This document shows, piece after piece, positions 1 through 36,579 of a DNA stretch of 36,579 nucleotides. The notes under the pieces were generated by a model that was not told the DNA's origin, ran no database searches, and worked only from the letters and a program-made list of their open reading frames with translations. The DNA comes from Candidatus Gemmiger faecavium (lineage in GTDB: Bacteria; Bacillota; Clostridia; Oscillospirales; Ruminococcaceae): assembly GCA_019114415.1 (NCBI GenBank), contig DXFO01000059.1, positions 1 to 36,579 of the forward strand, written 5' to 3'. Both the position numbers and the translations under genes were made by a program. Each line of letters starts with the position of its first letter. Within the stretch, counting starts at the first letter, position 1.

Positions 1-1812
1 ATCCAGGACAAGGCCGCCGCCAAGGGCGTGACCCCGAAACAGTACGTGGATGAGATCGTGGCTACCGTCAAGGACCTGTGGCAGACCATGGACGTCAGCT
101 ACGACCGTTTTATCCGCACCACCGACGACTACCATGTCAAGAGCGTGCAGAAGATCTTCACCGCCCTGTACGAGAAGGGCGACATCTACAAGAGCACCTA
201 CAAGGGCATGTACTGCAAGCCCTGCGAGAGCTTCTGGACCGAAGCCCAGCTGAAGGACGGCTGCTGCCCCGACTGCGGCGGCCCTGTCTACGAGGCCGAG
301 GAAGAAGCCTACTTCTTCAAGACCAGCAAATACGCTGACCGTCTGCTCCAGTGGTACGAGGATCACCCCGACTTCATCCAGCCTGCCACCCGCAAGAACG
401 AGATGATTGCCTTCATCAAGCAGGGCCTGCAGGACACCTGCGTTTCCCGTACCAGCGTTTCCTGGGGCATTCAGGTCCCCTTCGATCCCAAGCACACCAT
501 CTATGTCTGGATCGACGCTCTTTCCAACTATATCACCGCTCTGGGCTACGGCAACGACACCTACCACGACTACGACAAGTACTGGCCTGCCGACGTCCAC
601 ATGGTGGGCAAGGAAATTCTCCGTTTCCACACCATCATCTGGCCCGCCATGCTGATGGCTCTGGATCTGCCCCTGCCCAAGAAGGTGTTCGGCCACGGCT
701 GGCTGCTTCTGGGCGGCGGCAAGATGAGCAAGAGCAAGGGCAACGTCATCGACCCGGTCAAGCTCTGCGACCGCTACGGCGTGGACGCTGTGCGCTACTT
801 CCTGCTGCGTGAAGTGCCCTTCGGCAACGACGGTTCCTTCACCAACGAAGCCCTTATCAACCGCATCAACACCGACCTGGCCAACGATCTGGGCAACCTG
901 CTGTCCCGCACCGTGGCCATGTGCGAGAAATACTTCGGCGGTACCGTGACCGCAGAGGGCCGCAGCGACGAGCTGGATGCCCAGCTCACCGATCTCATCG
1001 CCGCTCTGCCCGGCAAGGTAGACGCCGCCATGGAGGCGCTGGATGTACCCCAGGCGCTCATTGCCATCTTTGAGGTGGTGCAGCGCGCCAACAAGTACAT
1101 CGACGAGACTGCGCCCTGGGTGCTGGCCAAGAACGAGGAGGACAAGCCCCGCCTGAACACGGTGCTGTACAACCTCTGCCGCGCTCTGCACAGCGTGACC
1201 GTTCTGCTGGAGTGCTACCTGCCCAACACCGCTCCCAAGATGGCTGCCCAGCTGGGCCTGACCGATGCAGACGTCACCTTTGCTGCCCTGACCTCTGCCA
1301 AGGACAGCTACACCGTCCACAAGGGCGAGGCCCTGTTCCCCCGCATCGACGTCAAGGCGGAGATCGCCTATCTGGAAGCCGAGGACGCCAAGCGCAAGGC
1401 CGAAGCGGAAGCCAAGGCTGCTGCCGCTGCCAAGGCCGAGGCCGCCCAGGAAGAGCCTGCCGAGATTACCGACCACGAGGCGGAGATCGATTTTGATACC
1501 TTCTGCAAGGTAGAGCTGCGCGTGGCCGAAGTCCGCGCCTGCGAGACCATGAAGGAGAGCAAAAAGCTGCTGCACCTGACCGTTTTTGACGGCGAGCGTG
1601 AGCGCTGCATCCTGTCCGGCATCGCCAAGTGGTACAAGCCCGAGGACCTGCTGGGCAAAAAGGTGGGCATCGTGGCCAACCTGGCGCCCCGTCCCATGAT
1701 GAAGGGCAAGTATGTCAGCGAAGGCATGATCGTCGCCGCCGACACCGCAGACGGCGGCTGTGCCATCGCCTTCTATCCCGACACCGTCAAAGCCGGCAGC
1801 CGCATCCACTGA
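1..1812 (+). CDS. metG: Methionyl-tRNA synthetase (5' partial), with C-terminal tRNA-binding domain
   Basis: Class I synthetase that charges tRNA-Met in the cytoplasm. The reading frame is open from base 1, so the true start and the HIGH signature lie before the window; 603 residues remain. Visible in order: a zinc-knuckle insert with two Cys-x-x-Cys pairs (CKPC and CPDC, near residues 66-86), the WIDALSNYI segment, the KMSKS loop (GGGKMSKSKGN, near residue 242), a helical anticodon-binding region, an Ala/Glu/Lys-rich linker (near residues 455-490) and a C-terminal OB-fold tRNA-binding domain of the Arc1p/EMAP type (FCKVELRVAEV onward). The fused OB domain is common in Firmicute MetRS. It is followed closely by the transporter and TatD genes; metG next to tatD is a frequent Gram-positive arrangement. 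Identification is secure. Confidence 0.97.
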   Translation: MQDKAAAKGVTPKQYVDEIVATVKDLWQTMDVSYDRFIRTTDDYHVKSVQKIFTALYEKGDIYKSTYKGMYCKPCESFWTEAQLKDGCCPDCGGPVYEAEEEAYFFKTSKYADRLLQWYEDHPDFIQPATRKNEMIAFIKQGLQDTCVSRTSVSWGIQVPFDPKHTIYVWIDALSNYITALGYGNDTYHDYDKYWPADVHMVGKEILRFHTIIWPAMLMALDLPLPKKVFGHGWLLLGGGKMSKSKGNVIDPVKLCDRYGVDAVRYFLLREVPFGNDGSFTNEALINRINTDLANDLGNLLSRTVAMCEKYFGGTVTAEGRSDELDAQLTDLIAALPGKVDAAMEALDVPQALIAIFEVVQRANKYIDETAPWVLAKNEEDKPRLNTVLYNLCRALHSVTVLLECYLPNTAPKMAAQLGLTDADVTFAALTSAKDSYTVHKGEALFPRIDVKAEIAYLEAEDAKRKAEAEAKAAAAAKAEAAQEEPAEITDHEAEIDFDTFCKVELRVAEVRACETMKESKKLLHLTVFDGERERCILSGIAKWYKPEDLLGKKVGIVANLAPRPMMKGKYVSEGMIVAADTADGGCAIAFYPDTVKAGSRIH

Positions 1813-1839
1813 TGCAGGCCGCTTTGGGAGTGTCCTGCT

Positions 1840-2802
1840 TTGACTGAACCAAATCAAAACCGGCCCGCCGACCGCCTGGACGCGCTGTTTGCGCTGCCTG
1901 CGGCGGCGGTGGTGCTGGCTATCCTTTGCAACTGTCTGTGGGGCGCGGCGTTCCCGTTCATCAAGATGGGATACCGCCTGTTTGCCATCGACAGCACCGA
2001 CACTGCCTCCATCCTCTGCTTTGCGGGGGTGCGCTTTATGCTGGCGGCGGTGCTGGTCTGGCTGTGCGGTCTTGTACTCAACCGCCGTCCCCTGCCCCTG
2101 CCCAAAGGCCCCGTCCTGATCCAGTGCTGCGGCCTAGGGTTATGGCAGACTGCCTTGCAGTATTTCTTCTACTATTCCGCCGTCGCCGCGCTGACCGGGG
2201 CCATGGGCGGCATCCTGAACAGCACCCAGAGTTTTCTGGGCGTGATCCTGGCCCATTTTGTCTATGGCAAGGCCGACCGCATGACCCGCAGCAAAGCCCT
2301 GGGCTGCGTCCTGGGTTTTAGCGGCGTGCTGGTGGCCACGCTGGGGGATCACGGCGGCGGCAGTCCCTGGGGCGTTGCCGCCATGCTGACTGCCTCGGTG
2401 ATTTTTGCCGTCGCCGGACCGTGGAACAAATCCGTCACCCAAAAGGCGGACAGCTTTGCCGTCTGCTGCATCAATCTGGGTGTAGGCGGGCTGTCCCTGA
2501 CTGTCGCGGGCTTTGCCATGGGGGGACGTCTTGCCCCGCAAAGCCCCGCCGGGCTGCCGGTTCTGCTGTTCCTTGCCTTTATTTCGGGCGCAGGCTATGT
2601 GCTGTGGGCACTGCTGATGAAAAACAACCCGGTATCCCGCATTGCGGTGTTCGGGCTGCTGATTCCTGTTGTCACCGTGCTGCTGTCCGCCCTGCTCAAC
2701 GGTGAGACCCTGCTGGACTGGCGGTATCTGGCCGCACTGGTGCTGGTCTGCATCGGCATCTGCCTGGTCAACCGGCGCACCGCTGCTTCCCAATCAACTT
2801 GA
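1840..2802 (+). CDS. DMT-superfamily (EamA-type) transporter
   Basis: Inner-membrane exporter-like protein of 320 residues. Two EamA repeats are visible as about ten hydrophobic helices, beginning with the typical first segment AILCNCLWGAAFPFIKMG. Family members export amino acids or other metabolites; the substrate cannot be read from the sequence. The start is a TTG at 1840, chosen because GGGAG lies nine bases upstream and no ATG upstream of the first helix is in frame. It begins 27 bases after metG and ends eight bases before tatD, so the three are likely cotranscribed. Confidence 0.85.
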   Translation: MTEPNQNRPADRLDALFALPAAAVVLAILCNCLWGAAFPFIKMGYRLFAIDSTDTASILCFAGVRFMLAAVLVWLCGLVLNRRPLPLPKGPVLIQCCGLGLWQTALQYFFYYSAVAALTGAMGGILNSTQSFLGVILAHFVYGKADRMTRSKALGCVLGFSGVLVATLGDHGGGSPWGVAAMLTASVIFAVAGPWNKSVTQKADSFAVCCINLGVGGLSLTVAGFAMGGRLAPQSPAGLPVLLFLAFISGAGYVLWALLMKNNPVSRIAVFGLLIPVVTVLLSALLNGETLLDWRYLAALVLVCIGICLVNRRTAASQST

Positions 2803-2810
2803 GGACCCTT

Positions 2811-3602
2811 ATGAACGAAATTTTTGACACCCATGCCCATTACTGCTCCCGGCAGTTTGACGCTGACCGGGAGGAACTGATGCCCGCCCTGGTTCAGGGC
2901 GGCGTGGTGGGCGTATTGGAATGCGCCACCCACTCCGGGGATGCCCCGTCCGTACTGGAACTGGCCCGGAAGTATCCCTTTGTCCACGCAGCGCTGGGCA
3001 TCCACCCGGAAAGTCTGGGGGACGAGCGCGCCCCCACCGTTGCCCGTTACGGCGGGGACTGGCGTGCCGAACTGGCCGCCATGCGCGAGCTGTACGACGA
3101 CCCACAGGTGGTGGCCGTGGGCGAGATCGGACTGGACCATCACTGGCCGCTGCCCGCGCAGGAGCAGTACGATCTGTTTGAGGCCCAGCTTCAGCTGGCC
3201 GCCGAACTGGATCTGCCGGTATCGGTCCATGACCGGGAAGCCCACGCCGAGACCTACGAGCTGCTGAAAAAGTACCGTCCCCGGGGTATCCTGCACTGTT
3301 ACAGCGGCAGTCCCGAGGACGCCGCCTGGCTGACCGCCCAGGGCATGCATCTGGGCTTTGGCGGCGCGGTGACCTACAAGGGCGCCAAGCGGGCGGCCCG
3401 TGTGCTGGCAGCCGTGGACCGCAGCGCCGTGGTGCTGGAGACCGATTGTCCCTACATGGCGCCGGAACCGGTTCGCGGCCGCCGCAACGACAGCCGGAAC
3501 ATCGCCCACGTAGCGGCGTTCATCGGAACGCTGTGGGACATGGATGCCGGTGAGGTCCTGCGCCTGACCGCAGCCAATGCCCGGAACGTTTTGGGTGTAT
3601 AA
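2811..3602 (+). CDS. TatD-family metal-dependent hydrolase/DNase
   Basis: 263-residue TIM-barrel hydrolase. The metal ligands are in place: DTHAH at the N-terminus, GEIGLDHHW (Glu and Asp), SVHDREA, GILHCYSGS and the ETDCPY motif near the C-terminus, followed by the usual PxRGRRN-type segment. Characterised members have 3'-5' exonuclease or DNase activity. Start at ATG 2811, preceded by GAGG about seven bases upstream; a TTG 12 bases earlier is in frame but has no ribosome site. Slightly longer than usual (about 255). Linked to metG as in many Firmicutes. Confidence 0.93.
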   Translation: MNEIFDTHAHYCSRQFDADREELMPALVQGGVVGVLECATHSGDAPSVLELARKYPFVHAALGIHPESLGDERAPTVARYGGDWRAELAAMRELYDDPQVVAVGEIGLDHHWPLPAQEQYDLFEAQLQLAAELDLPVSVHDREAHAETYELLKKYRPRGILHCYSGSPEDAAWLTAQGMHLGFGGAVTYKGAKRAARVLAAVDRSAVVLETDCPYMAPEPVRGRRNDSRNIAHVAAFIGTLWDMDAGEVLRLTAANARNVLGV

Positions 3603-3636
3603 CTACTTTCATTCCATAATCAGGATGTGTCCTATC

Positions 3637-5376
3637 ATGTTAACTGACTTTTTGCCCCACAAGCCCAACCCTCGCCGCTGGTTCGCTTGGGAACGCACTG
3701 AGCTTTCCGCCATGAAGCGCCCCGCCGCTGCCGCGACCCTTTTGCTGGCCCTTTTATTTGTCTTTCAGTTCGGATTTTTGTGCTGGTGCAATCTGACCCA
3801 GTGGCAGAGCCATCTGGACGGGGATTCCTCCACACAGATTCTGAAGGTAATGGAACTCTGGAAAGCCGGTTCCCTGTCCCTTTCCAACTGGAACGATACC
3901 ACTACCTTGCTGCTGGATATGCCGCTGACCCTTGCCGCCGCACTGATGCCGCTGTTCCGCGATCCATTTTTGGCATACGGCGTCAGCAATATCATCTGGC
4001 TGATCTTGTTTGTATACGGCATCTGGCAGCTGCTTCGCCGGGCGGGGTGCACCATTGCTCTGCGTCTGCTGGCATTGTTTTTGATTCTGACCCCGTACAG
4101 CTACACTGAGGTGCTGGGTTATGCCAACTGTCTGCTGGTACAAAGTGCCTACTATCTGGTGCGCGCCGTGTACATGGTCTATCTGCTGTACGGCCTGATG
4201 CAGCTGCACCGGAAAGAACGCGGTTTCGGTCATCTGATCACCTGGCTGTTCACGATGGGATTGGGTGCTTGGATCGGTATGTCCAGCGGCACCTTCATGC
4301 TGTTGCTGGTGCTTCTGCCGGTGATTGCGGGATTTGTGGTCCGCGCCTTTGCCGCCGACCGTCCGCGGCTGCTGCTCTCTTCCGGCAGCGTGTTCCTCAT
4401 TTTGAATCTGCTGGGTTTTGGCGCCGGTTATTTTGTCCAGCGCAATGTCATTCATTTTTCTTCCCGTGATTCTGTCATCGCCTGGAACAGCTACACCGAG
4501 TTTCTTCCCAACCTGTCCAAAGTTATCCAGGGGTATCTCAAGCTCACCAACGCCCTGCCTGCCAACGCCGGTGTCATGATTTTGAGTTCCGATGGCATTG
4601 CTTTTGGCATTGCTTTTGTCGTGTCCATGGTCATTCTGGGTGGCACCCTGCTCTGTCTGTGGCGGATCAGCCACGCGCCTTCCGCTGCCTGCCGTGCTGC
4701 CGGGAACGAGCGCGGATTGCTGTTTTCCGCTTTGCTGAGCATCGTGGGCGTGGATACGCTGATTCTGATTGGTGCCTCCCTGGCTTACGGCGAACTGGTA
4801 TATGAAAGCCGCTACCTGATTTTCCTGTTGATCGCCTCGGTTCTGCTGCTGGCCCTCTGCCTGCCCTGGCTCAAGCGGACCGGCGGATTGTATGCCCCGG
4901 TTCTGGTTTTGGCCACGGCCCTTTGTGTCGGCAACGCCTTTTTGTGCGACGCGGGGTATGTGTCCCATCCGACCTATGACTTTTCTACAGCCATCGAAGT
5001 GACCAGCGCTCTGGATACAGCCTATCCTGACGTAAAGGTCGTCTACATGGTTTCCGACGACCACGACCGCAAAGTTTTGCGCGTGGCCGATGACAGCAAG
5101 GTCTACCGTATGGTCAGCGGAGGCTACAACCCCGGCGACTACACCTACTATACTGATGGCTCCGGCCTGGAAGCCGGCAGCCTGCTGCTGGCCACCGACG
5201 CCCAGTATGCGGCAATGCCGGAAGAACTTTCCTCCCGCTTTGTCAAGACGGATATGCCCCAGTTCTGGCTTTACTTTGACAAAACCGGTTACAGCACCAG
5301 CGATCCCCAGCCTTACTCGGTGTATTACTGTGCCGACGGCGGCATTGATCTGACCAGCCTGCCCGTTACCGACTGA
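3637..5376 (+). CDS. Large polytopic membrane protein of unknown function
   Basis: 579 residues. About ten to twelve hydrophobic segments lie between residues 20 and 430, followed by a C-terminal non-membrane part of roughly 130 residues rich in Tyr, Asp and Gly. This outline resembles membrane glycosyltransferase-like or O-antigen-type proteins with an extracytoplasmic tail, but I see no catalytic motif that would fix the family. The start ATG 3637 follows AGGA eleven bases upstream; an earlier in-frame ATG at 3577 would overlap tatD and lacks a site. It lies 34 bases after tatD with no terminator between, so it may be the end of the metG transcript. Function unassigned. Confidence 0.75.
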   Translation: MLTDFLPHKPNPRRWFAWERTELSAMKRPAAAATLLLALLFVFQFGFLCWCNLTQWQSHLDGDSSTQILKVMELWKAGSLSLSNWNDTTTLLLDMPLTLAAALMPLFRDPFLAYGVSNIIWLILFVYGIWQLLRRAGCTIALRLLALFLILTPYSYTEVLGYANCLLVQSAYYLVRAVYMVYLLYGLMQLHRKERGFGHLITWLFTMGLGAWIGMSSGTFMLLLVLLPVIAGFVVRAFAADRPRLLLSSGSVFLILNLLGFGAGYFVQRNVIHFSSRDSVIAWNSYTEFLPNLSKVIQGYLKLTNALPANAGVMILSSDGIAFGIAFVVSMVILGGTLLCLWRISHAPSAACRAAGNERGLLFSALLSIVGVDTLILIGASLAYGELVYESRYLIFLLIASVLLLALCLPWLKRTGGLYAPVLVLATALCVGNAFLCDAGYVSHPTYDFSTAIEVTSALDTAYPDVKVVYMVSDDHDRKVLRVADDSKVYRMVSGGYNPGDYTYYTDGSGLEAGSLLLATDAQYAAMPEELSSRFVKTDMPQFWLYFDKTGYSTSDPQPYSVYYCADGGIDLTSLPVTD

Positions 5377-5404
5377 TTTGTGGGAACTTTCGCGGCCATT
5401 CCAT

Positions 5405-5433
5405 TTGACACCGGCCGCGATCCCATATATCAT
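5405..5433 (+). promoter_or_regulatory. Sigma-A-type promoter of the 77-aa gene
   Basis: TTGACA at 5405-5410 and TATCAT at 5428-5433 with a 17-base spacer: perfect -35 and one mismatch in -10. It is placed 35 bases before the start codon of the small gene. Confidence 0.75.
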
Positions 5434-5468
5434 AGAAAAAACAAACCAATAATTCAGGAGTGTCGTTT

Positions 5469-5702
5469 ATGAAAGCACGCATCCCCAAACATCGCGAATT
5501 CATCATTGATTTTCCCCAAGACGTCCCCGCAGAGAAGGCCAACGAGGGCTGGGACAAGCTGATGGCTATTGTGGAGGACTACAAAAAGTCCCACAACGGT
5601 CAGTCCGTCTACTCCTCCACCTTCATCGAGGACTGTGAGCCTGCGGTCAAAAAGCTGCAGGAAGAGTACGGCTTCAACTACAAAGTCGAGGAAAGCAAGT
5701 AA
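5469..5702 (+). CDS. Small conserved-looking protein of unknown function (77 aa)
   Basis: Not recognised. A soluble, charged protein of 77 residues with no signal peptide or membrane segment; it starts MKARIPKHREF and has a central stretch (AEKANEGWDKLMAIVEDYKK) likely to be helical. Start at ATG 5469 with AGGAG nine bases upstream; an in-frame GTG at 5460 sits directly against that site and is unlikely. The gene stands alone, with a near-consensus promoter 35 bases upstream and a strong terminator seven bases after the stop, which argues that it is real and well expressed. Confidence 0.8.
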   Translation: MKARIPKHREFIIDFPQDVPAEKANEGWDKLMAIVEDYKKSHNGQSVYSSTFIEDCEPAVKKLQEEYGFNYKVEESK

Positions 5703-5708
5703 TCCTGA

Positions 5709-5745
5709 CCCGGGCGGGCCGAAAGGCCTGTCCGGGTTTTGTTTT
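5709..5745 (+). terminator. Rho-independent terminator after the 77-aa gene
   Basis: A 12-bp stem (two G-U pairs) with a GAAA tetraloop, 5709-5736, followed by TTTTGTTTT. Confidence 0.9.
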
Positions 5746-5863
5746 GCCCTTTTTCGCCCCGCCTTTTGGCAGAAAGGATGTCCAGGGGGCAGGGTTCGGC
5801 TTTTTAACGCGATTTTCTCTCCTTATAAAATCCTTAGAGTCTCCTGTTATGCTGTTGCACAGA

Positions 5864-5933
5864 GGCAAAACCACTGCCGTACAACGCCTGCTCCCTATCC
5901 GGCGCGCAAAACGGTACGGCAGAGGCAGTTGCC
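5864..5933 (+). other. Structured 5' leader of the TraX-family gene
   Basis: Nested inverted repeats upstream of the start at 5957: GGCAA (5864-5868) with TTGCC (5929-5933), CTGCCGTAC (5874-5882) with GTACGGCAG (5914-5922), and CGCC (5885-5888) with GGCG (5901-5904). The elements nest correctly into one long hairpin that ends seven bases before the AGGAGGG ribosome site. No T-tract follows, so it is not a terminator. Role unknown; it could affect translation or RNA stability. Confidence 0.5.
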
Positions 5934-5956
5934 CAAATACAGGAGGGATTTCTTAC

Positions 5957-6826
5957 ATGACAAACGCGATCACTGCCCGCCGGGGGCTGACGGGCACCCA
6001 GCTCAAGCTCCTCGCTCTGTTTCTGATGGTGCTGGACCACATCCATTACTTTTTCGGGTTCACCGGCCTGATCCCCGACGCTTTTTCCATGCTGGGGCGG
6101 CTGTCCGCGCCACTGTTTCTGTTCTGCACGGTGGAAGGCTTTGCCCATACCCATGACCGTGCCCGGTATTTCCGGCGTATCTGGGCCATCTCGGCGGGAA
6201 TGGGCCTTGTACTGTTTTTGATGATGTACGCCGGGGTGGGTGTGCGCCCCGACGGATTTTTCCCGCAAAATGCCATCTTCATGAACTTCGTCATTCTGAT
6301 CCCCATATTGCAGGGCATCGATTGGCTGCGCCAGCGGCGCATTGGCCGGGGGCTGGCGGCAGTGCTGCTGCCCCTGCTCTGGCCGCTGCTGTTTATGGTG
6401 CTGTATCAGCTTTCCACTGCCGGCCCCGCCGCCTGGGCGACGGACTCCCTGCTGGCGCTGATCGCCTACACGCTGCTGCCCGCCTGGTTGCTGATCATGG
6501 ACGGTGGTATCTTCTTTATCCTGATCGGCATTGCCCTCTACCTGTTCCGGCAGTGCCGCCCGCTGCAGTGGATGGCCTTCGTCGTGCTGACCGTGCTGTT
6601 TGACTTTGTCCGCATCGTGGCCGTGCTCGGCGGCAGCGAGGGCTTTGCCATAAGCCAGATGTTCACCGATTATTACGAGTGGTTCGGCGTGTTTGCAGTC
6701 GTCCCCATGATGTTGTACAATGGCAGGCGCGGGCGTGGGCTGAAACGGCTGTTCTACGTTTTTTATCCCGCCCACATTTACTTACTGTATGCCCTGTCCT
6801 GGGGGTTGTATCTGATTTTGAACTGA
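5957..6826 (+). CDS. TraX-family membrane protein
   Basis: 289-residue polytopic membrane protein with about eight hydrophobic segments. The opening GLTGTQLKLLALFLMVLDHI followed by an LGRLSAPLFLFCTVEGF stretch is typical of the TraX family (first known as the F-pilin acetylation protein; chromosomal members occur widely in Firmicutes and are mostly uncharacterised). They may be membrane acyltransferases, but the substrate is not shown here. Start ATG 5957 with AGGAGGG nine bases upstream; the upstream open frame back to 5744 runs through the terminator and hairpin and is not coding. It lies 33 bases before the response regulator, so the three genes probably form an operon. Confidence 0.85.
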   Translation: MTNAITARRGLTGTQLKLLALFLMVLDHIHYFFGFTGLIPDAFSMLGRLSAPLFLFCTVEGFAHTHDRARYFRRIWAISAGMGLVLFLMMYAGVGVRPDGFFPQNAIFMNFVILIPILQGIDWLRQRRIGRGLAAVLLPLLWPLLFMVLYQLSTAGPAAWATDSLLALIAYTLLPAWLLIMDGGIFFILIGIALYLFRQCRPLQWMAFVVLTVLFDFVRIVAVLGGSEGFAISQMFTDYYEWFGVFAVVPMMLYNGRRGRGLKRLFYVFYPAHIYLLYALSWGLYLILN

Positions 6827-6859
6827 CAGCCGGCATCAAGGCCGGAGGAGGGTCGTGTT

Positions 6860-7525
6860 TTGGCAAATATACTTGCGGTGGATGACGACCGCGATTTGTG
6901 TGCTCTGCTGCGCACCGCACTGGAGCGCGACGGTCATGTGGTGGAGGTGCTGCACTCCGGCAGGGAAGTGACGGAGCGCCACTGTGCCTGGGCGGACTGC
7001 ATCCTGCTGGACGTGATGATGCCCGGGGAGGACGGTTTTGCCACCTGCCGCCGTCTGCGCGCCCTGACCGACTGCCCCATCCTGTTTCTGACCGCCCGCA
7101 CCGAGGAAGCGGACGTTCTGCGGGGTCTGGGCCTGGGCGGTGACGATTACCTGGCCAAGCCTTTCCGGGTGGCGGAGCTGCGTGCCCGGGTCAACGCCCA
7201 TCTGCGCCGTCAGAACCGCACGCCCGGCCATCGCATCCGGCGGGGCGGCGTGACCTTTGACCTGACCGCCTGCGAGGCCTGCGTCGGTGAGACGCCCCTG
7301 CGCCTGACCCGGGCGGAATACGCCATCTGCGAATACCTCGCCCTGCATGCGGGGCGGACCTTTTCCAAAGAACAAATCTACGAGGCGGTGTTCGGCTGCG
7401 ACGGCACGGCGGAGGATTCCGCCATAACGGAGCACATCAAGAACATCCGCGCCAAGCTGCGGGCCTGCGATCTGCAGCCCATTGAGACGGTATGGGGGAT
7501 CGGCTATCGATGGAAAAACGAGTAA
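6860..7525 (+). CDS. OmpR/PhoB-type response regulator
   Basis: 221-residue two-component regulator. Receiver domain at residues 1-115 with acidic pocket VDDD (residues 7-10), phosphoacceptor Asp51 in ILLDVMMPG, switch Thr in LFLTA and Lys in YLAKPF. A winged-helix DNA-binding domain follows (about residues 130-220), with LRLTRAEYAICEYL and a C-terminal IETVWGIGYRW hairpin. The start is TTG 6860, set by GGAGGAGGG seven bases upstream. Its 3' end overlaps the histidine kinase gene by 16 bases, and it follows a TraX-family gene. Target genes unknown. Confidence 0.93.
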   Translation: MANILAVDDDRDLCALLRTALERDGHVVEVLHSGREVTERHCAWADCILLDVMMPGEDGFATCRRLRALTDCPILFLTARTEEADVLRGLGLGGDDYLAKPFRVAELRARVNAHLRRQNRTPGHRIRRGGVTFDLTACEACVGETPLRLTRAEYAICEYLALHAGRTFSKEQIYEAVFGCDGTAEDSAITEHIKNIRAKLRACDLQPIETVWGIGYRWKNE

Positions 7526-8910
7526 CGCGTCCCCGCACTCTGGGCGGGCTTTTGTTCGGTTATCTGGTGCGCACCGGGCTTTGCTGCCTTGCCATCTGCG
7601 GGCTGTGGTTCGGGGTGGTGCTGCTGCTCATCCATGCCGGGATCGTTCTGCCCGCCAACAGTGCCGCCACCGCCGCCCTGCAGGCGGAGGACCTTCTGGC
7701 CGAGATGTCCGCCGACCATTTTGACGCCGATGCCCTGCCCGAGCTCTGCCGCTGGGTGCTGCTGGACACCGACGCCGCCCCGGGGAGCACCGCCGTCTCC
7801 GGGCAGGTCCTGGACACCAACATGACCGGGAGCGAGCTTTCCATGGCGCTGGAACTGGGCAGCCCGCCTGTCAATCATCTGTATTACCGGGACGTCCGGC
7901 TGATCGACGGCACGCTCTGCCGGCTGCAATACAGTTTTTCGGTCCCCTATGCCGACCCGGTCCTGCGGCGCACGCTGCCCGATTTTCAGCTCTGCTGGCT
8001 GGGGGGCCTGTTCCTGCTGCTGGCCGCCGCCATTTTCTTGATGACCCGTCGTACTGCGCGGCTGCTCAAACGGGACACCGCCCTGCTCACCAATGCCTGC
8101 CGCAGTCTGGCGGGCGGGGACCTTTCGGCGCAGGAGCTGGGCCATGCCAGGATCCGGGAGTTTGAACAATCCCTGCACACCATGGAGACCCTGCGGGACG
8201 AGCTGGCTGCCTCCCTCAAAGCCCAGTGGGCCATGGAGCAGCAGCGCAGCGAACACATTTCCGCCCTGGCTCACGACCTGAAAACGCCGCTGACCATCAT
8301 TCAGGGCAATGCCGAACTGCTGGCCGAGGAACCGCTGACGGACGCCCAGCGCCGCCCCGTGGATGCCATTCTGCGGGGGGCAGACCGGGCGGGGCAGTAT
8401 CTTGCCGCCCTGCGCCGTACCGCCCAAGCTGTGCAGTCCCCCGCCCTGCCGGAAGCTCTGGACGCCGCCGTCCTGGCGGAAAGCCTGGGCGAGACCGGCG
8501 CGGCGCTGTGCGCGCCGCGGGGCGTTGCCTTCCGCCTGGAAAACCGCCTTACCTCCCCCACCGTGCTGCACGCCCGCCGGGAAGCCTTGAGCCGGGCGGT
8601 GGAAAACCTGCTGGCCAACGCTGCCCGTTTTGCCCCGGAAGGCGGCCATGTGACCCTTTGCTGCCGCAGCGAGGGCGGCGCCGTCCTGTTCTCGGTGCAG
8701 GACGACGGCCCCGGCTTTCCCGCGGACATTCTGCGCGGCGGCGGCGAGTGGCTGCGCACCGGGGACGCTTCCCGCTCCGACGGCCACCAGGGCCTGGGGC
8801 TGTCCTTTGCCCACACCGTGGCCGAAAGTCACGGCGGCAGCCTGCTTTTGTCCAACGAAAACGGTGCTCTTGCCCTGCTGCGCATTCCGCTGCAAACAGA
8901 TAATTCCTGA
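7510..8910 (+). CDS. Two-component sensor histidine kinase
   Basis: 466-residue membrane kinase, presumed partner of the overlapping response regulator. Membrane helix 1 near residues 10-40, an extracytoplasmic loop of about 110 residues, helix 2 near residues 160-183, a short HAMP-like linker, the H-box with His255 (SALAHDLKTPL), then an ATPase domain with N-box (NLLANAARFAPEGG), DDGPGFP and a GLGLSFAHTV G2 box. The sensor loop has no recognisable ligand domain. Start ATG 7510 is preferred because GGGGG lies about eleven bases upstream; an in-frame ATG at 7492 would add six residues. Confidence 0.93.
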   Translation: MEKRVTRPRTLGGLLFGYLVRTGLCCLAICGLWFGVVLLLIHAGIVLPANSAATAALQAEDLLAEMSADHFDADALPELCRWVLLDTDAAPGSTAVSGQVLDTNMTGSELSMALELGSPPVNHLYYRDVRLIDGTLCRLQYSFSVPYADPVLRRTLPDFQLCWLGGLFLLLAAAIFLMTRRTARLLKRDTALLTNACRSLAGGDLSAQELGHARIREFEQSLHTMETLRDELAASLKAQWAMEQQRSEHISALAHDLKTPLTIIQGNAELLAEEPLTDAQRRPVDAILRGADRAGQYLAALRRTAQAVQSPALPEALDAAVLAESLGETGAALCAPRGVAFRLENRLTSPTVLHARREALSRAVENLLANAARFAPEGGHVTLCCRSEGGAVLFSVQDDGPGFPADILRGGGEWLRTGDASRSDGHQGLGLSFAHTVAESHGGSLLLSNENGALALLRIPLQTDNS

Positions 8911-8917
8911 CAAAAAA

Positions 8918-8962
8918 GCCGCCCCGCCGGGGTCCGTAACGGGACCCTGACGGGGCGGTTTT
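8918..8962. terminator. Bidirectional terminator between kinase and lipoprotein genes
   Basis: Stem CCGCCCCG / CGGGGCGG plus an inner GGGTCC / GGACCC helix, with a T-run on the right and an A-run (six A) on the left. It serves the plus-strand kinase operon and the convergent minus-strand lipoprotein gene. Confidence 0.88.
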
Positions 8963-8980
8963 CATTTTCTGTTTTTCAGA

Positions 8981-10348
8981 TCAGATGTCCCGTTCCCCGG
9001 ATGCACCGTCCAGGTGGGCCACATCATAGGGCAGGGCGTATTCCAGCAGGGCGCAGACATCCTCCCATTCGACGGTGCCGTCCTTGGTAGTGCCGTCCAA
9101 GACGCGGACCACGATCCAGGGGAAACTGGTCGACTGCGCGCTCACCTGGTCCTCCAGATAGCTCCAGGCAAAATAGTTCGACCCCGAGATACCATTTTTC
9201 TCGTACTCCACCCACATGATGCTGAAAGGCTGGGTCGCGGTATCGTAGAAGTTGGTGTCGGGGTACAGATCCGGATATTCGTTGTAAAGTTCCTCGTAAT
9301 ACCCCTCGATCAGGTCCAGATCGTTTTCGGCGATGGTGGTGAACATCTGATAGCTGACCGTGCGGTCCAATTCCTCATTATAGAACTCTACCCGGTCGTA
9401 GTCGCTGTCGGACAGTTCATAGCCTTCCGGTTTGACAATATCCATGTAGTAGCTGCCTTCCCGGATGGTATACGTCCCGTTGCCGTTGTCCGGGTTGCCC
9501 TGGGCCAGGCGCTCCGACTGTGCGGCGGCGGCACTGGCTTCCGCCGGCAGCGCGGGGATCTGCTGCGGCTCATAGGAAGTGTAGTCACAGACCATGGTGA
9601 AATCACCGACGCTGTAACTCAGGCCGGTGCCGTCCATCAGGTCGTTCATCACCGTGTCCAGGCCCAGAACGTCGCACTCCATGCGGATGGGCAGATAGGT
9701 GTCCTTGTTCACGTACATCCGCACGTCGGCGCTCACGGCGGAAAAGTCCAGAACGTCCTCGGTCATGTCGGAAGCGGCCTGACCGGCTCCGGCCAGTTCC
9801 CCCATCATATTGCCCAGCAGGGGGCGCAGAGCATCCCCCGACACCGTTCCCACCAGGCAGACCGCCGGCACCCCGTCCAGTTCCTTTACTTCCTTATCAA
9901 AGGTCAGGGCTTCCGGGTCGTCAAACTCCAACGCCAGGCCCGCCTGCACCATGGAGGAATCCACCTCATTGCACAGCCAGATCCCGCCCGTGTGGAGGTA
10001 CTGCATCACTTTGCCGTTTTCCTCCAGAAGATAGCTCTCCATGGACAGGGGCACCCGGACGCCCATCATCTCGTACCCCATTTCCAGTTCCATGTACGCC
10101 TGCTGAGGGTCCGGGGAATAGATCAGGCTTTCTTCCAGGGAGACGGTGGTATCCACTTCCAGCCCGGCAACCCCCATGGAAATATCGATCTGTCCCGAGA
10201 GGTTCGCTGCCGTGCAGGGCGTTCTGGCCATGGTCTCCGCCACGCGCTCCGCCGTCCTGGCAGGCGTCATGGGGCTGCATCCCTGCAATGACAGCATCAG
10301 CGCCGCAGCCAGCATGCCCGCCGCAGCGTGAAGGGTCCTCCGCTTCAT
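8981..10348 (-). CDS. Secreted lipoprotein, DUF6612/LolA-like
   Basis: 455-residue surface lipoprotein. It has a lipoprotein signal peptide with a charged start (MKRRT), a hydrophobic core and an LQGC lipobox near residues 20-23. The N-terminal half (to about residue 260) consists of alternating beta-type segments like those of LolA/LppX-type or DUF6612 lipoproteins of Gram-positives. The C-terminal half, after an Ala-rich linker, is rich in Tyr, Asp and Glu and not recognised. Start at ATG 10348 on the minus strand, with AGGAGAGG six bases upstream; a longer frame to 10441 has no signal peptide at its start. It stands alone, convergent with the kinase. Lipoprotein call is firm; family is an inference. 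Confidence 0.85.
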   Translation of the reverse strand: MKRRTLHAAAGMLAAALMLSLQGCSPMTPARTAERVAETMARTPCTAANLSGQIDISMGVAGLEVDTTVSLEESLIYSPDPQQAYMELEMGYEMMGVRVPLSMESYLLEENGKVMQYLHTGGIWLCNEVDSSMVQAGLALEFDDPEALTFDKEVKELDGVPAVCLVGTVSGDALRPLLGNMMGELAGAGQAASDMTEDVLDFSAVSADVRMYVNKDTYLPIRMECDVLGLDTVMNDLMDGTGLSYSVGDFTMVCDYTSYEPQQIPALPAEASAAAAQSERLAQGNPDNGNGTYTIREGSYYMDIVKPEGYELSDSDYDRVEFYNEELDRTVSYQMFTTIAENDLDLIEGYYEELYNEYPDLYPDTNFYDTATQPFSIMWVEYEKNGISGSNYFAWSYLEDQVSAQSTSFPWIVVRVLDGTTKDGTVEWEDVCALLEYALPYDVAHLDGASGERDI

Positions 10349-10400
10349 ATGATCCTCTCCTTTTCCCGTAACCGGAACATCATACACATCGTATAAGGAG

Positions 10401-10409
10401 ATTGTACCA
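10401..10409 (-). promoter_or_regulatory. Possible extended -10 of the lipoprotein gene
   Basis: On the minus strand TGGTACAAT matches an extended -10 element; a TATAAT also occurs at 10431-10436. Neither has a convincing -35, so the true start point is uncertain. Confidence 0.25.
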
Positions 10410-10472
10410 TGGTTTTCACAGTTTTTCCATATTATATACACATTTTACATGGAGTTTTGGCGTTTTTGTCCA

Positions 10473-10955
10473 TTACCGGGTGCGAAGCCAGTATTCCCCC
10501 ATGCTGGCGCCGGGCTTTCCGGTGACTTCATCCGCCAGGTATTCCCGCAGGGCGGGGGTATCCGGCTGCCAGGCAAGGGCCTGCGCCTCGGTTGGATATT
10601 CGATCTCGGCGTAGAAAAAGGCCCCCGGCTGGCCCGCATCCACCTGATTGACTTCCAGCGTCAGGCCGCCGGGCAGGGCGTAGCCCCGGCGCACCTTGAC
10701 GATCAGCGGTTTGCCGATCAGGTGTTCCAGCCGGTCAAACAGGTCGGGAGCGATGTCGGTCTCGATCTCCTCCCGGGAGAGCGTTCCCTCCCCCTTGAAG
10801 CAAAGCACATGCCGGGTGGGACCGCCGGTCAGCGCTTCCCGCCGGATGCGCACCGTGGGGCGGACACTGATGTACCCCTGGTCCATGCGGTATTCCTCGG
10901 TGCAGGACAGACCTTCCGGCCAGCCTGTTACCATCCATTTGCGTTCGATCTCCAT
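10473..10955 (-). CDS. CYTH-domain protein (triphosphate tunnel metalloenzyme family)
   Basis: 160-residue protein that opens with the CYTH signature MEIERKW (the ExExK motif). It carries the expected alternating basic and acidic strands: RIRR, VLCFKGEG, EIETDI, IVKVRRGY, LTLEVNQVD and FFYAEIEYP. Characterised relatives hydrolyse inorganic triphosphate or thiamine triphosphate using a beta-tunnel and divalent metal. Which substrate applies here cannot be told. Start at ATG 10955 with AAAGGAG eight bases upstream. Single gene, divergent from the rRNA methyltransferase. Confidence 0.9.
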   Translation of the reverse strand: MEIERKWMVTGWPEGLSCTEEYRMDQGYISVRPTVRIRREALTGGPTRHVLCFKGEGTLSREEIETDIAPDLFDRLEHLIGKPLIVKVRRGYALPGGLTLEVNQVDAGQPGAFFYAEIEYPTEAQALAWQPDTPALREYLADEVTGKPGASMGEYWLRTR

Positions 10956-11009
10956 AAAGTACTCCTTTCGCCGTGGGCGCGGCACCGTTCCTGGCTGTCA
11001 GTTTCCTTT

Positions 11010-11018
11010 ATTATAGCA
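11010..11018 (-). promoter_or_regulatory. Extended -10 promoter of the CYTH gene
   Basis: On the minus strand TGCTATAAT, a perfect extended -10, lies 55 bases before the CYTH start codon. No good -35 at 17 bases, as is usual for extended -10 promoters. Confidence 0.55.
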
Positions 11019-11065
11019 CGCCGGTATCGCTTTGCGGGGAATGGGTCTGACTTTTTGCCGTTGTC

Positions 11066-11094
11066 TTGCGTATTGGGCAGCAAAACGGTATACT
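11066..11094 (+). promoter_or_regulatory. Promoter of the rlmI-like gene
   Basis: TTGCGT (11066-11071), 17-base spacer, TATACT (11089-11094), 42 bases before the start codon at 11136. Confidence 0.65.
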
Positions 11095-11135
11095 GATACC
11101 GATTGATTTTAAGAATAAGAAAAGGACGACTGCCC

Positions 11136-12368
11136 ATGAAAACCGAGCGTGAATGGCCTGCCTTCACCGTTTCCAAAAAAGCCGCGGCCAGCCTGGCCGC
11201 CGGACACCCCTGGGTCTATGACAACGAGATCACCCAGGCTCCCGATCCGCTGCCCGCTCCCGGCGGCCTTGCCGACGTCCTGAGCCCCAAAGGCAGCTAT
11301 CTGGGCACTGCCATGTTCAGCCCTGCCAGCCGCATCCGGCTGCGGGTATTGAGCCGCAATGCCAACGACCGGTTTGACGCGCCGTTCTGGCGCCGCCGCC
11401 TGGAATACGCCTGGGCCTACCGCAAGCAGGTCATGGGCGAGACCGACTGCCAGTGCTGCCGTTTTGTTTTCGGCGAGGCAGATTCCCTGCCCGGGCTGAC
11501 CGTGGACCGGTTCGGTCCCCTGCTGGTCACCCAGATCACCAGCGTGGGCATCGAGACCCGCAAGGACATGATCCTGCCCATGCTGGCGGACGTCCTGCGC
11601 GCCGACGGCCAGCGCATCGACGGCATCTTTGAGCGCAACGACCTGGCTCTCCGGGACAAGGAGGGCCTGCCCCGGGGCAAGGGCTGGTATGCCCTGCCCG
11701 GCGAACCGCTGCCCCAAAGCCCCGTGACCGAGATCTGTGAAAACGGCGTCTACTATGCCGTGGACGTGGAGAACGGCCAGAAAACCGGGTTCTTCCTGGA
11801 CCAGAAATACAATCGCCGGGCGGTGGCACACCTGGCAGCCGGGCGCACCGTGCTGGACTGCTTTACCCACACAGGCAGCTTTGCCCTCAATGCCGCCAAA
11901 GGCGGGGCGGCCCACGTCACGGCGGTGGACGTCAGTGCCTCGGCGCTGGAGATGGCCCGCCGCAATGCGGTGCGAAACGGTCTGGATGACCGGATGGATT
12001 TTATCTGCTCCGACGTGTTTGAGCTTTTGCCCAAGCTGGAAGCGGAAGGCCATCCCTACGATTTCATCATTCTGGACCCGCCTGCCTTTACCAAATCCCG
12101 GTCCACGGCGGCCAGCGCCATGCGCGGATACAAGGAGATCAACCTGCGGGCCATGCGCATGCTGCCCCGGGGCGGATACCTGGCCACCGCCAGCTGCAGC
12201 CATTTTGCCCCCGCCCCCGAGTTTGTGCGGATGCTCCGGGCCGCCGCCCACGATGTGGGACGCTCTTTGCGGCAGATCGAAGCCCGCCAGCAGGCTCCCG
12301 ACCACCCCATTTTGTGGGAAGTCCCCGAGACCGATTACCTGAAATTTTACCTGTTCCAGGTGGTCTGA
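11136..12368 (+). CDS. Class I SAM-dependent 23S rRNA methyltransferase, RlmI-like
   Basis: 410 residues. An N-terminal PUA-type RNA-binding domain (about residues 1-75, with HPWVYDNEI and a short barrel) precedes a Rossmann methyltransferase domain. SAM-binding motif I is LDCFTHTGSFALNAA, the acidic strand end is VTAVDVS, the catalytic-type motif is IILDPPAFTKS, and a conserved Cys follows in ATASCSHF. This is the layout of RlmI (m5C1962) and relatives; the exact target base is inferred. Start ATG 11136 with AAAGGA nine bases upstream. It is transcribed alone from the promoter at 11066, divergent from the CYTH gene. Confidence 0.9.
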   Translation: MKTEREWPAFTVSKKAAASLAAGHPWVYDNEITQAPDPLPAPGGLADVLSPKGSYLGTAMFSPASRIRLRVLSRNANDRFDAPFWRRRLEYAWAYRKQVMGETDCQCCRFVFGEADSLPGLTVDRFGPLLVTQITSVGIETRKDMILPMLADVLRADGQRIDGIFERNDLALRDKEGLPRGKGWYALPGEPLPQSPVTEICENGVYYAVDVENGQKTGFFLDQKYNRRAVAHLAAGRTVLDCFTHTGSFALNAAKGGAAHVTAVDVSASALEMARRNAVRNGLDDRMDFICSDVFELLPKLEAEGHPYDFIILDPPAFTKSRSTAASAMRGYKEINLRAMRMLPRGGYLATASCSHFAPAPEFVRMLRAAAHDVGRSLRQIEARQQAPDHPILWEVPETDYLKFYLFQVV

Positions 12369-12458
12369 CAGCCCTCACAGCCCGCGCAGCGGGTGCAAAC
12401 TATGGAAAAGCGCTAATTTTTTCCGTTACATTTCCGCTGTATTTTGGCAATGCGCCTA

Positions 12459-12487
12459 TTGCGTTTTAGCCCCACGGCCGATATAAT
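12459..12487 (+). promoter_or_regulatory. Promoter of glnN
   Basis: TTGCGT (12459-12464), 17-base spacer, perfect TATAAT (12482-12487). Predicted start near 12494, only about ten bases before the leader hairpin. Confidence 0.8.
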
Positions 12488-12503
12488 TATCACATAAACA
12501 GCA

Positions 12504-12540
12504 AGGGCGCTGCGAATGTGAGATTCGCAGCGCCTTTGTT
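12504..12540 (+). promoter_or_regulatory. Leader hairpin of glnN, possible attenuator
   Basis: GCGCTGCGAAT (12507-12517) pairs perfectly with ATTCGCAGCGC (12523-12533) around a GTGAG loop; the flanks AAG/CTT extend the stem with one bulged G. It is followed by TTTGTT, a weak T-tract, and lies between promoter and ribosome site. It could be a weak intrinsic terminator that an antiterminator overrides, or a stability hairpin. The loop does not match the six-base A1/G4 loops described for ANTAR targets. Confidence 0.55.
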
Positions 12541-12568
12541 AGTTTCCAGCAGTAAAGGAGTATGAAGT

Positions 12569-14659
<2,091 letters not shown>

Positions 14660-14736
14660 TCGCAGGCATACTGAGCTGACAGGCTAAGGCGCAGGCCAAA
14701 AAACAGCCATTCTCCTTTTCCTATTTCTTACACCAG

Positions 14737-14772
14737 CTCGGAGGGCCCGCCATCGCGGGCCTTTCGAGTTTT
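14737..14772 (+). terminator. Terminator between glnN and glnA
   Basis: A 14-bp stem (two G-U pairs) starting CTCG with a CATC loop, 14737-14768, followed by TTTT. It separates the two glutamine synthetase genes and is a candidate point for ANTAR-mediated readthrough, since I found no clear promoter between it and glnA. Confidence 0.8.
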
Positions 14773-14829
14773 GGGTGATTATCGGCAGCGCGTCCCCGTC
14801 CCGGCGGCTGCCAGGCATGGAGGTTCACC

Positions 14830-16140
14830 ATGAAACGGACTGCACAGGATATCCTGAACTTTGTGGAGGACAACGACGTCAAGTTTGTCCGGCTTGCCTT
14901 TTGCGATATTTTCGGCAACCAGAAAAACATTTCGCTGTTTGCCAGCGAGCTTCCCGGTGCCTTTGAGCACGGCGTCTGCTTTGACGGCAGTTCCATCGCC
15001 GGCTTCATGAACACCGAGGAGAGCGACCTTGTGCTGTGGCCCGACCCGGACACCGTCTGCATCCTGCCCTGGCGCCCCGCCGAGGGCCGCGTCATGCGGA
15101 TGTACTGTGACATCACCCTGCCCGACGGCAAACCCTTTGAGGGCAACTGCCGGGGATATCTGCAGTCGGTGGTGCGGCGCGCCCGGGCCATGGGCCTGGT
15201 CTGCAACGTGGGCTGCGAGTGCGAGTTCTATCTGTTTGAGACCGACGACCACGGCAATCCCACCAAGATCCCCCTGGACCGGGGCGGCTACTTTGACATT
15301 GCCCCCCTGGACAAGGGCGAGAACATCCGCCGGGAGATCTGCTTTGCCATGGAGGACCTGGGCCTGAAACCCCAGCACAGCCATCACGAGAGCGGCCACG
15401 GCCAGAATGAGGTGGATTTCCTCTATGCCCCGGCCCTGCGCTCCGCCGACAATCTCAACACCTTCAAGAGCACCGTCAAGGCCATTGCCGGGCGAAACGG
15501 CCTGTTCGCCAGCTTTATGCCCAAGCCCTTGCGGGATCAGGCAGGCAGCGGTCTGCACGTCAACATCTCCCTCAAGCGGGACGGCGAAAACCTGTTTGCC
15601 GGGGACATCCAGCCCGACAGCGAAGCCGGGCACTTCATTGCCGGCATCCTGGCCCATGCCCGGGAGCTGACGGCGTTCTGCAATCCCCTGCCCAACAGCT
15701 ACGCCCGTTTTGGCAGCTGCGAGGCGCCCCAGTATATCAGCTGGAGCCGCCAGAACCGCAGCCAGCTGGTGCGTCTGCCCTCCGCCCAGGGAGAGCTCTG
15801 CCGCATGGAAATGCGCAGCCCCGACCCCTCCTGCAACCCGCACCTGGCCATCGGTTTGATCCTGGCTGCGGGCCTGGACGGCATCCAGAACAAGCTGCCC
15901 CTGCCCGAGCCGGTCAACCGCAACCTGTTTTTACATTCCAGCACCCAGGGGTTGGAAAGCCTGCCCCGCTCCCTGCGGGAGGCCATCACGGTGGCCGCCG
16001 AGAGCGAATTTATCTCCAACGAACTGCCGCTGGCCCTGCTGAACAAATACTTTGAGCACCAGACCCGGCTGTGCCTGGACTACGAGAACGCCCCCGACCC
16101 CGAAGCCTGGGAGCGGGAGCACTGCTTCCCCATGATCTGA
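14830..16140 (+). CDS. glnA: Glutamine synthetase type I (clostridial subgroup)
   Basis: 436 residues. Metal and substrate motifs of GSI are present: FDGSSIAGF, CECEFYLFE, HHESGHGQNEVDF, GSGLHVNIS, SRQNRSQLVR and RMEMRSPDPSCNP. The loop that in classical GSI reads KRLVPGYEAP is one residue shorter here (ARFGSCEAP), as I recall for a GSI subgroup common in Clostridia. The C-terminus is short and I see no adenylylation-type Tyr motif. Start ATG 14830 with GGAGG seven bases upstream. It sits 170 bases after glnN, behind a terminator, and 49 bases before the ANTAR gene, with which it is likely cotranscribed. Whether it makes glutamine or has a related role is not settled by sequence. Confidence 0.92.
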   Translation: MKRTAQDILNFVEDNDVKFVRLAFCDIFGNQKNISLFASELPGAFEHGVCFDGSSIAGFMNTEESDLVLWPDPDTVCILPWRPAEGRVMRMYCDITLPDGKPFEGNCRGYLQSVVRRARAMGLVCNVGCECEFYLFETDDHGNPTKIPLDRGGYFDIAPLDKGENIRREICFAMEDLGLKPQHSHHESGHGQNEVDFLYAPALRSADNLNTFKSTVKAIAGRNGLFASFMPKPLRDQAGSGLHVNISLKRDGENLFAGDIQPDSEAGHFIAGILAHARELTAFCNPLPNSYARFGSCEAPQYISWSRQNRSQLVRLPSAQGELCRMEMRSPDPSCNPHLAIGLILAAGLDGIQNKLPLPEPVNRNLFLHSSTQGLESLPRSLREAITVAAESEFISNELPLALLNKYFEHQTRLCLDYENAPDPEAWEREHCFPMI

Positions 16141-16189
16141 ACGCCGCGCTGTTCCTGACAGCAAACCTTTGCCGAAAGGAGGGACCCGG

Positions 16190-16765
16190 ATGCCTCTGGC
16201 ATTGATCGCATCCGCCGGTGTAAACGCCAACGAATACCTGGCCAAGCACATCGCCGACCTGGGCTATCCGCGTCCGGTCATTGTGGCCAGCGGCGGCGAA
16301 GCCCGCCGGCGCCTGGCGGAGAAGGATTTTGAGATCGTGGTCATCAACACGCCGCTGCCCGACGAGTTCGGTCATGAACTGGGCAGCTATGCGGTGGAAT
16401 CCTCCCATGCGGGGGTCCTGCTGCTGGCCAAATCCGGCACGGCGGAGCAGATCTCGGGCAATTTGCAGCAAAACGGCGTGCTGGTCCTGGCCAAGCCCTT
16501 TTCCGCGGCACAGTTCCGCCAGGCAGTGCAGATGGCTTCCAGCTGCTGCCGCCGCCTGGCCCCGCTGCTGGAGGAGAATGCCCGCCTTGTGGACAAGATC
16601 GCCCAGCTGCGTCTGGTGGACCGTGCCAAATGCATGCTCATTGAAAAGCGCGGCATGACCGAAGCCGATGCCCACCGCCTGATCGAGAAGCGGGCCATGG
16701 ATACCCGCACCAGCCGGGGCGAGGTGGCCGCCGCCCTGTTGGACGAGGAGGACGACGAACTCTGA
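16190..16765 (+). CDS. ANTAR-domain RNA-binding antiterminator with pseudo-receiver
   Basis: 191 residues. The N-terminal 115 or so residues have the length and strand pattern of a receiver, but the position of the phosphoacceptor Asp is Asn53 (IVVINTPLPDEFG) and the acidic pocket at the N-terminus is missing, so ordinary phosphorylation is unlikely. A helical ANTAR domain follows (about residues 130-185: DRAKCMLIEKRGMTEADAH and LIEKRAMDTR). ANTAR proteins bind paired hairpins in mRNA leaders and prevent termination; regulators of this kind beside glutamine synthetase genes are known in Clostridium. Start ATG 16190 with AAAGGAGG six to seven bases upstream; an in-frame TTG at 16169 is unlikely. 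Targets are probably glnN/glnA (inference). Confidence 0.88.
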   Translation: MPLALIASAGVNANEYLAKHIADLGYPRPVIVASGGEARRRLAEKDFEIVVINTPLPDEFGHELGSYAVESSHAGVLLLAKSGTAEQISGNLQQNGVLVLAKPFSAAQFRQAVQMASSCCRRLAPLLEENARLVDKIAQLRLVDRAKCMLIEKRGMTEADAHRLIEKRAMDTRTSRGEVAAALLDEEDDEL

Positions 16766-16805
16766 CCGTCCCCTTGCCGCAAAAATACTTGTGTGCGTTC
16801 CGCCA

Positions 16806-16837
16806 AGGCCGCTCCCGCCGGGTGCGGCCTCTGTTTT
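16806..16837 (+). terminator. Terminator after the ANTAR gene
   Basis: Stem AGGCCGC (16806-16812) with GCGGCCT (16824-16830), an 11-base loop, then CTGTTTT. The T-run is short. Confidence 0.65.
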
Positions 16838-16881
16838 GGCCCGGAGCGCCAAAAACCTGTTTTTCGCCCTGTCCGGTCGGT

Positions 16882-16908
16882 TTGAAACCGTCCGGGCCGG
16901 GATATGAT
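16882..16908 (+). promoter_or_regulatory. Probable promoter of pyrG
   Basis: TTGAAA at 16882-16887 and TATGAT at 16903-16908, but with a 15-base spacer; TGATAT at 16905 gives 17. The region is AT-rich against GC-rich surroundings and lies 40-60 bases before the start codon. Confidence 0.4.
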
Positions 16909-16945
16909 ATATTTCAAATTGGTATAAGATGGGGAGGATGTGTAT

Positions 16946-18595
<1,650 letters not shown>

Positions 18596-18600
18596 CTTTC

Positions 18601-18645
18601 CGCGCCCGGATGCCTGCTCTTTTGCGGCCTTCCGGGCGCGTTTTG
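18601..18645 (+). terminator. Terminator after pyrG
   Basis: Perfect 10-bp stem CGCGCCCGGA / TCCGGGCGCG with a 20-base loop, then TTTT, five bases after the stop codon. Confidence 0.85.
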
Positions 18646-18948
18646 CATCTCCGCGGGCCTGTCTTTGGAGCAAAGCCGAGATGTAAAAACTTTGGTTTGA
18701 CTGTAAAATTTTCCGCCCTCTTGCAAAATCACAGCCGGCTGTGTCGTATGGATGGATAGAAGTCCTGAAGGAGCGGACCGCCGTCCGTACCCGCTGCCGG
18801 GCGGAATCTTTTCGGGCAGAATCACAGATTCACGCCTGGCCGTGCAAAATTCCTTGTATAATTTTGTACTACACTCCTTGGGGACGATGCTGTATAATAT
18901 GGATACCCGGGAGCGCCCTTGCCCCGGCCACAAAAAAGGAGCTGTACT
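18646..18948. other. Intergenic region with several inverted repeats
   Basis: About 300 bases without a supportable gene. It holds CATCTC...GAGATG enclosing CTTTG...CAAAG near 18646-18683, a perfect 14-base palindrome CACAGCCGGCTGTG at 18730-18743, and a CGGAC/GTCCG hairpin near 18775-18790. Two TATAAT hexamers lie at 18857-18862 and 18893-18898; the second fits a promoter for the PAP2 gene though no good -35 is visible. A small RNA or complex regulatory region is possible but not shown. Confidence 0.35.
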
Positions 18949-19641
18949 ATGGTTACCTGGTGTAAGCGCCATCCCATTCAGTTCATGGCGCTGTATCTGG
19001 TTTTCTACTTATCGTTTTTCACCCTGCTGGAACGCAGCATTGTGCCCACCGTGATTTTCCACTGTGCGCTGGATGACATGATCCCCTTTGTCAAATATGC
19101 CATCATCCCGTACTATCTGTGGTTCGGCTGGATCGTCTGCACGCTGTTCTGGCTGCTGTGGTTTGCGCCCAAACGGGAGTTCTGGCGGCTGTGCCTGCCT
19201 CTGTTCGCGGGTATGACCCTGTCGCTGATGTTCTGCGCCATCGTTCCCAACGGCGTCTCGCTGCGGCCTGCCGCCATCGAGGGCACCGACATCTTCTCCA
19301 CCCTGGTCCGCGGCCTGTGGAGCGCCGATACCTCCACCAACGTCTGCCCGTCCATCCACGTGTTCAATTCCGTCACGCTGGATATGGCTTTCCAGCGCTC
19401 CACCCTGCTGGCCAAACCCAAGTACCGTCTGGTCCGCTGGGGCGCGCATCTGCTGGATGTGTCCATCGTGCTGTCCACCATGCTGCTCAAGCAGCACTCG
19501 GTCATTGACGTGGTCTGCGGCATTGTGCTGGCCATCGTTCTGGACCGCGCCGCCACCGCCGTCTCCGTCATGCTGGAACGCCGCCCCGCCGTGCTGGCGC
19601 CGGCTGCCGAACAGCCCCACGCAGCCCTGGAACACGAATAA
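18949..19641 (+). CDS. PAP2-superfamily membrane protein
   Basis: 230-residue membrane protein with about six hydrophobic helices. PAP2 (lipid phosphatase/phosphotransferase) motif 2 is CPSIHVFNS and motif 3 is KQHSVIDVV (His-x3-Asp), so the two catalytic His are present. Motif 1 (Lys-x6-Arg-Pro) is only partly kept: VPNGVSLRP has the Arg-Pro but Val where Lys is expected, which recalls the Aur1/inositolphosphotransferase-like branch. Likely acts on a phospholipid or polyprenyl phosphate at the outer membrane face. Start ATG 18949 with AAAAGGAG about eight bases upstream. Monocistronic with its own terminator. Confidence 0.82.
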   Translation: MVTWCKRHPIQFMALYLVFYLSFFTLLERSIVPTVIFHCALDDMIPFVKYAIIPYYLWFGWIVCTLFWLLWFAPKREFWRLCLPLFAGMTLSLMFCAIVPNGVSLRPAAIEGTDIFSTLVRGLWSADTSTNVCPSIHVFNSVTLDMAFQRSTLLAKPKYRLVRWGAHLLDVSIVLSTMLLKQHSVIDVVCGIVLAIVLDRAATAVSVMLERRPAVLAPAAEQPHAALEHE

Positions 19642-19645
19642 CCTC

Positions 19646-19683
19646 AATTCCCCGCTTTCCGCCGTGAGAGCGGGGAATTTTTG
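19646..19683 (+). terminator. Terminator after the PAP2 gene
   Basis: Perfect 11-bp stem AATTCCCCGCT (19646-19656) / AGCGGGGAATT (19669-19679) then TTTT. Confidence 0.9.
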
Positions 19684-19695
19684 TCGTGATTTGCC

Positions 19696-19724
19696 TTTAC
19701 CCCATGGCCTGTTTGTGCTATACT
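19696..19724 (+). promoter_or_regulatory. Probable promoter of the flavodiiron gene
   Basis: TTTACC (19696-19701), 17-base spacer, TATACT (19719-19724). It gives a 5' leader of about 145 bases. Confidence 0.45.
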
Positions 19725-19751
19725 GTGGACAAAGAAGCTGCTGTTTCTGTT

Positions 19752-19767
19752 TGTTGCGTCGGCAACA
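19752..19767. repeat. Inverted repeat in the flavodiiron leader
   Basis: TGTTGC (19752-19757) and GCAACA (19762-19767) around GTCG, about 20 bases after the predicted transcription start: an operator or small hairpin candidate. Confidence 0.35.
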
Positions 19768-19875
19768 GCGCTTCGGGCTATCACAACGTATACTGGTTAT
19801 AAATCATCGCGGGGCGGGCGCACCGTGTTTTTTTGTGTGTCCGCCCTCCATATCCACAGGGAGGTTTCAAAGCAT

Positions 19876-21087
19876 ATGCATTGCACCCATCTGATTGCGG
19901 CCGATACCTGGTATGTCGGCGCAAGCGACCGCCGTCTGGCCAAGTTCGAGAATCTGTTCCCCATTCCCCGCGGCGTTTCCTACAACTCCTACGTGATCGT
20001 TGACGAAAAGACCGCGCTGCTGGACACCGCCGATTCCTCGGTGAGCTCCCAGTACCTGGAGAACACCGCTCATGCCCTGAACGGCCGTGGGCTGGATTAT
20101 CTCATCATCAACCACATGGAGCCCGACCACGCCGCCACCATCGCGGAAGTGCTGCTCCGCTGGCCCGAGGCTCAGATCGTCTGCAACGCCAAGACCGTCC
20201 CCATGCTGAAGAACTACTTCCCCGCTGCCGCCGAGAAGATCGACGCTGCGCTGCTGGTCAAGGAAGGCGACTTGCTGTCCCTGGGCAGCCATGAGCTGAC
20301 CTTTGTCATGGCTCCCATGGTCCACTGGCCGGAAGTCATGCTGACCTTTGACAAGACCACCGGCGTCCTGTTCTCCGCCGACGCCTTCGGCACCTTCGGC
20401 GCGCTGAACGGCAACATCTTTGCCGACGAGGTGGACTTTGCCCGTGACTGGCTGGACGACGCCCGCCGCTACTACGCCAACATTGTGGGCAAGTACGGCG
20501 TTCAGGTCCAGGCTGTCCTGAAGAAGGCCGCCGGCCTGCCCATCCAGGTCATTGCGCCGCTGCATGGTCCCATCTGGCGGGAAAACCTGGCCTGGTTCCT
20601 GGGCAAGTATGACCTGTGGAGCCGCTGGCAGCCGGAGGACAACGGTGTCGTTGTTCTGTACGGCAGCATGTACGGCAACACCGCCAGCGCCGCCGAGGCT
20701 CTGGCCGGCCTGCTGGCACAGCGCGGCCTGAAGAACATCGCCGTGCATGACCTGTCCGTTGTGGATACCAGCGAGGCTGTGGCAGAGTGCTTCCGCGCTT
20801 CCACCATTGTTCTGGCCGCTCCCACCTACAACGGCGGCATCTACCTGCCCATGGGCGCTCTGCTGGAGGACCTGAAAGCCCTGTCCCTGCAGAACCGTAC
20901 CTTCGCGCTCATCGAAAACGGCAGCTGGGCTCCCATGTCCGGTAAGCTGATGGCGGAGCGTGTGGGCGAGCTGAAGAACTGCACCCTGCTGGACACCCGC
21001 GTCACTCTGCGCGGTGCGCTGTCCCCCGCCCAGGACGCCGATCTGGCTGCTCTGGCCGATGCGGTCGCCGCGACGGTGCAGGGCTGA
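19876..21087 (+). CDS. Flavodiiron protein (O2/NO reductase), FprA type
   Basis: 403-residue cytoplasmic enzyme that reduces O2 to water and/or NO to N2O, protecting anaerobes. The N-terminal metallo-beta-lactamase-like domain holds all diiron ligands: His80-x-Glu82-x-Asp84-His85 (HMEPDH), His150 (VHWPE), Asp169 (SADAFG) and His230 (PLHGPIWR). A C-terminal flavodoxin domain follows (from about residue 256: VVVLYGSMYGNTA for FMN phosphate, then APTYNGG). No rubredoxin domain is fused, so an external donor is needed. Start ATG 19876 with GGGAGG eleven bases upstream. Monocistronic. Confidence 0.95.
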   Translation: MHCTHLIAADTWYVGASDRRLAKFENLFPIPRGVSYNSYVIVDEKTALLDTADSSVSSQYLENTAHALNGRGLDYLIINHMEPDHAATIAEVLLRWPEAQIVCNAKTVPMLKNYFPAAAEKIDAALLVKEGDLLSLGSHELTFVMAPMVHWPEVMLTFDKTTGVLFSADAFGTFGALNGNIFADEVDFARDWLDDARRYYANIVGKYGVQVQAVLKKAAGLPIQVIAPLHGPIWRENLAWFLGKYDLWSRWQPEDNGVVVLYGSMYGNTASAAEALAGLLAQRGLKNIAVHDLSVVDTSEAVAECFRASTIVLAAPTYNGGIYLPMGALLEDLKALSLQNRTFALIENGSWAPMSGKLMAERVGELKNCTLLDTRVTLRGALSPAQDADLAALADAVAATVQG

Positions 21088-21102
21088 TCCCATAAAGAAC
21101 GG

Positions 21103-21142
21103 CTGCGGGCGGAACGAAATGCGTTCCGCCCGCAGATTTTTT
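21103..21142 (+). terminator. Terminator after the flavodiiron gene
   Basis: Perfect 14-bp stem CTGCGGGCGGAACG / CGTTCCGCCCGCAG with loop AAATG, then ATTTTTT. Confidence 0.95.
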
Positions 21143-21177
21143 GCCCGCCGGATTCATTTATAACTGTGGAGGATGCC

Positions 21178-21582
21178 ATGCCGGAAGTTGAATATCAGGA
21201 ACTGCGCGACCGCGTCATACGGGAAAATCCCTTTATGACCTACAACCACATCGAGGTCGGCCCGGTGCGTCCCGACCATGCCGAAGTCTCCATGACCATC
21301 TGCCGGGAAAGCACCAACATCTATCATGTGGTCCATGGCGGCGCTTTTTTCACCATGGCCGACTGCTGCGCCGGCCTGTGTGCGCGCACCGACGGCCGGG
21401 ATTACGTGACCCAGGACGCCGCGGTGCAGTTTATCCACAATGTAAGCGAAGGCACCGTCACCGCCCGGGGCAGCGTTCTCAGCCGCGGCAAACGGATCTG
21501 CCTGGTCAATGTGGACATCACCGACCAAAACGGTACCCTGCTGTTCCACGGCACCGTCACCATGTACTGCATCCGTCCCTGA
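21178..21582 (+). CDS. Hotdog-fold thioesterase (PaaI/YigI family)
   Basis: 134-residue acyl-CoA thioesterase-like protein. The hotdog signature HVVHGGAFFTMADCCAG contains the usual His-Gly-Gly and catalytic acidic residue; the following segments VTQDAAVQFIHNVSEG and RGKRICLVNVDITDQNG fit the four-stranded core. Substrate not known. Start ATG 21178 follows GGAGG by five bases, slightly short. The gene starts just 36 bases after a strong terminator, so it needs its own promoter, which I could not locate with confidence. Confidence 0.9.
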   Translation: MPEVEYQELRDRVIRENPFMTYNHIEVGPVRPDHAEVSMTICRESTNIYHVVHGGAFFTMADCCAGLCARTDGRDYVTQDAAVQFIHNVSEGTVTARGSVLSRGKRICLVNVDITDQNGTLLFHGTVTMYCIRP

Positions 21583-21609
21583 TTTTCCACCCATTCAACA
21601 GCATTTCAA

Positions 21610-21662
21610 AACGCCGGACCCCTGTCTGCTCAAAAGCAGGCCGGGGTCCGGCGTTATTTGTT
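21610..21662. terminator. Terminator between thioesterase and LacI-type genes
   Basis: Perfect 13-bp stem AACGCCGGACCCC (21610-21622) / GGGGTCCGGCGTT (21643-21655) with an inner CTGCT/AGCAG pairing, followed by ATTTGTTT. TTTTGAAA on the minus side allows weak termination of the convergent regulator gene. Confidence 0.8.
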
Positions 21663-21671
21663 TATCCATAT

Positions 21672-22709
21672 TCAAAAATTTTCGTCAGTCAAAGGGCCGC
21701 AGCTTTCCCGCGGAATATAACGCAAGGGCAGCATATGGATCTCAGGGCCGGTGTCCCGTCCTTCCATCCGCTCCAGCAGTAGGCGCAGGCATTCCGCCGC
21801 CATCTGCTCCATGGGCATCTCCACCACGCTCAGGCTGGGGGTGGAGTACACATCCTGCTCCTCGCTGCCGTTGCCGATGGCAATGACCTTGGGCCACTGT
21901 TCCCGTGGGATTCCGCTTTCCCACATGGCCCGTATGGCACCGTGGGCGATCATGGAAGAGCCGCAGAACACTGCGTCGGGGAACTGTTCCGGCGTGCTCT
22001 TGCGCAGGCAGCGGCGAACCGCCTGGTAACCGCCCGCCATGTTATTGTCGCAATAGACCGTACCGGCCATTTCCAGGCCATGGGCCGAGCCTTCCAGCAC
22101 AAAGCCCTGCACACGGACCTCCATGCCCTCGAACACGGGCGGGCTTGTCAGCACCATGGCACGGCGGCAGCCCTGATCCACAAAGGCTCTGGCCGCCAGC
22201 GCTCCCATGTGGGCGTCGTCCACGTTGACGCTGGTATACCCCGGACAGACACGGTTATATAAGACTGCCGGGATCATCAGGCGGGTATCCTCCAGGAAAG
22301 ACATATCGGCATAGCTGGCGTTGCAGATCAGCGCCGCGTGGCAGTCGCAGGTACTGGTCAGGGCACGCATATCCTTGAGGGCGTCGTTGTTGTAGGGATA
22401 TATGGCCAGGCGGATGGGCCGGGTCTGACGGTCTATCTCACTGCGCAGGCCCTGCAGAAAGCGCACCATCATCTGCGCGCGGAAGTCCTGCGCCCAGAAC
22501 ACCGCCACCTGCAGTTCCTCCGCCCCGGCACCGCCCCGCAGGCTGCGCGCCGCGATATTGGGACGGTAGCCCAGCTCCATGGCGGCCTGCATGATCTTCT
22601 GCTGGGTCTCCACGCTGATCTTGCGCTGTTCCGCCTTGCCTCCCAGCACGATGCTGACTGTGCTGGGGGAAATGCCTACCCGCTGTGCGATCTGTTTGAT
22701 GGTGACCAT
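21672..22709 (-). CDS. LacI/GalR-family transcription regulator
   Basis: 345 residues. N-terminal helix-turn-helix and hinge (VTIKQIAQRVGISPSTVS, then YRPNIAARSLRGG, residues 1-55), followed by a periplasmic-binding-protein-like effector domain. Start ATG 22709 with GGAGGGG about six bases upstream; the longer open frame to 22817 crosses the promoter. It is divergent from the AtuA/aconitase X operon across 364 bases that contain CG-centred palindromic sites overlapping that operon's promoter, so it most likely regulates the operon. The effector is probably the transported acid or a product (inference). Confidence 0.93.
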   Translation of the reverse strand: MVTIKQIAQRVGISPSTVSIVLGGKAEQRKISVETQQKIMQAAMELGYRPNIAARSLRGGAGAEELQVAVFWAQDFRAQMMVRFLQGLRSEIDRQTRPIRLAIYPYNNDALKDMRALTSTCDCHAALICNASYADMSFLEDTRLMIPAVLYNRVCPGYTSVNVDDAHMGALAARAFVDQGCRRAMVLTSPPVFEGMEVRVQGFVLEGSAHGLEMAGTVYCDNNMAGGYQAVRRCLRKSTPEQFPDAVFCGSSMIAHGAIRAMWESGIPREQWPKVIAIGNGSEEQDVYSTPSLSVVEMPMEQMAAECLRLLLERMEGRDTGPEIHMLPLRYIPRESCGPLTDENF

Positions 22710-22816
22710 ACCGTCCCCTCCTTCCCCGTTGGATGTTGCTTTCCTATCCCGGTGCGGCCGCCATGCCAAACATCCCAGCCGCATCCGGTTCTCACTCGCA
22801 GTTTTTCCCTGTACCA

Positions 22817-22845
22817 ATTATATCCTTTTTGCCGCCCGCCCGCAA
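22817..22845 (-). promoter_or_regulatory. Promoter of the LacI-type gene
   Basis: Minus strand TTGCGG (22845-22840), 17-base spacer, perfect TATAAT (22822-22817). Confidence 0.7.
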
Positions 22846-22980
22846 CCGTGGAAGAGTTTCCGCGGCCATCCTTCCTGCCGCATTCCTCCCGGATTGTGCA
22901 AAACAGACAACCCGGCCGGGCAGCAGCTGGACAGTTCCGACAAAGTTTTTGTTCGCAGGCAAAAACCTCGCCCTATCGCC

Positions 22981-23009
22981 TTGACACAAGTATAACGATT
23001 TACTAAAAT
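22981..23009 (+). promoter_or_regulatory. Promoter of the AtuA/aconitase X operon
   Basis: Perfect TTGACA (22981-22986), 17-base spacer, TAAAAT (23004-23009). Predicted start near 23016, inside the downstream operator-like sites. Confidence 0.82.
22991..23002. promoter_or_regulatory. Operator-like site 1 (LacI-type)
   Basis: TATAACGATTTA, an imperfect palindrome centred on CG, between -35 and -10. It resembles the two downstream sites. Confidence 0.35.
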
Positions 23010-23014
23010 ATAGG

Positions 23015-23026
23015 TACAACGTATTA
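23015..23026. promoter_or_regulatory. Operator-like site 2 (LacI-type)
   Basis: TACAACGTATTA, centred on CG, at the predicted transcription start. It shares TACAACGT with site 3, 13 bases further on. Confidence 0.45.
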
Positions 23027-23027
23027 C

Positions 23028-23039
23028 TACAACGTGATA
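23028..23039. promoter_or_regulatory. Operator-like site 3 (LacI-type)
   Basis: TACAACGTGATA, centred on CG. Sites 2 and 3 are also enclosed by ATAGGTA...TACCTAT arms (23010-23044 region), giving an overall dyad. Confidence 0.45.
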
Positions 23040-23073
23040 CCTATTTCTTGCAATGAATCATGGAGGCGTGTGT

Positions 23074-24444
23074 ATGAAAAAAATCGCGATTGGCGGCGGT
23101 CAGGGATTCTGGGGCGACAGCCCCGATGCCGCCGTCCATATGATCCGCCGGGCCGACATCCAGTATATGAGCTGCGACTACCTTGCCGAGCTTACTCTGT
23201 CCATCATGGCAAAGCAGCAGCTGAAAGACCCGTCCAAGGGCTACGCCCCCGACTTTGTGACCCGGCTGCTCAAGCAGGCCGGCAAGGAAGCCTGGGAAAA
23301 GCATATCCGCATCTGCACCAACGCCGGCGGCATGAACATTACCGGCTGCGTGCAGGCCATCCATGACTGGGCCAAGGGCGAGGGCATGAACGGCTACCGC
23401 ATCGGCTACGTTACCGGTGACGACATCAAGGCCAAGATCCCGCAGCTGCTCAAAGACGGCTGGACCTTCCCCAACCTGGACTACGACGGCAACTTCAACG
23501 ACATTCTGGATAAGATCTACAACTGCAACGCCTACATCGGCCATGAAGGCATCGAGGCCTGCCTGGAGCAGGACGCCGACGTGGTGGTGACCGGACGTGC
23601 GGCGGACAGCGCCCTCTTCCTGGCGCCTCTCAAGCACGAGTTCGGCTGGGCGGCCGACGACTGGGACAATCTGGCCCGGGGCATCATGGCCGGACATCTG
23701 CTGGAATGCGGCGGCCAGGGCGCAGGCGGCAACTACATGTACGACTGGCGCAGCGTTCCCCGCATGGATGAGCTGGGCTTCCCCATCGCCGAACTGACCG
23801 AGGATACCATGGACATCACCAAGGCTCCCGACTGCGGCGGCATCATCTGCGAGCAGAGCGTCAAGGAACAGTTCCTGTACGAGGTCCTGGACCCCGCCAA
23901 CTACATGACCCCCGACGTCAACGTGGACGTCAGCCACGCCACCCTGACCCAGATCGGCGACAACCGCGTGCGGGTGGGCGGCATCAAGGGCAAGCCCCGT
24001 CCCGACACCCTCAAGCTGTGCGTGGGCTACCACAAGGGCTGGAAGACCGTCAGCATGCTGAGCTTTGCCTGGCCTGACGCATACGAGAAAGCCCAGTACT
24101 GCGCCGAGGTCATCATGAAAAAGATGAAGCGCCTGGGTATGAAAGCCGACGACGTCCACATCAGCTACATCGGCCTGAACAGCCTGCATCTGGGCGTGGC
24201 CGACATGAGCGAGGAAGCGCTGAAAAATCTGAACGAATGTGTGCTGCGCATCGCCGTATTCAGCGAGGACAAACGCGAATGTGCCAAGATCATCCCCGAG
24301 ATCAGCCCCATGCAGCTCAATGGCCCTCCGGGTGCTTCCTTCTTCGGCGGACGGGCTCACGTACAGGAGGTCATGGCCCTGTGGCCGACCACCGTTCCCC
24401 GCGACGCCCTGAACATCGAGAGCCATATCCTGGAGGTGAAGTAA
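23074..24444 (+). CDS. AtuA-family protein (DUF1446), large part
   Basis: 456 residues, the core domain of the acyclic terpene utilisation AtuA family. Visible: KKIAIGGGQGFWGDSPDAA at the N-terminus, GYVTGDDI, VVVTGRAADSALFLAPLKHEF, GHLLECGGQGAGGNYM, and ATLTQIGDNRVRVGGIKGKP. AtuA of Pseudomonas acts in terpene-acid catabolism; biochemistry of most relatives is unknown, and proposals include CoA-ester hydratase activity. In fused members the C-terminal ferredoxin-like domain is part of the same chain; here it is the separate next gene. Start ATG 23074 with GGAGG seven bases upstream. First gene of the operon. Confidence 0.88.
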   Translation: MKKIAIGGGQGFWGDSPDAAVHMIRRADIQYMSCDYLAELTLSIMAKQQLKDPSKGYAPDFVTRLLKQAGKEAWEKHIRICTNAGGMNITGCVQAIHDWAKGEGMNGYRIGYVTGDDIKAKIPQLLKDGWTFPNLDYDGNFNDILDKIYNCNAYIGHEGIEACLEQDADVVVTGRAADSALFLAPLKHEFGWAADDWDNLARGIMAGHLLECGGQGAGGNYMYDWRSVPRMDELGFPIAELTEDTMDITKAPDCGGIICEQSVKEQFLYEVLDPANYMTPDVNVDVSHATLTQIGDNRVRVGGIKGKPRPDTLKLCVGYHKGWKTVSMLSFAWPDAYEKAQYCAEVIMKKMKRLGMKADDVHISYIGLNSLHLGVADMSEEALKNLNECVLRIAVFSEDKRECAKIIPEISPMQLNGPPGASFFGGRAHVQEVMALWPTTVPRDALNIESHILEVK

Positions 24445-24445
24445 C

Positions 24446-24775
24446 ATGGCGGAGATCTATCTGAACGACATTGCCCACGGCCGCAGCGGCGACAAGGGCG
24501 ACACCAGCAATGTCTGCGTATTTGCCCGCAAACCCGAATACTATGCCATCATCGAACGGGAAGTCACCCCCGAACGCCTTAAGGAATACTTCGGCGACAT
24601 GGTCAAGGGCGAGATCACCCGCTATCCGGTCCCCAGCCTGGGCGGTTTCAACTTTGTGATGAAGCACGCTCTGGGCGGCGGCGCCACCATGAGCCTGCGT
24701 CTGGACAGCCTGGGCAAGAGCATGGGCAGCGCCGTGATGCGGCTGAAAATCCACGTGGAGGACGGTGAACTGTGA
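24446..24775 (+). CDS. AtuA-associated C-terminal-domain protein
   Basis: 109 residues, matching the small C-terminal domain of fused AtuA proteins: LNDIAHGRSGDKGDTSNVCV near residues 6-25, then YFGDMVKGEITRYPVPSLGG and a hydrophobic end. The GDKGD-TSN signature is the family's most conserved motif. Its start codon follows the stop of the large part by one base, so the two are translated as partners and probably form one enzyme. The stop overlaps the start of the CoA-transferase gene. Confidence 0.85.
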   Translation: MAEIYLNDIAHGRSGDKGDTSNVCVFARKPEYYAIIEREVTPERLKEYFGDMVKGEITRYPVPSLGGFNFVMKHALGGGATMSLRLDSLGKSMGSAVMRLKIHVEDGEL

Positions 24776-25989
24776 TGTCCCAACACGGCGCACTGGAAAA
24801 TCTGACCATCCTTGATCTGACCCGCGTTCTGGCAGGGCCTTTCTGCACCATGATGCTGGCGGATATGGGCGCCAACGTCATCAAGATCGAGATCCCCAAC
24901 GGCGGCGACGATACCCGTGCCTATCCTCCCTTCCGGGAGGAAAACCTGGAGGGTGAGCGGGAAAGCCTCTACTTTGCCAACATCAACCGCAACAAAAAAG
25001 GCATCACCCTCAATCTCAAAGCCCCCGAGGGCAAGGAGATCTTCAAAAAACTGGTGGAGAAAGCCGACGTGGTGGTGGAAAACTACCGCCCCGGCGTCAT
25101 GGACAAGCTGGGCCTGGGATACGACGTGCTGAAAGAGATCAATCCCCGGCTGATCTACGCCGCAGTGTCCGGATTCGGCTGCTACGGCCCCTACCATCTG
25201 CGCCCCGGCTATGACATTCTGGCTCAGGCCATGGGCGGCATGATGTCCATCACCGGCCCCAAGGGCGGCGCTCCCACACGGGCGGGCAGCGCCCTGGGTG
25301 ACATTCTGGGCGGCCTGCATGTGACCATCGGCATCCTGGCCGCCGTCAACGCCCGCACCATCACCGGCGAGGGCCAGCGAGTGGACGTCAGCCTGATGGA
25401 CAGCGTCATTGCCGCCACCGAAAACACCGCGCTGAAATACCTGGAGAGCGGCCAGCTTCCCCCGCGTATGGGCAACCGCTACGCCGCGGTCTCCCCCTAT
25501 GACGGTTTCCGCTGCAAGGACGGCACCGTCATCATCGCCTGCGGCAACCAGAAACTGTATGACAAGCTGTGCAATGAGATCCTGAATCGTCCCGACATGA
25601 TCACCGATCCCCGCTTTGTGGATATGCCCGGACGGCTGAAATACCAGGACGACATCCAGGTAGTCATTGAGGAATGGCTCAAGGACAAGACCATGAACGA
25701 GGCCACGGACATTCTTTTGTCCCACGGCATCCCCGCCGGGCCCATCCTGGACATCAGCCAGATCCTGGCCGACCCCCATGTCAAGGAACGGGAAATGTTT
25801 GTGGAGATGGAGCATCCCACCCTGGGCAACATCACGGTCAACGGCTGCGCTATCAAGCTGATGGGTACGCCCCCCGTGGTGCGCACCCCCGCCCCCGCCC
25901 TGGGACAGGACAACGGCGAGATCTACCGCGATCTGCTGGGTCTGGATGAAGCGCAGTATGACGCCCTGAAAGAAAAGCACGTGTTTTAA
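24775..25989 (+). CDS. Class III CoA-transferase (CaiB/BaiF family)
   Basis: 404 residues. Transfers CoA between carboxylic acids through a covalent aspartyl intermediate. Family motifs: LDLTRVLAGPFCTMMLADMG, VIKIE, NRNKKGITLNL, VVENYRPGVMDKLGLGY and SALGDILGG, which holds the expected nucleophile Asp176; the C-terminal swap region carries HGIPAGPILD. The likely job is to activate the imported or dehydrated acid as a CoA ester (inference from context). ATG 24775 overlaps the previous stop by one base; a GTG at 24772 is also in frame and better spaced from GGAGG at 24757. Confidence 0.93.
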   Translation: MSQHGALENLTILDLTRVLAGPFCTMMLADMGANVIKIEIPNGGDDTRAYPPFREENLEGERESLYFANINRNKKGITLNLKAPEGKEIFKKLVEKADVVVENYRPGVMDKLGLGYDVLKEINPRLIYAAVSGFGCYGPYHLRPGYDILAQAMGGMMSITGPKGGAPTRAGSALGDILGGLHVTIGILAAVNARTITGEGQRVDVSLMDSVIAATENTALKYLESGQLPPRMGNRYAAVSPYDGFRCKDGTVIIACGNQKLYDKLCNEILNRPDMITDPRFVDMPGRLKYQDDIQVVIEEWLKDKTMNEATDILLSHGIPAGPILDISQILADPHVKEREMFVEMEHPTLGNITVNGCAIKLMGTPPVVRTPAPALGQDNGEIYRDLLGLDEAQYDALKEKHVF

Positions 25990-26070
25990 GGAGAAATTCT
26001 TCCGCAATCCGAACCATCTTACAGTTTGAGACAACACTCTGAGCAACGGAAAGGTCAAGGTGATTATTCT

Positions 26071-27297
26071 ATGGCGATGAAGCTCACCCCCTATGAGCAG
26101 GAAATGCTCGACGGCAAGCACGGCGAAGCCAAACAGTTCGCCATGCGGGTCATGATGAAGATCGGCGAGCCGCTGGGGGCGCAGGAATTTGTGGAAGTCG
26201 TCTCGGTACAGGCGATGGCCCACTTCGGCTCTCTGCACATTGCGGGCCGCGATTATATGCGCAAGCTGGCCTGCATGGGCGGCAAGTGCTGCGTCCCCTG
26301 CACCCAGGACCCGGCCTCCATCCCATGGGACACCTGGGAAGAGATGGGCTATGACGCCGAGTACGCGGCCAACCAGGCCGATCTGTGCAAGTCGGTCATG
26401 CAGCTAGGCGAATACCATGCCTGGTCCTGCACGCCCTACGTCCAGGGCAACGTCCCCCGTGTGGGGCAGAACGTGGCCTGGGCGGAGTCCTCGGCGGTCA
26501 GCTACGCCAACTCGGTGCTGGGCGCCCGCACCAACCGCACCCCCGCCGGTCTGGCCGTCTGCGCCGCGCTGACCGGCCGCATCCCTAAGTTCGGCCTGTA
26601 CTTTGACGAAAACCGCAAAGCTCAGGTCAAGGTCAACGTGGATGCGGGGCCCCTGTCCGATCTGGACTACAATACCATCGGCATCATCATCGGAAAGCGG
26701 GTGGGCAATTACATTCCCGCCATCTACGGCATTCCAACCAGCGCCACCAACGAGAACCTGAAATATCTGGGCGCCTGCGCGGCATCCAGCGGCTCGGTGG
26801 CTTTGTGGCACGCGGTGGGCGTCACCCCGGAAGCGCTCCACGGCGATCCCTTTGAGGGCCGCGAACCCATCATGGAGTTCACCATCACCCGCGACATGCT
26901 GACCGAGACCGAAAAGAGCCTGTGCACCAAGAATCCCGGCGAGGTCGACCTGTACGTCACCGGCTGCCCCCACAGTTCTGTGGCCGAGATCGTCAAGCTG
27001 CATGAGCTGATGAAAGGCCGCCGCGTGCGGGAGGGCAAGGATATGTGGATCTTTACCACCGCCGAGGCCTGCAACATGATGCGCCGTTCCGGCGTGGTGG
27101 GTGACCTGGAAGCCGCCGGCGTCCGCATGATGGTCCAGACCTGTCTGGTCATCAGTCCGCTGGTGGGCAACGGCAAGTACAAGACCCTGATCACCGACTC
27201 GGGCAAAAATGCCAGCTATCTGCCCAGCGAACACGGCATCGAGCTGATTTATGCTTCGATGGAAAAATGCGTCGAAGCCGTCACGGAAAAAGTGTAA
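26071..27297 (+). CDS. Aconitase X catalytic (large) subunit, DUF521
   Basis: 408 residues. Aconitase X dehydrates hydroxy acids: cis-3-hydroxy-L-proline in some bacteria, 5-phosphomevalonate in archaea. Visible: LTPYEQEMLDGKHGEAKQFA at the start, GRDYMRKLACMGGKCCVPCT with the Cys group, CTPYVQGNVPRVGQNVAWAE, ESSAVSYANSVLGARTNR, and VTGCPHSS; Cys residues are likely Fe-S ligands. The neighbours of known hydroxyproline dehydratase genes (racemase, pyrroline-carboxylate reductase) are absent, so the substrate is open. Start ATG 26071 with AAGGTGA eight bases upstream. The 81 bases between it and the CoA-transferase hold no gene. Confidence 0.92.
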   Translation: MAMKLTPYEQEMLDGKHGEAKQFAMRVMMKIGEPLGAQEFVEVVSVQAMAHFGSLHIAGRDYMRKLACMGGKCCVPCTQDPASIPWDTWEEMGYDAEYAANQADLCKSVMQLGEYHAWSCTPYVQGNVPRVGQNVAWAESSAVSYANSVLGARTNRTPAGLAVCAALTGRIPKFGLYFDENRKAQVKVNVDAGPLSDLDYNTIGIIIGKRVGNYIPAIYGIPTSATNENLKYLGACAASSGSVALWHAVGVTPEALHGDPFEGREPIMEFTITRDMLTETEKSLCTKNPGEVDLYVTGCPHSSVAEIVKLHELMKGRRVREGKDMWIFTTAEACNMMRRSGVVGDLEAAGVRMMVQTCLVISPLVGNGKYKTLITDSGKNASYLPSEHGIELIYASMEKCVEAVTEKV

Positions 27298-27312
27298 AGG
27301 AGGGCGCGGAAC

Positions 27313-27753
27313 ATGGCAAAGAAAATCATTCTTCACGGCAGAGCTCTCGCGCCCGGCGTGGTGGAGGGCGAAGCCCTTGTGAGCAAGGAATCCCTGGTCT
27401 GGTCCCACGGCGTCAACCCGCCCACCGGCCGCATCGTTGACGTGCGGGTGGCTGTCTGCGGCGAATGCGTCAAGGACAAAATCCTGGTCTATCCCCTTGG
27501 CAAAGGTTCCACCGCCTCCGCCACCTGGATTTTGGAAAACACCCGCTGCGGCAATGCTCCCAAAGCATTTTTGAACCGGGAGACGGAGCTGATCATCCTG
27601 TCGGGCGCCGTTCTTTCCACCGAACTGTACGGCGTGACCATCCCGGTGGTGGACCGTCTGGACCAGAACCCCGACGAAGTGATCGAGACGGGCGACTGGG
27701 TCAAGGTGGACGGCGACCGCGGTATCGTTGAGATCACGAAAAAAGAGGGTTGA
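27313..27753 (+). CDS. Aconitase X swivel (small) subunit, DUF126
   Basis: 146 residues, the mobile swivel domain that pairs with the large subunit. Motifs: GRALAPGVVEGEALVSKE near the start, ILVYPLGKGSTASATWILE with the substrate-binding GKGS, and a GVTIPVVD end of the core. Two-gene aconitase X is the form found in many prokaryotes. Start ATG 27313, 15 bases after the large subunit, with AAGGAGGG about nine bases upstream. Confidence 0.92.
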   Translation: MAKKIILHGRALAPGVVEGEALVSKESLVWSHGVNPPTGRIVDVRVAVCGECVKDKILVYPLGKGSTASATWILENTRCGNAPKAFLNRETELIILSGAVLSTELYGVTIPVVDRLDQNPDEVIETGDWVKVDGDRGIVEITKKEG

Positions 27754-27760
27754 GTTTGGC

Positions 27761-27800
27761 GCGGTTTCCGGAGCGGCACGGCGTGCCGTTCCGGGACCGC
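27761..27800 (+). other. Strong intercistronic hairpin after the aconitase X genes
   Basis: A 12-bp stem (one G-U) CCGGAGCGGCAC (27768-27779) / GTGCCGTTCCGG (27783-27794), extended by GCGGT/ACCGC. There is no T-tract, so it is more likely an mRNA 3'-end stabiliser or processing signal than a terminator. Confidence 0.6.
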
Positions 27801-27831
27801 TGCCCCGATGTCAAAAACATAATATAAGGCA

Positions 27832-27934
27832 GCCCGGCATTTTTCTGCGGAATGGACTCAAAACCGGACCGGTCAAACACGGCTCCCGGCTGTTCCGTGC
27901 CCCGTGTTTTGAATCTGTTCCGCCAATGCCGGGC
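27832..27934 (+). other. Long nested inverted-repeat leader before the permease
   Basis: Arms nest in order: GCCCGGCAT (27832-27840) with ATGCCGGGC (27926-27934); GCGGAA (27847-27852) with TTCCGC (27918-27923); GACTCAAAAC (27855-27864) with GTTTTGAATC (27906-27915), one mismatch; and an inner CACGG (27878-27882) with CCGTG (27895-27899). AAACACGG/CCGTGTTT offers a competing fold. It ends five to six bases before the GGAGG ribosome site of the permease. It could be a cis-regulatory RNA or a palindromic element remnant; no family recognised. Confidence 0.55.
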
Positions 27935-27949
27935 CCGTAGGAGGAAATT

Positions 27950-29227
27950 ATGACGTCACAAATACTTTTCACCATGGTGACAATTATCATCATGTTCATT
28001 CTGATGGTCACCGAAGTCATCCCCCTGCCCGCAACCATGGCCCTTGCCGGCGTCGCCCTGTGCTTTGCCGGCATCGTGGAGCCTGCCAAGCTGTACTCCG
28101 AATGGGGCGGCTCCACCATCATGTTCCTCATCCTCATGTCCATCATCGTGGACGCCCTGACCCAGACCGGCATCGTCCAGGACCTGAGTGACAAAATCTT
28201 TATCGGAAAACTGATCGAAAACCAGCGCGTCGCCATCTTTGCCGTGTGCATTTTCTGCGGCGTGGCCACCGGCTTTTTGTCCAACACTGCCCTGGTCGTC
28301 ATGATGATCCCCGTTCTGGCTGCCATGGTCGTCAAATCCAACGGCGCGCTCAAGTTCAAGTACATGCTGCTGGGCGCGGCAACGGAAGCCACCGTGGGCG
28401 GTTCCGTTTCCCTGATCGGCGGCGCCCCCAACCTGGCCATGCAGGGCGCCTTGGAAGAAGCCGGCGTGGAGACCATGGGCTTCTTCAGCGCGGCGCCCCT
28501 CTCCCTGATTCTGGTTGTCATTACGGCACTGTATTTCTCCACCATTGGCTACACCCTGATGCAGAAAGTCTGCGACTTTGACGACACCGAGATCGTCCGT
28601 CAGAACAGCCAGACCGAGAAAATCATCTGCCCCCTGTGGAAAAAGGCCCTGACCCTCATTGTTCTGGTCAGCTGCATCGTCTGCTTCATTATGGAAGTGA
28701 CCAACAACCAGCTGGTCTGCTTCATCGGCATCATCGTGCTGTGGGTTTCCGGCTGCGCCAAGCCCAAAGAGTCCCTGAAAGCCGTTGACTGGAACACCAT
28801 GTGGGTCCTGAGCTTCGCCCTCGTGGTAGCTGCCGCCGTCAACACCAGCGGCACCGGCGCTTACATTGCCGACCTGGTCCTGACCGCCTGCGGTGCGGAG
28901 AACGCCAGCTATACCGTCGTTCTGATCGCCGTCTGCCTCATCGGCGGCGTACTGACCCAGGTCATGTCCAACACGGCCACCAACGCCATGTTTGGCCCCA
29001 TCTGCATCTCCATCGCCCTGTCCCTGGGTATTTCTCCCCTGGCACTGTGCATTCCCGTCATGGTCCTGGTCAACTGCGCGGTCATCTCTCCCCTGGGTTC
29101 TCCCTGCATGACCGTTGCTCTGGCTGGCGGCTACCGCGCCAAGGATTACCTCTATGTCGGCCTGCCTCTGATGCTCATTCTCATCCCCACCGGCGTCATC
29201 GGCGCGCTGCTGATCTACGGGATCTGA
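27950..29227 (+). CDS. SLC13/DASS-type anion permease
   Basis: 425-residue inner-membrane transporter with about eleven helices and an internal repeat. The two Ser-Asn-Thr motifs typical of the SLC13/divalent-anion:sodium family are at residues 111-113 (GFLSNTALV) and 340-342 (VMSNTATNAM). Relatives import di- and tricarboxylates or sulfate with Na+. Here it is last of the catabolic genes and most likely brings in the pathway's acid substrate. Start ATG 27950 with GGAGG about five bases upstream. Preceded by a 196-base gap with two strong RNA structures. Confidence 0.9.
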   Translation: MTSQILFTMVTIIIMFILMVTEVIPLPATMALAGVALCFAGIVEPAKLYSEWGGSTIMFLILMSIIVDALTQTGIVQDLSDKIFIGKLIENQRVAIFAVCIFCGVATGFLSNTALVVMMIPVLAAMVVKSNGALKFKYMLLGAATEATVGGSVSLIGGAPNLAMQGALEEAGVETMGFFSAAPLSLILVVITALYFSTIGYTLMQKVCDFDDTEIVRQNSQTEKIICPLWKKALTLIVLVSCIVCFIMEVTNNQLVCFIGIIVLWVSGCAKPKESLKAVDWNTMWVLSFALVVAAAVNTSGTGAYIADLVLTACGAENASYTVVLIAVCLIGGVLTQVMSNTATNAMFGPICISIALSLGISPLALCIPVMVLVNCAVISPLGSPCMTVALAGGYRAKDYLYVGLPLMLILIPTGVIGALLIYGI

Positions 29228-29231
29228 AGCA

Positions 29232-29855
29232 ATGGACACCTACTTTCAAAATGCGGCATCCGGCTGGGATACCCCGCAGCGGGTCCGCCGTGCCCAGTGC
29301 ATTGCACGGGAGCTGCGGCAGCATATTCCTTTTTCCCATTGCAAGCTGGCTGTGGAATACGGCTGCGGAACGGGGCTGGTCGGTCTGAATCTTGCAGACA
29401 TGGCCGACCGCCTGATCCTGACCGATCCCGAACCTTCCATGCTGGATATTTTGCGGCAAAAGCTGGAACTTCTGCCCGCCGGCCGCCGTCCCGAGCTGCT
29501 CTGCCAGCCCCTTGACGAGCCCTTGCCCCGGGAGCTGCACTGCGACCTGATTTTTCACTCCATGGCCCTGCACCATACCCGGGACGCAGGCCGGGCGCTG
29601 CGCAACGCCTTTGATGCCCTGGTTCCGGGCGGGTGCCTGTGTTTTGCGGACCTGGACCCGGAGGACGGTCACTTCCACGACGACCACCCCGACTTTCACG
29701 GCTACAACGGTTTTGAACAGACCGAACTGCAAGACCTGATGCGGGATGCCGGGTTTGTGGAGGTCGCCTCCCGGACATTTTTGCAGGACAGCAAATCCGT
29801 CAACGGTCAGCCCCATCCCTTCTCGCTGTTCTGGATGTGCGGCCTGCATCCCTGA
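29232..29855 (+). CDS. Class I SAM-dependent methyltransferase
   Basis: 207 residues. SAM motif I is AVEYGCGTGLVGLNLA, motif II acidic end LILTDPE, and IFHSMALHHTRD follows as in small-molecule methyltransferases of the UbiE/type 11 class. A cluster of Asp and His (PEDGHFHDDHPDFHGYNGF) follows the core. The substrate is unknown. Start ATG 29232 is only four bases after the permease stop with no clear ribosome site, so translation is probably coupled; whether it belongs functionally to the acid-utilisation pathway is uncertain. Confidence 0.85.
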   Translation: MDTYFQNAASGWDTPQRVRRAQCIARELRQHIPFSHCKLAVEYGCGTGLVGLNLADMADRLILTDPEPSMLDILRQKLELLPAGRRPELLCQPLDEPLPRELHCDLIFHSMALHHTRDAGRALRNAFDALVPGGCLCFADLDPEDGHFHDDHPDFHGYNGFEQTELQDLMRDAGFVEVASRTFLQDSKSVNGQPHPFSLFWMCGLHP

Positions 29856-29893
29856 CTTCGATACTCTCTTCCCCCTTTTGTCTTCCTCGCACC

Positions 29894-29948
29894 AAGCAGA
29901 AACGGGACGCCCCATAACAGGGCGTCCCGTTTCTGCTTTCTGTTTTTT
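29894..29948 (+). terminator. Terminator of the catabolic operon
   Basis: Perfect 19-bp stem beginning AAGCAGAAACGGGACGCCC with loop CATAACA, followed by TCTGTTTTTT. One of the strongest hairpins in the window. Confidence 0.93.
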
Positions 29949-29980
29949 GATGATTTTTGTTTCGGCCGCAGTATCTCCGA

Positions 29981-31321
29981 TTATTTGATACCGCTCAATC
30001 CAAAGGGATCACTGTCCCCGGTCAGACCGTCGGCGGAGAGCATTTTCTCCATCACGTCAATGTCTGCCGATACATCCAGGGCATCGTCCTGGAACAGCTT
30101 GTCCAGCTGGTTTTCAAAGGCGACGACCAGGGTGTCCATGGACTGCTCAATGCGGCGCTTGGACTCCCGGATATTGGTGCCCTCCACGCCCTGCGCGTCC
30201 AGCTCGGCGTAAGTATCCAGCAGTTTGAGGGAGGTGGGCAGGTAGTAATCCATAAACTTGCGCATCTGGGGCAGTTTATCGGGATTTTCCTGGATGTGCG
30301 CAAAGATCTTGGCGGAAACTGCTTCCAGCCGGCTGATCTTGTCGCTCATGTTTTCATCGGGGATGGCGTCGTTGACCCGGCGCAGATCCCGCAGGATCTT
30401 CTCATATTTTTCGTTGCCCTCCGCCGGCTTTTCCGCATCCTGTTCCGGGGCGGGCTGGGGTTCGGGATCATTTTTCGGTTCCGGGGGAACGCCGCGCACG
30501 ATCAGCGCACGGCTGTGCATGTCCAGGTAAGCGCCGGGGCCAAAGGTCCCCTTTGCAATGCAGTTTTCCAGATGGCCGTAGCAGTCCTGCTCACTGCATC
30601 CCAGGGAGGCCGCAATGTCCTCCACATACATGTGATCGGCACTGCCCACGATGTTGGCAATTTTGCGGCGTTTCAGCCAGGAAGTGCGCATTCTGCGGGC
30701 GCCGATGCAAAGGCCGAGACCGGTCAGGAAGAAGATCATCAGCGGCCAGACTTCTTCCAGATACCAGCCAACATCCCGCAAATCGGTCAGGATCCACAGG
30801 TTTTCCAGCAGTTCCGCGCCGCCGCCCAGGCCGCCAATGACCATAAGGACCACACCGATGATAAACAGGATATCCGCTTTGCTCTTGTCCTCCGTGCCGG
30901 TCTGCGCCGCCTGCTGGGGCGCGGTATAGGCGGCGGGAGGCGTCTGCTGATACCGGTTCTGCGTCGGGTTTGCGTACGGAGTCTGGTTCCGGGCGGGGTT
31001 TTGCCTTGCTGACTGACTGCGGTTTGAATTGGCTGCACTTTGCCTTAAGATCATATTGACCACAGCCAGTATGATTCCCAGCATTGGGAATGCAAAAAAG
31101 GCGATCAGGATCACCCACCAAGGGATGCTGAAATGTCCGTTGCGATTAAATTCCCGGCGCAGGCTGTTGCCGAAGTTGGCCGGATTCTGCCGGTTATACG
31201 GACGGTAGGGATTCTGCCCATTCATACGATTGCGATAAGGCGTTCCCTGCTGATAGCGCGGTCCGTTGGTCGGCTGTCCGCGGCTGCGTTGCTTGTCCTC
31301 GTCATACGGTTGGTTGGGCAT
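29981..31321 (-). CDS. XpaC-like (5-bromo-4-chloroindolyl phosphate hydrolysis family) membrane protein
   Basis: 446 residues. Gln/Asn/Pro/Arg-rich N-terminus, membrane helix near residues 70-90, a second disordered Gln/Pro stretch, two more helices (ADILFIIGVVLMVIGGLGGG and VWPLMIFFLTGLGLCIG), a winged-helix-like segment (YVEDIAASLGCSEQDCYGHL), a charged linker, then a helical C-terminal domain (EKYEKILRDLRRVNDAIPDE through YYLPTSLKLLDTYAELD) of the XpaC type. XpaC proteins often sit with TelA-type proteins; function unclear. Start ATG 31321 with AAAGGAA ten bases upstream. 32 bases after the SGNH hydrolase gene, so likely cotranscribed. Confidence 0.75.
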   Translation of the reverse strand: MPNQPYDEDKQRSRGQPTNGPRYQQGTPYRNRMNGQNPYRPYNRQNPANFGNSLRREFNRNGHFSIPWWVILIAFFAFPMLGIILAVVNMILRQSAANSNRSQSARQNPARNQTPYANPTQNRYQQTPPAAYTAPQQAAQTGTEDKSKADILFIIGVVLMVIGGLGGGAELLENLWILTDLRDVGWYLEEVWPLMIFFLTGLGLCIGARRMRTSWLKRRKIANIVGSADHMYVEDIAASLGCSEQDCYGHLENCIAKGTFGPGAYLDMHSRALIVRGVPPEPKNDPEPQPAPEQDAEKPAEGNEKYEKILRDLRRVNDAIPDENMSDKISRLEAVSAKIFAHIQENPDKLPQMRKFMDYYLPTSLKLLDTYAELDAQGVEGTNIRESKRRIEQSMDTLVVAFENQLDKLFQDDALDVSADIDVMEKMLSADGLTGDSDPFGLSGIK

Positions 31322-31353
31322 TGCTTTCACGTTCCTTTTTGGTTGATCTAAAA

Positions 31354-32628
31354 TCACGAAAGATCTGAGATGAGTTCCTTCCACTCATCGGACAGGTAGC
31401 AGGTGCTTCCCACCTGATAGGGATTGTCTTTGTCATAGGGCACATGGGTGCAGAGATAATCCACCCATGCCGAGTATCCCGTGCCCGAAAGATGCAGGCC
31501 GTCCGGCTGCGCATAATCGGAACGCAGATACCCGTTTTCATCCACAAGAGCCTCGTTCAGGGCAAGGTACAGGCAACCCTTTTCCGCCGCCATCGCGCTC
31601 AGGGAAGCGTTGATGGTGCTGACTCTGTCCGGGGAAAGTCCCGGCATATCTGCCTGTGCTTCGGCCTGCACCGGCAGAACCGACTGCACATAGATGGTGG
31701 TATCGGGCAGCGCTGCGATCAGGTCATCCAGCATGCGGCCGTAATAATTCAAAAAGCCCTCGTCATTGGTGGTGGAATACGCCAGGCTGTTGGCGCCCAG
31801 CAGCACATACAGCTTTTTGGGCTGGGCCTGCGCCAGAACATCGAGGGGGATCTCCTCCCCGCGCACATCGCTGGTCATTGTGGTGCGGTTGACAATATCA
31901 TTGGGGGATGCGCCTTCATACGCGCAGACCAGGGCGTCGCCCACATCGATGCTGTATTCGGTATAGCCCACCGTGAGGGAGTCGCCCAAAAATGCCGCGT
32001 CGTCGAACCAGCTCAGGTCCACCTTGCCGAATTCCGGCACTGCCGAAGGGGTCTCAGGGGCAGCGGTATAGGTGTAGTTTTCGGTCTGGCGGGTGGGGCC
32101 CACATCGCCCCAGTCAACCGTCTCGGCACTGCTGCCGGAATTCCCCTGATACGGCAGCGGCGCTACCACGGAGTTTGTCAGCTGGGTGGTATCTCCATCC
32201 TGGATCAGGTCATCCGTTTCGTTGCTGTCAGCGGGCAGGAACGCCGTGATCACGCCCGATGCGATCAGGATGCACAGTCCCGTCCCGATCAGGGTCAAAC
32301 GCCGGCGCATACGCCGTGCCTGGCGTGCTCTGCGTGCTGCGGCACGCATGGCCTGCCGGGAGGGATCCGCCGCGGGCTGCTGGGCCGTGCGGGGCGGCTG
32401 CGGAGGGCTCTGCCACCCGTCGGCCGCATCGGCAGAGGGCGGCGCATAGGGTGCGCGGTAAACATTCCTGGGTTCCGCAGAAGGCCTTGTGCCAGGCTGC
32501 CGCACCTGCTGGACAGGCTGGCTGCCCGGCGTGACCCGGCGTACCCCGCCGCTGCCCGGCGCTTTTACCTGACGGCTGCGCTTTTCTTTTGGCTGATACC
32601 CGCCGTAACCGCCTTCCTTGTTTGGCAT
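31354..32628 (-). CDS. Membrane-anchored SGNH/GDSL hydrolase
   Basis: 424 residues. A long disordered, Pro/Gln/Arg-rich cytoplasmic N-terminus (1-110) precedes a single membrane helix (about 111-130), a linker, and an extracytoplasmic SGNH hydrolase domain: Ser217 in AAFLGDSLTVGY, the Asn of block III in LLGANSLAY (Asn280), and the Asp376/His379 pair in DGLHLSGTGY. Such enzymes remove or add acyl groups on cell-surface glycans. Start ATG 32628 with GGGAGG about nine bases upstream. With the XpaC-like protein it shares a similar low-complexity N-terminus. Confidence 0.9.
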   Translation of the reverse strand: MPNKEGGYGGYQPKEKRSRQVKAPGSGGVRRVTPGSQPVQQVRQPGTRPSAEPRNVYRAPYAPPSADAADGWQSPPQPPRTAQQPAADPSRQAMRAAARRARQARRMRRRLTLIGTGLCILIASGVITAFLPADSNETDDLIQDGDTTQLTNSVVAPLPYQGNSGSSAETVDWGDVGPTRQTENYTYTAAPETPSAVPEFGKVDLSWFDDAAFLGDSLTVGYTEYSIDVGDALVCAYEGASPNDIVNRTTMTSDVRGEEIPLDVLAQAQPKKLYVLLGANSLAYSTTNDEGFLNYYGRMLDDLIAALPDTTIYVQSVLPVQAEAQADMPGLSPDRVSTINASLSAMAAEKGCLYLALNEALVDENGYLRSDYAQPDGLHLSGTGYSAWVDYLCTHVPYDKDNPYQVGSTCYLSDEWKELISDLS

Positions 32629-32652
32629 ATGCCTGTCCTCCCTTCCGTTTTT

Positions 32653-32693
32653 GCCTTTCGGCGTCGTGCCGAAGGCTGAATAAGGATATTATA
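32653..32693 (-). promoter_or_regulatory. -10 element and leader hairpin of the SGNH/XpaC operon
   Basis: Minus strand TATAAT at 32693-32688 with a weak -35 (TGTTTT); the leader contains GCCTTCGGC...GCCGAAAGGC (32653-32676 region), a hairpin with one bulge. Confidence 0.4.
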
Positions 32694-32768
32694 TCATATC
32701 CCCGCGCGTAAAAACAGCTTTTTGCCCGCCCGGTCTGTAAACTTTCACGAAACATTGGTTCTGCCTAA

Positions 32769-32800
32769 CAAAAACGCCCCCGCATCTGCGGAGGCGAAAA
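32769..32800 (-). terminator. Terminator of the popT-like gene
   Basis: Minus strand stem CGCCTCCGCA / TGCGGGGGCG (one G-T pair), loop GA, followed by TTTTTG, immediately after the stop codon at 32804. Confidence 0.88.
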
Positions 32801-32803
32801 AGC

Positions 32804-33655
32804 TCAATTTTCTTTGGGGAAGCGGCTGTTGAAACGATCCAGGGCCAGAGCTCCCACCACACCAACGGCAAGACAGATCAGGTTTGCCGCCAACGCACCC
32901 GCGGAAGCCGCGAAGCTGGCAAAAGGAATGATCATGATGGTTGCCGCCACCACAATGCCGATGATCGCATGGAAGGCACAGGAATAATAGTGGTTGAACA
33001 GCGCATCAATGCCCTTGGCCAGGCAGATGATCGTAACCACGGCACCCAGCCCGCCGGGCAGCAGCACGTTCATATCCAGATGGCCCAGGCCATCCACAAA
33101 GGGCGTGTACAGTCCCAGAGGCATCAGCAGCGTGGAGAAGCTCATGCCCGGCGCAATGACGCTGAGGGCCAGGCAGAAGCCGCAGAACAGGTACCAGCCG
33201 AAGTTGGGCTGGATCTGGACCGAGAATACATTGAGCGTGATCAGCAGAGACAAAACGACCACGAACGCCACGATCATGGAAATGTAGGAACCACGGGTGC
33301 GCCCCTGTTCCCCGGCCTCACGGAACAGAGAGGGCAGCATTCCGACGATCAGGCCCACAAAAAGGCAGACCGACTGATCCGGATAGGTCTCCAGAAAAAA
33401 GGCGAGAAGATTGGCAATGCCCAGAAATCCGATTGCTCCGCCCAGAATGACCGGCAGCAAGCGCGGCACATGGGTTTTGAAGTTGCGCACCGGATTGGAC
33501 AGCAGTTCCATCACCGGCTTGTAAATTCCAAAAATAACGCACAGCACGCCGCCCGAGATACCGGGCAAGACTGCGCCCAGGCCGATCAGCGCCCCTTGCA
33601 GCAGACGCATGACAAACCGCACGACAGGCTGACGTCCAACGGAAGAATCTTTCAT
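32804..33655 (-). CDS. popT: DUF368 polyprenyl-phosphate transporter (PopT family)
   Basis: 283-residue membrane protein with about eight helices. Family signatures are ALIGLGAVLPGISGGVLCVI near residue 20 and ALSVIAPGMSFSTLLMPLG near residue 165, the two related repeats of DUF368. Members of this family were recently identified as transporters that return undecaprenyl phosphate across the membrane for cell-wall and surface glycan synthesis. Start ATG 33655 with AAAGGG ten bases upstream; an in-frame GTG at 33682 has no site. It is adjacent to an SGNH hydrolase, consistent with envelope metabolism, but has its own promoter and terminator. Confidence 0.9.
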   Translation of the reverse strand: MKDSSVGRQPVVRFVMRLLQGALIGLGAVLPGISGGVLCVIFGIYKPVMELLSNPVRNFKTHVPRLLPVILGGAIGFLGIANLLAFFLETYPDQSVCLFVGLIVGMLPSLFREAGEQGRTRGSYISMIVAFVVVLSLLITLNVFSVQIQPNFGWYLFCGFCLALSVIAPGMSFSTLLMPLGLYTPFVDGLGHLDMNVLLPGGLGAVVTIICLAKGIDALFNHYYSCAFHAIIGIVVAATIMIIPFASFAASAGALAANLICLAVGVVGALALDRFNSRFPKEN

Positions 33656-33720
33656 AACAACAGTACCCTTTCTTGTATTCACCTGTACGCAGAGCCTTTC
33701 CCTGCGGCAAGGTTCGTTCC

Positions 33721-33749
33721 ATTATATCATACCAGTTCCCGTATGGAAA
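33721..33749 (-). promoter_or_regulatory. Promoter of the popT-like gene
   Basis: Minus strand TTTCCA (33749-33744), 17-base spacer, perfect TATAAT (33726-33721), 66 bases before the start codon. Confidence 0.6.
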
Positions 33750-33905
33750 CCTCCTGCACTGCCGTATATTGGACGAAGAAACAAGATTTTTTTGTGGGAT
33801 ATGTTCAAGAAATTCCGCTGTCCGGTCCGGACTGCCGGCGGACGCTTTCCTTGACTTTCACTTTTCCCACACTTTGGCCCTTGCAATCGCGGCGGGTACA
33901 CGTTT

Positions 33906-34043
33906 TCATCCGCGTTTTGGGCTGCTTGGAATTGGTTTCTTTTTCCCTTCAGCCGCAGCCCGCCCGGCAGGCCATTGGTCCTCCCAACGCTGGCGGAGAG
34001 TTTCCAGCGCCCGTTTTTCAATGCGGGATACATAGCGACACGC
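33906..34043 (-). pseudogene. 3' fragment of a SigK-like RNA polymerase sigma factor gene
   Basis: On the minus strand the frame 34043-33906 reads ACRYVSRIEKRALETLRQRW and runs on to a TGA at 33908-33906: 45 codons without a start. The YVSRIEKRAL core is the end of sigma region 4.2 (recognition helix and beyond) as in sporulation sigma factor SigK; SigE has YISRLEKR. An in-frame TAG at 34046-34044 precedes it, and the serine recombinase gene ends at 34063, so homology starts at the element junction. The Lys/Pro-rich tail is an ordinary SigK-like C-terminus. The 5' part is expected beyond the right edge. If the element excises precisely this would be a rearranging gene rather than a dead one. 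Confidence 0.75.
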
Positions 34044-34062
34044 CTATTGTAAACGATAGCCT

Positions 34063-35640
34063 CTAAGAAATCGCCTCCAGCTCGTGGAAGCGGAATTTGA
34101 TAATGATCTCTTTTTCCTCGGTCAGCTCCACCCGTTCGATGAGGCTGACCAGCAGTTCCCGACTGGTCAGTGCCGAGTCCAGAAACTGTTTCACCAGTGC
34201 CTTGGCTTTTTCTTCGGTGTTTACCGGCTGCTTTGCCTGTTCCTGCAGGCTCTTCAGCCGATCTTCCAGAACTGTGCGGTCCATCTTGACCTTCTGGTAA
34301 ATGCGCTGGAAATCCTCTTCGGAGAGCAGGCCATTCAGCCGGTCCATATACATCTGATCCAGGTTAGTGGTCAGTGCAGTGATTTTGGATTGCAAGGTTT
34401 GCATCTCCGCTTCACAGCTGGACTCCTTGCTGGCGTTCTCCACGGCTTCTTGCGCAATCGGGCGCAGCCGGTCAGGATTCAGATAGGCCTGGCAAACCTC
34501 CCGCACCTTGGCAATCACGACGTCATTCACCGTTTCTTCCTTGATGGAATGACAGGCGCAGACACCTGCCTTGGTGAATCGCTGGTAAGTCCGGCAGACA
34601 AAAAACAGGCGATCCTCTCCGGCGGCATTCTTACGGTTGAGTACTGCCATGGGATAGCCGCACTCGTGGCAGAAAATCAGTCCTTTTAGCAAGAAGTCGT
34701 AGGTCCGGCTTCGGGTGTGCTTGCGGCTGTTTACCAGCATCTGCACTTTCCGAAAAGTCTCCGGGTCAATGATGGGCTCATGCGTTCCTTCCACTACCAC
34801 CCAGTTCTCTGGTGATTGCCTCAGACATTTCTTGGATTTGTAGCTGATCTTTACCATGCGTCCCTGCACCATATTGCCGATGTAGGTTTCGTTTTTCAGC
34901 ATTTCGGAGATCCGCTCGCTACTCCACAGTCCGGTGTAGGGGCCTGGATTCCCAACTTTCCAGCCGCAGTAGGTAGCCGGTGTAGGGATGCCTTCTTTAT
35001 TGAGTATAGTCGCAATCTTACGGCAGCTCATGCCGGAAAGAGCCAGTGCAAAGATCCGCCGTACTACCGGAGCTACTTCCTCGTCAATGACAATCTTGTT
35101 TTTCTCCGTGGGGTGCATCTTGTATCCGTACATGGGCTTGCCGCCGATGAACTGTCCCTTCCGCTGCTTATCTCGCTTGACGCTCTTGATCTTCTTGGAA
35201 ATGTCTTTGGCGTACATGTCGTTCATGATGGCACGGAATGGGGTGATGTCGTTGGCGGTAGAGTCCACGCCGGTATCAATGCCGTCCAGCAGGGAAATGT
35301 ACCGCACCCGGTGCTCCGGGAAGTACCGCTCCATATAGTGGCCGGTCATGATATAATCACGGCCCAAACGGGAAAGGTCTTTGGTGATGACCATATTGAC
35401 CTTTTTGGTTTCAATGTCGCCAATCATCCGCTGGAAACTGGGGCGGTCAAAGCTGGTGCCGCTCCATCCGTCGTCCACATAAGTGTCGAAGACGGACAGT
35501 CGGTGCTGCTGAACAAACTCCCGCAGCAGGGATTCCTGGTTCTGGACACTCTGGGATGGTCCTTCGTTTTCATCCTCCTTTGATAGTCTGATGTATAAAG
35601 CCACATGGTAGTCCATGGGGTTGCTTATCTCTAAGTACAT
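34063..35640 (-). CDS. Large serine recombinase
   Basis: 525-residue site-specific recombinase. Resolvase domain (about residues 10-160) with nucleophile Ser20 in ALYIRLSKEDE, GWSGTSFDRPSFQRM, VITKDLSRLGRDY and the GIDTG region; recombinase domain (about 185-290, FIGGKPMYGYK, SCRKIATILNKEGI); a zinc ribbon with FCHECGYP and later Cys residues; then a coiled-coil segment (about 415-475) and a C-terminal domain ending in VELTEEKEIIIKF. It resembles the TnpX/TndX and SpoIVCA class that excise elements as circles. Start ATG 35640 with AGGAGG six bases upstream. Its stop lies about 20 bases from the sigma remnant, the usual place for a recombinase next to its attachment site. Confidence 0.95.
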   Translation of the reverse strand: MYLEISNPMDYHVALYIRLSKEDENEGPSQSVQNQESLLREFVQQHRLSVFDTYVDDGWSGTSFDRPSFQRMIGDIETKKVNMVITKDLSRLGRDYIMTGHYMERYFPEHRVRYISLLDGIDTGVDSTANDITPFRAIMNDMYAKDISKKIKSVKRDKQRKGQFIGGKPMYGYKMHPTEKNKIVIDEEVAPVVRRIFALALSGMSCRKIATILNKEGIPTPATYCGWKVGNPGPYTGLWSSERISEMLKNETYIGNMVQGRMVKISYKSKKCLRQSPENWVVVEGTHEPIIDPETFRKVQMLVNSRKHTRSRTYDFLLKGLIFCHECGYPMAVLNRKNAAGEDRLFFVCRTYQRFTKAGVCACHSIKEETVNDVVIAKVREVCQAYLNPDRLRPIAQEAVENASKESSCEAEMQTLQSKITALTTNLDQMYMDRLNGLLSEEDFQRIYQKVKMDRTVLEDRLKSLQEQAKQPVNTEEKAKALVKQFLDSALTSRELLVSLIERVELTEEKEIIIKFRFHELEAIS

Positions 35641-35676
35641 ACCGTACCTCCTGAGATAAGCGGCCATACATCGGCG

Positions 35677-35811
35677 TTATTGTATTGTTGCTTTTCCATA
35701 TCCGGCAAGAATGCAGCGAAGATACAGCCGAAAGGACTCTTCCAGAAGCTCCGGCAGTGTTTTCTCGGCTGGCTCAAAAACACAACGTACAACAGGGGCG
35801 TTTTTCGGCAT
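35677..35811 (-). CDS. Small element-encoded protein (44 aa)
   Basis: 44 residues beginning MPKNAPVVRCVFEPAEKTL, then a helical LPELLEESFRLYLRCILAG stretch. AAAGGAGG sits nine bases before ATG 35811, and the stop is 36 bases from the recombinase start, so it is likely cotranscribed with it. Small acidic-helical proteins in this position are common in Clostridial elements with large serine recombinases; function not known. The longer in-frame extension to 35994 runs back through a terminator and is rejected. Confidence 0.65.
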   Translation of the reverse strand: MPKNAPVVRCVFEPAEKTLPELLEESFRLYLRCILAGYGKATIQ

Positions 35812-35886
35812 GGTATCATCCTCCTTTACGATATAGAAAAGAATATGTGCAAATCCGCCAATCATTGCCTGTCCATTGAAAAAGAC

Positions 35887-35918
35887 ATAAAAAATCGCCA
35901 TCCGTTCGAGTGGCGATG
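35887..35918 (-). terminator. Terminator after the integrase-linked gene
   Basis: Minus strand ATCGCCA (35917-35911) pairs with TGGCGAT (35900-35894) and is followed by a TTTTTT run, just after the 106-aa gene. Confidence 0.75.
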
Positions 35919-35926
35919 AGAATTGC

Positions 35927-36247
35927 TTATGAAATAAAGGAAGTGCTTGCACGGACTGTGTCCCAATCGGATATACCATATCCTCGCATAGCATCTGCTG
36001 CGATCAAAACAGCGAATACAAAAGGACGAATCCACTCGTCGCTGGCGCTGCTGAGGACGGATTGTATGGTCAGGTCATCATCCAGCTGCAAGCGGATTTG
36101 GAGAAGCTCTTTTTCGGTTTGAAACAATGCCGCAAATTCGTTTGGGGCTTCCTCCTCAATAGAGAACGTCTGTGAACTGTGCAGGATTTGTGTTGCTTGT
36201 TGGTATAGGGCGGTAGTACTGAAATCGTGAATGTCCGGTAATTTCAT
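35927..36247 (-). CDS. Element-encoded protein of unknown function (106 aa)
   Basis: Not recognised. 106 residues, acidic, no membrane segment or signal; begins MKLPDIHDFSTTALYQQ and contains two helical stretches (FAALFQTEKELLQIRLQLDD and FVFAVLIAADAMRGYG). Start ATG 36247 with AAAGGAG eight bases upstream; that ribosome site overlaps the end of the integrase gene, and the gap is five bases, so the two are cotranscribed and probably coupled. A role linked to the integrase (for example a directionality or accessory factor) is only a guess. Confidence 0.65.
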   Translation of the reverse strand: MKLPDIHDFSTTALYQQATQILHSSQTFSIEEEAPNEFAALFQTEKELLQIRLQLDDDLTIQSVLSSASDEWIRPFVFAVLIAADAMRGYGISDWDTVRASTSFIS

Positions 36248-36252
36248 AGCTT

Positions 36253-36579
36253 TTACTCCTTTTCAAGAATTGTGTTGATGGTTTCGGAACTTTTGAGTTT
36301 GTTTGAAAAATCAAGGTGGATATATAAATCCGCAGTGGTTTGATAAGTGCTGTGTCCCAGCCACTGCTGTACTTCCAACAACGGGACCCCAGAGGAAATC
36401 AAAATCCCGGCACAACTATGGCGCAGATCATGAAACCGTATCTTCCGAAGATTGTTTTTCTGCAAAAAAGACTGAAAGCGGCGGCTCAACTGATCGGGAC
36501 GGAAAGGCACACCGTTCTCGTCCAAGCAAAGCCAACCGTTTTCTCGCTGATACTGGCGTAACAGGGGCAGTATATTTTC
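36253..36579 (-). CDS. Tyrosine recombinase/integrase, C-terminal part (5' partial)
   Basis: The frame is open to the window edge; 108 residues of the catalytic domain are present. Box motifs: RKIRFHDLRHSCAG (His-x-x-Arg), PLLEVQQWLGHST (second His) and TTADLYIH with the nucleophile Tyr. The N-terminal arm-binding and core-binding domains and the first catalytic Arg lie outside. Typical of integrases of Tn916-like and phage elements. A TTG at 36525 is not the start because the frame continues upstream with related sequence (GWLCLDENGVPFRP). Confidence 0.92.
   Translation of the reverse strand, partial: ENILPLLRQYQRENGWLCLDENGVPFRPDQLSRRFQSFLQKNNLRKIRFHDLRHSCAGILISSGVPLLEVQQWLGHSTYQTTADLYIHLDFSNKLKSSETINTILEKE

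Follow-up and report, generated by a model that had tools for sequence, protein, structure and literature searches.

A probable skin-like mobile element splits sigK in a Gemmiger-like gut bacterium

Analysis of the window, an entire contig of 36,579 nucleotides (C53 of the 75-contig assembly G000) that stops at position 36579, very probably uncovers a skin-like mobile element that intervenes in sigK of a Gemmiger-like gut bacterium, and whose own recombinase would excise it and rejoin the gene. Skin elements, known from a small number of spore-forming species, are a textbook example of how bacteria rearrange their DNA in a programmed way. One end of the element and the adjoining host sequence lie in the window as follows.

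32804..33682, minus strand: host gene downstream of sigK, VCA0040-like family (Pfam), outside the element; marks the synteny of the empty site
33906..34031, minus strand: startless 3′ segment of the interrupted sigK: 41 codons, beginning with the YVSR Val, and a stop
34030..34031, minus strand: GT dinucleotide at which crossover is predicted, the attR core; its counterpart is the GT at L030:15758-15759 on contig C16
34032..34056, minus strand: attR arm on the element side, TCGTTTACAATAGGCGTGTCGCTAT; pairs as an inverted repeat with the left arm on C16 at 16/25 positions
34063..35640, minus strand: large serine recombinase, 525 aa; ATG with AGGAGG ahead, frame open to 35667
35677..35811, minus strand: small protein, 44 aa, candidate recombination directionality factor; AAAGGAGG ahead of the ATG
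35927..36247, minus strand: element-encoded protein of 106 aa, unmatched in Pfam and NCBIfam
36253..36579, minus strand: tyrosine recombinase of the element, C-terminal portion only (Phage_integrase, E 2.2e-15); cut by the contig end

A preliminary description of this DNA had reported a 45-codon, startless sigma frame, and the frame is indeed present (minus strand 34043-33909, stop codon 33908-33906), reading ACRYVSRIEKRALETLRQRWEDQWPAGRAAAEGKKKPIPSSPKRG, but the sigma-assigned part amounts to 41 codons from Val on, as the leading A-C-R-Y of ACRY-VSRIEKRALETLRQRWEDQWPAGRAAAEGKKKPIPSSPKRG belongs to the element arm. The same description had named a sigma 5′ half as the test of its reading. Searching the genome with a SigK model recovered this half on contig C16, where it ends ...LTQQAVAERLGISRSYVSERR and a stop, its sigma sequence closing with ISRSYV; C16 itself ends 287 bases past the GT, within the other end of the element. 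The element is therefore placed inside the sigK coding sequence, with both halves in the same genome. The halves share a core of 10 bases, GCTATGTATC, as had been anticipated for the two ends, and joining them there in silico gives a single open frame, consistent with the proposal that excision could restore the sigma factor.

Best NCBIfam matches of the rejoined protein are NF004471 (212.7 bits) and TIGR02846 (200 bits), with SigE models near at 191.9, and the protein scores under both curated SigK cut-offs (252 and 298.65). Another sigma gene of G000, on C30, reaches 259.8 and 247.2 with the SigK models and 336.4 with the SigE model, and its neighbour matches the SigG model. Since the C30 gene fits SigE far better and has SigG as a neighbour, the split gene is assigned to SigK by best model and elimination; the SigK model search of G000 found no SigK-grade gene besides it. 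Among named loci, the rejoined SigK is nearest to those of Gemmiger and Subdoligranulum genomes (up to 79% identical), and on this basis we assign the host to Gemmiger or its vicinity (Oscillospiraceae). The closest unsplit sigK in the genus, that of G009 (82% identical), provides the comparison with an intact relative that had been proposed: homologues of the window frames 33721-32807, 32688-31357 and 31384-29984 lie 3′ of it with order and strand kept. No synteny with G009 was found on the C16 side in the 18 kb examined. Beyond sigK, flank synteny with C16 or C53 was likewise absent from L066, L067, L072, L073, L077, L079, L080 and L081, while L102 shares only sigK and the recombinase, and L068 and L070 only sigK and weak matches.

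The GT of the Val codon is common to all 12 left (attL) and 17 right (attR) junctions compared, a table that takes in no left sides from class-wide genomes, includes G033 on the left only and omits from the right side G256 and G581, which lack a right junction of this kind. In all ten genomes with both sides, the GT is the best dyad axis of the rebuilt attP among those tested up to 12 bases away, and pairing there covers between 12 and 22 of the 25 positions (mean 18.1). Shuffled arms pair at a mean of 7.05 positions (sd 2.35; highest 17 among 20,000 shuffles), and the weakest dyads, those of G351 (12/25) and G000 (16/25), lie within the shuffle range. G451, added later than the ten-genome set, pairs at 23/25. 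In each of the ten genomes with both sides (G200 being scored from the middle piece onward), rejoining at the GT yields an open sigK frame; in this respect the element, like a skin element, is bounded by a short core common to both ends, at which recombination would restore the frame. The crossover is predicted at this GT, in the Val codon of region 4.2; the earlier placement in region 4.2 stands, but the predicted site moves from just before YVSR to within it.

The element sits in the Val codon of ISRSYVSRIEK in region 4.2, leaving the SigK encoded by the split gene without the end of its DNA-reading helix-turn-helix. In the proposed mechanism, the recombinase would act on the GT between imperfect inverted arms, releasing the element as a circle and rejoining sigK in frame, with the 44–49 aa protein encoded directly upstream of the recombinase as a candidate directionality factor. 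By analogy with known skin elements, this would take place in the mother cell of a sporulating cell. Core, arms and open rejoined frame are read from the sequence, and from them we infer the excision reaction.

The recombinase contains Resolvase, Recombinase and Zn_ribbon_recom domains (Pfam) and lies upstream of the sigma tail on the same strand, as originally described. It adjoins one end of the element, and the gap, first put at about 20 bases, is in fact 31 bases from the recombinase stop to the sigma GT. A family search recovered this recombinase at E<=1e-120 in 11 of 396 genomes, spread over 9 genera. A sigma tail directly follows it in 10 of the 11, with G256 as the exception, and a piece of sigK ends at the Val-codon site in all 11. 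At class level, 42 of 391 genomes, G000 included, match at E<=1e-90; the loci examined were L180-L208, the other matches at this threshold being without a locus, and of these 29 loci 7 have the tail, one (G581) has the 5′ half in reverse and 21 have none by pattern. In total, the clade at this late site comprises 19 genomes from 6 families of Clostridia. The split-gene observation is confirmed, and is far above chance, with the sigma tail right after the recombinase, and the two parts in the same order, at 17 of the 19.

In a midpoint-rooted tree (n=47), all 19 site-bearing recombinases form one fork (support 97/97), G256 and G581 having been given the late-site label ahead of tree building. 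Four recombinases from elements at a second, mid-gene sigK site form a separate fork (100/99), with the caveat that these and one other G000 recombinase meet on long branches. The nearest outgroup recombinase, from G629 (L241, L242; C28, C34), was labelled as without a tail, and the sigma 5′ half of this genome also ends at the codon used by the late-site clade.

Several recombinase loci show further arrangements. The G629 outgroup recombinase is followed by sequence reading as IPRIEKNAF. On G256:C23 (L117/L130, ~175430-175760), what we read as an attP-like dyad follows the recombinase and precedes a second recombinase remnant, which suggests two elements in tandem. At L182 (G581:C39), the recombinase-side arm is joined in reverse to the sigK 5′ half, as if the element had inserted the other way round or been flipped by assembly. 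Viral contigs L137, L138, L139 and L145 carry two to four more serine recombinases and fragments in a row beside the clade recombinase. G000 has four more serine recombinase matches (C64, C50, C33 and C58); three of them were included in the tree, and to the extent that they are placed, they fall outside the late-site clade.

In the tree, the G000 recombinase groups as sister with the one from G413, of another genus (97% identical over 394 aa), and the two DNAs are 92% identical over 1236 bases to the G413 contig end, with similarity stopping ~17 bases past the GT; the sigK piece of G413 is only 55% identical to the sigK of G000. Likewise, G013 pairs with G200, from a third genus, at 90% DNA identity over 1861 bases, stopping ~13 bases past the GT. 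Judging from these alignments, the recombinase unit has moved between genera. It is a mobile module whose cargo differs between hosts, with one and the same sigK codon as its target wherever it was detected.

G013, a member of the genus, carries a whole element on one contig, with 13,576 bases between the two GT, a recombinase 82% identical to that of G000 and a rejoined sigK that reads ...GISRSYVSRIEKHALKHLQEQWKAGG. Eight of the 10 cargo frames scanned in this element match Pfam, none of them phage structural families; the matches include methyltransferases, a metallo-beta-lactamase fold, ATC hydrolase, ApbA and a GH63-like protein. Across eight elements or element ends, of which G000 contributes only 2.7 kb and G413 only 1.5 kb, no common cargo was found beyond the recombinase, the small protein and, in G000 and G200 only, the tyrosine recombinase, whose fragment in the window resembles a 390-aa frame inside the G200 element. 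Four other elements encode a protein of 47–49 aa similar to the small protein, immediately ahead of the recombinase gene. By blastp, the small protein is present in 5 of the 8 elements compared, with none in G163 or G256 and the end of G413 cut. The 105-aa frame containing the 44-aa protein has no Pfam or NCBIfam match, nor does its G013 counterpart match NCBIfam. Position and conservation make the 44–49 aa protein a candidate recombination directionality factor (RDF), which is a guess. Four of these proteins have predicted isoelectric points from 4.2 to 9.0; in C. difficile the RDF is acidic according to the available text of PMC5025042, and Skr of B. subtilis has 64 aa and overlaps spoIVCA (PMC6957869, available text).

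Within the genus, sigK is open through the site in 23 of 35 genomes (21 by pattern, plus G031 and G032 checked separately), all 23 with a match to residue 228 or beyond, and therefore the element is not needed by the lineage. Three genomes are split at the region 4.2 site (G000, G013, G033) and four at the mid-gene site (G006, G007, G034 and G020, the last with only a 3′ piece found); sigK is cut by a contig end in G004, and the search found no SigK-grade match in G010, G016, G018 and G024. In the 1110-contig assembly of G008, an unsplit sigK occurs alongside a detached sigK 3′ piece (L109, L110; C863, C154), possibly a strain mixture or a second copy.

The mid-gene elements (L104, L105/L106, L107/L108, L111) share the core AATG and arms GGATAG in four genus genomes, G020 being represented by its 3′ side only. 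In G034, G007 and G006 they occupy a codon at IENEI, with recombinases 21–23% identical to the late-site clade. They thus resemble the late-site element in gene, genus and use of a serine recombinase but differ in codon and belong to a separate recombinase clade. Three genomes have sigK cut at both sites, each site with its own recombinase kind. In G200 (L127, L165, L163), the 5′ piece is on C43, the middle piece follows the mid-site recombinase on C3, and the late-site recombinase precedes the tail. In G649 (L235-L237), the 5′ and middle pieces lie on C84 with the mid-site recombinase between them, and the tail on C106. G451 (L240, L185) has a mid-site element of 2.66 kb, with the recombinase divided into two frames (454 and 194 aa). 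The sigK genes of G484 and G604 are probably also doubly split. A sigK carrying two elements is not known to us from earlier work, and the literature searched showed none.

Sporulation genes persist in the genus. G000 has SigE and SigG by model, together with a match on C10 that we take to be SigF-like, so that the sporulation sigma cascade and its regulators are present in the host. Spo0A_C matches occur in 35/35 genus genomes (weakly in G011, E 1.1e-5) and SpoIIID in 35/35, while SpoIVA and BofA are found in 34/35, G008 being without both. Presence of spo0A agreed with a sporulation signature in 1343 of 1358 genomes according to the available text of PMC8340488. F. prausnitzii is described as non-spore-forming (PMC6295017, available text), and the literature searched held no statement on the spore status of Gemmiger itself.

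Two other explanations of the split gene were weighed. The sigK pieces could stem from different organisms or loci through an assembly or binning artefact, given that the halves lie on separate contigs (C16 and C53) of a 75-contig assembly, but the C16 and C53 arms fit together as a single attP with a matching core, and the 5′ half and recombinase share one contig in G013, G351, G235, G163 and G377. These single-contig cases largely rule out an artefact, which we regard as very remote. The second explanation is a plain integrating element for which a conserved part of sigK serves as attachment site, so that the gene is simply broken, excision is incidental and late sporulation has been lost. 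The variable cargo would fit such an element, as it is not sporulation related in the case of the G013 methyltransferases, metallo-beta-lactamase-fold protein and GH63-like protein, as would the transfer of the recombinase unit between genera and the many genus genomes, a majority, with no element in sigK; the divided mid-gene recombinase of G451 adds that this element may be stuck.

A broken gene is harder to reconcile with the startless tail. Over its first 13 codons after Val, pN/pS is 0.33 in frame vs 0.91 and 1.46 in the other frames (n=17 genomes), with synonymous sites near saturation; host sigK genes diverged before most insertions, so that part or even much of this conservation may predate them. 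More closely related tails bear on this point: G484 and G604, from one genus and 87% identical in DNA over 3.3 kb around the tail, differ by 7 synonymous and 0 nonsynonymous changes in 23 startless codons, and the tails of G484 and G451 are identical in the compared codons. The tail thus looks constrained even after an insertion that G484 and G604 appear to share. Retention across the genus of the four sporulation families tested (Spo0A, SpoIIID, SpoIVA and BofA) also speaks against loss of late sporulation. We therefore consider a merely broken sigK improbable, and prefer a skin-like element that its own recombinase would remove.

Compared with known systems, the element is skin-like, as the preliminary description held, although its position differs from that of B. 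subtilis and, by the fragment lengths given below, from that of C. difficile. The following comparisons draw on the available text of the cited papers. In B. subtilis, skinBs likewise is an element in sigK with a large serine recombinase, SpoIVCA, whose excision rejoins the gene (PMC5025042, PMC6957869). It differs in its core (AATGA, PMC10745906, vs GT in region 4.2), in its recombinase gene, which adjoins the 5′ part of sigK (PMC10747680) rather than the 3′ part as here, and in being 48 kb long and prophage-like (PMC10745906, PMC13141910). In C. difficile, skinCd places the CD1231 recombinase directly upstream of the sigK 3′ part, as here, and also has inverted repeats around a short core (PMC5025042); its ~14 kb (PMC4430133, PMC3789829) compare with 13.6 kb in G013. 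It carries the RDF CD1234. For SpoIVCA and CD1231 the comparison draws on published descriptions.

The fragment lengths given in the PMC5025042 methods, 404 bp for the 5′ coding part and 445 minus 180 bp for the 3′ part, would put skinCd ~88 codons from the sigK end, vs 18–41 codons here, so that its site probably differs from the region 4.2 site. The available text of PMC5025042, PMC3789829, PMC4430133, PMC5154133 and PMC10747680 contains no explicit skinCd codon, the PMC5025042 lengths alone bearing on it. The C. difficile SigK is also without a pro-sequence, whereas the N-terminus of the rejoined SigK, in our reading of the sequence, is hydrophobic and pro-like. The MMB025 prophage of Alicyclobacillus is a further serine recombinase element in sigK (PMC13141910, available text), but it is an infectious 105 kb phage with the core TCTC, other arms and a recombinase 21–27% identical to late-site clade members. 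Whether its TCTC core marks the same site was examined, and the differing arms and distant recombinase make this unlikely.

With a core that is not AATGA and a position probably off that of skinCd, the element is a distinct variant of the skin elements, at another position and not a copy of skinBs or skinCd. No published account of such an element was found for Gemmiger, Faecalibacterium or Clostridia at large, and the region 4.2 codon was not found described, although the sites in C. tetani and of C. perfringens phage S63 may coincide with it; the available text of PMC5553647 does not give the C. tetani insertion codon. What these results add is a distinct recombinase clade, this codon, the transfer between genera and the doubly interrupted sigK in Clostridia.

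Because related elements use the same sigK spot in distantly related bacteria, these results suggest that the hosts remain spore formers in which a DNA switch controls sporulation. Whether a clade specialised on one sigK codon across Clostridia amounts to a portable sporulation switch, with a doubly split sigK needing two recombinases, and this in commensals of the gut with some relatives on record as not forming spores, is in our judgement evenly balanced. Both whether Gemmiger-like commensals make spores and whether intervening elements act as parasites or regulators would thereby become open to direct test.
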